A DNA stretch of 64,000 nt, taken from positions 1 to 64,000 of the forward strand of contig JANQQK010000005.1 of the NCBI GenBank assembly GCA_028289375.1, written 5' to 3'. Below are positions 1 to 64,000 of this stretch, in pieces. This DNA is from Phycisphaerae bacterium (lineage in GTDB: Bacteria > Planctomycetota > Phycisphaerae > UBA1845). The notes under the pieces are model-generated. The model made no database searches. It was not told where the DNA came from and saw only the letters and a program-made list of their open reading frames with translations. The position numbers and the translations under genes were made by a program. Each line of letters starts with the position of its first letter. The stretch's first letter is position 1.

Positions 1-39
1 CGGCTTGAAATTCGCGCCCATGATCGGAATGCGAACCAT
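1..39 (-). CDS. N-terminal fragment of an unknown protein (phage-like region)
   Basis: Thirteen codons are visible, beginning ATG and reading MVRIPIMGANFKP before the window edge. A good Shine-Dalgarno core (GGATAGGAG) lies about 8 bases before the ATG and overlaps the stop region of the upstream gene, which ends 10 bases away, so the two genes are probably co-transcribed. The product is too short to identify. Its position after a virion-type protein suggests another structural protein of the same element, but that is inference only. Confidence 0.55.
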   Translation of the reverse strand, partial: MVRIPIMGANFKP

Positions 40-49
40 GGTGGTACTC

Positions 50-1939
50 CTATCCGAAGGTAATGCCGGTCACGTTGTCGAGATCGACCGGGAAATCACC
101 GCCGTCTGTCGGTGCGTTGTTGCCTTCGAGGAAGAACAGTGGCAGTGAGTCCGTATCGTCCGTGCCTCTCTTGTAGATGATGGCGCCGCGAATGAAAGCG
201 TTGTTGGTTCCGCCGAGCGTCGGCCAGGTCAGGTCGTTGATCACCAACTGACCGCGATTGTTGGTGTTGTCGGAGCTGACGGCCATCGTCACGGGCAGTC
301 GTGACGCACCTCCGAATCCGCCGGCGTAGTTGTCAGCGGCCGGTTCGTTGGCAGACGGATCATTCGCGTCATCCCCGCCGGTATCGATGGCGGTGATGTC
401 GGGGTCGGGCGTGTGTGCCTGGTCGAGCAGCATGGCCTCGAACGTATCCGAGCCGAGGTTCAGCTGTCCGTTCCATAGCAACTCTGAAACGTGGTTGTAC
501 ATGAAGTTCACGGTAATGGTACTCCCTTCGCCATAGGCTCCAATGAACGTGCCGCCTTGCCCGGCGGTGAGCAGGGCGGATCCTTCTTCGAGATGCAGGC
601 CCGGCATATCGGGCGAGCCGCCATTCAATACCTCTGCGGTGTTGATCGTGAGATTGGTGATGTCAACGAACGGGTCGCTGATCTGAGTGAGCGAGTTTGC
701 TTCCTGGCCAGACACATCGCTGTGATCGTTGTGGCTCGTCGCGTCGCCGATGGCGATGTAGTCGGCCAGCAGGATCGGGTTGGACCTGGCGAAGTTGAAG
801 TGGATGTCCTTCTCGCCGTTCCCGTAGAAGATCGAGTTCAAGACGGTGGCGTCGGCGTCATTGCCATTCGACTCGTCGTGGACGATGCCGTTGCGGGAAT
901 TTCTGACCGAGGTGCAGTGTGACACGCTCAATCGCACCGCATTGTTCGCGATGCCGTCCTTGTTCCCGATTGAGACACAGTATTCCATGGAACAGTCAGC
1001 TGCGCCGCCAAGTCCGTCTCCGAATGGCGCAGGGCCCCAAACACCAATCTTGAAGCCGTTGCCATCGCCATTGCCAGCACCAATGTGCCCAGTTGAGACG
1101 ATCCGCCTCAGCGTGTTGCGGTGGGAACCGATGGATATGTCGACGCCGTCGTCCGCATTGAAGGCGACGACTGTATCGATGACGTCGTTGTCCTTGGCGC
1201 CGAAGATCTGCAGTCCGTCGCTGTCCTCGTCGTCCTGCGTGTTGTCGTGGCAGTAGCAATGGCGAACCACGCAGTAGCGTGCGCCCTCGTCCGGATCTGT
1301 CTGTACACCGCTGGTTGTGGTTCCCTGTAAAACGATTCCGCGACCACAATTCCAGACCTCGCAGAACTCAACCACGCAATAGTGCGCTCGACTGCCAATG
1401 ACGATCCCCGGCAAGTTGCTGGGCGAGCCGCCAATCGTGTCGAGGTTGTCGTGGGCCTTGATGCCGATGACGTTGATGTAGTCGGAGTCCTGGACGCGGA
1501 AGAGCCGCCCCTTGCCCTCCTTTACGGTGATGTTGCGGTAGGTGACGTACTGCTGGAACTCGATCCTGACGCACTCGTTGTGCGACAGCTCGCCGTCGTA
1601 TGTGACGGGTTCACTGACCGGGTCGTACGCCTCGAAGGTAACGCGGGCACCAGATGTGCCGGAGATCCCGACATCGTGAACGGGCTCGACCTCGACGGTG
1701 TCGGCGAATTGTGAGGTGTAGTCGACATTGCCTGTCTCAGAGCCGCCCCGAAGTCGGACGATCAGCTCCTGGCCGGGAACATGCGCCGCTTCGGCGTCTT
1801 TCGGATGTGCGTAGGGCCTTGCAATCGTTCCGAGGATAGCCTGACCGTCGTATTCCGGTTCCGTCTGCTGGGAGGGATTCGGATTGACGAAAACGATGCC
1901 CATGACACTGATCCAGTTGACGAGGGTCAACGCCCTCAT
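50..1939 (-). CDS. Right-handed beta-helix protein, virion-like
   Basis: About 629 residues. The ATG at 1939 is preferred over an in-frame TTG two codons upstream because GAGGAG sits 9 bases before the ATG. After a hydrophobic N-terminus, roughly residues 100-450 have the Asn/Asp/Gly-rich, short-strand pattern of parallel beta-helix (pectate-lyase-like) proteins, with repeated phrases such as CVVEFCEV, CVVRHCYC and CSMEYCVS. The last 70 residues (RGAIIYKRGTDDTDSLPLF, then FPVDLD) resemble the C-termini of phage virion proteins as I remember them; no search was run. It lies in a tight minus-strand run with 18 bases to the gene before it. Alternative: a secreted polysaccharide lyase or adhesin. 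The fold is fairly sure; the phage assignment is moderate. Confidence 0.7.
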   Translation of the reverse strand: MRALTLVNWISVMGIVFVNPNPSQQTEPEYDGQAILGTIARPYAHPKDAEAAHVPGQELIVRLRGGSETGNVDYTSQFADTVEVEPVHDVGISGTSGARVTFEAYDPVSEPVTYDGELSHNECVRIEFQQYVTYRNITVKEGKGRLFRVQDSDYINVIGIKAHDNLDTIGGSPSNLPGIVIGSRAHYCVVEFCEVWNCGRGIVLQGTTTSGVQTDPDEGARYCVVRHCYCHDNTQDDEDSDGLQIFGAKDNDVIDTVVAFNADDGVDISIGSHRNTLRRIVSTGHIGAGNGDGNGFKIGVWGPAPFGDGLGGAADCSMEYCVSIGNKDGIANNAVRLSVSHCTSVRNSRNGIVHDESNGNDADATVLNSIFYGNGEKDIHFNFARSNPILLADYIAIGDATSHNDHSDVSGQEANSLTQISDPFVDITNLTINTAEVLNGGSPDMPGLHLEEGSALLTAGQGGTFIGAYGEGSTITVNFMYNHVSELLWNGQLNLGSDTFEAMLLDQAHTPDPDITAIDTGGDDANDPSANEPAADNYAGGFGGASRLPVTMAVSSDNTNNRGQLVINDLTWPTLGGTNNAFIRGAIIYKRGTDDTDSLPLFFLEGNNAPTDGGDFPVDLDNVTGITFG

Positions 1940-1957
1940 GGTCAATCGCTCCTCAGA

Positions 1958-2524
1958 TCACGCGAAACCGCGCCACTTGCCCGGCTCCTGGCACCGCATC
2001 TCGCAGATTGCGTTGTAGACCTGCTTCAGGCCCTTCGTGATGTCGCGCATGTTGGCACCGGGGTATGGAATCTTCAAAAACAACGCCTCGAGCCCCGCTT
2101 GGACATGGCTCATCGACTTGTCGACGCATGACTGCGCCAGTTGGCCGAGTTCCTCGGCCGCCGGTGTCGTTGATGAGTCGCACATTGCCTTGAGCTCACC
2201 GGCGACGGCGCGGGTGAAGGGATTCAGTGGAATACGCCGGTCGGTCGTGTTCTCGACGGCTTGACCGTACATCCGCTCGATCGCGTCATGAAGCGGCTTC
2301 AGCCAGTGTGCCAGTGCATCGGCGTTGGGCTGGCTCGAGGCGAATCGACGAAGAGCAGCCCGCACGTAGTTGAGCGACTTGTCGACGCACGATTGGACCA
2401 TGTCGGCCAACTCGATGCCGGTTGCCGACGTGTCCGATTCGAGCATCGCCCGCAGCTTGTGGCCGGTTGGTGCCGCGAACATGCTGACTTGAACGGGAAC
2501 TGTCTGTGCGGTGATGGCGGTCAT
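1958..2524 (-). CDS. Unknown protein with an internal duplication
   Basis: 188 residues with no recognised family. It contains two related halves: a segment with QSCVDKSLNYVRAAL in the first half recurs as QSCVDKSMSHVQAGL in the second, each followed about 30 residues later by a helix ending AIERM or AICEM. Both units look all-helical. Its ATG overlaps the TGA of the upstream lipoprotein gene (ATGA), so translation is probably coupled. There is no signal peptide or membrane segment, so it is probably cytoplasmic or a virion-internal protein. No function is proposed. Confidence 0.6.
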   Translation of the reverse strand: MTAITAQTVPVQVSMFAAPTGHKLRAMLESDTSATGIELADMVQSCVDKSLNYVRAALRRFASSQPNADALAHWLKPLHDAIERMYGQAVENTTDRRIPLNPFTRAVAGELKAMCDSSTTPAAEELGQLAQSCVDKSMSHVQAGLEALFLKIPYPGANMRDITKGLKQVYNAICEMRCQEPGKWRGFA

Positions 2525-2721
2525 TCGCTTACAGGATCTGCGACCGCAGTCGGAGAGGGCGGTCCCACGAAGAGGTCACGCAACGCCTCGTCAACTTCGA
2601 TGCCGAAGCTGGCTTCGGACGAGAGCTTCTCGACACTCAAGTCCCACTTGGCCGTGGCCGTGCAACCGGTCAACGCGCTAAGCCCAAGAACCGCCAGCAA
2701 TAGCTTCAACAGAATCGACAT
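2521..2721 (-). CDS. Small lipoprotein
   Basis: 66 residues. The N-terminus has a positively charged start, a hydrophobic stretch and a lipobox LTGC at about residues 17-20, so the mature lipoprotein would be only about 47 residues. AAGGAG lies just before the ATG. It is the second gene of a minus-strand cassette and overlaps its downstream neighbour by 4 bases. Small lipoproteins next to a small membrane protein occur in phage lysis modules (spanins), but nothing here proves that role. Confidence 0.6.
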   Translation of the reverse strand: MSILLKLLLAVLGLSALTGCTATAKWDLSVEKLSSEASFGIEVDEALRDLFVGPPSPTAVADPVSE

Positions 2722-2722
2722 A

Positions 2723-3013
2723 TCAGTTCTCCTTGCGTTCGAGGTATCGAATCATCCGATTGGTGGCCTCGGTGTTGCGGTTCATCGCATCTGCGACATC
2801 GCGAAGGACACCGGGGTACGTCTCGATCATGGCTTTGAGCGATTGCTCGTATTGGAGGAAGGGGGATTGCACCTGGATCAGGTGCTCAACTTCGGTTCGT
2901 GTCGGACGTTCAGAGAGGTTGATGCTGCCGATGATCACGGTCACCAAGACACACCCAAGCGAGACCGCCACGGTCATCCATTTCGACGATCCGTTCGAGC
3001 TGCCAATCGCCAT
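2723..3013 (-). CDS. Small single-pass membrane protein (holin-like position)
   Basis: 96 residues from the ATG at 3013, which is preceded by GGAGG; a longer reading frame to 3055 has no good ribosome site. One transmembrane helix (about residues 14-33, VAVSLGCVLVTVIIGS) is followed by a helical, charged C-terminal part. It is the first gene of the cassette and lies downstream of a plausible promoter at 3070-3098. Size and layout fit a phage accessory or holin-like protein, but no family signature is visible. Confidence 0.55.
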   Translation of the reverse strand: MAIGSSNGSSKWMTVAVSLGCVLVTVIIGSINLSERPTRTEVEHLIQVQSPFLQYEQSLKAMIETYPGVLRDVADAMNRNTEATNRMIRYLERKEN

Positions 3014-3069
3014 CCTTGGCCTCCGATGTTCGTGAAAGATGCATATGCTATACACATGCTATTCGGCGC

Positions 3070-3098
3070 AGAATAGTACCGAAAAGTGGCAATTACAA
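3070..3098 (-). promoter_or_regulatory. Candidate sigma70-type promoter for the phage-like cassette
   Basis: On the minus strand TTGTAA and TATTCT are separated by exactly 17 bases, about 57 bases before the start at 3013. Between promoter and gene lie two near-direct repeats (CATATGCTAT and CACATGCTAT, 3043-3063), a possible operator. The surrounding 60 bases are more AT-rich than the rest of the window. Confidence 0.4.
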
Positions 3099-3117
3099 GC
3101 CGTTTTTAGCCTGATTT

Positions 3118-3169
3118 CCCCTTTGGGGGTCTTTTAAGGCCCCAGCGTCTGCCATTCCGCCACTCGCCC
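3118..3169 (-). pseudogene. 5' half of tRNA-Leu(UAA), truncated
   Basis: Reading on the minus strand from 3169: an acceptor-like GGGCGAG, then TG, a D-arm GCG...CGC enclosing the class II pattern GAATGGCAGA, then an anticodon arm with loop CTTAAAA, giving anticodon UAA (bases 3134-3136). The anticodon stem has one G-A mismatch. After the stem the similarity stops: no T-arm (GGTTCRANNCC) and no complementary acceptor strand CTCGCCC follow within 100 bases. So only the 5' half is present, directly adjoining the phage-like genes. This fits an integration junction inside the anticodon loop or a decayed tRNA. It could be a chance resemblance, but the D-arm plus UAA loop is a strong match. Confidence 0.5.
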
Positions 3170-3282
3170 AAGCGTCTCATGAACGAAAATCATACGCCGT
3201 ACTTGCAGTGGTCACAATCACGACACCGTCTGGCAAGCGGCTTGCACGAACGCGTGGCCGCGGTGGGGCGAGCGTCACCGTC

Positions 3283-5223
3283 CTAATGCTCATCGCCTGT
3301 GCGAATGGTTGGGCAGTCGGGATGTTCGCGCTTGTACATCTCTTCGGGCATCTTGCCGGATATCCACGCAGGGTTCATCGGGTAGACCGACGGACTGAAG
3401 ATTACGCCGTAAATGTGCCACACGAAGATCGCGAGCGTCGCAAGCCATGCTTCGTAGTAATGAATCACTTGTAGAACGTTGAGCACGCCAAGTGAGAAGC
3501 TCCACCGTTCGATGAAGTAGTCCGGAAACCACAGGGGAATGCCCGTGCCCACCATGATCACCGCGCCCCAGATCAACGCCCAGTATTCGCATTTCTCCAT
3601 GTAACTGAATCGTCCGAAGCGTGCCGGCTGATCGCGCCGGCCAAGGAAAAACAGCGCGCTCTGCTTGACGTGCGTGAAGTCCTTACGGCTCCAGATCATG
3701 TCGCGTATGAATCGCCGGCCACGCGTCGAGAACAGATACACCAGATGCCACACGCACCAGACCAGAAATACCACGCCCGAAATTCGGTGAATTGGGCCGC
3801 GATAGAGAAAACCCGCACCATCGCCCCAGCCGAACAACCACTCGACCCAGAATGCATCACTGAACCGCAGTGCGAACCCCGTGATCACCAGGGCGATGAA
3901 CGAGAGCATCAAGATCCAGTGCTGAAGCGTCTCGTTCACCGTCATGCGGACGACGTGTTTCAGATTGCCCATCAGTTGCACGTGACGCACCCAGTGGCCG
4001 ACGTTGTGCATGAGCATCAGTCCGATCGTCACAGCGATCATCGCCATGTAGAAGACGGTGAAAAAGTGCGTCCACCTTGTGTCGGGCTGGACCGGTGGAT
4101 TGTGAATCGAACGCGAGGCCCGCGACTCGGACATGCCCGGGTGGCACTCGGTACATGTCGCCTGCACATTGTCCGGATGCACCATCGAGTCGGGGTCTGT
4201 TTGCGGGAGCAACTTGTGCACACCATGACAGGACACACAATTGGCCACATGAACGCGACCCGACTTGCTCTTCAATCCATGAAACGGATCGATGTAGCTC
4301 TTTGGCTCTGCAGAATCATAGCCGGCGCGTTCGGCCAGAATTGGCGACGAGTGACAACGAACGCAGGCATGAATCGAAAGATGATTCGCGCTGACCGTTG
4401 AATCGGCATCGTCGGGTGGGGCGATGCGATGTTCTCCGTGGCAGTGCGTGCAAGTGGCCGAGGAGACATCGCCGCGTTTAACCAGTTGACCATGAATCCC
4501 CTGCCAGTAGTCGTCCGCTTCGGACCTGTGACAGTCGCCGCAGGTGTCCGACACGCGGAGGAAGTGCGTTGCCGAGTCAACGTGCCCCGAGTGAAGGATG
4601 ATGTGCGCGGAGCGATGGCCGTCTTCGGCGCGCGAACCGTGGCAGTCGAGACAGGTGGCTGCTTGAGCCTTGCCGTCTGCTCTTGCCAACGCGTGAACGC
4701 TTGACATGTAGAGCGATACGTGGCCGGAACTGACGTTGGGATGTCGTCGGGCGACGTCTTCATCGGTGTGGCACGCGATGCAAACCGCCGATAAGTTGCT
4801 TCGGTGCGTCATCGCCTTGGCGTCCGAGGAACGGCGGATATCGTGTGCCCCGTGGCAGTCCTGACAGGCGGGCATGTCCGCGTGCGCATCAATCTCGCGC
4901 ATACCGTGCTGACGATACGTATCAAGCACATCTTGGTGACATGCGCTGCAATTCACCGGTTCAGCCGGGACGACATGCGGATTCGCTGCATTCAGATCAA
5001 GCTCGTCCAGTGCAATCGACGTGTGGCAGCGGATACAGCCCATGTGGGCGTGTACCGATGCACCGATCAATGCGTCGTATGTCGTGTTGATGCTCTGACG
5101 TTTGACGTCCTGGTGGCAGTCAAGGCAGCTCTCGATTTCCACACCGGCAGCCCAGGCAGGTTGAACAAGCAGGGCGATCAGGGTCAGAATCGGCGTGACC
5201 GTGTTCCGGCAAACGGGCAACAT
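3283..5223 (-). CDS. 11-haem cytochrome c fused to a cytochrome b561/FdnI-type membrane domain
   Basis: 646 residues from the ATG at 5223, chosen because AGGAG precedes it. A signal peptide (to about residue 26, ...PAWAA) leads to a periplasmic half with eleven CxxCH haem-binding motifs (CLDCH, CIRCH, CSACH, CQDCH, CIACH, CLDCH, CGDCH, CTHCH, CVRCH, CVSCH, CTECH). The C-terminal half (about residues 400-630) has five hydrophobic helices with membrane histidines (LMLMHNVGHW, LYRGPIHR, VWHLVYLF, FVWHIYG), as in the di-haem b subunits of formate dehydrogenase or hydrogenase. The fusion could carry electrons between the quinone pool and a periplasmic chain of haems; direction and partner are unknown. 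It is the last gene of a block with a sensor kinase and a sigma54 activator. Confidence 0.85.
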   Translation of the reverse strand: MLPVCRNTVTPILTLIALLVQPAWAAGVEIESCLDCHQDVKRQSINTTYDALIGASVHAHMGCIRCHTSIALDELDLNAANPHVVPAEPVNCSACHQDVLDTYRQHGMREIDAHADMPACQDCHGAHDIRRSSDAKAMTHRSNLSAVCIACHTDEDVARRHPNVSSGHVSLYMSSVHALARADGKAQAATCLDCHGSRAEDGHRSAHIILHSGHVDSATHFLRVSDTCGDCHRSEADDYWQGIHGQLVKRGDVSSATCTHCHGEHRIAPPDDADSTVSANHLSIHACVRCHSSPILAERAGYDSAEPKSYIDPFHGLKSKSGRVHVANCVSCHGVHKLLPQTDPDSMVHPDNVQATCTECHPGMSESRASRSIHNPPVQPDTRWTHFFTVFYMAMIAVTIGLMLMHNVGHWVRHVQLMGNLKHVVRMTVNETLQHWILMLSFIALVITGFALRFSDAFWVEWLFGWGDGAGFLYRGPIHRISGVVFLVWCVWHLVYLFSTRGRRFIRDMIWSRKDFTHVKQSALFFLGRRDQPARFGRFSYMEKCEYWALIWGAVIMVGTGIPLWFPDYFIERWSFSLGVLNVLQVIHYYEAWLATLAIFVWHIYGVIFSPSVYPMNPAWISGKMPEEMYKREHPDCPTIRTGDEH

Positions 5224-5303
5224 GCGAAGACTCTCCTGGCGCACATCAAGTGTACGTGTTGAAGTTGCTCGATGACATGCGGAGCGTCAAGGGTTCATGA
5301 ATG

Positions 5304-5323
5304 GTTGATGTGATGAAATCAAC
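5304..5323. promoter_or_regulatory. Inverted repeat upstream of the multihaem cytochrome
   Basis: GTTGAT and ATCAAC form perfect 6-base arms separated by 8 bases, about 80 bases before the cytochrome start. The spacer is too long for an FNR/CRP half-site pair (4-6 bases), so the binding protein is unknown. It is a possible operator separating the cytochrome gene from the CBS gene. Confidence 0.3.
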
Positions 5324-5351
5324 GCATCAGCTGCGGTCTTGTTCCGTATCG

Positions 5352-5972
5352 TCAGGACGTTTCAGGCAGGAGCACAACCAGGCCCGCATCGCGTAGCTGG
5401 CGCTCAATGTTCCCCGATGTCTGATCCGACACGCGCAGGTACAACGTTGGCTCATCTCCGTCGCGTCGAATCTGCGAGACGATCGCACTCAATATTCGCC
5501 CATCGTAGGACTCGAGTGCTTCAAAGGCGTGGCGAAGGTCGGCGCGGATGTCGGGTAGAGCAACCTCCACGCGGCTGCCTGCCATGTCCAGTCCCATGAC
5601 GAAGCGAAACGCGCGCAGCATGTCAAACCGCGTAATGATTCCCGCCAGTTCCTTGCGATTCATGACCGGCAGGGCGTTGAAGGAATTCGCGCAGAACAGC
5701 GCGACGGCGTGGTCCAGCGTGGCGTCCGACGGAAGGGTCTCCGGATCACTGGTCATCACTTCCGACACTTCGAGCGAATCGCCGAGTTTTTGCTCGAAAC
5801 CGATGGCAGATCTGATGTCGCGATCGGTGATCATGCCGACAAGTCTTGCTGACTCATCGACGACAGGTAGCTGATGAATCCCGCGTTCGTGGAGACGCTC
5901 CCAAGCGGCTGTGACGGAGTCTGTCTCACGAACGGTCTGCGGGCTTGTGGTCATCCAGTCTTTGACAAACAT
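5352..5972 (-). CDS. Tandem CBS-domain protein
   Basis: 206 residues with two CBS domains (about residues 1-60 and 70-130), each with the typical pattern (VKDWMTTSPQTV ... LPVVDES..LVGMITDRDI; VMTSDPETL ... LPVMNRKELAGIITRFDM). CBS pairs usually bind adenine nucleotides and report energy state. A further 70-residue C-terminal part has an ACT-like beta/alpha pattern. GGGGAGG precedes the ATG. It lies between the receiver-like protein and the cytochrome, so it may tune this respiratory block, but its partner is not visible. Confidence 0.85.
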   Translation of the reverse strand: MFVKDWMTTSPQTVRETDSVTAAWERLHERGIHQLPVVDESARLVGMITDRDIRSAIGFEQKLGDSLEVSEVMTSDPETLPSDATLDHAVALFCANSFNALPVMNRKELAGIITRFDMLRAFRFVMGLDMAGSRVEVALPDIRADLRHAFEALESYDGRILSAIVSQIRRDGDEPTLYLRVSDQTSGNIERQLRDAGLVVLLPETS

Positions 5973-6009
5973 GATTCAACCTCCCCTTCCATGGGAGTCT
6001 CTGTCGAAG

Positions 6010-6031
6010 CCGGTCCCGCGTGCCGGACCGG
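6010..6031. repeat. Hairpin between receiver-like gene and CBS gene
   Basis: CCGGTCC and GGACCGG form a perfect 7-base stem around an 8-base loop. No T-run follows on either strand, so it is not a classical terminator. It may be an mRNA-processing or stability element that separates the two genes. Confidence 0.4.
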
Positions 6032-6038
6032 CGCTCGG

Positions 6039-6401
6039 TTATAAATGATGGGCCTTGAGAATCTTGCGAAGCTCTGCCAGTTCGAAGGGCTTCTCGACGG
6101 TCACACGATTGGCGAGGTGTGTTTCGGAGTGCTCCCCGATGGTGGTCATCTCGATGATCAGGGCATCGGGGTTGTCGGTGAGGATTTCGTGTTCCACGTC
6201 TTCGATCTGCACGTCGGGCAAGTTATCGGACACCATCGCCGCGTCGGGGTGCCAACACTTCATCTGGTCGGCTGCTTCCGCCGCGGAACGAACTTGGAGG
6301 ATATCGTAGTCCTTCTGAAAGTATGACTTTAGCGACCACGCTGTCAACTCGTCAGGTTCGACGATCAGAAGTTTCCGGGTTGGAAGGGCAGCGGTTTGCA
6401 T
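6039..6401 (-). CDS. Receiver-like protein lacking the phosphoacceptor Asp
   Basis: 120 residues from the ATG at 6401; the start was chosen because the receiver fold begins there (MQTAALPTRKLLIVEPDE) and upstream codons are not conserved-looking. A single receiver (CheY-like) domain and no output domain. The acidic pocket (EPDE) and the C-terminal Lys (VEKPFE) are kept. The usual Asp in the beta3 end is replaced: MVSDNLPDV aligns with MLDHKLPDV of the neighbouring activator, which puts Ser at the phosphorylation site with Asp one residue later. It may be a phosphorylation-independent adaptor of the adjacent two-component system. The start has no strong ribosome site. Confidence 0.7.
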   Translation of the reverse strand: MQTAALPTRKLLIVEPDELTAWSLKSYFQKDYDILQVRSAAEAADQMKCWHPDAAMVSDNLPDVQIEDVEHEILTDNPDALIIEMTTIGEHSETHLANRVTVEKPFELAELRKILKAHHL

Positions 6402-6565
6402 CGAGAAAATGCAGAGCAGATTTCGTGCCGCACCCTGAAGAATCGAACAGTGGGGTGCTGCCCCCATTCTGCGAGGCAAATCCCCCACGACTGGGGTATA
6501 TCACAACGGCAATTGCTGTCGGGTGTCGAAAGCCCCGGGCCATCAGGTCTAACCGCCGTTCAGTG

Positions 6566-6581
6566 TGGCACGATACGTGCA
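6566..6581 (+). promoter_or_regulatory. Candidate sigma54 (-24/-12) promoter
   Basis: TGGCACGATACGTGCA differs from the TGGCACG-N4-TTGCW consensus at one position. GG at 6567-6568 and GC at 6579-6580 are separated by the required 10 bases. It lies in the 316-base non-coding interval 6402-6717 and points towards a structured stretch, not towards an open reading frame. A sigma54 activator gene ends 137 bases away on the other strand. Confidence 0.5.
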
Positions 6582-6590
6582 GAGAGGTAG

Positions 6591-6700
6591 AGTTGCGTGG
6601 CAGTCGACGGGTTAACGCCTGTTCAATGCTCATCCCATCCCGGCCCGAACGGACGGGTGCCGTCGACTGCCCCGTTTCTTTGCGGGACTTCTTTGCAGTC
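6591..6700 (+). ncRNA. Putative structured small RNA, sigma54-driven
   Basis: The expected transcription start of the sigma54-type promoter is about 6591. Eight bases later a 12-base perfect inverted repeat begins: GGCAGTCGACGG (6599-6610) and CCGTCGACTGCC (6660-6671). Inside it a second helix can form (CCCGGCCCGAACGGACGGG region, 6638-6657). The closing stem is followed by CCCGTTTCTTTGCGGG and ACTTCTTT, a weak terminator-like hairpin ending near 6695. No start codon with a ribosome site or coding pattern is seen. The rest of 6402-6717 holds no recognisable gene. Alternative: the inverted repeat serves the minus-strand transcript between the two regulator genes. Confidence 0.4.
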
Positions 6701-6717
6701 GAGGCGATGGCCGCCGG

Positions 6718-8097
6718 TCAGTCGCCTCTTCTTTTTGGAATCAGGTCGAACTTTTCCAAACGGTAGCGGAATGTGTCGCGCGACATGTTCAGCAACTTGG
6801 CTGCCTTGGTCTGGTTGCCGCCGGATTGCGCCATTGCTTGTTCGAGCAGGCCCTTCTCGAGTTGATCGAAATCAAGCCCCTCAGCCGGGATGGGCATGTT
6901 GCCGACGTCGGCTGGCTGGGGTACCCCCATGTTGCCCAGCACGATGTCCTCCTCCTCGATGACGTTGCTCTTGCAGAGCAGAACCGCCCGTTCGCAGACA
7001 TTGCGCAGTTCGCGCACGTTGCCAGGCCATCCGTAGTTCAGGATTTTCCCGATGGCGGCGTCTGAGACACTGGTAATGTCCTTGCGGAATTCGGTGGCGA
7101 ACTGGTGCACGAAGATCCTTGCCAGGGCGGCGGGATCCTCGCCGCGTTGGTGCAGGGCGGGAATGTCGATTGTCACGACGTTCAGGCGGAAGAGCAGGTC
7201 GCTGCGAAACGCGCCTTCCTGGATTGCCGCTTCGATGTCGCGGTTGGTGGCGGCGATGATGCGGACGTTGACGTGGATTTCCTCCGTTCCACCCACGCGT
7301 CGAAACGTCCGCTCCTCCAGAAATCGCAGGAGTTTGGCTTGGAGCGCACCGGGCATGTCGCCGACCTCGTCGAGAAAGACGGTCCCACCATCAGCCAACT
7401 CGAAGAGCCCCTTCTTCTGGGTCCGCGCGTCGGTGAAGGCGCCGCGTTCGTGGCCGAAGAGTTCACTCTCGAGCAGGGCTTCGGAGATGGCGGTGCAGGT
7501 GATGTTCATGAACGGTCGGGGTGCGCGCTCCGAGTTGTAGTGGATGACGCGGGCGAGGAGATCTTTTCCGGTTCCAGTGTCGCCGCGCAGGAAAACGGTT
7601 GTTGCGCTGCTCATGCAGACACCCTTGACGACATCCATCATCTGCTTCATGGAGCTGTGGTCGCCGATGACACGGTCGAATCCGTACTGATGCTCCATGT
7701 GTCGACGAAGCTCGCGGACTTCGCGGCGGAGTCGCGTTGTTTCGAGCGCCTTGTCGACGGTACGAAGCAACAGGTCCATCTGGAATGGCTTGGGGACATA
7801 GTCGAACGCGCCGAGCTTGATGGCTTCAACGGCGTCCTCGATGCGGCTGTAGGCGGTCATCATGATGACGGGTGTGTCATGATCGCGTTGCCGAAATGTG
7901 CGGAGAATGTCCAGTCCGGTGACGTCGGGCAGCTTGTGGTCGAGCATGACGAGGTCGAACTGTTTGTGCGCGAGCAGATCGGATCCCTCGCTGCCACGTT
8001 CCGCCTCGATCACGTCGAACCCCAGTTGCTCGAACTTCTGTCGCAGCGACCAGCGGATCAGGCTTTCGTCCTCAACAATCAACACGCGAATGGACAT
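6718..8097 (-). CDS. NtrC-family sigma54-dependent response regulator
   Basis: 459 residues with the full three-domain layout. The receiver domain has Asp53 in MLDHKLPD and Lys in the PKPFQ motif. The AAA+ domain has Walker A GDTGTGKD near residue 172 and the sigma54-contacting loop GAFTDA near 235. The C-terminal Fis-type helix-turn-helix is in the last 45 residues (NQTKAAKLLNMSRDTFRYRL). It would be phosphorylated by the kinase encoded 27 bases upstream and activate sigma54 promoters. Two candidate sites lie nearby (6566-6581 and 9401-9416). Confidence 0.95.
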   Translation of the reverse strand: MSIRVLIVEDESLIRWSLRQKFEQLGFDVIEAERGSEGSDLLAHKQFDLVMLDHKLPDVTGLDILRTFRQRDHDTPVIMMTAYSRIEDAVEAIKLGAFDYVPKPFQMDLLLRTVDKALETTRLRREVRELRRHMEHQYGFDRVIGDHSSMKQMMDVVKGVCMSSATTVFLRGDTGTGKDLLARVIHYNSERAPRPFMNITCTAISEALLESELFGHERGAFTDARTQKKGLFELADGGTVFLDEVGDMPGALQAKLLRFLEERTFRRVGGTEEIHVNVRIIAATNRDIEAAIQEGAFRSDLLFRLNVVTIDIPALHQRGEDPAALARIFVHQFATEFRKDITSVSDAAIGKILNYGWPGNVRELRNVCERAVLLCKSNVIEEEDIVLGNMGVPQPADVGNMPIPAEGLDFDQLEKGLLEQAMAQSGGNQTKAAKLLNMSRDTFRYRLEKFDLIPKRRGD

Positions 8098-8124
8098 GAT
8101 GCGGAATATCTCCTTGCTGTCTGG

Positions 8125-9324
8125 CTACAGTGGGAGCGGGCGTTCCTGCTCAAGCGGTAACTCAATGATCACGGTTGTGCCCTTCCCCGGGGTGCTCTCA
8201 AGGCGGATTTCGCCCCCGTGAGATTCAACGATGCTGCTGCAGATTGATAGTCCCAGGCCCGTTCCCTTGGGTTTGCGGGTGTAAAATGGCTCGAAGACGC
8301 GTTCGCGGGTTTCGTCGTCCATTCCCTGGCCTGTATCGCGGATGGTGACACACATCGAATGGTCGGATGATTCAAGTGCAATGGCCACTTCGCCACCATG
8401 CTCACACGCATCCACCGCATTGATCGTCAGGTTCAGCAACAGCTGGCCCATTTTGGCGGGATCGGCCTGGACGATCGCGGCATTTCCGTTGGGATGGTAG
8501 GAAATGTGCACACCGTTTGCGGCTGATTCCTTCCGGATGAACATAAGCGTGCTCTGGATTACGTCATCCAGATTGCACGACTCGAATCTTGGATCGCTGG
8601 GGCGCGCGTAGAGCAGCAGGTCTTTAACCACGTCATCGAGTCGAATGATCTGTGCAAGCATTTCGTCCATGATACGTGCATGCTCATGCTCGCTGCCGAG
8701 GCTTTCGCGAATGATCTGGATGGCTCCGCTGATTCCGGCCAGCGGGTTCTTGATCTCGTGGGCGAGTGACACAGCCAATTGTCCGAGTTCGGCGAGGTGT
8801 TCTGCGCGTGTGAGTTTGGCTTCGACGGCTTCTCGTTCATGCTCGCGAATGCGGCGGGTGTGGGTCTCCTTGTAGCTGCCGAGCATAACGGCCAATTCGA
8901 CCGACAGGAGTTTCGCGAGTGCTCGGGCGTGATCGCTTTCGTGGTCGATGCCCGACTCGCGCAAAACGCTCATTAGTTCGCGCCGCAATACGTGCATGCC
9001 CGCGATCATGTAGTGTTGGGGCAGTCCCACGCGAAGATGGGCGCGGCCGATCCGCAAGCGGTTCCGAAAGTACGTTTCGTCGTATTCGCCGATAAACAAT
9101 TCGCGAAGCCAGCCATGGAGCGATTCGCGCTGTCGCTGCATTTGCTCCTGTCCGCCGGTGAAGACGGCTCGTGCTTTGGGATCGGCCTCCAGCAGCTCGT
9201 AGAACGCTTCCACGATGCGTTGAGCGTGGGGAAGAACGTGCGGAGCGAGGCTCGCCACGCGATCAGCCGCTGGCTGATCAAAACCGATGTAGCGGCAGAT
9301 TTCCTGGAACTCGGCTACATTCAT
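8125..9324 (-). CDS. Globin-coupled sensor histidine kinase
   Basis: 399 residues from the ATG at 9324. Residues 1-160 look like the globin sensor domain of HemAT/GcS proteins: a helical fold with RIGRAHLRVGLPQHYMIAG, where His96 is the likely proximal haem ligand. The phosphotransfer helix follows with His189 in SLAHEIKNPL. The ATPase domain has an N box (LTINAVDAC), G1 (DTGQGM), F (FEPFYTRK) and G2 (KGTGLGLSI) motifs. There are no membrane segments, so it is a cytoplasmic gas (O2, NO or CO) or redox sensor. It is the first gene of an operon with the NtrC-type regulator. Haem binding is inferred from sequence only. Confidence 0.85.
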   Translation of the reverse strand: MNVAEFQEICRYIGFDQPAADRVASLAPHVLPHAQRIVEAFYELLEADPKARAVFTGGQEQMQRQRESLHGWLRELFIGEYDETYFRNRLRIGRAHLRVGLPQHYMIAGMHVLRRELMSVLRESGIDHESDHARALAKLLSVELAVMLGSYKETHTRRIREHEREAVEAKLTRAEHLAELGQLAVSLAHEIKNPLAGISGAIQIIRESLGSEHEHARIMDEMLAQIIRLDDVVKDLLLYARPSDPRFESCNLDDVIQSTLMFIRKESAANGVHISYHPNGNAAIVQADPAKMGQLLLNLTINAVDACEHGGEVAIALESSDHSMCVTIRDTGQGMDDETRERVFEPFYTRKPKGTGLGLSICSSIVESHGGEIRLESTPGKGTTVIIELPLEQERPLPL

Positions 9325-9400
9325 GGCGTCATCATAGGGGCTGATCCGCGCGTCGCCAGTGTGGGGGAAATGCCTTGAGGCGGGGCGTATCGCGCATCGG

Positions 9401-9416
9401 GGCGTGGCAGATGCCA
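9401..9416 (-). promoter_or_regulatory. Possible sigma54 promoter of the sensor-kinase operon
   Basis: On the minus strand TGGCATCTGCCACGCC keeps GG and GC 10 bases apart, and the -24 half (TGGCA) is good, but the -12 half (ACGC) is weak. The expected start is about 65 bases before the kinase ATG. The same bases form a TGGCA/TGCCA palindrome, so it could equally be an operator. Confidence 0.25.
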
Positions 9417-9754
9417 CAATCGGCTTTTCGGGGCGTCGTGTGGCACACGGGATGAGGGTCTGGGGATCGAAGTTCTTGGAACGCCGATTGCCGGTGCAAT
9501 CACGGACGGGCTACCATTGTGTCATCAGTTTGGCCGGGATTCTGTTCTTGCAAACAACCGATGGCGACGTTCGACGTTGACAGGGGTTCGTGAGATTCGC
9601 CGCTGTCGTGACTCGTTGCCGAGTGCGTGGTGGTTGTCATCGTGCAAGACGGGCAATACGGTCATGTTTCGATTGGTGTGAGAGATTGAGCGCAGATGTC
9701 GTGAACGTTGGTGGAAGCGCTTTGACAGCAGGTGGTCGAATCGTGCGAAAGAGA
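9417..9754. other. Non-coding divergent region between the kinase and cbb3 operons
   Basis: About 340 bases separate two divergent operons and should hold both promoters. I see no open reading frame with a ribosome site, no tRNA and no clear hairpin terminator. No FNR box (TTGAT-N4-ATCAA) is visible, although a cbb3 operon often has one. Confidence 0.4.
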
Positions 9755-10150
9755 ATGAGCAAGGCGGCGATAAATTTTTTGCTGGATGCCGCGCTGTTTG
9801 TCATGTATGGTGCCGTCGTCGCGTCGACGGTTGTCGTCCGATTCGTGTTCCCCTCGGCTGTGGAAACGGCAGGTTGGAGCCTCTGGAGTCTGGACTACAA
9901 CACGTGGTGTAATGTTCAAGCCGGGAGCATCGCGTTTTTCACGTTCGGCGTTGTTATACATGTGATTCTGCATTGGGGCTGGATCTGCGGCTTTGTCGCG
10001 ACCCATTGGCCCCGTCGTGATCGGAAACCGGTGCAGGTTCCCGATGGTATCCGCACGTTGTATGGTGTGGGCCTGTTGATCACGGTGGTGACGGTGATGG
10101 GCATGTTTCTCGCTGTCGCGGTGGTGATGATCGAGGCGCCGGCGGCCTGA
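9755..10150 (+). CDS. DUF4405-like integral membrane protein
   Basis: 131 residues from the ATG at 9755 (AAAGAG just upstream; a GTG at 9743 is an alternative). Three to four hydrophobic helices. The pattern of an aromatic and His-containing helix pair (FGVVIHVILHWGWICGFV) with a following RRDRKP loop resembles small di-His cytochrome b-like proteins of the DUF4405 group. It is the first gene of the cbb3 oxidase run, so it may anchor haem or mediate quinone contact there. Function is inferred from place and histidines only. Confidence 0.6.
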   Translation: MSKAAINFLLDAALFVMYGAVVASTVVVRFVFPSAVETAGWSLWSLDYNTWCNVQAGSIAFFTFGVVIHVILHWGWICGFVATHWPRRDRKPVQVPDGIRTLYGVGLLITVVTVMGMFLAVAVVMIEAPAA

Positions 10151-10214
10151 TGCGGTTGATTTTGAACACGTGGCGCGATCTCACGCGTCGTCACTCAGTT
10201 GGAGAGCGGTAAAC

Positions 10215-10853
10215 ATGGACCGCGCAGAGAAAATAAATCGGCTTGAGGAACTCCGGGCGGAAGCGGCGAAGATCGAAGCCGAGTTGGCGGCCGAGGAGCG
10301 TACTCCCTCGTGGCCTCCGCGTGATTACTACCTTGCTTACCACACGCTGGCGGGCATGGTGCTTGGGTTCGTCGGTGCTTGTGCGAGCCTGATGTTCAAC
10401 GTGATTGGATCGGCCATCGTCGATCAGTCGCCATTTCAGCTTATCAAGGTGTACATGACCTTTCCGCTGGGTGCTCGTGCGCTGGAGATCAGCGACGGAT
10501 TTGCACTCGCTGGTGGCTGTGGTCTGTATCTGTGCACCGGGGCAATTTTTGGTGTTCCGATTCACCTTGTGCTGAGCAGTTGGATGGCGCGGTCCTCGTT
10601 TGTCAGTCGATTTGTGGCGACGACGATCATGGGGCTGGCGTTGTGGATTGTGAATTTCTACGTGCTGCTGTCGTGGTTGCAGCCGTCGCTGATCGGTGGG
10701 AACTGGATACTCGATCAGATTCCGTGGTGGGTTGCTGCTGCGACGCACGTGGTGTTTGCGTGGTCGTTGCTGGCGGTCAGCCGCTGGGGACACTTTGCAC
10801 CATACGAATATCAGCTTTCCGGGGCATCGCTCTCGGGTGAAATGGCTTCGTAA
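10215..10853 (+). CDS. Membrane protein of the oxidase operon, coiled-coil N-terminus
   Basis: 212 residues from the ATG at 10215. Residues 1-30 form a short coiled coil (INRLEELRAEAAKIEAELA), followed by five probable membrane helices. No catalytic motif is recognised. It lies between the DUF4405-like gene and the cytochrome c lipoprotein in the same orientation. I infer an accessory or assembly role, with no direct evidence. Confidence 0.7.
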   Translation: MDRAEKINRLEELRAEAAKIEAELAAEERTPSWPPRDYYLAYHTLAGMVLGFVGACASLMFNVIGSAIVDQSPFQLIKVYMTFPLGARALEISDGFALAGGCGLYLCTGAIFGVPIHLVLSSWMARSSFVSRFVATTIMGLALWIVNFYVLLSWLQPSLIGGNWILDQIPWWVAAATHVVFAWSLLAVSRWGHFAPYEYQLSGASLSGEMAS

Positions 10854-10885
10854 GGACCGTTCTGGGAAAGGAACCGACAAGGACC

Positions 10886-11956
10886 ATGTTGCGTTGTTAC
10901 AGGATCGTCTGCTGCTGGGGCTTTCTGACCGCCGGGCTGTTGTGCGGATGTGTGCCGGATGATCGTGAATTCGTGGCTGGTGCGGCGGATCCCGCGGAGG
11001 CGGGGTATCAGGTGCCGCCGGCTGAATCACTGATCGTCGAAGGCAAGCAAACGTATGAGACGCACTGTGCGGGCTGTCATGGTGACAAGGGTGATGGATT
11101 GGGCGCGGCTGCCCGCTTCCTGCATCCCAAGCCGAGGAATTTCATTACGGCCAAGTACAAGTTCAGTTCTCGGCGGAGCGGCAACCTGCCGACCGACGAG
11201 GATCTGTTTCACACGATCACGTACGGTTTGCGTGGCTCGTCCATGCCGGGTTGGAAACTTCTGCCTGAGCGTCAGCGCTGGGCGGTTGTGTCTTACATCA
11301 AGACGTTTTCCGACGCGTGGGAGCAGGTCGAGCCCGGCTCGCCGATTCCGATCGTGGAGGATCCCTACCCGACGTCGATGGACAAAGCCGACGCCATCGC
11401 ACGCGGCGAAGCGGTTTACCATGGCATCGCGCAGTGCTGGACGTGTCATCCGGCCTACGTGAGCACGGACAAGATCAACGAATATCGCAAGCAGATGGAG
11501 TTGCCTGAGTCGACGGCGTTTCGCGAGGACATCGACAAGTCCGTCGCACGGATCAGCAGTCTGGGACAGTTGATCTACGTGCCGGATTTCAAGCGTGATT
11601 ATGTCAAAGCGGGCAATGACGTCCGGACGTTGTACAAGTCGATTTCAGCGGGCATCACGGGTACGGCGATGCCGACGTGGGTCGACAGCATCGAGATTCC
11701 GTCGATGCACGGATCGGGCAATGTGACGGATCGCGGCGATCTTTGGGCGCTTTCCTATTACACGCAGCATCTCATCGCTCAGCGACCGCCTCTGCTTGCG
11801 TCTGCGGACATCCAGATTCGCGAGGACCGTGCGATGGACACGTCGTCAGAGGATTGGCGACCGAACGTGCGGGCGTCGATGCTGACAACGTCTGGTGTTG
11901 GCAGTGGCGAAGAGGGTGGCGAGGACGAGGAAGAAGAGGAAGAAGAAGAGGAATAG
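10886..11956 (+). CDS. Dihaem cytochrome c lipoprotein, CcoP substitute
   Basis: 356 residues. A lipobox (LLCGC, Cys22) would anchor it to the outer face of a membrane. Two haem c sites: CAGCH at residues 61-65 followed by GDKGDG, and CWTCH near residue 184. The C-terminus is a strongly acidic tail of about 20 residues, almost all Glu/Asp. It sits directly before ccoN, where a dihaem electron-entry subunit is needed because no canonical CcoP is present. The most likely job is to pass electrons from the bc1 or alternative complex to CcoO/CcoN. The acidic tail could dock a basic cytochrome. Confidence 0.85.
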   Translation: MLRCYRIVCCWGFLTAGLLCGCVPDDREFVAGAADPAEAGYQVPPAESLIVEGKQTYETHCAGCHGDKGDGLGAAARFLHPKPRNFITAKYKFSSRRSGNLPTDEDLFHTITYGLRGSSMPGWKLLPERQRWAVVSYIKTFSDAWEQVEPGSPIPIVEDPYPTSMDKADAIARGEAVYHGIAQCWTCHPAYVSTDKINEYRKQMELPESTAFREDIDKSVARISSLGQLIYVPDFKRDYVKAGNDVRTLYKSISAGITGTAMPTWVDSIEIPSMHGSGNVTDRGDLWALSYYTQHLIAQRPPLLASADIQIREDRAMDTSSEDWRPNVRASMLTTSGVGSGEEGGEDEEEEEEEEE

Positions 11957-12009
11957 CGCGGACTTTCGTCTGAAGAGCCTGGACGCGAATCGGAGGATCG
12001 AGAGGACTT

Positions 12010-13407
12010 ATGACAACGGCTGCTTCACCACCACTCATGCCCGCACGCGACACATCTGGTGCGCATGCTCTGGTGGATCACAAACTGGTCACGTCGTATT
12101 TCGTGGCATCATTCGTGTACTACATCATCGCTTTGCTGGCTGGCGGGCTTTATTCGATGCAGTTCCTGCAGCATTACCCGTTTCCGGGTGCGGAACTGTT
12201 TTCGCCGGGACGCATCCGCATGCTGCACACGAACGGGATGGCCTACGGATTCATTGCCAACGCCTTTCTGGGCGGGCTTCACTGGGCGGTGCCGCGGCTG
12301 ACGCTGCGACCGGTGCTGAGTGCCAAGCTCTCTTGGTTCATCTTCATCGCGTGGCAGGGCATCGTGCTCGGCACGGTTGGCGGATTGCTGACCGGCCAGG
12401 CGCAGGCGGTGGAGTGGGGCGAGACGCCGGTATGGATTGATCCGGTGGCGGTGCTCGGTTTGACGCTGGTCGGTGCGAACTTCTTGGCGTCGGTTTTCCG
12501 CATGCGGTCGTCGATGTATGTGTCGGTGTGGTACTTCATCGCGGCGCTGCCGTGGACATTGCTGACCTACACGATGGGCAACTTCTTCGTTGAGTATTGG
12601 ATCGGTGGGACGGCCAGTGGTGCGATCATCGGTCTGTTCATTCACGATCTGGTCGGGTTGTTCGTCACGCCGATCGGGTGGGGATTGATGTACTACTTCG
12701 TGCCGATCATCCTGAAGAAGCCGATCTGGAGTCACGGCCTGTCGTTGGTGGGTTTCTGGGGATTGGCGTTCTTCTATCCGCTCAATGGGATTCACCATTT
12801 TCTGTACACGCCGATTCCGATGTTCCTGCAGCATGGCGCGATCGTGGCGACCATCGCGGTTGAGTTCGTGGTGACCACCGTCATCATCAACTTCTTCATG
12901 ACGCTGCGTGGATCGGGTGACGCATTGCGACGCAACCTGCCGATTCGCTGGTTCTATGTCGGCATGGTGTTCTACTTCACGACATGTCTGCAGTGTGCCT
13001 TCCAGGTGACGCTGACGTTCCAGAAAATCATCCACTTCTCGGATTGGGTCGTCGGGCACGCGCACCTGGTGATGTTCGGTGTGTTCGGATTCTGGATCAT
13101 GGGCATGTTCACGTATCTGTTCCCGCGTCTGGTCGGGGCGACCCGCTGGTACAGCGACAAGCTGAACGCGTGGCACTTCTGGCTGAGTGCGATCGGCATG
13201 CTCATCATGTTCTTTGACTTGGTGATTGCGGGTCTGGTTCAGGGATTCTTGTGGAAGGATCTGGCGATCTGGGAAGAGAGTCTGCGGGCGTCGATGCCGT
13301 TCTGGATGATTCGTTCGTGGTCGGGGCTGGGCATTATCGTTGCGCAGTTCCTGTTTGGTTGGAACATGTACAAGACGGCGACGGATCGTTCGCTGCGGGC
13401 AGCGTAG
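12010..13407 (+). CDS. ccoN: cbb3-type cytochrome c oxidase subunit I
   Basis: 465 residues with about 12 membrane helices, slightly shorter than proteobacterial CcoN. Key histidines are seen in RMLHTNGMAYGF (haem b), GLFIHDLVGLFV and YPLNGIHHFLYTP (CuB ligands, with the HH pair) and DWVVGHAHLVMFG (haem ligands). It is the catalytic subunit of a high-affinity oxidase that reduces O2 to water and pumps protons. GAGAGGAC lies just upstream of the ATG. The next gene is ccoO, 16 bases on. Confidence 0.93.
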   Translation: MTTAASPPLMPARDTSGAHALVDHKLVTSYFVASFVYYIIALLAGGLYSMQFLQHYPFPGAELFSPGRIRMLHTNGMAYGFIANAFLGGLHWAVPRLTLRPVLSAKLSWFIFIAWQGIVLGTVGGLLTGQAQAVEWGETPVWIDPVAVLGLTLVGANFLASVFRMRSSMYVSVWYFIAALPWTLLTYTMGNFFVEYWIGGTASGAIIGLFIHDLVGLFVTPIGWGLMYYFVPIILKKPIWSHGLSLVGFWGLAFFYPLNGIHHFLYTPIPMFLQHGAIVATIAVEFVVTTVIINFFMTLRGSGDALRRNLPIRWFYVGMVFYFTTCLQCAFQVTLTFQKIIHFSDWVVGHAHLVMFGVFGFWIMGMFTYLFPRLVGATRWYSDKLNAWHFWLSAIGMLIMFFDLVIAGLVQGFLWKDLAIWEESLRASMPFWMIRSWSGLGIIVAQFLFGWNMYKTATDRSLRAA

Positions 13408-13423
13408 TTGGGAAGCGTTTCAG

Positions 13424-14122
13424 ATGTTTGAATCGAAATCAGGTATTCTGGCGATTGGCGGCGTCGGGTTCTTCGTCTTCGCGTACATCGTGATGGGGGC
13501 GCTTCCCTGGACGATCTACAAGGATCAGCCGGAAAAGAGCATCCTCGAAGTGGCCAGCGAAGGCATTCCGCACGAATTCGTTGATCTGGCTGAGCGGTTT
13601 CCTGCGCAGTTCAAGGAGCATTTCGGCGAGGTGAGCTACGAGTCCTTCGCAGCTGCTCTTGAACTTGGCCGGGACATCTATGTGGGCGAAGCTTGCTGGC
13701 ATTGTCACTCGCAGTTCATTCGCCCGGTATCCCGCGAGGACATTCGCTGGGGACCGATCGCGCATGCGCGTGAGTACAACAACGAACTGCAGCGACCGGT
13801 CTTGTTTGGAACGCGGCGCGTTGGGCCTGACCTGAGTCGTGAGGCGGGGCGGCGGTCGAACGACTGGCACATCGCGCACTTCTATGAGCCGACGAACGTT
13901 GTGGCCGCTTCGGTGATGCCGGCGTACCCGTGGTTCTTTGATGAGGCCGATGTGCCCAACAAACGCGGCATGGCGATCATCGCGTATGTCCAGTGGCTGG
14001 GCAGTTGGCTTGACGAATATCCTTACTACGAAGAGGCGCCCAAGGCGCCGAAGCTTGACGACGACGCATCGTCGACGGAGGTTGCGGACCATGGCCACGA
14101 CCGTGAACAAGAAGAAATATAA
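13424..14122 (+). CDS. ccoO: cbb3-type oxidase subunit II, monohaem cytochrome c
   Basis: 232 residues from the ATG at 13424. One N-terminal membrane anchor (GGVGFFVFAYIVMGALPW) precedes a periplasmic domain with CWHCHSQFIRPV (residue 91 on), the usual CcoO haem site. A downstream Met (ASVMPAYPWF) is the likely sixth ligand. The C-terminus is acidic. It overlaps the next gene by 32 bases. Confidence 0.92.
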   Translation: MFESKSGILAIGGVGFFVFAYIVMGALPWTIYKDQPEKSILEVASEGIPHEFVDLAERFPAQFKEHFGEVSYESFAAALELGRDIYVGEACWHCHSQFIRPVSREDIRWGPIAHAREYNNELQRPVLFGTRRVGPDLSREAGRRSNDWHIAHFYEPTNVVAASVMPAYPWFFDEADVPNKRGMAIIAYVQWLGSWLDEYPYYEEAPKAPKLDDDASSTEVADHGHDREQEEI

Positions 14123-14417
14123 AGCACCGCGCGTCTTTCTGATCGTGATGGCGGTGGGCGTGTTCATCACTGGCATGTACGGGTTCGGCTCGAAGCTCGA
14201 ACAGTTCATTCGTGCGGTCATCGTTGAGAACGAAGCCGACTTCACGCTGATTCCGGTGTTGAACTACATGTTTGCGGCTGCTGGGTTTCTGTGTCTGTTC
14301 GGCTGGGCGGCCAAGAACGGCATGTTCAAGGATCTCGAGAAGCCCAAGTACGACATGCTCGAATATGATCGTGAACTGGATGAAGTGGATGGCATCGACT
14401 GGGAGAAACAGGCGTGA
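14091..14417 (+). CDS. Small two-helix membrane protein of the cbb3 operon
   Basis: 108 residues. GGAGG stands 9 bases before the ATG, inside the end of ccoO, so the overlapping start is well supported. Two membrane helices (VFLIVMAVGVFITGMYGF and LNYMFAAAGFLCLFGWAA) are followed by a charged tail. No haem motif. It is probably an accessory subunit of the oxidase, in the place where ccoQ lies elsewhere. Confidence 0.75.
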   Translation: MATTVNKKKYKAPRVFLIVMAVGVFITGMYGFGSKLEQFIRAVIVENEADFTLIPVLNYMFAAAGFLCLFGWAAKNGMFKDLEKPKYDMLEYDRELDEVDGIDWEKQA

Positions 14418-14575
14418 GTGACGCAGAAAAACAAATCGTCGATGAGCATCGGTTTCACACGTACACCACGCACGCCATTCCATGGTGGGTGCGTGCGATC
14501 TGGTTGTTCTTCTGGGTGGGGACGATCGCCTACTTCATTGCGTATCTGATTCCGGCAGCCAAGCACTACTTCTGA
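14414..14575 (+). CDS. 53-residue membrane subunit resembling the CcoP N-terminus
   Basis: It starts with GTG inside the previous stop (GTGA overlap) and reads MSDAEKQIVDEHRFHTYTTH, then a single helix IPWWVRAIWLFFWVGTIAYF and ends AAKHYF. The short hydrophilic head, PWW motif and one membrane helix resemble the anchor domain that opens CcoP, but without its dihaem part. Together with the dihaem lipoprotein encoded upstream it may form a split CcoP. It is easily missed because of its size and GTG start. Confidence 0.65.
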   Translation: MSDAEKQIVDEHRFHTYTTHAIPWWVRAIWLFFWVGTIAYFIAYLIPAAKHYF

Positions 14576-14608
14576 TCGCGTCGGCGAAACACCGCCACTA
14601 CGTCCATC

Positions 14609-16744
14609 ATGTCCCAAACGTCCACCGTCAGCCGCACGTGTGTCTATTGCGGGCTGCCGGTCCCACCTTTGCTTGCGCGAGGCCTCGACGCGAATGAGGC
14701 TGGTTATTGCTGCTATGGTTGTCGGTTTGCGCACGGCATCGCACAGGCGCGAACGCAGGATGAGGGCACGTCGTGGCTTCTCGTGCGTTTGGGGACGGCC
14801 ATCTTCCTGTCGATGAATGTGATGATTTTCGGGCTGTTCTTGTACTCGGGGGACATGTTCGATCCATCGTCGACGGCTGAGGCGAACACGACGTCGGCAG
14901 GGTTTGCGGATTTGCTTCGATCGCTCTTTCGCTACGGGTCGATGCTGTTTGCCGCGCCGGTGCTGGCCATTCTGGGAACACCGATTGTCGAGAACGCCTT
15001 TCAGGAGTTGCGTGCGCGGCGTGTGACGGTCGATCTGCTCTTTGCGGCTGGTGTGATGGCGGCGTTTCTGTATTCGGTCATGTCGACAGTGTCCGAGCGT
15101 GGTGAGGTCTACTTCGATACGACGTGCATGATCCTCGTGCTTGTCACGCTCGGGCGATGGTTTGAAGCCGGCGGTAAGCTGCGGGCGACACAAGCGCTGG
15201 AGGCGTTGGGGCAGACGCTGCCGGACGAGGTGCGCAAGATCGTCGGTGACGACATGGTCGATGTGCCGACGTCCAGTTTGCAGGTCGGGGACGTGGTCGT
15301 CGTGGATGCGGGACAGCGCGTGCCGGCTGATGGGGAGATCGTGGTCGGGACTGCCCATTTTGATGAGCAACTCGTGACGGGAGAATCGGCGCCTGTCCAT
15401 CGCGATGTCGGTGACGGTGTGTTCTGCGGCACGTTGGCGGTTGAAGGGCCGGTGCAGGTGCGGGTAAGCGCAGTGGGGGAGGGTGCGACGCTGGGGCGGT
15501 TGGCGCGACTGGTGCGCGAAGCGCGGCAGCACAAGGGGCGTTATGAGCGCCTGGCTGATCGACTGGCGAGCGTGTTTGTGCCCGTGGTGATGGTGTTGGC
15601 GGTGACGGCTGGGGTCGTAACGGGCGTGCGTCATGGGATTGAGGCAGGCATCATGACGTTGTTGGCCGTGACGTTGATTTCATGTCCGTGCGCGTTGGGA
15701 CTTGCGACGCCGCTGGCCGTCTGGACCGCGATGGGCGTGGCTGCCCAGCGCGGCGTTTGGTTCCGCAACAGTGAAGCGCTCGAGAAGTTGGCCGACCTGC
15801 GGACGATCGTGTTCGACAAGACCGGTACGCTGACCGACGGGGCGGGACATGTGACCGGGTTTCTGCGTGTCGATCGCAACGGCATGGATGACGACGATGT
15901 GCTGTCGCTGGCTGCTGCGGTGGCGCGACAGTCGAACCATCACCTTTCACGGGCGATTGATCGACACACGCGGACGATGCGACCGGCTGACGTTCGCGAC
16001 GTGATCAGTCTTGCCGGGCGGGGCATGTCGGCGAACCTTGTGACCTCGGGGGATCGCGTGTTCCTTGGCAATGAGCGGTTGATGTTGGAGAACGGTATAA
16101 GCGTTGGCGATGGGGCGGCTGATCGCGTGGCGGAGTTGACCGGACAAGGATCATCGGCGGTGATGTTGGCTGTTCGCGATTCGGTTCGCGCGGTGTTCGG
16201 TGTGTCAGAGTCACTACGCTCTGACGCAGCCGATACAATGTCGGCGCTGCGGGGGCAGGGCGTGACGGCGGTGGTGATGACCGGTGATCATCAGGCACGT
16301 GCGGATGCGATGGCCGAGAAACTGGGTGTCGACGCATCAGCCAACCTGTTGCCGGAGGATAAGCTTGAGCGAACGCGGTTGATCGTTGCGAATGGCAGGA
16401 CGGCTGTTGTTGGCGACGGCGTCAACGATGCGCCGGCGCTGGCGGCTGCCGACGTCGGGATCGCGATGGGCTGCGGTGCGGACGTGACACGTGAGACGGC
16501 GGATGCGTGTCTGGTGGACAACAACCTGTCGCGGTTGCCGGAGTTGATTGACCTTTCGAAGCGGACCGTTGCGACGATCAAGCGAAACCTGTTCTGGGCG
16601 TGCATCTACAATGTCGTGGGGATCGGTTTCGCCATGACGGGGCGGTTGCATCCGATCGTGGCGTCGCTGGCGATGGTGGTGAGCAGCGCGATCGTGGTGG
16701 CCAACTCGCGGCGGTTGGCGTGGGGAGCGGAAGACGTGTCATGA
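14609..16744 (+). CDS. ccoI: Copper-transporting P1B-type ATPase, cbb3-associated
   Basis: 711 residues. The N-terminal Cys-rich segment (CVYCG ... GYCCYGC) is the metal-binding head typical of CcoI/FixI. The membrane CPC motif (SCPCALGLATP, near residue 358), phosphorylation motif DKTGTLTD (near 404), TGDH and GDGVNDAP all fit an active Cu(I) exporter. It would supply copper for CuB during oxidase assembly. It follows the oxidase subunits and precedes the TauE/SafE-like gene by a 4-base overlap. Confidence 0.93.
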   Translation: MSQTSTVSRTCVYCGLPVPPLLARGLDANEAGYCCYGCRFAHGIAQARTQDEGTSWLLVRLGTAIFLSMNVMIFGLFLYSGDMFDPSSTAEANTTSAGFADLLRSLFRYGSMLFAAPVLAILGTPIVENAFQELRARRVTVDLLFAAGVMAAFLYSVMSTVSERGEVYFDTTCMILVLVTLGRWFEAGGKLRATQALEALGQTLPDEVRKIVGDDMVDVPTSSLQVGDVVVVDAGQRVPADGEIVVGTAHFDEQLVTGESAPVHRDVGDGVFCGTLAVEGPVQVRVSAVGEGATLGRLARLVREARQHKGRYERLADRLASVFVPVVMVLAVTAGVVTGVRHGIEAGIMTLLAVTLISCPCALGLATPLAVWTAMGVAAQRGVWFRNSEALEKLADLRTIVFDKTGTLTDGAGHVTGFLRVDRNGMDDDDVLSLAAAVARQSNHHLSRAIDRHTRTMRPADVRDVISLAGRGMSANLVTSGDRVFLGNERLMLENGISVGDGAADRVAELTGQGSSAVMLAVRDSVRAVFGVSESLRSDAADTMSALRGQGVTAVVMTGDHQARADAMAEKLGVDASANLLPEDKLERTRLIVANGRTAVVGDGVNDAPALAAADVGIAMGCGADVTRETADACLVDNNLSRLPELIDLSKRTVATIKRNLFWACIYNVVGIGFAMTGRLHPIVASLAMVVSSAIVVANSRRLAWGAEDVS

Positions 16745-17469
16745 CGGCGGAACTGCTGGCATTCTTCGTGGGTGGATTCCTTGGCTCGACGCATTGCATT
16801 GGGATGTGCGGTGGGTTTGCTCTGGCCATCGGTGCCACGAAGACGTCGTTCTCACAGGCTGTGACAACGCAGTTGATCTACAGCCTGGGGCGGATATTCA
16901 CGTACGCTTTTCTTGGTGCGGCGATCGCAGCCGTCGGGCAGCAGTTGTCGCGGTACACGAATTCCATGCAGCTGGTTTCGGAGGTGCTGTCGGTGGTGGC
17001 GGGGGTGACGATGCTGCTGGTCGGACTTGGCGTGTTGTTCGGGGTTGGGTTGGAGTTCTTCAACAAGCGACTATCGGGGTTGGCCGGTGTGATCACGCGG
17101 CTGCTGCGACCCTTTATGCAATGCTACACGCGTTGGCCTGGGCGTCGGGCGTTTCTTCTGGCAGGCGTGTTCACCGGATTCCTGCCGTGCGGGTTGCTTT
17201 ATGCATTTCTTGCGATGGCGATGGCGAAGGCCGACATCGGTCGTGGCATGCTGGCGATGGTGGCTTTTGGATTGGGGACGGTGCCGGCCATGGTCGCATT
17301 CGGCTGCGGCGGTTCACTGGCGGGGACAGCTGCTCGCGCGAAGGTGCACAAGGTGGCTGCCTGCTTTGTGGCGCTGCTTGGTATCGCGACCATCGCGCGC
17401 GGACTGCCGTTCATCCCTTGTGACCTGCTCGTGGTCGGCGGTCACGCGGGTTCATCCTGCTGTCACTGA
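16741..17469 (+). CDS. TauE/SafE-DsbD-like membrane protein, cbb3 assembly
   Basis: 242 residues. The ATG overlaps the ccoI stop as ATGA. Six hydrophobic segments, a characteristic start (GGFLGSTHCIGMCGGFALA) and a GFLPCGLLYAFLAMA motif place it in the DsbD_2/SafE-like group found beside cbb3 genes (often named CcoH-like or CcoS-neighbour). A Cys-rich end (SSCCH) is notable and could bind copper. It is the last gene of the oxidase run, 30 bases before a convergent gene. Confidence 0.8.
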   Translation: MTAELLAFFVGGFLGSTHCIGMCGGFALAIGATKTSFSQAVTTQLIYSLGRIFTYAFLGAAIAAVGQQLSRYTNSMQLVSEVLSVVAGVTMLLVGLGVLFGVGLEFFNKRLSGLAGVITRLLRPFMQCYTRWPGRRAFLLAGVFTGFLPCGLLYAFLAMAMAKADIGRGMLAMVAFGLGTVPAMVAFGCGGSLAGTAARAKVHKVAACFVALLGIATIARGLPFIPCDLLVVGGHAGSSCCH

Positions 17470-17498
17470 TGACATCGAAATTCGTTGACGGCGTGCGA

Positions 17499-17903
17499 TC
17501 AGCCGATCGCGCTCGCGCCGTGCGATGCAATGGCATGATCATCTTCGACGGTACTGCCGGAAACGCCGATCGCGCCGATGATGTCACCGTTGCCGTTCTT
17601 CAGCGGAACACCGCCGGGAAAGGTGATCAGCCCGCCGTTGGAGTATTCGATGTTGTAGAGTGCGCCGCCCGGTTGCGACAGTCTGCCGATGTCGCCGGTG
17701 TTCATGTTGAAATAGCGTGCGGTGCGGGCCTTCTTGATGGCGATGTCAATCGATCCAAGCCATGCGTCGTCCATACGCGCGAACGCCTTGAGATTCGCAC
17801 CTACATCGACAACGGCGATATCCATCTTCACATTCATGGACCGCGATTTTTCCACTGCAGCCGCCACCGCTGCCTGTGCCTGTTCCAAAGTGATGTCCGC
17901 CAT
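17499..17903 (-). CDS. GlcG/HbpS-family haem-binding-like protein
   Basis: 134 residues from the ATG at 17903, which has GGAGG 7 bases upstream; a longer start at 17930 lacks one. The sequence is a complete GlcG/HbpS domain ([54 protein letters not shown]). Members bind haem or act in redox sensing, and others are of unknown function. Its nearness to haem-protein genes is suggestive only. Confidence 0.88.
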
Positions 17904-18043
17904 CGTGTCGCCTCCGCATTCGTTTTTCATTCGGGTTTGAGCAGCCGGGAAGGATAGAGGTGTTGGCCCATGGGTGTCAACGCGTGTTGGAAGCTGCAGC
18001 GACGTGATCGTTGTGGGCTGTTGGCTGTGGTTGGTTTCTCGTC

Positions 18044-18086
18044 AAAAAGAAACGCGGACCCGCCCGATGCATCGGACAGGTCCGCG
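18044..18086 (-). terminator. Rho-independent terminator of the small gene at 18109
   Basis: On the minus strand a perfect 8-base stem (CGCGGACC / GGTCCGCG) encloses a further self-complementary core (CCGATGCATCGG) and is followed at once by TTTCTTTTT. It lies 23 bases after the stop of the gene at 18109. Confidence 0.85.
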
Positions 18087-18108
18087 TGAGGTTTCGCGTG
18101 AGACTTGG

Positions 18109-18309
18109 CTACAGAAGCAAGCCAGGGCCGTCGTCACCGAAGAAGTCGAACACTGCATCGTTGTCCCAGATCGCCTCGACAATGGCCGAGCGGAGGACGT
18201 CCACAACAAAGCCCTCGCCGAAGACGCGACCGATGTTGCAACCACCGAACTGGAAGACCATTCCCGTCAGGACCGACATTGTTGCCACTTTGAATGACTT
18301 ACCGCGCAT
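18109..18309 (-). CDS. Small secreted or lipidated protein
   Basis: 66 residues from the ATG at 18309, with AAGGAGG 8 bases upstream. The N-terminus (MRGKSFKVATMSVLTGMVFQFGGCN) is a signal peptide ending in GGC, which may be a lipobox. The mature part (about 43 residues) has short hydrophobic phrases and ends GDDGPGLLL. A strong terminator follows, so this is a real monocistronic gene. Short exported proteins of this build seem common in Phycisphaerae genomes as I recall them. No function known. Confidence 0.65.
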   Translation of the reverse strand: MRGKSFKVATMSVLTGMVFQFGGCNIGRVFGEGFVVDVLRSAIVEAIWDNDAVFDFFGDDGPGLLL

Positions 18310-18414
18310 CGCACATTCCTCCTTCAAGATTGATTCAGATGCCGCTTTTGATGCGAGATTTTAAGGACCTGCGCGTTGTCGGCAACGAAATTTCGCCAAG
18401 AAAACGATTTTCGC

Positions 18415-18444
18415 GACCTCGCATGACTGTGGCTGCGCGAGGTC
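18415..18444. repeat. Inverted repeat in the divergent promoter region
   Basis: GACCTCGC and GCGAGGTC form perfect 8-base arms around 14 bases, between the divergent genes at 18309 and 18520. It may be a shared operator or a 5' leader hairpin. I see nothing else of note in 18310-18519. Confidence 0.3.
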
Positions 18445-18519
18445 AATTGTTCTGCTGACGCGACTATTTCGACGAGGCAGCTTCACGGATCGCGCGAAAG
18501 GCGTCACGATGGGATCCCG

Positions 18520-19563
18520 ATGGATCAGTCCGACTTGAATCTTAGCAAACGCACGCCGCGAGAAAACGCGGAAACCAGGCGCTCGGCAGGCGTTGCGTCG
18601 ATGGCGCCCGATTGGTCGCTGATTCCCTTTGACGTGCACTGCGGACGGTGTGGGGAACGACTGAACGGCACGCAGGGTGAGGCATGCTGTGGCTGCGGAT
18701 TGGAGATCGATTGGCCTCGATTATTGCCGCTGAGTTCATTGCAGTGTGGAAGCTGTGAATATGGGTTGCTTGGGATAAATGAGAAGCGATGCCCGGAGTG
18801 TGGTGAGGCATTCGAGTGGCCGGATGTGCTGGAGGCGGCGCGTTCGCGACAAAAATCGCTGTTTGAGTATCAATGGCGGGAACGACACGTGCGGTCGTTG
18901 GTGTGGACGTGGTATCTGGCGGCGTTCCGGCCATTCAGACTGTGGCGGGAGCATGACATCAACAGCCCGCCGCGGCTGATTCCGCTCATGGCGTTCGCGG
19001 CCATTCAGTGGGCGGTCTTTGCGTTTGGTTGGATGGGCGTGGGCACGCTCGCTGACTGGGGAATGAACTGGTTGGCTGAGCAACTGAATCGGACCGAGCG
19101 GTATACCTACCATTTTCACTTGATCGGTGATTTTCACGTCACGGTGATGCTGTCGCAGATTGGGACGTTCCTGGCGTTTCAGCTGCTTGTGGAGACAAAG
19201 CAAAGGATCAAGGTTCGCTGGCAGCAGATGTTTCGGGTTCTGGTGCATGCGACGGCGTTGGCGGCGTTTGCACCGGCGTTGGCGTGCGTGGTTGAAGTCT
19301 TCATCGATGCGGTTCCCCTTATTTTCCCCGATCGCCTGCCGATGACGCTCGAGCGTTATCATGCCGTGCGCGAAGCGGTGCTGCTGATTGGGCTGATGGC
19401 GTCCTGGTTTGGGTTGTGGATCGGTTTTCGGCGCTATCTGCGGATGCCGCGAGCATGGTTGGTGACGGCGTCGTGCATGCTCGTCGGATTTCTGGCGGCT
19501 CGGAGTTTTCTGATGATCATCGATCCGTTCGTGCGGCAACTGCTGTTTCGCGCAGTGTTCTAG
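18520..19563 (+). CDS. Zinc-ribbon membrane protein of unknown function
   Basis: 347 residues. The N-terminal 90 residues carry three Cys pairs (CGRCGERL, CCGCGLEI, CGSCEYGL ... CPECGEAF), that is two to three zinc ribbons. Five or so membrane helices follow (about residues 140-340). There is no catalytic motif. A related but smaller plan (membrane helices plus zinc ribbons) is encoded at 51497-52015. The stop codon shares the sequence CTAG with the stop of the convergent gene. Confidence 0.75.
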   Translation: MDQSDLNLSKRTPRENAETRRSAGVASMAPDWSLIPFDVHCGRCGERLNGTQGEACCGCGLEIDWPRLLPLSSLQCGSCEYGLLGINEKRCPECGEAFEWPDVLEAARSRQKSLFEYQWRERHVRSLVWTWYLAAFRPFRLWREHDINSPPRLIPLMAFAAIQWAVFAFGWMGVGTLADWGMNWLAEQLNRTERYTYHFHLIGDFHVTVMLSQIGTFLAFQLLVETKQRIKVRWQQMFRVLVHATALAAFAPALACVVEVFIDAVPLIFPDRLPMTLERYHAVREAVLLIGLMASWFGLWIGFRRYLRMPRAWLVTASCMLVGFLAARSFLMIIDPFVRQLLFRAVF

Positions 19564-20870
19564 TCGAGCGACTGCATGCGTGACCAGATGCTGCGGGCGA
19601 CGTCCTGCGCCTCAATGCGCACGGCCGATTCGTCAACAGACGCGATCATGCGATCGCGCATGGCCCATTCGCCGCGGGCGATGACATGTCGCACATGCTG
19701 GGATGAGAATGCGAAGATGAATTGTGCGACAACGTTCTCGGCGTCGAGTGGAGTGGCAGGCAGAAAATCCGTGATGACGATGTCGGCAGCGTGATCTGGT
19801 TGCAATGATCCGAGCTGAACGCCCAACGCCTGCGATGCCCGTCGGGCCGACGCTACCAGCATCGAGACGATCTGAGCAGGCGATTGACCTGCGCTGCCGT
19901 CACGTGACTTGAGCCACGCGACGTGCGCTTCTGTGAACATGTCCGCACCGATGCCATCCGTGCCGAGCATGATTGGGCAGCTGATGTCGCCAATCCGCGT
20001 GTATCCAACGGCGTTGTTCATGTTGGATCGCGGGTTGTGGGCCAGTGCCGGTCGGGTCTGATTGAATTGAGCGATGGCATCGTCGGGCAGGTGCGTGCCG
20101 TGGGCGAAGACCGCGCGCGATGTGATCAGGTTGTGTTTGTTGAGGCGGTCAAGCAGGGAGTGGCCATAGCGTTCGCGGCATATTGCGTCGTCGACCGGGT
20201 CTTCGGCGACGTGAAGATGCACGCCGGTGTCGAACTTTTCGGCCTGATCGGCCATCGACGCGAGGGATGCATCATCGAGTGTGAAACAGGCATGACCACC
20301 GACGAGGCCGGCAAACTTGTGATCGCCGGACTTTGAGCATTTTTCAAGGAAACGTCTGTTCTCTGCGAGACCCGCTTCGCGGCCGGCGGTGCCATTGCGA
20401 TCGGTGGTCTCGTAGCAGAGGACGGCACGCAGGCCGACCCTGTCGATACCGTTCTCAACACGGTCCAGTGATTCGCTGATGCAACTTGGCGACGCGTGAT
20501 GGTCGATGAGCGTCGTGGTGCCGCAGCGTATGGCATGCACCGCGCCCACCAGGGCTGACATTTCGACGGCGTCTCCGTCGAGTGCGCGATCGAGTCGCCA
20601 CCAGACGTACTTGAGCACGTCGTGGAAATTTGTGATCGACTCTCCTGGTGCGGGCATGCCCGATGCCAGGGCCGAGTAGAGGTGGGTGTGCCCGTTGACC
20701 AGACCGGGCAGGACCATGCAACCGCCGCAGTCGATTACTTCATCGGCGTCGTTGGCGTCGACGTTTCGACCGCGTTCTACGATCATGCCATGATCAATGC
20801 GCAACGATGTCAATTCGACGTTTGGCGGATCGAGGTCCACGAGCAAGGCGTTTGTCAGGACGATGCCCAT
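19560..20870 (-). CDS. ssnA: SsnA-like aminohydrolase (amidohydrolase superfamily)
   Basis: 436 residues. The metal site starts at GHTHLYSALASGM (HxH), continues with HVAEDPVDD (His), FAHGTHLPDD (His) and ends with MLGTDGIGADMF (Asp), as in TIM-barrel deaminases of the SsnA/TrzN/cytosine deaminase type. The phrase on FHDVLKYVWWRLDRALD is characteristic of the SsnA branch. It hydrolyses an amino group on a heterocycle or a cyclic amide; the substrate is unknown. AAGGAG precedes the ATG, and the threonine synthase gene ends only 9 bases upstream, so they are co-transcribed. Confidence 0.8.
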   Translation of the reverse strand: MGIVLTNALLVDLDPPNVELTSLRIDHGMIVERGRNVDANDADEVIDCGGCMVLPGLVNGHTHLYSALASGMPAPGESITNFHDVLKYVWWRLDRALDGDAVEMSALVGAVHAIRCGTTTLIDHHASPSCISESLDRVENGIDRVGLRAVLCYETTDRNGTAGREAGLAENRRFLEKCSKSGDHKFAGLVGGHACFTLDDASLASMADQAEKFDTGVHLHVAEDPVDDAICRERYGHSLLDRLNKHNLITSRAVFAHGTHLPDDAIAQFNQTRPALAHNPRSNMNNAVGYTRIGDISCPIMLGTDGIGADMFTEAHVAWLKSRDGSAGQSPAQIVSMLVASARRASQALGVQLGSLQPDHAADIVITDFLPATPLDAENVVAQFIFAFSSQHVRHVIARGEWAMRDRMIASVDESAVRIEAQDVARSIWSRMQSLD

Positions 20871-20879
20871 CGCGTCTCC

Positions 20880-22142
20880 TTACGTTCTCGTATTGGCGTG
20901 ATCCTGCGACGCAGACTGCTGAACAATGTCGTGGACATGCTTCAGATCGGGGGGGATCACAAATGGTTGGCCGACGGCGTCAATCGCGCCGCGGATGTCC
21001 TTTAGTCCATTGCCGGTGATCATGGCCACGACCGACGCATCGCGATCGACGACGCCGGACGCAACCGCCTCTGCCACGCCAGCGACCGCAGCAGCAGCTG
21101 CAGGTTCGGCAAACACACCGGTCAACTGGCCGGTTTCGCGAACGGCGCGTTTGATCTGCTCATCGCTGACGCGGACGTAGGCGCCATTGCTTCTCGTGAC
21201 GGCGTTGACGGCTTTGCGCCAGTTGCGCGGAACGGGCACGTTGATGCTGTCGGCGTATGTATCCCCGTCTCCCGAGCGATCAAGTTGGCCGCTGTGCACC
21301 GCGTCGGCGATGGGTGCGACGTGCTCGGCTTGCACACCGAGCATGCTCGGCGTCCAATCGGTGATGCCGATGTCGTGCATCTCGACGAATCCTTTGTGTA
21401 CGCCGGCAATCGAGCAGCCGTCTCCGACGCTGCACGCGACCCAGTCCGGTGGATCGTCACGCAACTGCTCCGCCAGCTCCATTCCGCCGGTCTTCTTGCC
21501 CTCGACGAGGTAGGGATTGATTGCGCAGTTGCGGTTGTACCAGCCAAGCTCGCGGCAGGCGCGGGTGCAGAGGTCGTAGGCGTCGGCGTACGTGCCTTCA
21601 ATCTTGAAGACGCGTGCCCCGTAGGCGAGCAATTGGGCGAGCTTGCCGTCCGGGATGATCCGGGACACGAAGATGTTGGCCTGCAGACCCGCCGCGGCTG
21701 CACAGTGGGCGAGGCTGCTGGCGGCGTTGCCCGTGGAGGCGCAGGCGATGGTTGAGAAGCCAAGCTGCATGGCATGGGCGACGCCGACAGAGCTGGCGCG
21801 ATCCTTGAAGGATCCCGACGCATTGCGACCGTCATCCTTGAGCCACAAGCGTCGCACGCCGAGGGCTTGGGCGAGTCGCGGTGATTCAATGAGCGGTGTC
21901 CACCCGATGTGACCGTCTTGCGGACAGTGACTCGCGTCGAGTGGCAGCAATTCGCGGTATCGCCAGTGGGAAAGCGTGCGGCTGCGAAGGGTGTCGAGCG
22001 TCAGGGTCGATCGGGCCCGGTTCAGGTCGAAACGGATTTCGAGAATGCCCTCGTCCGGCCCGCACGTTGGGCAGGTCATGGCTGTACCCGGCGCGTGGCC
22101 CGATCCGCATTGAACGCATACCATCTCTGAAATCAGCGACAT
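20880..22142 (-). CDS. thrC: Threonine synthase-family PLP enzyme
   Basis: 420 residues from the ATG at 22142 (CAGGAG upstream). An N-terminal zinc ribbon (CVQCGSG ... CPTCG) is followed by the fold-type II PLP domain with the catalytic Lys in ASGSFKDRASS and the phosphate-binding loop ACASTGNAASSLA. The family converts O-phosphohomoserine to threonine. In this neighbourhood (SsnA, YgeW, second PLP lyase) it might instead act on another amino acid. It is divergent from the 22260 gene with 117 bases between. Confidence 0.82.
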   Translation of the reverse strand: MSLISEMVCVQCGSGHAPGTAMTCPTCGPDEGILEIRFDLNRARSTLTLDTLRSRTLSHWRYRELLPLDASHCPQDGHIGWTPLIESPRLAQALGVRRLWLKDDGRNASGSFKDRASSVGVAHAMQLGFSTIACASTGNAASSLAHCAAAAGLQANIFVSRIIPDGKLAQLLAYGARVFKIEGTYADAYDLCTRACRELGWYNRNCAINPYLVEGKKTGGMELAEQLRDDPPDWVACSVGDGCSIAGVHKGFVEMHDIGITDWTPSMLGVQAEHVAPIADAVHSGQLDRSGDGDTYADSINVPVPRNWRKAVNAVTRSNGAYVRVSDEQIKRAVRETGQLTGVFAEPAAAAAVAGVAEAVASGVVDRDASVVAMITGNGLKDIRGAIDAVGQPFVIPPDLKHVHDIVQQSASQDHANTRT

Positions 22143-22259
22143 GCTGCACTCCTGTCGAATCAAGCATACTCAACGCGTTCGCGCATGCAATGCCAACCGG
22201 TTGACACGCGCGACGGCAGCCAGCATGCTTGATCGTTCGCTTGATGGAGACAAAACCCT

Positions 22260-23717
22260 ATGAAACTCGACCAGATTAACGAGGAAGTGCTGGCCAAGAC
22301 GGTTGCGCTTTGCCGGGAACGCGGCATCACGGTGCCGACGTTTGCACAAATGAAGGATCCGGACCGCGTGCCGCAATCGGTCAAGGATCGACTCAGGGAC
22401 GTGGGACTCTGGGATGTCGATCCGGCGAATCTCTTCCGTATTTCCTGGAAGAATGAACCGGTTGAGAAGGGCGGTTTATATGGCGAGGGCAATTGGATCG
22501 AGTTTCCAAGCGAACTGACGGGTGTGCCGGCGCGGATCATCGGCATCGTTGGAAATTACTTCCCGACCGGGGCACACAAAGTCGGCGCGGCGTTCGGATG
22601 CCTGGTGCCAAGACTTGTCACCGGTCAGTTCGACCCGACCTCGCAAAAGGCGGTTTGGCCGAGCACGGGCAACTACTGTCGCGGAGGGGCGTTTGACTGT
22701 GCACTGCTCGCCTGCACGGCGGTGGCCATTTTGCCGGAGGAGATGTCGCGGGAGCGGTTTGAGTGGCTTGAGTCGATCAACGCGGAGATCATCGCAACGC
22801 CCGGCTGCGAATCCAACGTCAAGGAAATCTACGACAAGTGCTGGGAGATTCGTCGCACGCGACCCGACTGCGTCATCTTCAATCAGTTCGAGGAATTCGG
22901 AAACGCCATCTGGCACTACCACGTGACCGGCTCGTTTATCGAAGAGGTCTTCCATCGCGTGGCTGGTCCGAAGGATCGCCTGGCGGGCTATGCGTCGGCC
23001 ACCGGCAGTGCGGGAACGCTCGCGGCCGGTGATTATTTGCGGACAATCGCGCCGGGCATCCGCATCACGGCCAACGAGGCGCTGCAGTGTCCGACACTGC
23101 TGATGTGCGGATTCGGCGGACACCGCATCGAGGGCATCGGCGACAAGCACATCCCGTGGATTCACAACGTTCGCAACACGGATGTCGTGTGTGCGATTGA
23201 TGACGAACAGGTGGTTGCGCTTGCACGGTTGTTCAATGAACCTGCAGGCCACGACTATCTGAGCGGTCAGGGGATCGACAGTGCGTTGATCGATCAACTG
23301 CCGTTGCTCGGGTTGAGCGCGATATGCAACATGCTGTCAGCCATCAAGACAGCGCAGTACTACGAGATGGACGAACGCGATGTTGTGTTCATCCCGCTGA
23401 CCGACGCGATGTCGCTGTACAACAGTCGGCTCGAGGAACAGCGCGAGACGCACGGTCCATACACGAACGTTCTGGCAGCCAGCCATTTTGCCCGCTACCT
23501 GCAGGCCACCACAACGGACCACATGCGGGAGTTGAACTACGTCGATCGCAAGGTGCTGCACAACTTCAAGTATTTCACGTGGGTCGAACAGCAGCAGCGC
23601 TCTGTTGAGGATCTTCGCCGCTTGTGGGATCCCGATTTCTGGAGCGAGACGTTCTCCGTCGTTGACGCGTGGGACAAGCAAATCGAGGCGTTCAACAACG
23701 AGGTTGGCCTCGGCTGA
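22260..23717 (+). CDS. PLP-dependent lyase of the cysteine synthase fold (YgeW-cluster type)
   Basis: 485 residues. A fold-type II PLP enzyme with the probable Schiff-base Lys in TGAHKVGAAFGC, the phosphate loop STGNYCRGG and a Gly-rich loop ATGSAGTLAAGD. The long N-terminal extension (about 100 residues) and the conserved-looking Cys after STGNY set it apart from cysteine synthase. Relatives often lie next to ygeW in other bacteria, as here (ygeW starts 590 bases on, with one small convergent gene between). The substrate is unknown, and an amino acid such as 2,3-diaminopropionate is a guess from the cluster type. Confidence 0.75.
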   Translation: MKLDQINEEVLAKTVALCRERGITVPTFAQMKDPDRVPQSVKDRLRDVGLWDVDPANLFRISWKNEPVEKGGLYGEGNWIEFPSELTGVPARIIGIVGNYFPTGAHKVGAAFGCLVPRLVTGQFDPTSQKAVWPSTGNYCRGGAFDCALLACTAVAILPEEMSRERFEWLESINAEIIATPGCESNVKEIYDKCWEIRRTRPDCVIFNQFEEFGNAIWHYHVTGSFIEEVFHRVAGPKDRLAGYASATGSAGTLAAGDYLRTIAPGIRITANEALQCPTLLMCGFGGHRIEGIGDKHIPWIHNVRNTDVVCAIDDEQVVALARLFNEPAGHDYLSGQGIDSALIDQLPLLGLSAICNMLSAIKTAQYYEMDERDVVFIPLTDAMSLYNSRLEEQRETHGPYTNVLAASHFARYLQATTTDHMRELNYVDRKVLHNFKYFTWVEQQQRSVEDLRRLWDPDFWSETFSVVDAWDKQIEAFNNEVGLG

Positions 23718-23727
23718 TGCGAGCCGA

Positions 23728-24171
23728 CTACCGCACGTTGGTGGTCACATCGAAGTCGGTCAGGTTCGCACTGTGGCGAAACGTGAACGTAATGGTGTCG
23801 CCGCAGCCGAAATCGTCCCCGTCGCGCAGGATTTCCGATTCCGTGTCCACCCCGATGCTGCCGATGACGCGCAGGTCGGCGTCGTCGACGATGACGGCTT
23901 GCAGGTCATCGCAGTCCCGCGAGAACCGCTCAGTCGTGCCCGCAGCCAGCGAGAAGTTCTGCTCTTCGCCGAGTGCCTGAATCAGGGCTTCGGGGATCTC
24001 CTGCGTATCGGAGTAGAAGAGGTCGACATCGACCTGAAACGCTCCGAGATTGACCAGTTCAATGGTGGTCGTCGATGGGCGTACCAACAGGATTCCGTCG
24101 CAACCGCTGCCTGCCGCAACGGCGATCATCCCGCCAATCGCCACGATTCCAAAGTTCTTCGCTCGTTCCAT
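23728..24171 (-). CDS. Hypothetical lipoprotein
   Basis: 147 residues with a signal sequence and lipobox AGSGC (Cys24). The mature part is a beta-rich domain (TTIELVNLGAFQVDVDLFY ... DTITFTFRHSANLTDFDV) with two conserved-looking Cys. It is convergent with the PLP lyase gene (10 bases between) and divergent from ygeW. No function can be assigned. Confidence 0.7.
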   Translation of the reverse strand: MERAKNFGIVAIGGMIAVAAGSGCDGILLVRPSTTTIELVNLGAFQVDVDLFYSDTQEIPEALIQALGEEQNFSLAAGTTERFSRDCDDLQAVIVDDADLRVIGSIGVDTESEILRDGDDFGCGDTITFTFRHSANLTDFDVTTNVR

Positions 24172-24305
24172 CTCCGCGCCTCCGTTCGAGTCCCTTCGAA
24201 TTACACTTCGCCCTTGTCACGTCGGGCAGTCACGCTACGCTAACCGATTCGCCATACTCCGCGCGGCGAAGTCGGAGTCCGTCCCTCCAGTATAGGAGAT
24301 CCCAG

Positions 24306-25502
24306 GTGTCCTGCGACCAAGCCCGCCAGCTTATACACAAGCTTCAATCCCTCAATCCTACCCTGCACAACTCCGACTTTCTGCTGACATGGGATCAGAC
24401 CGACGAAAACCTGCGGGCCGTGCTGCTCGTGGCGGAGATTCTCGAGAACCTGTACGCCGCCAACGTCTCGACACGCGTGTTCGACGCCGGGTTGGCCGTC
24501 TCCAATTTCCGGGATCAGTCGACGCGAACGCGGTTCTCCTATGCCAAGGCGGCCAACCTGCTGGGGCTGACAGCGTGCGACCTCGACGAATCCAAGTCGC
24601 AGATCGCCCACGGCGAAACGGTTCGCGAGACGGCCAACATGATCGCGTTCACAGCCGAGACGATCGGCATCCGTGATGACATATTCCTGGGGTATGGGCA
24701 TGCCTACATGAAGGAAGTGGCTGCCGCCGTTGACGAAGGCTTCCGCGAGAATGTGCTCGGACAGCGACCAGCCGTCATCAATCTGCAGTGCGACCTTGAC
24801 CACCCGACGCAGTCGATGTCGGATCTGCTGCATCTGCAGAGTGAGTTCGGTTCGCTCGAGAACCTGCGCGGTAAGAAGATTGCGATGACGTGGGCCTACT
24901 CGCCGTCGTATGGCAAACCGCTATCGGTTCCGCAAGCCATCATCTGTCTGATGACGCGTGTCGGCATGAACGTGACGCTCGCGCATCCTGAGGGGTATGA
25001 TCTTGTCCCCGAAACGATCGAGCATGCTGGCCGATTCGCGGAAGAAAACGGTGGTTCGTTCACGCGGGCGAACTCGATGGCTGACGCCTTTGCCGATGCG
25101 GACATCGTGTATCCCAAGAGTTGGGCACCCGTCAATGTGATGCAGGAGCGGACCGAATTGCTCAAGTCAGGTCAATCGGACGGGCTTGCTGATCTCGAGA
25201 AGCGCTGCCTCGAGCAGAACCGTTCGTTCATGGACTGGCAATGCACCGAAAATCTGATGAAACAAACGCGTGATGGCAAGGCGCTCTACATGCATTGCTT
25301 GCCGGCGGACATCACGGGTGTCAGTTGCGACACGGGTGAGGTCGACGCGTCCGTGTTCGAACGCTATCGACTCGCCACCTATCGCGAAGCCGGCCACAAA
25401 CCGTTCGTCATCGCGGCCATGATGATGCTGACCCGTACCCGCAACACAGCAGATACGTTGCAGCAACTGATCGACAAGGGCACGCCCAGACGGCCGTCCT
25501 GA
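24306..25502 (+). CDS. ygeW: Knotted carbamoyltransferase YgeW
   Basis: 398 residues from a GTG at 24306, which has TAGGAGAT 7 bases upstream; no ATG start exists nearby. It is an aspartate/ornithine carbamoyltransferase homologue with the carbamoyl phosphate motif STRTRFS in place of STRTR, QCDLDHPTQSMSDLLHL and HCLPADITGVSCDTGEV, all characteristic of the YgeW branch. The natural substrate of YgeW is not settled. In enterobacteria it belongs to a purine/urate-related catabolic cluster together with ssnA, and both are present in this window. Confidence 0.9.
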   Translation: MSCDQARQLIHKLQSLNPTLHNSDFLLTWDQTDENLRAVLLVAEILENLYAANVSTRVFDAGLAVSNFRDQSTRTRFSYAKAANLLGLTACDLDESKSQIAHGETVRETANMIAFTAETIGIRDDIFLGYGHAYMKEVAAAVDEGFRENVLGQRPAVINLQCDLDHPTQSMSDLLHLQSEFGSLENLRGKKIAMTWAYSPSYGKPLSVPQAIICLMTRVGMNVTLAHPEGYDLVPETIEHAGRFAEENGGSFTRANSMADAFADADIVYPKSWAPVNVMQERTELLKSGQSDGLADLEKRCLEQNRSFMDWQCTENLMKQTRDGKALYMHCLPADITGVSCDTGEVDASVFERYRLATYREAGHKPFVIAAMMMLTRTRNTADTLQQLIDKGTPRRPS

Positions 25503-25682
25503 TCGCTTATCGGGCGTGCACACGCGTCCAAGACCAGGAGCAGCGACGAATTCGGCCTCTTTCACGTCCGATACCGCCAATTCCCGCATCGGCCCTCAAC
25601 AATGATGGACGATATAAGGGCATTCCGCGGTCCGCGTTCAGACAGACAACGTGTGAAGACAGAAAAGAGGAAGGACAGCCCC

Positions 25683-27131
25683 ATGACGGCAACCATGACC
25701 CCTCCCACCAACGGCAAGCACCGCGCCAGCGGCATGTCCTTTCTCAATAGCGTCTACGCCATGTACGACCGGGCGGTTGCCACGCTCGACCTGCCGCCGG
25801 GTTTTGCTGAGAAAATGAAGCACTGCCATTCGGTGTTGCAGGTTCGCTTTCCAGTGAAAATCAAGGGTCGTTATCAGGTGTTCTCGGGTTGGCGCGCGGT
25901 GCACAGTGAACACCGACTGCCCGTCAAGGGAGGCATCCGCTACGCACCGGAAGTGGTGCAGGACGAGGTCGAGGCGTTGGCCGCTCTGATGTCGTACAAG
26001 TGCGCCATCGTCGATGTCCCGTTTGGTGGCTCAAAGGGCGGTTTGAAGATCGACCCGCGACAGTACGACGAGGAAGAGCTTGAGCGCATCACCCGACGAT
26101 TCACCCGAGAGCTGGCTGCTTCGGGTTTCATCAGCCCGAGCAAGAACGTGCCCGCCCCGGACATGGGCACCAGTTCGCGTGAGATGGCCTGGATCGCCGA
26201 CACCTACCGAATGCTCTATCCCGACGATATCAACGCCATCGCCTGCGTTACCGGCAAGCCCGCCACCCAGAGCGGCATCGTCGGTCGACGAGAGGCCACC
26301 GGTCGTGGCGTTCAATATGGTCTGCAGGAGTTCTTCAACCACCAGAAAGACGTCGAGAAATCCGGTCTGACACCGGGGCTTGGCGGGAAGCGCGTGGTGG
26401 TGCAGGGTCTTGGAAACGTCGGCTACCACGCTGCCAAATTCCTCCAGGAAGAAGATGACGCCGTCATCGTGGGGATCATCGAACGCGATGGCGCACTGAT
26501 CAAGGAGGAGGGCATTGACGTCGAATCGGTCCACCAGTGGATCGGCGAGCATCAAGGCTTGAAGGGATACCCCGATGCGATCTACGAGCCCGACGGCAAA
26601 CTCGTGCTTGAGCAGGATTGCGACATCCTGATCCCTGCCGCGCTGGAAGGGCAGATCACGGTCGACAACGCGGCAGACATCAAAGCTCGCGTGATCGCTG
26701 AGGCTGCCAACGGACCTGTGACGTATGAAGCCGACGAAATTCTGCGATCCCAGGGGATCGTCATCCTCCCAGACGCCTACCTCAACGCAGGCGGCGTGAC
26801 GGTCTCATACTTCGAGTGGATCAAGAATATCTCGCACATCCGGTTCGGACGCATTGATAATCGTCTGGACAGTGTCCGCGGCGCGGCGATTGTCGAAGCC
26901 ATTGAGAGCATGCTTGGGTCGAAGGTGCCGGCGCACCTGGTCGAGCGCATCTGTTCGTCCGGCGACGAACTCAGCCTCGTCCGCTCGGGTCTGCAGGACA
27001 CGATGTGTCGTGCCTACCACGAGATTCGCGAAGTCTTCTGGACGCGGCGGAATGTACCCGATCTGCGGACGGCTTCGTTCGTGGTGGCGTTGGAAAAAAT
27101 CGCCCGGGCGTTTCAGGAAATGGGCATCTGA
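25683..27131 (+). CDS. gdhA: Glutamate dehydrogenase (Glu/Leu/Phe/Val family)
   Basis: 482 residues from the ATG at 25683 (AGGAAGGAC upstream). The N-terminal domain has the substrate site (RLPVKGGIRYAP, catalytic Lys in SYKCAIVDVPFGGSKGG, APDMGTS) and the C-terminal Rossmann domain has VVVQGLGNVG. It interconverts glutamate and 2-oxoglutarate plus ammonia. Following ygeW and ssnA, it may capture ammonia released by that pathway. The cofactor cannot be decided by eye. The upstream 180 bases contain no other gene. Confidence 0.92.
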   Translation: MTATMTPPTNGKHRASGMSFLNSVYAMYDRAVATLDLPPGFAEKMKHCHSVLQVRFPVKIKGRYQVFSGWRAVHSEHRLPVKGGIRYAPEVVQDEVEALAALMSYKCAIVDVPFGGSKGGLKIDPRQYDEEELERITRRFTRELAASGFISPSKNVPAPDMGTSSREMAWIADTYRMLYPDDINAIACVTGKPATQSGIVGRREATGRGVQYGLQEFFNHQKDVEKSGLTPGLGGKRVVVQGLGNVGYHAAKFLQEEDDAVIVGIIERDGALIKEEGIDVESVHQWIGEHQGLKGYPDAIYEPDGKLVLEQDCDILIPAALEGQITVDNAADIKARVIAEAANGPVTYEADEILRSQGIVILPDAYLNAGGVTVSYFEWIKNISHIRFGRIDNRLDSVRGAAIVEAIESMLGSKVPAHLVERICSSGDELSLVRSGLQDTMCRAYHEIREVFWTRRNVPDLRTASFVVALEKIARAFQEMGI

Positions 27132-27147
27132 TCGCGTCTGGAGCGCA

Positions 27148-27858
27148 CTACCCGGTAAGCACGATCTTGCGACCCGTCAATCGGCTTGCTAGCGAGGAGG
27201 CCCGATCCGCCCCCATCATCCTCACCATTGAGCGCGCGACCATGCCCTTCCATCCGGTACGCGCCCGGCCTGCGAACGATGGCGTCAGCACAGGCGGACG
27301 GCAGCCCGGTTTGGTCAATGCGACGATGGCGGTGCGACCTTCCACGACGCGGTAGGCCATGTTTTCGTAACCCGTGAAGTCGCCCCGCGACCACGCGCTT
27401 CGATGTGATTCGTATGGATTGCCAAGCACATCGTCGTTGGGTTCGCAATTCGGCGGAAACATGAGCAGCACACATTGATTGGCATGTTGAAAGAGTTGGC
27501 GAATGAGCCGGCGTCCTTCGTCCTTTTCAAAGTGCTCAAGCACATCGCCCATCATGATCACGTCATACTGACCAAGGCGATCGATCACGTGTTGCGCTTC
27601 GCCGCGGTGGATGTGGTCGTAAATGTACTCCTGCAGGGGCGTGATGTATTCCGGCGTCGCTTCGATGCCCTCAAGACGCGTCTGCCAGCGTGACTTACCG
27701 TAGTCGCGGTAGTCAGCCAAGTCCCAAACATCGAGGTACTCCCGCACGACGAATCCGTACTTGCCGAATCCAATGCCCACATCGAGAACCGACGTCGGTT
27801 TCAATTGCCGCAGGCAACTTGCCACGATCGGCACCGCGTATGGCGTACTCGTCGGCAT
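27148..27858 (-). CDS. Class I SAM-dependent methyltransferase
   Basis: 236 residues from the ATG at 27858, with GGAGGAG 8 bases upstream. Motif I is VLDVGIGFGKYG, and motif post-I with the acidic residue is RLEGIEATPEY; DVIMMGDVLEHFEKDEG is the motif-IV region. The tail is basic (SLASRLTGRKIVL). It is the first gene on the left of the exopolysaccharide locus and is convergent with gdhA (16 bases). The substrate is probably a sugar or lipid of that locus (inference). Confidence 0.8.
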   Translation of the reverse strand: MPTSTPYAVPIVASCLRQLKPTSVLDVGIGFGKYGFVVREYLDVWDLADYRDYGKSRWQTRLEGIEATPEYITPLQEYIYDHIHRGEAQHVIDRLGQYDVIMMGDVLEHFEKDEGRRLIRQLFQHANQCVLLMFPPNCEPNDDVLGNPYESHRSAWSRGDFTGYENMAYRVVEGRTAIVALTKPGCRPPVLTPSFAGRARTGWKGMVARSMVRMMGADRASSLASRLTGRKIVLTG

Positions 27859-28042
27859 TGGTGTACTCCTCCGATTCAGACGACCCTGCAAGATGGTCGG
27901 GACGGACCACTCCTCTTTATCGGACACTTGCCCAGTTGGCTGAAACGGACTTCGTCGCACTGGATGGACACCAGGTTCCCTCAAGAGGGCGCGGATTTTC
28001 CGACGATTCTCGATGCGGAAGGGACTCCATAGGCCATACCGC

Positions 28043-29464
28043 ATGAATGATCTGATCCGGACACCGCGAGCGACCGTGACACCGCGCATTCTCTTCTGGG
28101 CGCTGCTCGCGCTGGATGCCGTCGTGTCCATCTGGTGTGCCCATCAGTCACCAATCGCCGGCTGGGACGAAACCGTCTATCGCACGAATGCGTTGTTCCT
28201 TGCCGGCCATACGGACCTCGCTTATCAGCACCACCGCCCACCGATGTTCCCATTGCTGCAGGTCTTGTTCGGGTGCAGCCCGCGTTGGGTCGTCGCCTTG
28301 GCCCACATCACTTGTGTGGGGATGGCGTTTCTGATCGTGCGAAGGGTGGCGACAGACTGGTGGGCGTTGCTCGCAGCCGTGATGGTATTCCTCTGCTCAG
28401 ACCTGCGTTTGTACAACCTTTTCATGCTCACGGAAGTGCTGTCTGCTGCGTTGCTTCTCGTGTTGCTCTGGGGCGTGCTTGCGGAAAAGCCGCGATGGGC
28501 GGGCGTGTGTGCGGCCGCCCTGGTTCTGACCCATTGGCAGATGATCGTTGTGACGCCCGCCGTTGTGACGATGATGCTCCTGACGCCGCTCCGAACGATG
28601 CTTAGGCCGTTTCTGGCGGGTATCTTCATGGCACTTGTGCCGTTCTGTCTTGTTTCACAGTGGTTGTACGGCCATCCGATTTATCCGTTCCTTGCCAATC
28701 TCTTGCTCAACCTGGCTGGTCACACGACAGCCGATGGCAGCATGACGCCCAATGACTGGCTCTATTACTTGCGTCATCTACCGCTTGTCCACTGGGTGTT
28801 GTTCATCGCGATCGTTGTGAGCGGATTGACGGCCATGAAGCTGTATCAACGGGACGCACGCGGCGCCTGCGCTGTAAAGCTTGTCGGATGTGCCATCGTC
28901 ATCGCGCTGGTCGTGCCGATGCATCTCGCGCTGACCAAAGACGTCAGACTCATCGTCCCGGTCGTCCCCATGGCGCTCACTGTGTTCGTCGTTTGGCTCG
29001 CCTGCGATGAATGGCACCGCAAAGTCGTGTCGAGTGCAGCCGCGATCATCCTCGTGTGTTTCACCCTTCTGAATGTGCAGCGGGCGAATCTGATCTGGAC
29101 TGTCGAAGACTTGAAAGCCAATCCCACGAACGTATTCGCGGAACTGCCGTTGCCAAGCGGGGGCGACGTGTCGACCGAAACGGTCTTCACCGACTTGAAC
29201 GACCTTGCCGCCACCGCCCACTACGCTCGGTACGCCATTCCAGTGCTGTCAGCAGACGCACGCCATCATCGACTGTACGACAGAAAAGCTGTGTACCGCA
29301 GGGGCATTCCAAACGGCGCGATCTACGTGACGTGGAATCCTGACACATCCGATGTCATTGCAGAGACGCGGACACCGAGGGGAAAGAGGATCTACCTTGT
29401 TCGTTGGCGACAAGAGAAGACAGTGGCCGACTATTCGACGAGCCAGCCGTCACCGTCGATGTAA
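28043..29464 (+). CDS. GT39/ArnT-like polytopic glycosyltransferase
   Basis: 473 residues from the ATG at 28043; the in-frame ATG at 28013 is an alternative and neither has a strong ribosome site. About ten membrane helices and an early acidic pair after helix 1 (SPIAGWDETVY) match the dolichyl/undecaprenyl-phosphate-sugar-using ArnT/GT39/GT83 plan, where an Asp in that loop is catalytic. The C-terminal part is soluble. It overlaps the end of the convergent sulfotransferase by 34 bases. Confidence 0.7.
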   Translation: MNDLIRTPRATVTPRILFWALLALDAVVSIWCAHQSPIAGWDETVYRTNALFLAGHTDLAYQHHRPPMFPLLQVLFGCSPRWVVALAHITCVGMAFLIVRRVATDWWALLAAVMVFLCSDLRLYNLFMLTEVLSAALLLVLLWGVLAEKPRWAGVCAAALVLTHWQMIVVTPAVVTMMLLTPLRTMLRPFLAGIFMALVPFCLVSQWLYGHPIYPFLANLLLNLAGHTTADGSMTPNDWLYYLRHLPLVHWVLFIAIVVSGLTAMKLYQRDARGACAVKLVGCAIVIALVVPMHLALTKDVRLIVPVVPMALTVFVVWLACDEWHRKVVSSAAAIILVCFTLLNVQRANLIWTVEDLKANPTNVFAELPLPSGGDVSTETVFTDLNDLAATAHYARYAIPVLSADARHHRLYDRKAVYRRGIPNGAIYVTWNPDTSDVIAETRTPRGKRIYLVRWRQEKTVADYSTSQPSPSM

Positions 29465-30354
29465 CCCAGCTGACGGAGAAGTTCGCCGCCGATCTTCTGC
29501 ACTTCAACGCGGTCGGTCGGAGAGAGCGCGCTTTGCCAGCGGCCAATGGCAGTGGTGTACGGTGATGATTGGGTTCCAGCCACGTGCGCGCAGGATAACT
29601 CAGGTCGGTTCGCCTGGTCGGTAGAATCGTAACGCATGACACTGTCGTGCCATTCCACATCAAGCCATTCAAGCAGCATGCGCAGCGTGGATTCCGGTTG
29701 CCGTACCAGCGTTTCGTACCGCAGTTCGAGATAGCGCGGATGACCTCGCCATTGAAGTCCCTGTCGCACCCATCGATCCCACAACTCGATGCACTCACCA
29801 ATACCAGATGCCTCATGCCGACTGATTTGCACGGACCAGCGGCTTAGCGAGCAGGCAACGTCCCGACCATCGCGAATGAGATGGACGAACTTCGCATTGG
29901 GAAAACGCTCGAACAGGAAAGGCAACTGCGTTACGTTCGCCGGGCTCTTCTCCACCCATCGGGTGGCGTCATGCTTCCTCGCGTACTCGGCGAAAAACCG
30001 GTCGATGAACTCCGCTCCGTCGTGACTGGCCAGGTGCAGCTCGCGGATCGTCGACAGCGTCATCCCGAATGGCGTGGTAAGATGCTCGTACGGACCGGTC
30101 CACCCACGGGCACGATGCCACAGCCAGCGTAGCGGATCGCGCGGCATCTGCTGCACATCACGCCATCGGCGGAGTAGGTCAGACTCAGGCCCGCACACGA
30201 GTGACGGATGGGCATTGAGCATGACACTCAGCAGGGTCGTGCCGCTTCTCGGCGCACCGCCAATGAAGATCGGACTGCTCGCCGAGACGTAATGGCGCAC
30301 GTCGCGGTCTTTGGCGATCGAATCTGTATGCAATTCGGTGTTCGTGGTCCCCAT
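29431..30354 (-). CDS. Sulfotransferase (PAPS-dependent)
   Basis: 307 residues from the ATG at 30354. The 5'-phosphosulfate loop (FIGGAPRSGTTLLSVML) and the 3'-phosphate site (HLIRDGRDVACS) are both present, as in bacterial sulfotransferase family 3 proteins. It would put sulfate on a polysaccharide or other exported product. Its orientation is opposite to the neighbouring polysaccharide genes, and the start is less certain because the ribosome site is weak. Confidence 0.85.
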   Translation of the reverse strand: MGTTNTELHTDSIAKDRDVRHYVSASSPIFIGGAPRSGTTLLSVMLNAHPSLVCGPESDLLRRWRDVQQMPRDPLRWLWHRARGWTGPYEHLTTPFGMTLSTIRELHLASHDGAEFIDRFFAEYARKHDATRWVEKSPANVTQLPFLFERFPNAKFVHLIRDGRDVACSLSRWSVQISRHEASGIGECIELWDRWVRQGLQWRGHPRYLELRYETLVRQPESTLRMLLEWLDVEWHDSVMRYDSTDQANRPELSCAHVAGTQSSPYTTAIGRWQSALSPTDRVEVQKIGGELLRQLGYIDGDGWLVE

Positions 30355-30466
30355 CACCCCACAATATCGGGCATTGCCGGTTACGGGTGCAGCCGGACCG
30401 CAGTAGGGCGAACGACGCGGTGAATTTCCATCCATTGCCCGCGCAAATCCGCCGATAAACCACGCA

Positions 30467-31822
30467 ATGACCAGGCTGAATGATGCGATCAGTTATTATC
30501 AGACGTTGCACCCCCGTCCGGCATCCGGTCCGTCGGACTGTGTGCGTACGCTCGTGGTGTCCTGGCATTGGTCACCGACCGCGCGCGCGTCGGCCAACGT
30601 GCTGGGAGCGCTGTTTCAGGCGGCGCCGACCGGTGCGTTCAAGGTCGTCACACGGGCGTTTCCGCACAACGCTGATGTTGATCAGCAACCGACCTCGCCG
30701 CACCTGATCTCACGCGTCCCGCGAATCGACGTTCCCTGGCCCATGCCCGAGAGCATTCAGCCGGAGGTCCGCCACTGCCCGATGTTGCTGCGAACGTTCA
30801 AAGCGATGGTCGATCGGGGTGTGAAAGCGGCCAAGGCATGGAATGCTGAACGCATCCTCGCCGTTTATCCGCACCGCCTCAGTCTGTTGGCGGGATGGCG
30901 GATCGCACGTCGTCTCGACCTGCCGTTGGTGCTGTACATGCACGACTTGTTCGCCGAAGCGGTCAACTTCCGCAATCCGGTCAAGCGCCGATTCTGGCGG
31001 TCGGTGGATCAGCGTGCCCTCCGAGATGCATGGATGGTGATCGTCCCGACGGAGGAATTTGCCCAACACTATCGTGGTCGCGGCATCTCACGCACCTGGG
31101 TGCTGCCACATTGCATTCCGTCTGAAGCCTTGCCGTCGATCCCACAGGTGAATCACTCATGGTCGAACGACGCGACAGAAGACCTTCGCCTGCTGTACAG
31201 TGGTGCCATCTACGAGCCACACGACGATGCGGCCCGCGCGTTCGTCAACGCGACTCGGGACATGCCCGGTGTCAACATCACCTACCACACGAATCCCAAC
31301 GCCTGTGATGGCATGCTTGAGACGGTGGGGGCGCAGTGGGTCAGCAATAGCGAGACCCGCGACGCCATGAACGATACGGACGTCGCCGTGGTCTTCCTCG
31401 GAAAGAACACGCCATGTCCAGACGAAGTTCAGGGTTGCTTCCCATCCAAGATCATCGATGCGCTGAGGGCGGCCAAGCCGGTTCTGGCGATTGTGCCCCG
31501 AGCCAGCTTCGTGCACCGGTTCATCAATGCGACCGGATGCGGACTCGCAGTCACCGAGTTCGACGCCGCCTCCATCCGCAATGCGATCCACAAACTCGAC
31601 AACCCACACATGCGTCGGCAGATGAGCATTCGCGCTCGCGACGTCGCGCTGCAGCTTGAAAGCGAACGGTGGATGCAGCGACTGACCGAACGGCTTGCCA
31701 CAGGGCCTGCCGAAGTCAGCTCTCATCCGCCATTTCCGTCGTACCGGCAGGGTGTGGCGATTCCGCCTTCGCGTCTTCGGGAACCGGTTGTCAGCGAACC
31801 GTTGGAAACCATCGAAACATAG
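30467..31822 (+). CDS. Glycosyltransferase, GT4-like (GT-B fold)
   Basis: 451 residues. N-terminal Rossmann-like part (RTLVVSWHWSPTARASANV) and C-terminal nucleotide-sugar part (LRLLYSGAIYEPHDDA, CFPSKIIDALRAAKPVLAIV). The usual EX7E catalytic pair is not obvious, which sets it apart from the other two glycosyltransferases in the locus. Only 9 bases separate it from the polymerase gene. Confidence 0.75.
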   Translation: MTRLNDAISYYQTLHPRPASGPSDCVRTLVVSWHWSPTARASANVLGALFQAAPTGAFKVVTRAFPHNADVDQQPTSPHLISRVPRIDVPWPMPESIQPEVRHCPMLLRTFKAMVDRGVKAAKAWNAERILAVYPHRLSLLAGWRIARRLDLPLVLYMHDLFAEAVNFRNPVKRRFWRSVDQRALRDAWMVIVPTEEFAQHYRGRGISRTWVLPHCIPSEALPSIPQVNHSWSNDATEDLRLLYSGAIYEPHDDAARAFVNATRDMPGVNITYHTNPNACDGMLETVGAQWVSNSETRDAMNDTDVAVVFLGKNTPCPDEVQGCFPSKIIDALRAAKPVLAIVPRASFVHRFINATGCGLAVTEFDAASIRNAIHKLDNPHMRRQMSIRARDVALQLESERWMQRLTERLATGPAEVSSHPPFPSYRQGVAIPPSRLREPVVSEPLETIET

Positions 31823-31831
31823 GACACCGTC

Positions 31832-33208
31832 ATGCTCCCGCTTAAAAGCATCGGTTTCCTGATGATGTTCTTCGGGCTTTGCTCGACGTCGTTGTTCATT
31901 CCGATCCTCGGCGTTGCGAACTACATGATGGTTTACCAGATCGCGCCCGAGCATACGTGGTGGTACAAGCCGATCGCCCACCTCGGCATTCGCTACTCGA
32001 TGACCTCGGCTGTCTGCATGATGTTCGGAATGGTGTTGTGCCTTCCGCGACTGCCGCGCTGCAAGCCGATGATCAACGTCTGGGACATCGCAGCCGTGTT
32101 CCTGCTTTCCGTGGTCGTCCTTGGCGACATCACCGGATTGCCGCCATCGCCGATCTCGTCGCAGCTGACAGAAAAGTACGTCAAGATGATGGTCTTCGTC
32201 TTCTGCATGACGCGGCTTGCTGTGACCAAGCGCAATCTCACGATCGTCATCTGGACCCTGGTCCTGGGAAGCCTCTACATCGGTTACGACGCTTGGACCG
32301 CGCCGCGTGGTGCGTTCGCGCACGGTCGACTTGAATTCATCGGTGGTCCGGATTTTCGACACTCGTCCGGTCTGGCGGCGCACATGGCAGCGATGCTGCC
32401 GATCATCGGCGCCTGTTTCATGACCACGAAACCATGGAAGTTTCGCGCGGTCGCAGCCGCTGCCGGCGCACTCACCGTCAACACGGTTATTCTCTGCCGC
32501 ACACGATCAGCCTTCATCGGTCTGGGCGTCGGTGCGGTGGTCGCATTGCTGCTCGCCCCCAAACGTATGCGGATGAAAACCTACGGTGCGATCATCGTCG
32601 CCGGCATCTGCGCCTACGCCCTGACGGACGCGGCATTCTGGGAACGAATGGCCACGCTCAGCGATCGCGATGCCCTCAATGCCGACAAGTCCGCCATGGG
32701 ACGACTCGACATCTGGAAAGCCGCCGGCGAGATCATGACCGAATATCCGATGGGCGTCGGCATCGGCAACTTCGCCTACACCATGCAAAAGACGCATCCG
32801 CACATCGGACGTCGCGCGGCCCACAACACGTTCGTACTCTGCTTCACAGAACTCGGACTGCAGGGGCTGGTCTTCCTGCTGGTCATCGTCACCTCGTCGT
32901 TCTACTGTGCGTGGAAGAGTATTCAGATCGCCGACCGCACGCACGACCCAACGTGGACGCGCTTCATGGGCTATGGGTTCATCCTCTCCATGGTGATTGG
33001 CCTGAGCGCCCAGATGTTCACGGAACGACTCTACACGGAAGCATTCTGGTGGATTCTCGCGCTGCCGACCTGTCTGCATCGCGTCGCCATTCGCGAAACC
33101 GAAGAGAAACGATTCGCTTTGATTCATGGACGATTTGCAAACATCCAGTCATGGCAAGCCGCCGCGCCGTCGATCGCCCCGTATCCTGCACGTGGTGCAT
33201 TCGCTTAG
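31832..33208 (+). CDS. O-antigen ligase/polymerase-family membrane protein (Wzy-like)
   Basis: 458 residues with about ten membrane helices and a large external loop (about residues 250-330, ERMATLSDRDALNADKSAMG RLDIWKAAGEIMTEYP). The block ending MGVGIGNFAYTMQKTHPHIG RRAAHNTFVLCFTELGLQG is the Wzy_C signature with its conserved Arg and His. It would polymerise or ligate lipid-linked repeats outside the inner membrane. AGGA precedes the ATG. The 3' end overlaps the next gene by 83 bases. Confidence 0.85.
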   Translation: MLPLKSIGFLMMFFGLCSTSLFIPILGVANYMMVYQIAPEHTWWYKPIAHLGIRYSMTSAVCMMFGMVLCLPRLPRCKPMINVWDIAAVFLLSVVVLGDITGLPPSPISSQLTEKYVKMMVFVFCMTRLAVTKRNLTIVIWTLVLGSLYIGYDAWTAPRGAFAHGRLEFIGGPDFRHSSGLAAHMAAMLPIIGACFMTTKPWKFRAVAAAAGALTVNTVILCRTRSAFIGLGVGAVVALLLAPKRMRMKTYGAIIVAGICAYALTDAAFWERMATLSDRDALNADKSAMGRLDIWKAAGEIMTEYPMGVGIGNFAYTMQKTHPHIGRRAAHNTFVLCFTELGLQGLVFLLVIVTSSFYCAWKSIQIADRTHDPTWTRFMGYGFILSMVIGLSAQMFTERLYTEAFWWILALPTCLHRVAIRETEEKRFALIHGRFANIQSWQAAAPSIAPYPARGAFA

Positions 33209-34349
33209 CTGCGGCGGGATGGAAAAGGGGCTTGTCAGCCTGCTGCATGCCGACAGCATCGATCCGTCTCGACACGTGGTCTGCACCATGCGCGGCCCAG
33301 GTTTGCTCGCCGACGCATTGCCTGAAGCGACGCCGTGTGTCCCGCTGCATGCAGAATCCAAGGATCGATTCGCCGCATTGCGATTGGCCCGTCTGATTCG
33401 CGCGGTACGTCCAGACATCATCCACGCCCGTAACTTCAACACATGGGCCGATACGCGGATCGCCGCCAAGCTTGCCCGCTTCGCCACCCGCAATGTTGCA
33501 TTCGGTTTTCATGGGCTAGAAAGCGACCGAGGTTTTCTCGGCACGCAACGCATCCGCGCCCGCAGACTTCGTTTTCACCGCATACGGTTTACATCCGTCT
33601 CATACGCGGGCCGTGCGCAGCTGATGGAGCAGTTGTCAGTGCCGTACGACAACATCACCGTCCTCCGCAACGGAATCGATACCGGGGCGTTCTCACCAAC
33701 GACGCAACGAATGTCGGTGGATGCTCGCCAACGCGTGGGCATCGATCCGCGTGCATTCGTCGTCGTGACCGTCGCGTCCCTTGTGCCCGTCAAGGAACAC
33801 GTCGCCATGCTTCGCGCCATCGCCGCAGCGCAGCCAAAGCCCGAACGCTGGACGTGGCTTGTGGTCGGTGAGGGTCCCATGAGTGATAAAGTCAAAGACG
33901 TTCTGAGGAACATCGAGAATCCGCCGCAAGTGATCTTCGCCGGGCGACAGGCGGATGTGCGACCCCACCTCCACGCTGCCGATGCCTTCCTGCTCGCCAG
34001 CCAGTATGAGCAGTTGAGCATTGCACTGCTTGAAGCGATGGCCGCCGGGTTGCCCGCCATCGTCACCGACGTCGGCGATCATGCCGACATCGTGCGTCAT
34101 GGCGTCGATGGGTTTGTGGTTCGACCAGGTGACGGGCCATCGCTGTCGGCGTCATTGCAACGGATCGCGGCGGACAAGGATTGCCGCAAGAACATGGGGA
34201 TCGCCGCACGACAACACATTCTCGATGCCCACAGCCTCGAAACAACTTCTCGACAGTACGTGCGTTACTATCAGTCGTTCACACAGTCATCCGCGGAGCA
34301 GGATCAACCATGTGCGGCATCGCCGGCATCATCGCAGATCACGGTCTGA
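33126..34349 (+). CDS. GT4 glycosyltransferase
   Basis: 407 residues. GT-B fold with ILHVVHSLSCGGMEKGLVSL at the N-terminus, so translation must start before about 33180, inside the preceding gene. The C-terminal sugar-nucleotide domain has the EX7E pair in YEQLSIALLEAMAAGLP. This opening (LSCGGMEKG) is typical of exosortase-associated (PEP-CTERM locus) glycosyltransferases. It overlaps asnB by 40 bases at its end. Confidence 0.88.
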   Translation: MDDLQTSSHGKPPRRRSPRILHVVHSLSCGGMEKGLVSLLHADSIDPSRHVVCTMRGPGLLADALPEATPCVPLHAESKDRFAALRLARLIRAVRPDIIHARNFNTWADTRIAAKLARFATRNVAFGFHGLESDRGFLGTQRIRARRLRFHRIRFTSVSYAGRAQLMEQLSVPYDNITVLRNGIDTGAFSPTTQRMSVDARQRVGIDPRAFVVVTVASLVPVKEHVAMLRAIAAAQPKPERWTWLVVGEGPMSDKVKDVLRNIENPPQVIFAGRQADVRPHLHAADAFLLASQYEQLSIALLEAMAAGLPAIVTDVGDHADIVRHGVDGFVVRPGDGPSLSASLQRIAADKDCRKNMGIAARQHILDAHSLETTSRQYVRYYQSFTQSSAEQDQPCAASPASSQITV

Positions 34350-36214
34350 CGCCGCACGAGCCGGCGGTGATGGACCGCATGCTCACGCGACTTGCCCACC
34401 GCGGTCCCGACGGACGCGCTGTGACGCGCACGGACCACGCGATCCTCGGTCACACGCGCCTGGCCATCATCGATCCGCAGACCGGCCGGCAACCCATCGC
34501 CAACGAGCGCGGCACCACATTTCTGGTCGCCAACGGCGAGATCTACAACCACCGCGAGCTTCGTCGGCAACTGGAATCGCGTGGACACACGTTCCGCACC
34601 CGTTCCGACTGCGAGACGATTCTGCATCTCTACGAAGATCATGGACCAGATTGCGTCAACCACCTGCGCGGCATGTTCGCATTCGCCATTCTCGACACCG
34701 AGCGGCGTCGCCTCCTGCTCGCCCGCGACCCGTTGGGCATCAAGCCTCTCTATTATGCACGCACGCGCGAACATTGGTTGTTCGCGTCCCAACTCGATGC
34801 CCTGATGGCGCACCCGTCGATCCAGCGCGAAGTTGACTTGGAAGCGCTGCACGAATACCTCACGTTTCACTACGTACCCTCGCCCCGCACCATTCTCAAA
34901 GATGTCCACAAACTGCCGCCCGCCACGATCGCCGACATCACTGACGACCGAATCCGACTCACCCGCTACTGGAATGTCGACTTCACGCCGGACGATGCAC
35001 GCGCCGACCATGAATGGACGAGCGAAGCGCGCGAACGCCTCACCGACGCCGTCCGCTCCCATCTCGATTCCGACGTGCCCGTCGGCGCATTTCTCAGTGG
35101 TGGCTTAGATTCCAGCTCCGTCGTACACACGATGGCTGGCTTGCAGCATGAACCGCTCCTCACGCACACGGTAGGATTCCACCACAGCAGGTTCGATGAG
35201 CGCGACGACGCACATCGATTGGCAGCCCAACTCGGCGCTGACCATCTCGACCAGATCGTGACCCCCGATCCGCACGACATGACCAGCTTGGTCGCCCGCG
35301 CATTCGATGAACCTTTTGCCGACCCCAGCGCCATCCCGACCTTCTACGCCAGTCGGCTCGCGCGCAAACGTGTCAAAACGCTGCTTTCCGGCGACGGCGG
35401 AGACGAAACCCTCGCCGGTTACACACGCTACGTCCAGATGCATCGCCAAGCCAGCATCCGTCGACACATCGCACACCCGCCGCTTAACCGTTTCCTCCGC
35501 GCTGGCTTTCGATCCATTCCGCGTCGAATGCGCGCCCTCTCCGACAATCTCACCGCCGACACCGACCGCGCGCATTATCTTAACGTGGCCTGGTACCACC
35601 CATACGACACCCTGCGACTGCTCAACGACGACACCGCCACATCGATCGTCGATCACGATCCGTTCGATGTCATCCGCAACGCCCTCGTCGACACCACAAC
35701 GGCCGATCCGGTTAGTCGCTGTCAACATGCGGACATACGCACTTGGCTCGCCGACGGCGTCCTCTGCAAAGTCGACCGCGCCGCGATGTCCAACAGCCTC
35801 GAGGTCCGCGTCCCGCTTCTGGATACCGAGTGGGTCGCATTCGCCGCTCGCCTGCCCAACCGACTCAAGATCACCGGCAATCGCGGCAAACACCTGCTGC
35901 GCACCATGATGCGATCCGCCCTGGGTGATGCGGTCACCGACCGACGCAAGAAGGGATTCGAAGTCCCACTCCACGACTGGTTCCGCGGTCCGCTCAACGA
36001 CCTGACCAGCGACTTGCTGCTGCGGCCTGACGCACGAATCCACACATGGTTGGAGCGGTGTGAAGTTCAAGCACTCTACGAGAATCACAAACGCCGCCGA
36101 TCCAACAACGGCCCGCGACTCTGGTCACTGCTCATGCTGGAATTGTGGGCCCAACAACATCTCCAGCCGCCAACGACGAGCGTGGATACACACGAGATGA
36201 TGACCACGCCATGA
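34310..36214 (+). CDS. asnB: Asparagine synthase-like glutamine amidotransferase (exosortase-associated type)
   Basis: 634 residues from the ATG at 34310 that places the catalytic Cys2 (MCGIAGI) as processing requires; GGAGCAGG lies upstream. The N-terminal class II glutaminase domain includes HRGPDGR and NGEIYNH. The C-terminal synthetase domain has the PP-loop FLSGGLDSSSV and SGDGGDETLAGY. Length and order match the amidotransferases found in exosortase A/polysaccharide loci, where they probably amidate a sugar acid and do not make free asparagine. It overlaps the next gene by 4 bases. Confidence 0.88.
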   Translation: MCGIAGIIADHGLTPHEPAVMDRMLTRLAHRGPDGRAVTRTDHAILGHTRLAIIDPQTGRQPIANERGTTFLVANGEIYNHRELRRQLESRGHTFRTRSDCETILHLYEDHGPDCVNHLRGMFAFAILDTERRRLLLARDPLGIKPLYYARTREHWLFASQLDALMAHPSIQREVDLEALHEYLTFHYVPSPRTILKDVHKLPPATIADITDDRIRLTRYWNVDFTPDDARADHEWTSEARERLTDAVRSHLDSDVPVGAFLSGGLDSSSVVHTMAGLQHEPLLTHTVGFHHSRFDERDDAHRLAAQLGADHLDQIVTPDPHDMTSLVARAFDEPFADPSAIPTFYASRLARKRVKTLLSGDGGDETLAGYTRYVQMHRQASIRRHIAHPPLNRFLRAGFRSIPRRMRALSDNLTADTDRAHYLNVAWYHPYDTLRLLNDDTATSIVDHDPFDVIRNALVDTTTADPVSRCQHADIRTWLADGVLCKVDRAAMSNSLEVRVPLLDTEWVAFAARLPNRLKITGNRGKHLLRTMMRSALGDAVTDRRKKGFEVPLHDWFRGPLNDLTSDLLLRPDARIHTWLERCEVQALYENHKRRRSNNGPRLWSLLMLELWAQQHLQPPTTSVDTHEMMTTP

Positions 36215-37395
36215 ACATCGCGTCACTCAGCCTTTGCTACCCGTCACCGACAACGCCCAACGCAGGCGTCTTCGTCGAAAGGCGACTCGCCGCCCTCGCA
36301 GACGTCGCCAGCGTGTACGTCTTCAATCCCGTTCCCGCACCCGTCTGGTCGCGCCGGTCACGGACGACCACAAGCGACGGTCCGCCAAGCGTCACACACG
36401 TCCCCATGCCCTACATCCCGGGCTTGTCTCTACCGGTCAATCCCCAACTCTACGCCCACGCCGTCATGCGCGTGATCCGCGAAGCACATAACCCCAACCG
36501 CTTCGACCTCATCGATGCCCATTTCAGCTTCCCAGACGCCGTCGCCGCGGCCACGATCGCTCGAACCCTCAACATCCCCTACACCGTCACCCTCCGCGGC
36601 CTGCTCGCCAAGTACACACGCAGCCTGCTCACGCGTCGCAGCGTCCTCAACGCGCTCCACAACGCCGCCGCCATCATCACCGTATCCGACGACCTCAGGA
36701 CGCAAGCCATTCGCCTCGGCATTCCCGAGGAACGCATGACGGTCGTCCCCAATGGCATTGACACGTCCGTCTTCCACCCGAGTGACCGCAGCTCTGCCCG
36801 AAGCGAATTCGGGCGCCACGCTGACGATGTCATTTTGTTGACCGTCGGTCATCTCTGCCCCCGCAAGGGCGTGCATCGCGTGCTCGAAATCCTCCCTGAC
36901 CTGATCACGCGGCACCCGCGACTGCAATACGTCGTCGTCGGTGACGATGCGGCCGAGCCCGCCTTCCGAAGACAGCTCCAGCAGCGCGTCGCCGACAGCG
37001 GACTCCAATCGCGCGTCACCTTCACAGGCCATCTACCACCCGTTGACATCGCCCGCTGGATGAGCGCAGCCGACCTATTCGTCCTGCCCACCATCAACGA
37101 AGGATGGTGCAACGTTCTCCATGAAGCTGTCGCCTGCCGAATCCCGGTCGTCACCACCGACGTCGGGGGAAACCGCGAAATCGTCGGAACCGACCAGGGC
37201 ACCATCATCCCGCCAGACGATCCGTCCGCCCTCGCCGCTGCCATCACCAAGCAGCTCGCCAGACCTGCACAAACCCCGATTTCAGCACTGGCATCCCGTT
37301 CCTGGGCAAACGTCGCATCCGAAGTTCTCGCTGTTTTCGACACTGTCCGCGCCCGACAACCGCTTCCAACTGCCCTTCACTCAACAGCCCACTGA
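36211..37395 (+). CDS. GT4 glycosyltransferase (TuaC-like)
   Basis: 394 residues starting in an ATGA overlap with asnB. N-terminal acceptor domain (LSLCYPSPTTPNAGVFVERR), then VPNGIDTSVF and GHLCPRKGVHRVLEILPDL, and the EX7E pair in NEGWCNVLHEAVACRIPVV. This order is the usual GT4 plan. It probably adds a sugar to the lipid-linked repeat made by this locus. Confidence 0.88.
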   Translation: MNIASLSLCYPSPTTPNAGVFVERRLAALADVASVYVFNPVPAPVWSRRSRTTTSDGPPSVTHVPMPYIPGLSLPVNPQLYAHAVMRVIREAHNPNRFDLIDAHFSFPDAVAAATIARTLNIPYTVTLRGLLAKYTRSLLTRRSVLNALHNAAAIITVSDDLRTQAIRLGIPEERMTVVPNGIDTSVFHPSDRSSARSEFGRHADDVILLTVGHLCPRKGVHRVLEILPDLITRHPRLQYVVVGDDAAEPAFRRQLQQRVADSGLQSRVTFTGHLPPVDIARWMSAADLFVLPTINEGWCNVLHEAVACRIPVVTTDVGGNREIVGTDQGTIIPPDDPSALAAAITKQLARPAQTPISALASRSWANVASEVLAVFDTVRARQPLPTALHSTAH

Positions 37396-37409
37396 CCCGA
37401 TATCCACGT

Positions 37410-38279
37410 ATGGACACTTCCATCGCCACAACGATGCGTCCCGAAGTCTGGAAGGACCTGGACACCGACCGATACGAACGCCTCGGCACCGGCTCCTGGG
37501 ACGCGTGGGGTCCCGAACTCGGCCCCCTTGAAGACGCCATCGAAGACTGGAAGCAGCAGCTCGCCGGCATCGACAAACCGTGGCTGTGCTGGTGCGTCAG
37601 CGATCGCTTCTGCCGAATCCAGCAGCGCATCGTGGCTGAGTTCGGTTGGACGCCGGTTGTCAGCGGCGATCCCCGTGCGGAATCGCCGACGGTCCTCCCC
37701 GGCTCCGTCCCGCTCGATGTCAACCGCCTGCTCAAACTTCCAACCATCTGGCACGTTTTCGTGCCCGAATTCACCTACGCCATCGCTCCACGACTCGCGT
37801 TCTGGCACGCCGACCTGCTCGTCAGCCGCCGCCACATGGAATACCTCGTTCGCATCATCGACAACCTCAAGGAAGGCGAGTCCGCCGCATGCCGGCATCG
37901 CGGATGGTGGCTCAACACCACCCAGGCATGCCCCGCGCTCGTCGCCGCCACCACACGCGAAGCCAGCCGCGATCAGTGGCGATGCGGGTGCAGTTGGTGG
38001 CGGTGGTTCTCAAAGCACCCCAATTTCCGAGACGACTACGCATGCAACGAACATACATGGGACACAGGCCGCGGCATCTGGTACTGGGCCAGGAACCATG
38101 ATGGCCCCGTCAAACGCATCGTTCCCGATGAAACCGGACATTGCCGCATGCCGTGGCAAAAGTGGAAAGGCCGCATGAGCAAAGCCGAGTCGATGATCGC
38201 CGACAACGATGTTGATGCGGTCGTCCGCAAATTGGGCATCGAGGATCTCGACGATCGCGACTTGCCCGCGTCACCCTGA
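37410..38279 (+). CDS. Unknown Trp/Cys-rich protein of the polysaccharide locus
   Basis: 289 residues, no signal peptide and no membrane helix. It is rich in Trp and Cys (LCWCVSDRFC, CGCSWWRWFSKH, WYWARNHDG). A central phrase PEFTYAIAPRLAFWHADLLV and a following Cys/His cluster (ACRHRGWW, YACNEHTW) might bind a metal. It does not match any glycosyltransferase, epimerase or polymerase pattern I know. It lies 14 bases after a GT4 gene and 24 bases before the VanZ-like gene, so it is clearly part of the operon. No function is proposed. Confidence 0.65.
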   Translation: MDTSIATTMRPEVWKDLDTDRYERLGTGSWDAWGPELGPLEDAIEDWKQQLAGIDKPWLCWCVSDRFCRIQQRIVAEFGWTPVVSGDPRAESPTVLPGSVPLDVNRLLKLPTIWHVFVPEFTYAIAPRLAFWHADLLVSRRHMEYLVRIIDNLKEGESAACRHRGWWLNTTQACPALVAATTREASRDQWRCGCSWWRWFSKHPNFRDDYACNEHTWDTGRGIWYWARNHDGPVKRIVPDETGHCRMPWQKWKGRMSKAESMIADNDVDAVVRKLGIEDLDDRDLPASP

Positions 38280-38303
38280 TCACCACCAAGGATCGACCCA
38301 ATC

Positions 38304-39791
38304 ATGAAACGCCGCTGGATCGATCTCATTACGTTCGGCTACTTCGCCCTCATCGCGTACACGAGTCTCGTCCCCTTCGACTTCTCCGCATCCGCACCCG
38401 TCGCCGACGTCCCCCGATTCTTCGGCGTCGCCGTGACCATCGCCGGACTGCCCGACATCCTCAGCAACCTCGCCCTGTATATGCCATTGGGCCTGCTGCT
38501 CCGCACGAGCCTCGCACGTCGTCGATACACACCCGTCATCTCCGCCGTCGTCGCGATCTTCTTCGCCGCCGCCCTGAGTTTCGCCGTCGAACTGGCGCAG
38601 ACGTACTCGCTTTCGCGGATATCGTCCCTCGCCGACGTCTGCTGCAACGTCATCGGCGCCGCCATCGGCGTCCTCGTCTTCACACCCGAGTCCATCATCA
38701 TGCGCAATCTGCTGCGCACGCTCGAATCCGAGTTCGCCAATCGCACCGCCACAAGCGCCGCCATCGCATGGACCTTTGCCATCCTGTTCACATCGCTCGC
38801 GCCCTACGACCTGACCATGGACGTTTCGCTCCTCCTCGATTCCGTCAAGAGCGCCGACGTCATCCCCTTTGCCCGGACCGACACCCTTCTCGCCACGCTT
38901 CAATCCGACCCGCTCAACCTCACCGCCGCCAGCGCGCTGTGGAACACCCGCCTCGACTACGTCGCCGACGTCTTGATGTTCGCCATTCTTGCAGCCTTCG
39001 TCTCCCACAACGCCCGCGCCGATCGTCAGCCCATCCTCGCCCGCATCGCCACGACCGTCGCCGTGACCACCGCGATCGCAAGCGTCGTCACATTGGCCCC
39101 CGTCTTCATTCGTTCGCTCAACGTCGATGCGACCCGACTGCTGACACGACTGACAGGTGCGATCCCCGTCGCGATCATTTTCGGCCTCCGCAGCACCATC
39201 CAACCGTCAAAACTGAAGCAGATTCAACCCGTAATGCTGGCAGGCGGCGCAGTCCTCGCGTTGGCGTTCGTCACCGCACGAGCACTGGTGCCGTTCCAGC
39301 TCGAACTGCACAACGCCATGACCCGCATCGCCGCGATCGAATGGATTCCCTTCCACTCATATTCACTGACCCAACTGCCAGCCGCCATTACCGACATCGT
39401 GCACAAGTCATCGCGGTTCTTCGCACTGGGTGTGTTGATTGCCGCCCGACGGCAACGCACCGGTCGCCGCGTGCAAGCGCATCACCTTGCGGCGTTCACA
39501 CTCGTCGTCGCCGCATTCATCACCATTCTGGAAATCACCCAACTCGCCATCCCAGGCCGCGTCCCCGCCACCACCGACATCCTCGTCGCCGCCGCCGCCA
39601 CATACGCCGGATTGCACATGGGTCGCGCGGTCTGGAGTGGCTTCGACGGTGGGACCAGCCACGCAATTAGCGAGACTTCCGTCAGTGCCGTGCTCAATGT
39701 TCCGATCCCACCACCCACCACGGATGAGCCCGACCTGGCGATGGCGACATCAGGCCGCACATCTGACGCGCGCCATTCGCAATGCGTATGA
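38304..39791 (+). CDS. Multi-domain VanZ-like membrane protein
   Basis: 495 residues with about 14 membrane helices. The VanZ-type pattern (SLVPFDFS ... DILSNLALYMPLGLLLRT ... ELAQTYSLSRISSLADVCCNVIGAAIG) appears in full in the N-terminal third. It recurs in weaker form in the middle (SLAPYDLT ... DYVADVLMFAILAAF) and at the C-terminus (EWIPFHSY ... FFALGVLIAAR ... EITQLAIPGRVPATTDILVAA). VanZ proteins are often found in exosortase and polysaccharide loci. The function of such repeated forms is unknown. It is the last gene of the locus and convergent with the TSP3 protein gene. Confidence 0.8.
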   Translation: MKRRWIDLITFGYFALIAYTSLVPFDFSASAPVADVPRFFGVAVTIAGLPDILSNLALYMPLGLLLRTSLARRRYTPVISAVVAIFFAAALSFAVELAQTYSLSRISSLADVCCNVIGAAIGVLVFTPESIIMRNLLRTLESEFANRTATSAAIAWTFAILFTSLAPYDLTMDVSLLLDSVKSADVIPFARTDTLLATLQSDPLNLTAASALWNTRLDYVADVLMFAILAAFVSHNARADRQPILARIATTVAVTTAIASVVTLAPVFIRSLNVDATRLLTRLTGAIPVAIIFGLRSTIQPSKLKQIQPVMLAGGAVLALAFVTARALVPFQLELHNAMTRIAAIEWIPFHSYSLTQLPAAITDIVHKSSRFFALGVLIAARRQRTGRRVQAHHLAAFTLVVAAFITILEITQLAIPGRVPATTDILVAAAATYAGLHMGRAVWSGFDGGTSHAISETSVSAVLNVPIPPPTTDEPDLAMATSGRTSDARHSQCV

Positions 39792-39811
39792 ATCGCAACA
39801 ATCAACACTCG

Positions 39812-41581
39812 TCATGTTGTCGTTGTGTTTGAACAGGACACACTCGACGACCGACCGACGTTCCGTCGAAACCGGATCGGGCAAAACCGCAGGCTCATCC
39901 AGCAAAGCCCCAGCAATACCATCCCGACCCCGCCACCGCCACAAACCGGCATCGTCTGCGGGGCTGCAGACTCAGTCGACTCCTCCTGAGGAGTTTCCGC
40001 AGGTGTCACCGGCTGTTCAAACGGAAGCTCATCCGTCAGTTCGACCGGTTCGACATCGATGGGCCCGACAGGATCCCCCGGCTCATCGGACAATGGCGGC
40101 AATGGCTCGGGCGCGACCTGATCGGATTCGTCGATCGGCAGTGTCTGCGAGTCGTCGCATTCATCGCCCATTCCGTCGCCGTCTGCATCGGCCTGCTCCG
40201 GATTGAACCAATTGGGACAGTTGTCCACGTCGCCACAGATGCCATCGCCATCCGCGTCATCGTCCGGATCAGCCGGACACGGGTCGCACGGGTCACCCGC
40301 ACCATCAGCATCCGTGTCGCGCTGAATCGTGTTGGAAATGTCGGGGCAGTTGTCCACGTCCGCACAGTGTCCGTCCCCGTCCATGTCGTCCTCGGGCGAG
40401 TTCGGGCAGTTATCGCACGCATCGCCGTCCCCGTCCTGATCAGCATCCGCTTGATCCGGGTTGGCTATGTGTCGGCAGTTGTCCACTTCTGCACAGTGCC
40501 CGTCCTCGTCCATGTCGTTGAACGCGTCGACCGGGCAGTCATCACAGATGTCACCAATGCCGTCGACATCTTCGTCATATTGATTCGCGTTCCACTGCTC
40601 CGGACAATTGTCGACGTCGTCGCAATGCCCATCGCCGTCGGTGTCCGGACAGAAGTCACATGCGTCACCGATACCATCCATGTCGCTGTCGATCTGATCC
40701 GCGTTAGGCGTGTTCGGGCAGTTATCGAAGTTGCCGCAGATTCGATCGTCGTCCTCGTCGCCACCTTCCGATTCTGCACATGTGTCACACGCATCACCGA
40801 CACCGTCAGCATCGAAATCCTCCTGATCCGGATTGTATCTCCCGGGACAGTTGTCGATGTGGTCGCAAATGTCGTCATTGTCCGGGTCATTCTCGATGGC
40901 CGTCGGGCAGGGATCGCAGACGTCTCCCAAGCCATCATTGTCCAGATCTGCCTGGTCCGCGTTGGCGTCAAACCTGCAGTTGTCCAATTCGTCCACAACA
41001 CCATCGAGGTCTGCATCATACGCATCAGGCCAATCTGGTGGCGGATCTCCAACGATCGTGAAGGTCACTCCGTCATCGAAGGTCTCGTAGTGTCCGGTGA
41101 TGCTGAAGCTGTCCACGCCGACTTCTCCAGTGTGGCCGATCGCTGCGAGCGTCTCGCTGCTTGGGAGGACCAACAGCGTCGGCGTCGTCAAGAAGGCTGA
41201 GTACCTTGCTCGAACCACAAATGTCGCAATTTCGACCGTCTCGCCCGGTGGAATGTGGGATATCGCGTCCTTTGCCAAATCACCCCAATAAGCGGCCTGC
41301 GGATTGGGTAGAGCTGTTGTCGCGAAATAGGTCTCGGGATCACCGAGGCCTTCCCGCCAAGTGAAGTTTGAGACCTCAAGCGTCGGCGGATACAGCAGAT
41401 AGAGCGAAATAAAATCGAAATCGATGCCACTTCCGCTCGTGTCCGTAAAGCTGATTACGACCTCAGTCGGAACGTTCAATCCCAGCGTGGTCGGCGAATA
41501 GCTGACCTCAATCTGGCCACGAACCTCAGGCGAAAACACCAAAGCCACGAGCAGACCGGCGGCGACTTGCTTGACCATCAT
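39812..41581 (-). CDS. Secreted thrombospondin type 3 repeat protein with C-terminal sorting-like signal
   Basis: 589 residues from the ATG at 41581 (AAGGAG 8 bases upstream). A signal peptide (to about residue 22, ...SPEVRG) leads to a beta-rich cohesin-like domain (about 25-180). Seven Asp-rich modules of the calcium-binding TSP3 type follow (DxDxDGxGDxCDxCP, DNCPxxxNxDQ). A Pro/Glu-rich linker precedes the end: CGGGG, a hydrophobic helix (VGMVLLGLCWMSL) and a basic cluster (RFRR). This tripartite tail looks like an exosortase or rhombosortase sorting signal. An exosortase gene is present at 54475. It is probably surface-exposed. Confidence 0.85.
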   Translation of the reverse strand: MMVKQVAAGLLVALVFSPEVRGQIEVSYSPTTLGLNVPTEVVISFTDTSGSGIDFDFISLYLLYPPTLEVSNFTWREGLGDPETYFATTALPNPQAAYWGDLAKDAISHIPPGETVEIATFVVRARYSAFLTTPTLLVLPSSETLAAIGHTGEVGVDSFSITGHYETFDDGVTFTIVGDPPPDWPDAYDADLDGVVDELDNCRFDANADQADLDNDGLGDVCDPCPTAIENDPDNDDICDHIDNCPGRYNPDQEDFDADGVGDACDTCAESEGGDEDDDRICGNFDNCPNTPNADQIDSDMDGIGDACDFCPDTDGDGHCDDVDNCPEQWNANQYDEDVDGIGDICDDCPVDAFNDMDEDGHCAEVDNCRHIANPDQADADQDGDGDACDNCPNSPEDDMDGDGHCADVDNCPDISNTIQRDTDADGAGDPCDPCPADPDDDADGDGICGDVDNCPNWFNPEQADADGDGMGDECDDSQTLPIDESDQVAPEPLPPLSDEPGDPVGPIDVEPVELTDELPFEQPVTPAETPQEESTESAAPQTMPVCGGGGVGMVLLGLCWMSLRFCPIRFRRNVGRSSSVSCSNTTTT

Positions 41582-41685
41582 GCGGAAGCTCCTTGCATGA
41601 AAACGTTCACACCGCCCAAGCCTCTGGCGCGCCCCAACGCGCTCGCCCAGCGCAGTGTCATCTCCGTTCATGCCGTCACCTGCGG

Positions 41686-41704
41686 ACACGAATTCTTACA
41701 CGAA
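41686..41704. promoter_or_regulatory. Paired direct repeat, possible operator
   Basis: ACACGAA occurs twice, 12 bases apart (41686-41692 and 41698-41704), within a dyad GGACA...TGTCC (41684-41710). It lies in the 192-base gap between the anti-sigma gene and the TSP3 gene start, so it could control the TSP3 gene. The spacing is about one helical turn. Confidence 0.3.
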
Positions 41705-41773
41705 ATGTCCGAAAATCTCGCCGATTGGCCCATCGAATTGTGGCATACCCCAAAACGAGTAGCGCATCTTCCC

Positions 41774-42226
41774 TCAGCTCCCACCCCGAAACGCCTTGAA
41801 CAGCAAATAGGCATTTCGCCGAAACGAGTCCGGACGTCCCTTGGCATCCACGAACGATGCGCCGTCAAACGACCGCCCGCCGCCTCGCTCAACGTCCGTC
41901 TGCGTGGTCGAACCGCCAGTCGGCAACGCTGCCGGATCCGCCGGCTTCATCACCCAACCCACCATGCACCCGATCATCAGCACCGCCGCATACGCCAATC
42001 CCTGTCGCCACGTACCTCGCCGCATGGGGATCACCGCCGCCGATCGCTCAAACGATCCCGCATCCAACTGACCCAGAGCATCCAGCGTCGCCGTCAACGA
42101 ACGCACGTCCGCGGAGCACCGCTTGCATTCCGCCAGATGGTCATCCACCGCCGCCTGCTCCGGCGTCGACAGCTCACCACCCAGATAATCCGCCAGCAAC
42201 GACTCAACCCGTTGACAGTCCATCAT
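41774..42226 (-). CDS. Zinc-type anti-sigma factor
   Basis: 150 residues from the ATG at 42226, which overlaps the sigma gene's stop as ATGA. The N-terminal ZAS motif is VDDHLAECKRCSADV (HxxxCxxC). One membrane helix (AYAAVLMIGCMVGWVM, about residues 80-96) separates it from an external C-terminal part of about 50 residues. It should hold the co-encoded ECF sigma factor inactive at the membrane. Confidence 0.85.
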   Translation of the reverse strand: MMDCQRVESLLADYLGGELSTPEQAAVDDHLAECKRCSADVRSLTATLDALGQLDAGSFERSAAVIPMRRGTWRQGLAYAAVLMIGCMVGWVMKPADPAALPTGGSTTQTDVERGGGRSFDGASFVDAKGRPDSFRRNAYLLFKAFRGGS

Positions 42227-42711
42227 CCCATCTCCATTGCGATCACCCCGGCAGCACCCAACGCCCGCCGCACCGATTGCAACCCACGAACATAATGCGT
42301 CTTCACCGTCGACACCGCCACATCCAACTGTTCCGCCACCTCGGCGAATGTGCACCCGTCATAGACCTTCGCAAACAACACCGCCCGCTGCATCTCCGGT
42401 AGACCGGCTAACGCACCAGCCACGACCTCCCGATCGACGCCCGTCGCTGCGAGGTCCGACACAGGCTCACCTTCAAGCGAACGCACGCGACCGCGCGTCT
42501 TGAACAGGTTGATCGCCCGGTTGATCGTCACCGTCCGCAGCCAACCAATGGGGTGGGCGGGCGCCCCGTTTTCACGATGCACCCGCCACCACGTTACAAA
42601 CACATCCTGCGTCACATCCAGCGCGTCATGATGGTCGCCCAGTACGCGATACGCCCATCCGTAGACCGCCGCTCGGTAACGCTCAAACGCGCTCGCCGCA
42701 TCCACCCCCAT
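42223..42711 (-). CDS. ECF-type RNA polymerase sigma factor
   Basis: 162 residues. Region 2 (AYRVLGDHHDALDVTQDVFVTWWR) and region 4 (LPEMQRAVLFAKVYDGCTFAEVAEQLDV ... VKTHYVRGLQSVRRAL) are complete, as in group 4 sigma factors. It starts 2 bases after the lipoprotein stop and overlaps the anti-sigma start, so the three genes form one operon. Confidence 0.92.
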   Translation of the reverse strand: MGVDAASAFERYRAAVYGWAYRVLGDHHDALDVTQDVFVTWWRVHRENGAPAHPIGWLRTVTINRAINLFKTRGRVRSLEGEPVSDLAATGVDREVVAGALAGLPEMQRAVLFAKVYDGCTFAEVAEQLDVAVSTVKTHYVRGLQSVRRALGAAGVIAMEMG

Positions 42712-42713
42712 CG

Positions 42714-43829
42714 TCAGTCGCCTGCCACAAAGGAGGTCGCCAGCAGCTCAACACGACGATCCATAAACTCACCAGCCCCCATCTCCCAGACAATCTGGCC
42801 ATCCTCAACCTTGTTGGCGTTGTGTCCGACGATCTTGCCTGGTAGCGCCAGATGAATCTCCCACGCTTCGTCCTCGTAATCTTCCGTGATCTCGTAACGA
42901 CGACGTTCAAGGACAAACGCATTCATCAACTCTTCCGTCTGTGCTGCCGACGCCTTGCCACGGACGGCACGCCCAACGGTCCACATGACGTTGTTCTCAA
43001 CATCGCGCGCCAATGCTTCCATTCTCTCGAGCGAGGATTCTTCGGCCGAACTGTCGTCGTCATCACCGTTCTCGTCATTGTCGTCATCCATCAACTCCAG
43101 AAGCTGGATGATTTCGCCCTCATCGACGCGACCATAAACCGTCGCCACGGCGTCGCGGGCTGCGATGCGAGCCATATGCGGGAGCGGCTTCTTCAACCCG
43201 GTCTCCGCTCGCTGAAGGATTGCAATCTGTTTCAACTCTTCGACCCGAACAAGATCGCGCACAAACTTCCGTGTGTCTTCATCTGTCATGTCCTCCTCAT
43301 CAACGTCGCCGTACTCTTCGTATAGTTGCTCATACCAGTAGTTGACGTACGCCGATTCGCGCGGCTCATAGGTCCGGCGAAAGTGGTAGTAAGTCCCGTC
43401 CGCTGTATGCTCGAGCGTTAACGAAGTCGGATGCTGCAACGCTAGCTCGGAACCAGCCGCATCCTCGGATGGATAGGTGTTCGGCATCGCTGCCACCGAA
43501 TCGAACTGCTTCTCAACTGTCCGTACGATCTCGGTTCGGACTTTGTCGTCGCTACCCCGTTTCTGGTCGCGCTTCTCTGAGAATGACCACCCATCAACTT
43601 CCGCAAGAATCGGGACGCCGCGATGGATCCACTGTCGAGCATGAAGCGGATTTCTCACAACCGACTGGCCGATCGGCTCAGCGCTCATATCCTCCTTGTC
43701 GCCGGACACCTCAATCCGCCACGTCGCACTCCCGTCCTCCTTGACCGTAATCGTCTCCTTACGCTTCACACATCCCGTCAGCGCCAACCCAACGACCAGC
43801 AATCCCGCACCCAACATCAACGTCCGCAT
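42714..43829 (-). CDS. Hypothetical lipoprotein in the sigma operon
   Basis: 371 residues from the ATG at 43829 (GGAGG upstream). Lipobox LALTGC gives Cys18. The sequence has a beta-rich N-terminal domain (TITVKEDGSATWRIEVSG) and a highly acidic region in the middle (DDDNDENGDDDD, about residues 253-264). The C-terminus (YEITEDYEDEAWEIHLALPGKIVGHNANKVED) resembles a beta-sandwich found in other lipoproteins of this build. Being first in the sigma/anti-sigma operon, it may sense envelope state, which is inference from position. Confidence 0.75.
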   Translation of the reverse strand: MRTLMLGAGLLVVGLALTGCVKRKETITVKEDGSATWRIEVSGDKEDMSAEPIGQSVVRNPLHARQWIHRGVPILAEVDGWSFSEKRDQKRGSDDKVRTEIVRTVEKQFDSVAAMPNTYPSEDAAGSELALQHPTSLTLEHTADGTYYHFRRTYEPRESAYVNYWYEQLYEEYGDVDEEDMTDEDTRKFVRDLVRVEELKQIAILQRAETGLKKPLPHMARIAARDAVATVYGRVDEGEIIQLLELMDDDNDENGDDDDSSAEESSLERMEALARDVENNVMWTVGRAVRGKASAAQTEELMNAFVLERRRYEITEDYEDEAWEIHLALPGKIVGHNANKVEDGQIVWEMGAGEFMDRRVELLATSFVAGD

Positions 43830-43935
43830 GACACACCTCCATGAAACACTGTTCCGCATTCTCGGCCCAACATCAGCCGCCACCCACACGGACAAACAAG
43901 CCCAGCATATAGACGACACGATTCCCGGCGTAGAC

Positions 43936-43967
43936 AAAAAAACACGACCCCGCCCAAGAGGGCGAGG
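43936..43967 (-). terminator. Rho-independent terminator on the minus strand
   Basis: CCTCGCCC-TCTT-GGGCGGGG forms an 8-base stem (one G-T pair) on the minus strand and is followed by TCGTG and seven T. It stands upstream of the lipoprotein start and would end a transcript coming from 43968-44200, where no convincing minus-strand gene is seen. Confidence 0.7.
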
Positions 43968-44227
43968 CCGCATTCCGGTAGGGGAGTAAGCGAGGCAAGG
44001 AAGATCGCCGGTCGAGGCACCGGCGTCACCATCCAGATTACGGACCAGCCGAATCGTCGGGTATCACCCGCTCCTGGCTGATCAGACGATCGTAGGACAC
44101 CGCATCCGGGGCAATCCAACCGCCCCGTTCAATTGTGCCGATCGGCCGCCGGATGGCAGTCAGACCCGATCAAAACTATACTCCTCGTGGAAAGTGCACC
44201 CTCAACACAAAGCAAGAGAACTGCCCG
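43968..44227. other. Non-coding interval before mqnE; possible minus-strand RNA
   Basis: Together with 43830-43935 this makes about 400 bases without a convincing gene. On the plus strand TATACT at 44176-44181 may be the -10 of the mqnE promoter. On the minus strand the terminator just downstream implies a transcript through here, but the best reading frame (ending at 44038) has no start codon and only about 40 codons. Confidence 0.35.
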
Positions 44228-45481
44228 ATGATTGCCCCCGACAACCCCCTCAAGCCCATCGCCGACAAGGTCCACGCAGGCCAGCGTCTCACCCACGAGG
44301 ATGGCCTGACCCTCTACGCCTCAAACGACATCCACACCCTCGGCGAGTTGGCCAACACCGTCCGCGAACGCCTCCACGGTCGCAAGACGTTCTTCAACAT
44401 CAATCGCCACATCAACTACAGCAATTACTGCGTCCTGAGATGTAAATTCTGCTCCTTCTACCGTCCATACGAGAAGCCGGACCCCAACGCTCAGACGACC
44501 GAGGCGTCGATTCCGCTCCAGATCGCCGGCCAACCGAACGAAATTGGCCACGGCGACGTCGACCCCGCCGGTTTGCCCATCCTCTCAGATTCCGGCGGCT
44601 ACGAGATGACCATCGACGAAGTCATCGCCGCAGCCAAGATCGCCCACGAAGCCGGCGCCACCGAGGTCCACATCGTCGGCGGCCTCCACCCCAAACTCCC
44701 CTTCAGTTACTACACCGACATGTGCTCCGCCATCCGCGAATCCTGCCCCGGCATGCACATCAAGGCTTTCACCGCCATTGAGATCATCCACTTCACGCGC
44801 ATCACCAAACCGCGCAAGACCATCGCCGATGTGCTCTCCGCCCTCCGCGATGCAGGCCTCGGCAGTCTCCCCGGCGGCGGCGCCGAAATCTTCGACGACC
44901 GCGTCCACGACGAAGCATTCAAAAACAAGGTCGGCGAAGCCGAGTGGTTCGAGGTCCACCGAAACGCTCACGAACTTGGCATCTTCTCAAACGCCACCAT
45001 GCTCTATGGCCACATCGAGACCCGCGAGGAACGCATCAACCACCTCATCAAACTGCGCGAACACCAGGACGCGTCGCTCAAGTCCCGAAAGGCCCATTTC
45101 AACACCCTGATCCCGCTCTCCTTCATCCCCGACGAGAGCGAACTCGACCACATCCCTGCACCCACAGGCCTGGAGGACCTCAAGACCCTCGCGATCAGCC
45201 GCCTCATGCTCGATAACGTTCCGCACATCAAAGCCTTCTGGATCATGCAGACGCCCAAGCTCGCCCAGGTCAGCCTCAATTGGGGCATCGACGACCTCGA
45301 CGGCACCGTCTTTTACTACGACATCACCAAGCGCGAGGGCGATGGCACCACCCACCAGGAACTCACCGTCGACAAGCTCCAACGCCTCATCCGCGAAGCA
45401 GGCGGCGATCCCATCGAGCGGGACACCCTCTACCGTCCGGTCACGCGCGACGAGACAGGCCAAGTGGTCGTCAACGCCTGA
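44228..45481 (+). CDS. mqnE: Aminodeoxyfutalosine synthase (radical SAM)
   Basis: 417 residues. The radical SAM cluster CVLRCKFCSFYR follows the MqnE-type N-terminus (NTVRERLHGRKTFFNINRHI NYSNYC). The conserved THVHIVGG-like segment (ATEVHIVGGLHP) and the C-terminal GTFVYYDITK-like phrase (GTVFYYDITKREGD) fit MqnE and not its paralogue MqnC. It adds the adenosyl radical to the chorismate-derived precursor in the futalosine route to menaquinone. The ATG at 44228 is taken because the conserved region begins there. No other mqn gene is in the window. Confidence 0.9.
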   Translation: MIAPDNPLKPIADKVHAGQRLTHEDGLTLYASNDIHTLGELANTVRERLHGRKTFFNINRHINYSNYCVLRCKFCSFYRPYEKPDPNAQTTEASIPLQIAGQPNEIGHGDVDPAGLPILSDSGGYEMTIDEVIAAAKIAHEAGATEVHIVGGLHPKLPFSYYTDMCSAIRESCPGMHIKAFTAIEIIHFTRITKPRKTIADVLSALRDAGLGSLPGGGAEIFDDRVHDEAFKNKVGEAEWFEVHRNAHELGIFSNATMLYGHIETREERINHLIKLREHQDASLKSRKAHFNTLIPLSFIPDESELDHIPAPTGLEDLKTLAISRLMLDNVPHIKAFWIMQTPKLAQVSLNWGIDDLDGTVFYYDITKREGDGTTHQELTVDKLQRLIREAGGDPIERDTLYRPVTRDETGQVVVNA

Positions 45482-45721
45482 TCCGATAAATTCGGCTGTA
45501 AAGCACTGTCCAATAAGATGCTCATTTCATTGACTTGGGCTGCCACGCGACCAACAATCCACCAGTGAGCAGTAATTGTGCGACCAGTCGAAGCACACAC
45601 GTCGGGTGAACCGATAAACGTATGGTAAACTGTCAGGGTCGGCACACGTGGCCGACTCATTTCGAAGCAAAACGTACGCGCGATGCGGCACAGGCGACAC
45701 GTGACACGGAGGTAGTCATCG

Positions 45722-47785
<2,064 letters not shown>

Positions 47786-47824
47786 TTCCTGTTCATCAAC
47801 CGCCGGTAGGGGGGCGATCCAACG

Positions 47825-48925
47825 ATGATCTCCAGCATCACGAAAGACCACCAGCGCTTTCGCAACATCATCAAAGGCAGGATCCGCAAGGATCTCCGCC
47901 GCTTCCTCACCCGCGGTGAACTCATCGGGCGCGAGGGAAAGAAAGCCATCAGCATCCCCGTCGCCGGCATTGATCCGCCGCACTTTCGCTACGGTGACAA
48001 TGACGACTCCGGCGTTGGTGCAGGCGAAGGCAAGGCGGGCGACCAGGCCGACACCCAGGGCGATGGCGTCGGTCCCGGTGGCGATCAGGAAGGCAAACAC
48101 ATCCTCGAGGTCGAAGTCAGCCTCGACGAACTCGCAGACATCCTCGGTGAAGAGCTCCAGCTGCCACGCATCGAACCGAAGGGCCGCAAGCAAATCACCA
48201 GCCAGCGCGACCGTTACATCGGCATCCGGCAGACAGGCCCCGAATCCCTGCGCCACTTCAAACGCACATATCGCCGAGCGCTGCGCCGTCAGATCATGAC
48301 CGGCATCTACGACCCGGATAACCCACGCATCATTTTCGAACGTTCCGACAAGGTCTTTCGAAGCTGGAAGACGGTCATGAGCCCACAGTCCAACGCCGTC
48401 ATCATCTACATGATGGACGTCTCCGGCTCCATGGGCGACGAACAGAAGGAACTCGTCCGACTCGAAGCCTTCTGGATCGACGCGTGGCTGCGGCGCAACT
48501 ACCAGGGCATCGAATCGCGATACATCGTCCACGACGTTCGCGCCGGTGAAGTCGACCGCGACACGTTCTACCGCATCCGCGAAGACGGCGGCACGCGCAT
48601 CAGTTCCGCGTTCAAGGCAGCCCGCGACCTGCTCGAAAACCAGTACGTCACCGACGAATGGAACGTCTACCTCTTCCACTTCTCCGATGGTGACAACAGC
48701 TCCGAGTCTGACTCCCGCGAATGCTGCCAGATGCTCAAGGAAGTCCTGCTGCCCATGTGCAACATGTTCGGATACTGCCAGGTCGCCAGTGCCTACGGCA
48801 GCGGCAACTTCATCAACGTTCTGCACGAATACGTCCCCGACGAGGAGAAGCTCATCACCTCGCGCGTCAACAACAAGGACGACATCTACGACTCCATCAA
48901 AGCCTTCTTCTCAACGGGGAAATAA
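47825..48925 (+). CDS. yeaH: YeaH/YhbH (DUF444) family protein
   Basis: 366 residues. The C-terminal half has a von Willebrand A-like domain with MIDAS motif (YMMDVSGSMGDEQKEL). The N-terminal part has the DUF444 opening (ITKDHQRFRNIIKGRIRKDL) and a Gly-rich linker (GVGAGEGKAGDQ). It always travels with PrkA and SpoVR; its molecular role is not settled. Confidence 0.93.
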   Translation: MISSITKDHQRFRNIIKGRIRKDLRRFLTRGELIGREGKKAISIPVAGIDPPHFRYGDNDDSGVGAGEGKAGDQADTQGDGVGPGGDQEGKHILEVEVSLDELADILGEELQLPRIEPKGRKQITSQRDRYIGIRQTGPESLRHFKRTYRRALRRQIMTGIYDPDNPRIIFERSDKVFRSWKTVMSPQSNAVIIYMMDVSGSMGDEQKELVRLEAFWIDAWLRRNYQGIESRYIVHDVRAGEVDRDTFYRIREDGGTRISSAFKAARDLLENQYVTDEWNVYLFHFSDGDNSSESDSRECCQMLKEVLLPMCNMFGYCQVASAYGSGNFINVLHEYVPDEEKLITSRVNNKDDIYDSIKAFFSTGK

Positions 48926-48931
48926 CGACCA

Positions 48932-50497
48932 ATGCCGAACCCTTCCAACAGCTCACGACTCACCGACGAACTCGCCAAGTGGCGGGACATCATCGTCGAG
49001 TACGCGCGCATGGAAGAACTCGACTTCTACGAAACCATCTTCGAAGTCCTTGAACTCGACCAGATCAACCAGGTCGCCGCCTACGGCGGATTCCCGCAGC
49101 GCTACCCACACTGGCGATTCGGCATGGAGTACGAAAAACTCCAGCGTCAGCACCGCTACGGCCTCGGCAAGATCTACGAAATGGTCATCAACAACGACCC
49201 CTGTTACGCTTACCTGCTCAACGACAACGCCATCGTCGATCAGAAAACCGTCATGGCCCACGTCTACGGCCACTGCGACTTCTTCAAGAACAACATCTGG
49301 TTCTCACAAACCAACCGGCGCATGATGGACGAGATGGCCAACCACGCCACCCGCGTCCGTCGCTACATCGATCGCCATGGCCTCGAGCAGGTCGAAACCT
49401 TCATCGATACCTGTCTCTCGATCGAAAACCTCATCGATCCGCACTCCGTCTTCGTGCAACGGCAGCCACGCCGAGGCTCCAAACCGACAAGCCTTCACGA
49501 GGCGTCACAACCGACGAAGTACCCAGCCAAGTCCTACATGGACCGCTACATCAATCCGCCCGAACGACTCGAAGATGAAAAGAAGACCCGCACCGAAGCA
49601 GCCGCCGCCAAGCTCAACATCCCCGCCTCACCCATGCGCGACGTGCTTCTCTTCATCCTCCAGCACGCACCGCTCAAGGACTGGCAGGCCGACGTCCTCG
49701 CCATGATCCGCGAGGAGGCCTACTACTTCGCCCCGCAAGGCCAAACCAAAATCATGAACGAAGGATGGGCCAGCTACTGGCACTCCACGATCATGACCAA
49801 CTACTGCCTCCGCGACCACGAACTCGTCATGTACTGCGACCACCACTCCGGCACCCTTGCCACGTCACCCGGTCGCCTCAACCCCTACAAACTCGGCATC
49901 GAACTCTTCCGCGATATCGAACGCCGCTGGAACACCGGCAAACACGGCATCGAATACGACCGCTGCGAAGACATGGAAGAACGGCGGAAATGGCAGACAA
50001 TGGATCCGCCTGAGGGCCGCGTTGTTGGCAAGGGTTCACCGGGCCGAGAGAAAATCTTCGAAGTCCGCGCCATCTACAACGACGTCACCTTCATTGACGC
50101 GTTCCTCACCCCCGAATTCGTCGATGATCAGAAACTCTACCACTACCGATACGACCCCAACACAGGCCGCATGGTCGTCGTCAACCGCGACTTCAACAAA
50201 ATCAAGCAGCAGATGCTCTACATGCTGACCAACCACGGCCAACCCTACATCTATGTCCTCGACGGCAACTACCGCAACCGCGGCGAACTCTACCTCGCCC
50301 ACAAGTGGAACGGCATCGACCTGCAGATCAAGTACGCCGTCGAAACCCTCAAGAACATCCAGAAACTCTGGAACCGCCCCGTCCATCTTCAGGCTCTCAT
50401 CGACGAAGATCCCATGCTCTTCAGCTTCGACGGCAAACAGTCCACCCAGCAACGCATCGACGAAGCCATCGAATCCCCCGCCATCGCCCTCGACTGA
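48932..50497 (+). CDS. spoVR: SpoVR family protein
   Basis: 521 residues, full length for the family. Signature segments include WRFGMEYEKL, a NEGWASYWHSTIM motif and a C-terminal HKWNGIDLQIKYAVETLKNI. It is named for a role in Bacillus spore cortex assembly, but homologues such as YcgB occur in many non-sporulating bacteria with PrkA and YeaH, so the name says little about function here. There is no clear terminator in the 150 bases after it. Confidence 0.94.
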   Translation: MPNPSNSSRLTDELAKWRDIIVEYARMEELDFYETIFEVLELDQINQVAAYGGFPQRYPHWRFGMEYEKLQRQHRYGLGKIYEMVINNDPCYAYLLNDNAIVDQKTVMAHVYGHCDFFKNNIWFSQTNRRMMDEMANHATRVRRYIDRHGLEQVETFIDTCLSIENLIDPHSVFVQRQPRRGSKPTSLHEASQPTKYPAKSYMDRYINPPERLEDEKKTRTEAAAAKLNIPASPMRDVLLFILQHAPLKDWQADVLAMIREEAYYFAPQGQTKIMNEGWASYWHSTIMTNYCLRDHELVMYCDHHSGTLATSPGRLNPYKLGIELFRDIERRWNTGKHGIEYDRCEDMEERRKWQTMDPPEGRVVGKGSPGREKIFEVRAIYNDVTFIDAFLTPEFVDDQKLYHYRYDPNTGRMVVVNRDFNKIKQQMLYMLTNHGQPYIYVLDGNYRNRGELYLAHKWNGIDLQIKYAVETLKNIQKLWNRPVHLQALIDEDPMLFSFDGKQSTQQRIDEAIESPAIALD

Positions 50498-50650
50498 TAC
50501 CGGTTAGTGTTGCAGGCATCGCGAATGCGCAACGACGCGTCAAGCGCTCGTCTTCACTCCTGACGTGAGCGTCGCCCCAATCTGACCAATCCTTTGATTC
50601 GCAAATGGAATCGTTGCGTCTAGACTATGTCAGATATCAGGAGCCGGATC

Positions 50651-51136
50651 ATGATCAGTATTCGCTTGAGCATCGTCACCGCGTCGACCCTGCTGGCCTT
50701 TGGCGCGGTTCCAGGTTGCATCGAGTTTGCCCCAGGCCCGTTCTTTGAAGTGATCGTCCCGCCGTCCGACGATCCAGACGGTGCCTACCGCGTGCCTGCC
50801 GACGGCAATTTCGCAATCCCGTTTCAAATTCGCATGGGCGACAATGTACGCGGCGAGGATTTCTCGGTTTCTGTAACCGGTGAACCAGACGGCATCCTCG
50901 ATTTCGGCGCCTCCAACATCGGTGCACTCGGTCCAAACGAGACCCGCGACGCAACGTATGAATTCCTGTCACTCAGCCAAGCACCCGGGCAATTCACGGT
51001 CTCCATCCGTGTCAGCGCCGACATCTTTGACGTCAACAATGAGGGCGGCGATTTCACCGATTCCGTCAATGCCACCTTTACGATGATCGTGGAAGCCCCG
51101 AACGCTGAACGGCATCCGACGATCCCATGGACATGA
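50651..51136 (+). CDS. Hypothetical lipoprotein, possibly frameshifted
   Basis: 161 residues from the ATG at 50651 (CAGGAG 8 bases upstream). Signal peptide with lipobox VPGC (Cys23). The mature part has an Ig-like beta domain (DFSVSVTGEPDGILDFG ... GQFTVSIRVSADIF). The end (APNAERHPTIPWT) breaks the pattern abruptly, and the next reading frame opens with an Asp/Pro-rich linker overlapping by 10 bases. The two may be one gene with a frameshift near 51109-51130. Confidence 0.65.
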   Translation: MISIRLSIVTASTLLAFGAVPGCIEFAPGPFFEVIVPPSDDPDGAYRVPADGNFAIPFQIRMGDNVRGEDFSVSVTGEPDGILDFGASNIGALGPNETRDATYEFLSLSQAPGQFTVSIRVSADIFDVNNEGGDFTDSVNATFTMIVEAPNAERHPTIPWT

Positions 51137-51423
51137 ACGGCGACAACGGCGCGTCGCCTCCAGACGATACGCCGTCAAACGACGAACCGACCGAACTTGC
51201 AACCGCCACCTGCCCGGAGTTCGTCGCCCACTACAACCAACTCGCCTGTACCACCGATACGCTCACCAATGAAGGCTCCTGCTCCGCTGGCTCCGAGGAG
51301 GATTGCAGCGGCTTCGACGCCTTCAACGCCTGCCGCATCGAGAACACGTTCTGCGACAGCAACAACAGCCTCGTCGAAAATCAAGACGCCTGCTTCGCCC
51401 TCCTCGACTGCAGCGTCCGTTAG
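51127..51423 (+). CDS. Small Cys-rich protein, or the continuation of the preceding lipoprotein
   Basis: 98 residues. An acidic linker (MDMNGDNGASPPDDTPSNDE) leads to a compact domain with eight Cys (TCPEFV, LACTTD, GSCSAGSEEDC, ACRIENTFC, ACFALLDC). There is no signal peptide of its own, although Cys-rich domains of this type are normally exported, which supports a frameshifted fusion with the upstream lipoprotein. If translated separately, coupling through the 10-base overlap is possible. A hairpin follows 14 bases after the stop. Confidence 0.5.
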   Translation: MDMNGDNGASPPDDTPSNDEPTELATATCPEFVAHYNQLACTTDTLTNEGSCSAGSEEDCSGFDAFNACRIENTFCDSNNSLVENQDACFALLDCSVR

Positions 51424-51436
51424 CGTTGATGGGTGG

Positions 51437-51456
51437 CCCACCGCTTCAGCGGTGGG
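51437..51456. repeat. Perfect 8-base hairpin, REP-like
   Basis: CCCACCGC-TTCA-GCGGTGGG, with no T-run on either strand. I recall similar GGTGG/CCACC hairpins as dispersed elements in related genomes, but only one copy was noticed here. It may protect the 3' end of the preceding mRNA. Confidence 0.45.
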
Positions 51457-51496
51457 GGAGTCGAATCGCACAACACAAGACGCTCAACACCGCGAC

Positions 51497-52015
51497 ATGT
51501 ACGCCCAACTCGCCAAAATCCGACGTCGCCGATGGTACCCGGCAATCTGTTTTGTATTCGGATTCTGTGCATCGCCGTTGTATTGCATACTCGCCGAGCA
51601 GTTCATCAGCCGGGAATCCACAAGCATCATCTTCTTGATTTCTGCAGGTGGCGGTGCGTTTGGTACAGGGATACTCCATACCGTTTTCTCACGGTCGCGA
51701 TGTCCGCATTGCAGAAAGCTCTTCTTTCACAAGGGTGTCTTCAATTGGCCCTTCGCCACGTGGCGTCGCAGTTGCGTTCATTGCGGAGTCAAGCTGAATG
51801 TCGACTGGAGTCCCACACCCGGACAATTGGCGCTCCTCATGGATTGGTATGCGGGGACTCCGAATCAGTCCCCGATCCCGGATGTCGGCCTGACCTGCCC
51901 TTTTTGCGCCTACTCCCTTACCGGCTTGCCCCTTACTCAACCGAACTGCCCCGAATGTGGCACAAGGTATGATATCCACAAGCTCATCCGCCCGACTTTG
52001 AATTCACACCCATAG
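51497..52015 (+). CDS. Small zinc-ribbon membrane protein
   Basis: 172 residues from the ATG at 51497. Two membrane helices (YPAICFVFGFCASPLYCILA and IIFLISAGGGAFGTGILHTV) are followed by CPHC...CVHC and CPFC...CPEC pairs, that is two zinc ribbons. The last one ends the protein (CPECGTRYDIHKLI). The ribosome site is weak. The plan resembles the protein encoded at 18520, suggesting a lineage-specific family. Confidence 0.65.
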   Translation: MYAQLAKIRRRRWYPAICFVFGFCASPLYCILAEQFISRESTSIIFLISAGGGAFGTGILHTVFSRSRCPHCRKLFFHKGVFNWPFATWRRSCVHCGVKLNVDWSPTPGQLALLMDWYAGTPNQSPIPDVGLTCPFCAYSLTGLPLTQPNCPECGTRYDIHKLIRPTLNSHP

Positions 52016-52050
52016 TCCTTCTGTCCCTTCGATCCGAAATCCCCGCCCCC

Positions 52051-52548
52051 TCACTTCTTCCCCATCGCCCGTTGCGCCTGAAAAAACGCCTTCAACACCG
52101 CCGAACATTCAAACTCCAAAACCCCACGCTCCACCACAGGCCGATGGTTCAACCGCTTGTCTGCCAACACGTCATAGACCGACCCGCACGCCCCCGCCTT
52201 CGGATCACCCGCCCCATACACCACCCGCGGCACCCGCCCCAACACAATCGCCCCCGCACACATCACGCAAGGCTCAAGCGTCACATACAGCGTGCAGTCC
52301 AGCAGCCGCCAACTCCGCAAAAACTCCGCCGCCGCCGTCAACGCCACCATCTCCGCGTGCGCCGTCGGATCCTGCATCAGTTCCCGCTGATTCCGCCCAC
52401 GACCGATCACACGCCCCTCATGCACAATCACCGCCCCGACCGGCACATCCCCCGCCTCGAACGCCTCACCCGCTTCGGCCAACGCAGCGCGCATAAACCG
52501 CTCGTCTTCCTCGATCGACCCTGCCCCAAGCGGCAATCCACCCGTCAT
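52051..52548 (-). CDS. tadA: tRNA-specific adenosine deaminase
   Basis: 165 residues. The zinc and catalytic motifs are DPTAHAEMVAL (HAE) and TLEPCVMCAGAI (PCxxC). It deaminates A34 to inosine in tRNA-Arg(ACG). The start overlaps the hemB stop by 4 bases, so it is the last gene of a hemC-hemB-tadA run. Confidence 0.93.
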   Translation of the reverse strand: MTGGLPLGAGSIEEDERFMRAALAEAGEAFEAGDVPVGAVIVHEGRVIGRGRNQRELMQDPTAHAEMVALTAAAEFLRSWRLLDCTLYVTLEPCVMCAGAIVLGRVPRVVYGAGDPKAGACGSVYDVLADKRLNHRPVVERGVLEFECSAVLKAFFQAQRAMGKK

Positions 52549-53516
52549 GCCAACCGCTCCGCCACCTCAGCCGCATAATAGGAAATGACCACGTCCGCCC
52601 CCGCACGACGGATCGCCGTCAGCGATTCATCGATCGCCTTCTCCCGGTCAATCCAACCATTGGCCGCCGCCGCTTCGATCATCGCGTACTCCCCCGACAC
52701 CTGATACGCCGCCACCGGCAGCGTCACAGCCTCACGCACCCGCGCGATCACATCGAGGTACGGCATCGCCGGCTTGACCATCACGATGTCCGCCCCCGCA
52801 TCCGCATCCATTGTCGCCAGCCGAACCGCTTCGCGCACGTTGCCCGGATCCATCTGGTAGCTTCGCCGATCCCCGAACTGCGGCGCCGAATCCGCCGCTT
52901 CACGAAACGGACCAAAAAACGCAGACGCATACTTCACCGCGTAGCTCATGATCCCCACGTCGTAGTGACCCGCATCATCCAACGCCCGCCGGATCGCCCC
53001 GACCCGCCCGTCCATCATGTCCGACGGCGCTACGAAGTCCGCCCCTGCCTTCGCATGCGACACGGCCGTCTCCGCAAGCAGCGGCAGCGTTTCGTCATTT
53101 TCGATCTGCTCCCCGCGCACCACCCCACAGTGACCGTGCGACATGTACGCACACAAACACACGTCCGACATCACCAGCAGACCCGGCACCGCCTCCCTGA
53201 TCGCCGACACCGCCCGCTGCACGATCCCGTCACGCGCGTAAGCCCCGCTCGCCCGGTCATCCTTCTGCCCCGGAACCCCGAACAACAGAATCCCGCCAAC
53301 ACCAAGCGCCGACACGCGTTTGCAGTACGCCACGCACGCATCCACCGAATACCGATACTGCCCCGGCATCGCCGCGATCGGTTCACGCACGTCGTCACCC
53401 TCGACCACGAACACCGGCTGCAACATCTGCGCCGCCGACACATGCGTCTCCCGCACCAGTCTTCGAATCGCCGCACTGCCCCGCAGTCGTCTCGGTCGTG
53501 ATTCCGGATGCTTCAC
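52545..53516 (-). CDS. hemB: Porphobilinogen synthase (5-aminolevulinate dehydratase)
   Basis: 323 residues from a GTG at 53516, which has GAGG upstream inside the hemC end; an in-frame start at 53549 would overlap hemC more. The zinc-type Cys cluster DVCLCAYMSHGHCG and the two active-site lysines (SYAVKYASAFFG and MVKPAMPYLD) are present. It condenses two aminolevulinate molecules to porphobilinogen. The haem pathway fits the many c- and b-type cytochromes of the window. Confidence 0.93.
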   Translation of the reverse strand: MKHPESRPRRLRGSAAIRRLVRETHVSAAQMLQPVFVVEGDDVREPIAAMPGQYRYSVDACVAYCKRVSALGVGGILLFGVPGQKDDRASGAYARDGIVQRAVSAIREAVPGLLVMSDVCLCAYMSHGHCGVVRGEQIENDETLPLLAETAVSHAKAGADFVAPSDMMDGRVGAIRRALDDAGHYDVGIMSYAVKYASAFFGPFREAADSAPQFGDRRSYQMDPGNVREAVRLATMDADAGADIVMVKPAMPYLDVIARVREAVTLPVAAYQVSGEYAMIEAAAANGWIDREKAIDESLTAIRRAGADVVISYYAAEVAERLA

Positions 53517-53517
53517 A

Positions 53518-54402
53518 TCAACCTCGCACTTGCTCCAAACACGCGTCAATCACATCTGCCACCCGATCCGCTTCGATGTTCGCCGTCCGCCGCACACCAT
53601 CCGCAAACGTCACCGCCTCCAGACGAATGCTACCGGAACCCAACACCGTCCCCAAACATCCCACCGCCGCATGGCAGCCACCCCCCAGCCTCGCCAACAA
53701 CCCGCGCTCCGCCGCCACACACGTCGCCGTTTCGTCATCATGAATCCTCGCCAGCACATCCCGTACCGACGCATCATCAACCCGACACTGCACCGCCAAC
53801 GCGCCTTGCCCCGGCGCCGGCAGAAATCCCATCGCCAGCAGATCAACCACCGTCAGCCCGCCCAGGTCGAGTCCCAGCCGCTCGATCCCCGCCGCCGCCA
53901 GAATCACCGCATCAAACGCACCCGCCCGCAGCTTCTCGACACGCGTCGGCACGTTCCCCCGAATCGGTGCGATCACAACATCCGCCTGAAGATGCAACAT
54001 CTGCGCCGCCCGCCGTGCTGACCCCGTTCCCACCGTCGCCCCGCGGTGCAACAACCCATCCGACGCGCCAGTTCCCGCCCGACTCAGCAGCAGATCACCC
54101 GCCGACCCCCGCAAAGGCACCGCCGCCACCGTCAGCCCCGCCGTTTCCGTGGTCGGCAGATCCTTCAGACTGTGCACCGCCACATCCGCCTCGCCCGCCA
54201 GGACCGCTTGTTCGACCAGTTTGGTGAAAACGCCCACCCCGCCAATTTCCGCAATCGGCAGATCCGTCAACCGATCCCCCTCCGACGCCACGATCACCTC
54301 TTCGCACGCAACCCCGACCCGTTCGCGCAGCGCGTCCGCCACCAACGCCGTCTGCCGCAGCGCCAACGCACTGCCCCGCGTCGCGATCCGCAATCGTCTC
54401 AA
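53518..54402 (-). CDS. hemC: Hydroxymethylbilane synthase
   Basis: 294 residues. Opening RIATRGSALALRQTALVADAL, the VHSLKDLPTT motif, RGNVPTRVEKL and the dipyrromethane-cofactor Cys in LGGGCHAAVGCLG are all present. It links four porphobilinogens into the linear tetrapyrrole. It is the first gene of hemC-hemB-tadA and is divergent from the exosortase gene, with 72 bases between. Confidence 0.94.
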   Translation of the reverse strand: MRRLRIATRGSALALRQTALVADALRERVGVACEEVIVASEGDRLTDLPIAEIGGVGVFTKLVEQAVLAGEADVAVHSLKDLPTTETAGLTVAAVPLRGSAGDLLLSRAGTGASDGLLHRGATVGTGSARRAAQMLHLQADVVIAPIRGNVPTRVEKLRAGAFDAVILAAAGIERLGLDLGGLTVVDLLAMGFLPAPGQGALAVQCRVDDASVRDVLARIHDDETATCVAAERGLLARLGGGCHAAVGCLGTVLGSGSIRLEAVTFADGVRRTANIEADRVADVIDACLEQVRG

Positions 54403-54474
54403 TCATCGCTCCATTTCAAACGCATTCATGCACGACAAACACGCACAACCGACATTGGTATAAGATAACCACCG

Positions 54475-55092
54475 ATGGCCAAAAGACACGCAGCAAACCC
54501 GACACCACCCGCCTCACCCCCGCTGTCACCGCGCGTGCGAGGCCGCGTCATCCGATTCGCCATCCTCTTCACCCTGCTCGTCGCCCTCGGAAGTCTGACC
54601 GAACTTTTCGTACTACGCGCTCAGAACGCCCCCGATCCAACCACGATTCAGTCCACCGTCGCCAATCTCGTCGACCACTACCAGACCGCCATCGCCCGTC
54701 TCGTCGGCGGTGTCGCCCACGCAATCACCGATGACGTCCATGTGTCCGATAAAACCGTCCGCATCAAACATGGCAGCGTCGTCGTCGCCGTCGAATGTAC
54801 CGGAATCAAGGCGTCAGCCATCTTCTGCGCTGCCGTTCTCGCCTTCCCAACCCCATGGTCCCGCAAGTTATGGGGCCTGCTTATCGGAACGTTCGGCGTC
54901 GCCATGCTCAACTTCCTCCGCATCGCCACGCTCGCCTACGTCAAAGGCTTCCACACCGGCTCCTTCGACACCGTCCACGCACTGCTCATGCAGGGTTTTC
55001 TCATCCTCTTCGTCTCCCCGTTATGGGTCCTTTGGATGTTCCGCGCCACCCGCGTTCCCAAACCCATCACCACCCCCGAACCCGCATCATGA
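54475..55092 (+). CDS. Exosortase (XrtH-like)
   Basis: 205 residues with four to five membrane helices. The exosortase triad is visible: Cys108 in VECTGIKAS, Arg149 in LNFLRIATL and His168 in DTVHALLMQ. The block AFPTPWSRKLWGLLIG matches what I remember of the XrtH (IPTLxxWG-CTERM) branch. It should cleave and re-attach exported proteins at a C-terminal sorting signal. TATAAG lies 10 bases before the ATG, so the mRNA may have almost no leader. No IPTLxxWG tail is seen in the window. Confidence 0.85.
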   Translation: MAKRHAANPTPPASPPLSPRVRGRVIRFAILFTLLVALGSLTELFVLRAQNAPDPTTIQSTVANLVDHYQTAIARLVGGVAHAITDDVHVSDKTVRIKHGSVVVAVECTGIKASAIFCAAVLAFPTPWSRKLWGLLIGTFGVAMLNFLRIATLAYVKGFHTGSFDTVHALLMQGFLILFVSPLWVLWMFRATRVPKPITTPEPAS

Positions 55093-55928
55093 ACCGCAAC
55101 CGCTTCATCATCCGCTTTTTCCTCTACACCGCCCTCGCCACGGTGATTTGGTGGCTCATCGACCCGGCAAGCCAGACCCTCACCGTCCGCACCGCCAAGC
55201 TCCTCCACTCCCTGGCCGGATACCCCGCCCCATACCTCCTCGCCGACATCGAGTCCTTCTACTGGTTCAATCCGCTTGTTCCCCCGCTCATTGGGCTTGT
55301 TCTCGCGAGCGACTGGCTTTCATGGCGACGTCGCAGTCTCGCCCTCGCCATCGGATGGGCCGCCTTTGTCTACCTCGTTTCCCTCCAGATCGCGATCCTA
55401 TACTCCCCATACCTCACCAATTCCGCCGTCCGGGCCTACCTGATCAGCATGCAGGTCGCCCTCAACACCGTTGTCGTCCCGGTCGTCCTCTGGCTGATCG
55501 CCACCGGCGGCCCACCAGACCGCTCTGAGACGCCGTCACACACCGATCCGTCGACAAAGACCGCCAGACGCGCCGCCCCAAGACCTGCCACGATCGCGCT
55601 GCTCACCCTCGTTTTCTGCGGAATGATGACGATTCCGGTCGCCCTCGCCGCTGAAAAAACGCATCCTGACCTCTCCGCCGCCCGTCGAGAATTGGCCCAA
55701 TCTCTTAAATCAAAACACTTCAGTGGGTCCCTAAAACCAGTCGAAAAGATGCTTAGGTACGACCGGGGCAACACAGCCATCGGTTATCTGAATCTGGAGT
55801 TGCGTCGCCGACTTGGTCAGGCCGACTACGTCGAGCAGAACGTGACGCGGATTCTGGGGTCGGGGTCTCGTGCTCGGTCGTATCGTCGCTACATGCAGCT
55901 GCATGCAGTGACGGATGCATCGGACTGA
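55089..55928 (+). CDS. Exosortase-associated membrane protein
   Basis: 279 residues from the ATG overlapping the exosortase stop (ATGA). Five membrane helices, the last followed by a periplasmic tail with a TPR-like helical segment (AARRELAQSLKSKHF ... IGYLNLELRRRLGQ). A similar-sized partner gene follows XrtH in other bacteria. The tight coupling supports a shared function, but the mechanism is unknown. Confidence 0.7.
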   Translation: MNRNRFIIRFFLYTALATVIWWLIDPASQTLTVRTAKLLHSLAGYPAPYLLADIESFYWFNPLVPPLIGLVLASDWLSWRRRSLALAIGWAAFVYLVSLQIAILYSPYLTNSAVRAYLISMQVALNTVVVPVVLWLIATGGPPDRSETPSHTDPSTKTARRAAPRPATIALLTLVFCGMMTIPVALAAEKTHPDLSAARRELAQSLKSKHFSGSLKPVEKMLRYDRGNTAIGYLNLELRRRLGQADYVEQNVTRILGSGSRARSYRRYMQLHAVTDASD

Positions 55929-56122
55929 GGATCGAGGAAGAACTGGCGAGCGATCGGGCAACCTGACGCCCACGCAGCCCATCCCTCCGTCTGATTCAAC
56001 CGAACAAATGTGCTCTCAGGATCGGGTGTCGTTTCCCGATGGAGCCTCTTGATGCAGCGTCGACCGCGGACGTCACATTGCAGGACGCGCTCGACGAGCC
56101 AGGCCAACCAACAAAGGCCGGT

Positions 56123-56141
56123 CCACCGACAGCCTCGGTGG
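56123..56141. repeat. Hairpin upstream of the secretin gene
   Basis: CCACCGA-CAGCC-TCGGTGG, a perfect 7-base stem 16 bases before the ATG at 56157. It lies in the 228-base gap after the exosortase-associated gene and might affect translation initiation. The rest of the gap shows no gene. Confidence 0.35.
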
Positions 56142-56156
56142 TGGAGACGAGCAAAC

Positions 56157-57773
56157 ATGAACACCGCAAGGGATCGCCACGCCGCAACCATGCACAACGT
56201 CAGCCTCGCAAGACCCTGCCGAGCAAGAATCGCACTGTTGGCCGCCACAATCGCCACCGCTGCGTGCCTGCAAGGCGCGATCGCGCAGGACGCGACCGGC
56301 GGATCGGACGAATTCCGTGTGTCGGTCAAGAACCCGCAGACGACTGCCCAGATCATCAAGGTCGCGCGAAACAAGAGCATCATCCTCGAAACGACCATCC
56401 CCGTCAGCCGCGTCCAGGCCGTCGGCGAGGAGATCGTTCGCGTCGATGTTGTCTCACCCAAGCAACTCCTCATCACCGGCAATCAGTATGGCACGACCCA
56501 GCTGATGGTTTGGTCCGACTCAGGTGAGCGTCACATCTTCGACGTCCACGTCGAGCTTGACCTCACCCAGCTCAACGCCTACCTCCGCGACATTGACCCG
56601 CAGAGCACCGCCGTCGCCCGCTCGGTACAGGGCAACATCATCGTCACCGGCATCGTCAGCGGTGTCGACGTCGTGCGTCAGATCGACGACGTTGCACGAC
56701 TCTTCGTCCCCGGGTCCGGTGAAGGCACCAACCTCATCATCAACCAGACCCGCATCGCCGGCGAGCAGCAGGTCCAGCTTCGCGTCGTCGTGGCTGAGGT
56801 GAATCGATCCGCGACGCGTCAACTTGGCGTCAGCGGATTCCTCGCAGGTGAAAACGTTCGCGACGGTTTCCTCATCAATCAGATCGGCGGAAACCCGATC
56901 AACATCGCGCCGCCGCCCGGAATCGACGTAACCTCACCGGTTCCATTCGTGACCGGCGACATCATGAACCTTGCCTCCAACACGCTCACACTGGGTTTCC
57001 CACGTGTGCAGTTGGAACTCTTCCTCGAAGCCATGCGTGAAAACTCGCTGCTTCGTGTCCTCGCAGAACCCACACTCGTCGCCATCAGCGGAGAGACGGC
57101 CAGTTTCCTCGCCGGCGGAGAGTTCCCGATTCCCGTTCCGCAGGGCGGTGCAGCCACCGGTGCGATCACCATTCAGTTCCGGGAATTCGGCGTGAACCTC
57201 GCGTTCACCCCGCTCGTAATGCCGCACCAGCAGATTCGCCTGAATGTCCGCCCCGAAGTCAGTTCGCGTGATGACACGCAAGCCATCCTCGCAGGATCCG
57301 GGATCATCGTGCCCGCACTCGTCACCCGTCGAGCAGAAACCACGGTCATCGTCGAGAACGGTGCGACGCTCGCTTTGGCAGGCCTGCTGCAGGATCAGAT
57401 TCGCGGCGTCGTGGACGCAGTGCCCGGCATCGGCGATCTGCCCGTGCTCGGTTCCCTCTTCCGTTCCATCGAATTTCAGCGGTCACGCTCGGAGCTGATC
57501 ATCTTCGTGACCCCCGAGATCGTCGACTCCACCTACATGGACACCTTGCCGCCGCTGCCGGGTGAAGACGTCATCATACCCAACGACTTCGAACTCTTCC
57601 TTGAAGGAAAAATCGAGGGCGAACAGCTTCTCTACCGTCAAGACGTCGAGGGCGCCGACATGGCCATCGGCATTCAGAGACAACCGACCGACCCGACCCG
57701 CCTGTCGCTGCATGGCGAGTGGGGTTACGCCGAACTGCCGGTCTACAACGAGCAGGGCGGATACATCGAATAA
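56157..57773 (+). CDS. CpaC/RcpA-like secretin (type II/III secretion outer-membrane pore)
   Basis: 538 residues from the ATG at 56157 (GGAGACG upstream). Signal peptide to about residue 43 (...LQGAIAQ). The N-terminal pilus-assembly domain (residues about 60-150, IILETTIPVSRV, KQLLITGNQYGTTQLMVW) and the C-terminal secretin core with VEDGATLALAGLL-type motif (VIVENGATLALAGLLQDQ) and VPGIGDLPVLGSLFR are clear. It should form a ring in the outer membrane for a Tad pilus or related system. The cytoplasmic ATPases of such a system are not in the window. Confidence 0.87.
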   Translation: MNTARDRHAATMHNVSLARPCRARIALLAATIATAACLQGAIAQDATGGSDEFRVSVKNPQTTAQIIKVARNKSIILETTIPVSRVQAVGEEIVRVDVVSPKQLLITGNQYGTTQLMVWSDSGERHIFDVHVELDLTQLNAYLRDIDPQSTAVARSVQGNIIVTGIVSGVDVVRQIDDVARLFVPGSGEGTNLIINQTRIAGEQQVQLRVVVAEVNRSATRQLGVSGFLAGENVRDGFLINQIGGNPINIAPPPGIDVTSPVPFVTGDIMNLASNTLTLGFPRVQLELFLEAMRENSLLRVLAEPTLVAISGETASFLAGGEFPIPVPQGGAATGAITIQFREFGVNLAFTPLVMPHQQIRLNVRPEVSSRDDTQAILAGSGIIVPALVTRRAETTVIVENGATLALAGLLQDQIRGVVDAVPGIGDLPVLGSLFRSIEFQRSRSELIIFVTPEIVDSTYMDTLPPLPGEDVIIPNDFELFLEGKIEGEQLLYRQDVEGADMAIGIQRQPTDPTRLSLHGEWGYAELPVYNEQGGYIE

Positions 57774-57815
57774 CCATCAGCGCCGCAAGCGCCCACGTGA
57801 CAGGAGATCACACAG

Positions 57816-58322
57816 ATGTGCATGACCAAAACGACGCTGAAGACCCTCGCCGCCATCGCCATTTCGTGCGTGCTGACCGGCTGCAAGAACGGCGAACTGC
57901 CCGAAGACCGTCTCACCGTCGAGCCATACGACCATGAAGCCATGCATCGGTACTACAAGCCGATGTACGAGGCTGCCCTTGCCCACGACATGTCGCTGGC
58001 CGACTGCCACTTTTTCCCGCACACGACCAAGCTCAACCGACTTGGTATCCGTCGGCTGGAACGCATGGGGCCGATCCTCGAGCAGTATGGCGGCACCGTT
58101 CGATACGAGACGTATTCCAAGGATGAGGACGCCGTGCGCAACCGCCTCACCAGCGTCGAACGCTATCTCGCCGACGCAGGAATGGACATGAAATCCGTCA
58201 CCGTGATCGCCGGCCTGTCCGGTGGACGCGGTATGACCAACAGCGATGCCATTCGCGCCGAGGACAACTTCTACGAGTCCACGCTCGAAGAAATCGAAAT
58301 GTCTTCGGGGCAGGGTCAGTAA
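57816..58322 (+). CDS. CpaD-like lipoprotein
   Basis: 168 residues with lipobox VLTGC (Cys23). After it the sequence has an OmpA/CpaD-like helical and beta pattern (TKLNRLGIRRLERMGPIL, VRNRLTSVERYLADAGMDMK SVTVIAGLSGG). GGAG lies about 9 bases before the start. Next to a CpaC-like secretin this suits the pilus-assembly lipoprotein CpaD, but similarity is only inferred from pattern and place. Confidence 0.65.
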   Translation: MCMTKTTLKTLAAIAISCVLTGCKNGELPEDRLTVEPYDHEAMHRYYKPMYEAALAHDMSLADCHFFPHTTKLNRLGIRRLERMGPILEQYGGTVRYETYSKDEDAVRNRLTSVERYLADAGMDMKSVTVIAGLSGGRGMTNSDAIRAEDNFYESTLEEIEMSSGQGQ

Positions 58323-58385
58323 CAGACGATCAGCCGACAACAAAGGCGGGGTGGAACCGCGTCGGATGTTGAGCAGGAGGTCCAC

Positions 58386-60332
58386 ATGAATCAGTTTCTT
58401 CGCGTCTGGTGCTGCTTTGTTCTGATCCTGGGGACCTTGCAGGGATGTGGTCCTCAGCAAAAGAAAAACTCGCTCACCAACCAGAAAATCCGTACCGCCA
58501 ATCGCGATGCCAAGAACCGCGATCGCAAAGTCGGTGAGGCCCCCGAGCCCGACATCAACGCACGCACGCACTACGCCGCAGGAAGACTCCTGGAAGGCAA
58601 AGTGCAGTTCGACAAAGCCATTCAGCAGTACCGCCTCGCCATCGCCAAAGATCCCGAGTTCGTCGAGGTCCACAATCGTCTTGGTGTGATCTACGGGTTG
58701 CTCGACATGGGCACCGAAGCCGAGGCGTCCCTCAAACGCGCGCTCGAATTGGTGCCCGACTCCTGCCAGCTCGTCAACAACCTCGGGTTCGAGTACCTCC
58801 GGCAGAAACGTTTCGCAGAAGCCGAAACGCAATTCCGCGCGTCACTCAAAATCGACCCCACGTTCATCCGCGCACGCGGAAATCTTGCCGTCAGCTTGGC
58901 CGCGCAACAGAAGTTCAAGCAGGGGTTGGCCCAATTCAAGCTCACCCTGCCCGAAACGGATGCGCTCTACAACCTTGGTCTCGCCTACAAGGCCCATGGT
59001 CGATACGGCGATGCGCGGCGTGCGTTTAAGAAGGTGCTCGGCATCAATCCCGATTTTGAAGCCGCCGCCAAACAACTCGACAACATCCCCGACGATATCC
59101 AGGATGCGCACAAGCCAGGACTCGACGAAGACGAGGTCAAACTCGTCCAGCAATTGGCCCCCGATCCCGATTCCGACGAGATCACCGAGGATTGGGCACA
59201 GGTCATCCTGAGCCTTGCCCGCGAACTCGAAGACGTAAAGGACACGATGCGGCACAAGGACCTCCTCGCCGCACAGCAGGCTGCACTCATTGGCCAACAG
59301 CAGCGACTCCTCCGCGAGAAAGAGCAAGCCGAAAAAGAACAGACCGTCGCAAGCGCGGAAGAGACGCAGCAGGAAGATGACCAGTTGGCAGCCACCGAAC
59401 AAGGGGACAACGATCCGCCGCCGGGCGGCTTCACGATTCCCACGCGGAAAGTCCCAGTGGAAGACACCGCCAAGCAACAGGTGAACGTCACCACCACACA
59501 GGAAATCGTACCCGTCGAACAAGACAAGCCTGAGTCGCAAGTGGCGATCGAAACATCCACCGTGACGTCAATCGATCGAGAGGAATCCGAAGTTCACGCT
59601 GATAACCACGATGACGAAGTTGTGATACCGGAACCGGTTGCGCAACAATCACAGGACGAGTCCGAAGCATCAGTGTCACCGGTCGAAGTGCCACCATGTG
59701 ACATTGCGGTCACAGTTGATGACAGCCATGACGAAACCGAACCGATCGCCGTCACGACGGTCGAGTCGAAGGCGGTCGAGTTGCCGCGTGAACGACGCCC
59801 GATGGAACCGCCAGCCGCCATACGTCCTGCACTGAAGGCACGCATGGCTGCCGCCAATCACCAACCGAATCCCGCAAACGAGGAGCCGACAGGAATCGAA
59901 CCTGTCCGCGCGGATAAAGCAGAAAGCATCGCCCCGACGGAACCCGCCGGTGATGTCCCGAACATGCTGCCACCTGCGCGTCACACAGCCCCTCAACGCA
60001 ACGTCCGACTTGCCCTCGCCAGCGCACCAGCGGAACGGTCAGTGCCATCCGGCCCCAAACCCGCCGCCACGCGCGTCGCGACCCCGGCAAAGTCGGTTCC
60101 GGTCCGGAGCGCACCAGTCGCCGAACCCGCCATCGACAACTGTTTCGATTTCGACCGTGACACCAGTCTCGACCTTCTCGACTACGCCGGGTTCCAGACG
60201 TGCTTTAACGAGCCGGCAGGACAACTCTCCGAACGCTGCAAAGCCGGAGACATGGACGAAGATGGCGACGTCGATCTCGCCGACTTCCGCGAACTCTACC
60301 GCCTCCTCGATACTTCAGGTTGCCCATTTTAA
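58386..60332 (+). CDS. TadD-like TPR lipoprotein with C-terminal dockerin-like domain
   Basis: 648 residues (AGGAGG before the ATG). Lipobox LQGC (Cys21). Residues about 55-240 carry four TPR units (YAAGRLLEGKVQFDKAIQQY, VHNRLGVIYGLLDMGTEAEA, LVNNLGFEYLRQKRFAEAET, YNLGLAYKAHGRYGDARRAF). A 350-residue disordered, Glu/Pro-rich stretch follows. The end has two calcium-binding loops (DFDRDTSLDLLDYAGF, GDMDEDGDVDLADFREL), as in dockerin type I domains. The tad-type position suggests TadD; the dockerin-like end is unusual for that family. Confidence 0.8.
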   Translation: MNQFLRVWCCFVLILGTLQGCGPQQKKNSLTNQKIRTANRDAKNRDRKVGEAPEPDINARTHYAAGRLLEGKVQFDKAIQQYRLAIAKDPEFVEVHNRLGVIYGLLDMGTEAEASLKRALELVPDSCQLVNNLGFEYLRQKRFAEAETQFRASLKIDPTFIRARGNLAVSLAAQQKFKQGLAQFKLTLPETDALYNLGLAYKAHGRYGDARRAFKKVLGINPDFEAAAKQLDNIPDDIQDAHKPGLDEDEVKLVQQLAPDPDSDEITEDWAQVILSLARELEDVKDTMRHKDLLAAQQAALIGQQQRLLREKEQAEKEQTVASAEETQQEDDQLAATEQGDNDPPPGGFTIPTRKVPVEDTAKQQVNVTTTQEIVPVEQDKPESQVAIETSTVTSIDREESEVHADNHDDEVVIPEPVAQQSQDESEASVSPVEVPPCDIAVTVDDSHDETEPIAVTTVESKAVELPRERRPMEPPAAIRPALKARMAAANHQPNPANEEPTGIEPVRADKAESIAPTEPAGDVPNMLPPARHTAPQRNVRLALASAPAERSVPSGPKPAATRVATPAKSVPVRSAPVAEPAIDNCFDFDRDTSLDLLDYAGFQTCFNEPAGQLSERCKAGDMDEDGDVDLADFRELYRLLDTSGCPF

Positions 60333-60390
60333 CATTCCGCGTCTCGGCTGGAGCGTGATCGCCCCAAGGCCCGATATCGCACCCATGCGG

Positions 60391-60412
60391 CGGTTTTCAA
60401 TACTGAAAACCG
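60391..60412. repeat. Perfect 9-base hairpin between the TPR and FtsK genes
   Basis: CGGTTTTCA-ATAC-TGAAAACCG, followed on the plus strand by TGGTATGACTG and no T-run. It lies 59 bases after the TPR gene stop and may be an mRNA 3'-end or operator element. Confidence 0.4.
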
Positions 60413-60506
60413 TGGTATGACTGTATGCGCGGCCTGGAGGATGAGGCCGATTCGACCGAGAATCCAACGCGGCATCGTCCACGATGCACGTGTTGTGGAG
60501 ACAGGG

Positions 60507-63299
60507 ATGTCATCTGAACAAACGTCAACCGAACGATCGGTCGTCGGGCCGATGCTCGCCATTCTTGCCTGCGTCTTCCTGTGGGCGGGTCTGTGGACTT
60601 TCGACCCCGGCGACTGGCCCAGCCGCGATCAATTTCCACACAATGATCCGCCCGCCAACGCATGCGGCGTCGCGGGGGCATTTGTCACTTACCACGTTCG
60701 CCACGTCGTTGGCGATGGCGCCTACCCGCTCGTGCTGTTCATGACGTTCGCCTCAGTCATGTGGGCCATGAAGGGCTACGTTTCAAGCATCCCGCAGCGC
60801 GTTTTCGGTCTCGCACTGATCGTTGCGTGCACGTCTGCCTCTGCGCATCTGCTGCCATCGGTCAACACCAATGCGCTGCACTTCGGCAATGGCGGCGTGC
60901 TCGGCGCCGCGCTGGGCCACTACCTCGCCGAGAAGTTCCACGGACTCGGAACGGTGCTCGTTCTGGGCTACTGTCTGCTGGTTGGTTTGCTTTTCACCGC
61001 CGAAGGCTGGGTTCTCAAACTTCCCGGTCTCATCAAACGCGCCGCCCACGCTTCCGCAAACGTCGCCCAGGTTGCCAAAGCAGCATTGCCCCTGCCCGCG
61101 CTCGATGGTGGTCCGTCACGCCTGACGACCGTCGTACCACCCGCGAAGAAATCGAAGCGCAAAGCCAAAAAGGCCATCGACGTCGAGGAAGAGGAGTACG
61201 AGTACGAGGAAGAGGAAGAAGCGGAGGAAACGTCGGAAGCTGTTGTTGAAGAAACCAACGAGACTGAAGAGGCGCCCGAGGAAACGCCTCCAGCTCCACT
61301 GGTCATCAACACAGGCAAACCCAAGCCGAAAGCCAAGTCCAAGAAGTCGAAACGCAAGAAAGACGACCAACCCAAGCTGTTCAAGGAATCCAAAGACGAA
61401 GAGCCGATCAGCGAAGCTCCGCCCTCAGAATCTGAAACCGAACACGAACCCGAATCCGAACCGGCACCACCACCGGTCAAGAAAGAGCCACCAGCCGAGG
61501 CCTACCCCAAGATGCTCTCGGATTGGAGCTTTCCGTCGATCGACATGCTCGATGATCCCGAGCACACCTCCACCGCCGCCCAGGAATCCGCCCTCCGCGC
61601 ACAGGCCAAGACCCTCGAAATGACGCTCCAGGAATTCCGCCTGCAGGCGCGCGTCGTCGAAATTGACACCGGACCGGTCATCACGCTCTTCGAACTCGAA
61701 ATCGGCGCCGGCATCAAGGTCAGCCAGATCGCATCCCTCGCCAGCGACATCGCCCGCGCGCTCAAAGCCCCTTCGGTCCGCATCATCGCCCCCATCCCCG
61801 GAAAAAACACCGTTGGCGTTGAGGTTCCCAACATCGACAAGGAAAAGGTCCGCATCAAGGAACTCATGCAGACCGCCGGAAACCGGATGGATAAAATGGC
61901 CATCCCGCTCCTGCTCGGCAAGAACGCGTCCGGTCATGGCCTCATCGCCGACCTCGCCGCCATGCCGCACATGCTCATCGCCGGTACGACCGGCAGCGGT
62001 AAGAGCGTCGCCATGAACTCCATCATCATGTCGATCTTGATGGCCCGCCGCCCCGACATGGTCAAGATGATTCTCATCGACCCCAAGATGGTCGAGATGA
62101 GCCAGTTCAAGGACGTCCCGCACCTGATGGCGCCCATCGTCACTGACATGGCCCGTGCAGAGAAAATCCTCGACTGGGCTGTCACGAAGATGGACGAACG
62201 ATACGCACTCGTCGCAGAAGCCCGCGTTCGCAACATCGGCGCCTACAACAAGCTCGGCGCCGATGAAGTCTACAGGCGACTCCAACCAAGCAACGACGAG
62301 GAACGCAAGCAGATTCCGACCCATCTGCCCTACATCGTCATCATGATCGACGAGTTGGCCGACCTCATGATGACCGCGGGAAAGGACGTCGAGCGTCACC
62401 TCGCCCGGCTCGCCCAGAAGTCACGTGCCGTCGGGATCCACATCATCGTCGCCACCCAACGACCCGAAGCCAAGGTCGTCACCGGCCTGATCAAGTCCAA
62501 CCTTCCATGCCGCTGCGCCTTCCGCGTTGCCTCGCGGATGGATTCCCGCATCGTCCTCGATCAGAACGGCGCCGAACTGCTCATGGGCCAGGGCGACATG
62601 CTCTTCCTCCCGCCAGGCTCGCACGACTTGATCCGTGCCCAGGGCACCTACATCGAAGACCACGAACTCCACAAGGTGATCGACTTCCTCACCGACCAGG
62701 GCAAAGCCGAGTTCCACCCCGAACTCGTCAAAATCCGCTCCACTGGCGGCGACAGCGAAACCGAACGCGACCCGCTCTTCAACGACGCCGTCGGGGTCGT
62801 TCTGGAGACAAAACGCGGCTCGGTCAGCCTCTTGCAACGCCGCCTCACCATCGGGTATTCTCGCGCCGCGCGGTTGATCGAACAGATGGCCGAAGCCGGC
62901 ATCGTCGGCGAATACAAGGGTTCCCAGGCGCGGGAAGTGGTCATTACACCGGAGGAGTGGACAGCCATGCAGAAGATGCAGTCACAGCTCGATGCCCACG
63001 AGGATGAGGTCACCGATGAGGTGGTCGCCGTCCTCGAACCGGAGTCGTCTGCTGTTGTCGCAGGTCAGGAAACGGATGAACTCGTCAAGGCACCCAAGGC
63101 GTCCGATTTCGACGAGGATGAAGAGGACTTTGACGAGTGGGACGACGATGAGGACGACGACGATCTCGAAGAAGAGGATGAAGAATTCGACGAGGATTTC
63201 GACGCCGACGAAGACGAAGAGGACGGCGACGACGTCGACGAGGACTTTGACGACGATGAGCTCGAGGACAAGGCGCCCAACGCCGATGTGACTGGCTGA
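60507..63299 (+). CDS. ftsK: FtsK/SpoIIIE-family DNA translocase with acidic tail
   Basis: 930 residues from the ATG at 60507. Four N-terminal membrane helices (residues about 12-175), then a charged linker with Glu-rich and Lys-rich blocks (about 210-330). The motor has Walker A AGTTGSGKSVAMNS (near residue 492) and Walker B VIMIDELADLMM (near 610). The winged-helix gamma domain (RLTIGYSRAARLIEQM) follows. The last 70 residues are almost all Asp and Glu, an extension beyond the usual FtsK end. It pumps chromosomal DNA at the division septum. Confidence 0.93.
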   Translation: MSSEQTSTERSVVGPMLAILACVFLWAGLWTFDPGDWPSRDQFPHNDPPANACGVAGAFVTYHVRHVVGDGAYPLVLFMTFASVMWAMKGYVSSIPQRVFGLALIVACTSASAHLLPSVNTNALHFGNGGVLGAALGHYLAEKFHGLGTVLVLGYCLLVGLLFTAEGWVLKLPGLIKRAAHASANVAQVAKAALPLPALDGGPSRLTTVVPPAKKSKRKAKKAIDVEEEEYEYEEEEEAEETSEAVVEETNETEEAPEETPPAPLVINTGKPKPKAKSKKSKRKKDDQPKLFKESKDEEPISEAPPSESETEHEPESEPAPPPVKKEPPAEAYPKMLSDWSFPSIDMLDDPEHTSTAAQESALRAQAKTLEMTLQEFRLQARVVEIDTGPVITLFELEIGAGIKVSQIASLASDIARALKAPSVRIIAPIPGKNTVGVEVPNIDKEKVRIKELMQTAGNRMDKMAIPLLLGKNASGHGLIADLAAMPHMLIAGTTGSGKSVAMNSIIMSILMARRPDMVKMILIDPKMVEMSQFKDVPHLMAPIVTDMARAEKILDWAVTKMDERYALVAEARVRNIGAYNKLGADEVYRRLQPSNDEERKQIPTHLPYIVIMIDELADLMMTAGKDVERHLARLAQKSRAVGIHIIVATQRPEAKVVTGLIKSNLPCRCAFRVASRMDSRIVLDQNGAELLMGQGDMLFLPPGSHDLIRAQGTYIEDHELHKVIDFLTDQGKAEFHPELVKIRSTGGDSETERDPLFNDAVGVVLETKRGSVSLLQRRLTIGYSRAARLIEQMAEAGIVGEYKGSQAREVVITPEEWTAMQKMQSQLDAHEDEVTDEVVAVLEPESSAVVAGQETDELVKAPKASDFDEDEEDFDEWDDDEDDDDLEEEDEEFDEDFDADEDEEDGDDVDEDFDDDELEDKAPNADVTG

Positions 63300-63329
63300 C
63301 GCGCAGACCACAGCGTTACGCAATCAGCA

Positions 63330-64000
63330 TCACCCGCTCGATCCGAAAAACGCGATATTGAAGTTTCGCCACGTCAGTTCAAACGGCAGATCGCACCACG
63401 TCATCACCACGTCAATGATCTGCTGAAACTTCTCCATCATTCCGCTGCTGAAGAACAGGATCACCAGCACGAAGAAGCCCATCGATCGGAACTGAGGCTG
63501 AGAGAAACGCATCCGCGTCTCATGGTCGAAGAAGGGTTCAATAATCCCGAATCCGTCCAGAGGCGGGATGGGAAGCAGGTTGATCAGCGTTGCAAACACC
63601 TGCAGCACCGCCAACACACCCAGCAGGCGCACCCACATCGGTTGCTCCGCTGTCAGCGCCCGATCTGCCCAACCGGTCACATGCAAAATGGCGGCAATGA
63701 CGATGAACAACAAAATGTTGGCCAATGGTCCCGCCGCCGCGACGGCCGACTCCCAAAATCGACTGCGCAGCGATGACCGATCGATCATCACCGCGCCGCC
63801 GGGCAACGGTACGCCGCCCATAAACAGGAAAATGCACGGAAGCAGAATCGATGTGAACGGATCGATGTACGTCAGTGGATTCAGACTGAGATAGCCACGC
63901 TCACGAACCGAGCGATCGCCACCCCAATACGCCACGAGTGCATGACAAAACTCATGCACGCTCACCGACAGGATCCACCCGATCAGCACCGCCCCGAAAA
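63330..64000 (-). CDS. Site-2 protease family membrane metalloprotease, 5' end beyond the window
   Basis: At least 223 residues, running off the right edge in frame. The zinc motif HEFCH is near the start of the visible part, with the second conserved patch NLLPIPPLDGFG further on, as in the short M50B (SREBP S2P-like) peptidases of unknown substrate. Five hydrophobic segments. The HEFCH motif normally lies some residues after the start, so the true start lies to the right of 64000. It is convergent with ftsK. Confidence 0.85.
   Translation of the reverse strand, partial: FGAVLIGWILSVSVHEFCHALVAYWGGDRSVRERGYLSLNPLTYIDPFTSILLPCIFLFMGGVPLPGGAVMIDRSSLRSRFWESAVAAAGPLANILLFIVIAAILHVTGWADRALTAEQPMWVRLLGVLAVLQVFATLINLLPIPPLDGFGIIEPFFDHETRMRFSQPQFRSMGFFVLVILFFSSGMMEKFQQIIDVVMTWCDLPFELTWRNFNIAFFGSSG

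Follow-up and report, generated by a model that had tools for sequence, protein, structure and literature searches.

We asked whether positions 6566-6700 of the window, a 64,000-nucleotide stretch from the genome of a Phycisphaerae bacterium (G000), encode a small RNA under sigma54 control, and whether such an RNA would answer to the NtrC-type activator gene lying beside it. The initial annotation had proposed both on the strength of four features, and examination of the window revealed each of them in place (Table 1): a near-consensus -24/-12 promoter with exactly 10 bases between GG (6567-6568) and GC (6579-6580), a 12-base perfect inverted repeat after the predicted start, a further hairpin inside that repeat, with a stem of 9 bp, and an NtrC-type activator gene ending nearby on the other strand. 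The promoter has a single mismatch against TGGCACGNNNNTTGCW, and its position predicts that the transcript starts at approximately 6592. Within 64 kb, the promoter match alone is not beyond chance. The window holds 11 sigma54 sites with two or fewer mismatches where 12.6 are expected, only two of the sites having one mismatch, and scans of the region with simple terminator and promoter consensus patterns stayed at chance level. The window alone leaves the question of an RNA open, and it is the comparison with relatives that decides it; the site amounts to more than chance because it is conserved in the congener G001 and because the structure that follows it covaries over 67 copies.

Table 1. 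Features of the predicted small RNA gene and of its surroundings, in positions of the window.
Feature	Position	Strand	Basis
Gene for a small receiver-like protein (120 aa counted from ATG), no Pfam match	6039..6401	-	ORF; G001 orthologue 52% identical
Second, divergent sigma54-like site, CGGCACGAAATCTGCT	6415..6430	-	Conserved in G001 as CGGCACAGCGTTTGCT
GCAAAT element, candidate upstream activating sequence common to both sigma54 promoters	6476..6481		Spacing kept in G001
Predicted sigma54 (-24/-12) promoter of the small RNA, TGGCACGATACGTGCA	6566..6581	+	Sequence; same position in G001
Predicted small RNA, approximately 90 nt (to approximately 6738 if the back-up terminator is used)	6592..6685	+	Promoter position, R3 match, covariation
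Outer stem, 5' arm	6599..6610	+	Sequence, folding, covariation
Inner stem, 5' arm	6616..6624	+	Folding, covariation
C-rich apical loop, AATGCTCATCCCATCCCGGCCCGAAC, presumed target- or protein-contacting part	6625..6650	+	Conserved over the RNA family
Near-invariant loop core, CGGCCCGAA	6641..6649	+	64/67 aligned copies
Inner stem, 3' arm	6651..6659	+	Folding, covariation
Outer stem, 3' arm, then T-rich tract CCGTTTCTTT	6660..6671	+	Sequence, folding, covariation
Back-up intrinsic terminator, GAGGCGA..TCGCCTC + TTCTTTTT	6701..6736	+	Sequence, folding, G001 counterpart
NtrC-type sigma54 activator: receiver, AAA+, and Fis HTH, with GAFTDA loop	6718..8097	-	Pfam Response_reg, Sigma54_activat, HTH_8
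Sensor histidine kinase with protoglobin domain, probably the activator's partner	8125..9330	-	Pfam Protoglobin 2e-29, HisKA, HATPase_c

The same locus was found in G001, a member of the same genus, next to an activator 79% identical to that of the window, and a sigma54-like site, TGGCATGACACATGCT, occupies the position matching 6566-6581. The 73-nt RNA core is 92% identical between G000 and G001, compared to 37-50% for the flanks. Within the core, hardly any change is seen in the loop (a single differing base over 6625-6650) or in the inner 3' part, and where the stem differs it is mostly in ways that RNA pairing tolerates. G001 also has a strong terminator at the place matching 6701-6736. 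Plain blastn among 60 relatives recovered this congener only, and a covariance model was therefore needed.

A first covariance model, built from the copies of G000 and G001, found further copies within the family, and the model was rebuilt from 17 copies. Covariance-model E-values are rough here owing to the short calibration; at E<=0.01, the 17-copy model matched 78 of the 114 genomes of the order, and model R3 matched 6595-6685 of the window with 61.6 bits (E 1.4e-13). A third model matched 65 of 397 genomes of the class, all belonging to the same order, and gave no match in the approximately 299 genomes from its other orders. Among 392 phylum-wide genomes, only the window's own was matched and none of the 391 others. 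These empty results outside the order serve at the same time as a control for false positives. A plasmid collection likewise gave no match.

The pairing of the two stems is borne out by compensatory change. An ordinary MAFFT alignment of the 17 copies had changes on both sides in 16 of the 19 pairs, and RNAalifold returned nearly the same structure from it. Over 67 copies, in an alignment fitted to the covariance model, compensatory changes were seen in 19/19 pairs and 94.6% of cells were paired; the covariation score was reached by none of 500 shuffles and collapsed when the alignment was slid by one column. No Rfam 15 family matched the window at the gathering threshold or any of eight family loci at E<=1, and the Rfam covariance models of GlmY/GlmZ and Qrr were unmatched in the window and in the eight loci alike. 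Nor did we find a planctomycete sRNA family described in the open-access literature. This is a real, conserved, and uncatalogued structured RNA family that is specific to the order, and the comparison of sequences supports the RNA reading far beyond what a single genome could have done.

Family members share one architecture, a single long hairpin having an outer stem of approximately 11-12 bp, a small 5' bulge, an inner stem of 6-9 bp, and a large C-rich loop. Folding of the 73-nt hairpin of the window gave z = -3.55, and none of 200 shuffles folded equally well. A pyrimidine run of at least 8 lies directly 5' of GGCCCGAA in 58 of 67 copies. The stem is followed on its 3' side by a T-rich tract in 63 of 73 copies, compared to 7% of background places, and the hairpin therefore doubles as a terminator. 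The T-rich tail of the hairpin is modest in the window, where it is backed by the stronger terminator downstream, which extends into the 3'-terminal part of the activator gene. The 3' end of the RNA is probably at around 6680-6690. In the majority of genomes the RNA occurs once. Tandem hairpins, two or three with the same loop motif, were seen at L191, L182, L188, L178, L174, and L198, and some of these are short or degenerate.

Sigma54-like sites were found to precede the family copies. A site scoring at least 0.85 lies 15-300 nt upstream on the same strand at 48 of 65 loci, as opposed to 2/63, 2/62, 5/64, and 6/63 in same-strand control windows (3-10%); the opposite strand of the same interval gave 15/65, in part from palindromic and divergent sites. 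The loci are related and should not be counted as independent events. Even so, they differ widely from the matched controls, with 24/65 loci at a score of at least 0.95 against none in all four same-strand controls and one on the opposite strand. The initial annotation had staked its proposal on the stem and the -24/-12 bases being conserved in relatives. Conservation was found for both, the stem in the covariation described above and the promoter in the corresponding site of G001 and in those of the wider family. The gene for sigma54, rpoN, was present in all eight genomes tested. With a near-consensus -24/-12 element of the form GG-N10-GC upstream and a structure conserved by covariation, the family has the marks of a sigma54-dependent sRNA, and the computational evidence for its control by sigma54 is strong.

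The distance between site and hairpin is not uniform. In approximately 17 copies, the window's included, 22-45 nt separate the site from the stem, and in the others it lies 70-283 nt upstream. Copies near the NAD synthetase gene nadE and some others, belonging to many lineages (L161, L166, L167, L169, L173, L178, L182, L183, L191, and L192 among them), have a near-consensus site approximately 130-283 nt upstream. The distal sites therefore predict longer transcripts there, of roughly 200-370 nt, that end in the hairpin. No clear conservation, and no conserved leader, was seen in the sequence between distal site and hairpin, and no convincing common activator site was found upstream of the distal, nadE-type sites. 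A gapped inverted-repeat search upstream of the proximal sites was also empty. The notion that the nadE-type copies lack sigma54 control was considered and rejected, as the distal sites there are a real signal. No sigma54 site reached the threshold at 17 of the 65 loci, and TATAAT-like boxes are present at some of these and at a few loci that do have a sigma54 site. In families f4 and f8 (L208, L212, L213, L221, and L223), a TATAAT-like box coincides in part with the sigma54 site immediately 5' of the RNA, an arrangement that might let two sigma factors share one start region.

The link to the neighboring activator, also made in the initial annotation, is retained beyond the window. RNA copies adjacent to the activator were found in G000, G001, G015, G030, G071, and G020, and in a tree that omits G071 (congeneric with G030), the activators from G000, G001, G015, and G030 cluster together with 95/98 support. 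The sigma54-contacting loop has GAFTDA instead of GAFTGA at every one of the 33 loci that yielded the motif (loci L031-L064), and a published survey (PMC4641369) lists GAFTDA among the variants expected to keep activity. Of 30 sigma54-like sites in the window, only those at 6566(+) and 6430(-) have GCAAAT within 180 bp. One and the same element would serve both promoters, at a spacing of 90/51 in the window and 91/52 in G001. In each of G000, G001, G015, G030, and G071 (5/5), the proximal sigma54 site is preceded at 81-94 bp by GCAAAT or ATTTGC, for an expected density of 0.064 per 180 bp; in G014, whose RNA copy is by a hemerythrin gene, the distance is 72 bp. The motif was chosen after inspection and is therefore a strong lead, not proof. 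Its absence from other lineages suggests that other activators drive the RNA in those genomes. For the clade of the window, we consider the computational evidence for control by the neighboring activator to be strong. The probable partner kinase is adjoined by a cbb3-type oxidase gene cluster (9590-14400, operon start at approximately 9.6 kb). The protoglobin domain of the kinase, together with this nearby operon, leads us to guess that the signal is oxygen or nitric oxide.

The above considerations indicate that the locus quite likely encodes a stand-alone, Hfq-independent sRNA of approximately 90 nt that is activated by the NtrC-type regulator of the protoglobin kinase and acts through its C-rich loop. 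We infer that the neighboring protoglobin histidine kinase (heme of the O2/NO type) presumably phosphorylates the activator, which would bind near the GCAAAT element and trigger RNA polymerase with sigma54 to start at the predicted position. The product would be one long, self-terminating hairpin exposing the C-rich loop with CGGCCCGAA, and this loop would most likely repress target mRNAs by Hfq-free pairing with G-rich sites close to their ribosome-binding sites. In keeping with the Hfq-independence of this scheme, Hfq (PF17209) was detected in 0/114 genomes of the order, while positive controls were detected. A search of the 114 genomes with the 18-mer complementary to the loop gave matches that, where they recurred across genomes, were nearly all the RNA genes themselves. 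The complement of the window's own loop variant gave nothing common to the two congeners, and RNA duplex prediction against the 5' regions of the window's genes did no better than with shuffled sequence. As no long complementary target was found, the pairing step rests on analogy, by which mRNA pairing appears the most likely action of the RNA.

A protein partner would also agree with the unusually constant loop. The CGGCCCGAA loop could bind a conserved RNA-binding protein, which the RNA would titrate or regulate in the manner of CsrB/RsmZ or GlmY. In favor of such a role, the loop is nearly invariant across the order while the stems are free to change, the search for loop complements brought up no conserved complementary RNA, and two or three tandem copies are present at several loci. 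However, the proposal is without a candidate protein, the usual state of one copy with one loop per genome is unlike that of the multi-site CsrB type, and the C-rich part of the loop has changed in the genus of the window; we regard action as a protein-binding or decoy RNA as unlikely. A wider possibility, which we advance only tentatively, is that an Hfq-free sigma54 circuit extending over the whole order is built around the RNA, whose near-invariant loop would have a dedicated protein or RNA partner and whose gene would have changed place and been coupled to different sigma54 activators and signals repeatedly. If this were true, the protoglobin O2/NO kinase would be the input here, with NAD synthetase or hemerythrin genes adjacent elsewhere.

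The genes that follow the RNA bear on whether it is instead a cis-acting leader, in which case the hairpin would work as an attenuator or a terminator of riboswitch type within the 5' UTR of the gene downstream, controlled by an RNA, protein, or ligand bound to its loop. On the strand of the RNA, the gene that comes next encodes a glutamine-dependent NAD synthetase (nadE) in 18 loci, an amidohydrolase in 6, and a hemerythrin-domain protein in 3, and at one of the hemerythrin-domain loci a Shine-Dalgarno sequence comes directly after the hairpin, all of which a leader would account for. A leader should, however, always occupy the 5' UTR of a functionally consistent gene, and the downstream genes vary between clades, many loci having unrelated or convergent ones. 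The downstream gene is convergent in the window, in G001, and in about 10-12 other loci, and at these the RNA therefore stands alone. Tandem copies are common, moreover, and the covarying structure showed no alternative antiterminator pairing. A free-standing RNA explains all of the contexts and a leader only part of them, and we hold a leader to be decidedly unlikely.

Two simpler readings are far less probable still. A mere transcription terminator or DNA palindrome between convergent genes, with a sigma54 match by chance, would agree with the T-rich tract 3' of the stem and with a promoter match no rarer in the window than chance, but it is already largely refuted by an invariant loop and a fully compensated stem in varied contexts where the neighbors differ, and by the strong enrichment of same-strand sigma54 sites upstream. 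A small protein-coding gene or dual-function RNA is equally improbable: although open reading frames run through the interval and both G000 and G001 retain the frame VNA.SMLIPSRPERTGAV, the copies vary in length through all three residues modulo 3, the stem changes are compensatory and not codon-position-wise, and no conserved start or Shine-Dalgarno sequence was seen. The absence of a reading frame claimed in the initial annotation is not literally correct, as spurious frames at 6323-6766 and 6597-6962 cross the interval, but its substance stands, in that covariation and non-triplet indels oppose coding.

We then compared the favored sRNA with known systems. The initial annotation had cited GlmY/GlmZ and Qrr of gammaproteobacteria, and the likeness extends to control logic: a sigma54 promoter, an NtrC-family activator acting through upstream sites, a trans-acting sRNA, and paralogous copies. 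It does not extend to relatedness, as the negative Rfam results leave no relation of sequence or structure, and the analogy is one of control logic only. The RNA described here is a single long hairpin where those have several stem-loops, and it belongs to a different phylum, to an order without detected Hfq, and to a locus whose linked sensor is a protoglobin kinase. The CrcZ/NrsZ-type sRNAs of Pseudomonas (CbrB/NtrC with RpoN) are likewise driven by a two-component sigma54 activator, in which the likeness lies, and there is no sequence relation; CrcZ is much longer and titrates Hfq/Crc. In Desulfovibrio vulgaris, sigma54 regulons list ncRNAs downstream of sigma54 promoters that are assigned to activators, and in the sections of PMC4641369 cited here these appear as regulon members only, with no structural family, the phylum again being a non-model one. 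With respect to the loop, sX13 of Xanthomonas, RNAIII of Staphylococcus, and HPnc5490 of Helicobacter resemble the present family in having a C-rich apical loop exposed on a stable stem and no need of Hfq. The C-rich loops of sX13 repress mRNAs that bear G-rich motifs near the start codon (PMC3771888), and the self-terminating stem of the present RNA adds to the resemblance with sX13. sX13 has three stem-loops and no homology to the present RNA, and the loop core CGGCCCGAA is conserved over a greater length than a 4C/5C motif. The family is thus placed as a new one within a known class, the sigma54-dependent bacterial sRNAs.

Regulatory RNAs of planctomycetes seem to be little known. A structured RNA family that spans most genomes of an entire order, is associated with sigma54 promoters, and comes without Hfq gives a concrete point of entry to post-transcriptional control in the phylum. 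The family is also a testable case of an sRNA gene that keeps its RNA while the activator, the genomic site, and presumably the signal are exchanged. In the window, the position of the protoglobin kinase beside the cbb3-type oxidase operon suggests that respiration is regulated in response to oxygen or nitric oxide.

Two further sigma54-like sites were noted in the surroundings of the RNA. One of them, TGGAACGCCGATTGCC at 9477 (+), precedes the cbb3-type oxidase cluster and is without a GCAAAT element. The other is the divergent site at 6415-6430 (-), which lies approximately 14 bases before the ATG of the receiver-like open reading frame, as does its counterpart in G001; this short gap predicts that the transcript of that open reading frame would be almost leaderless.
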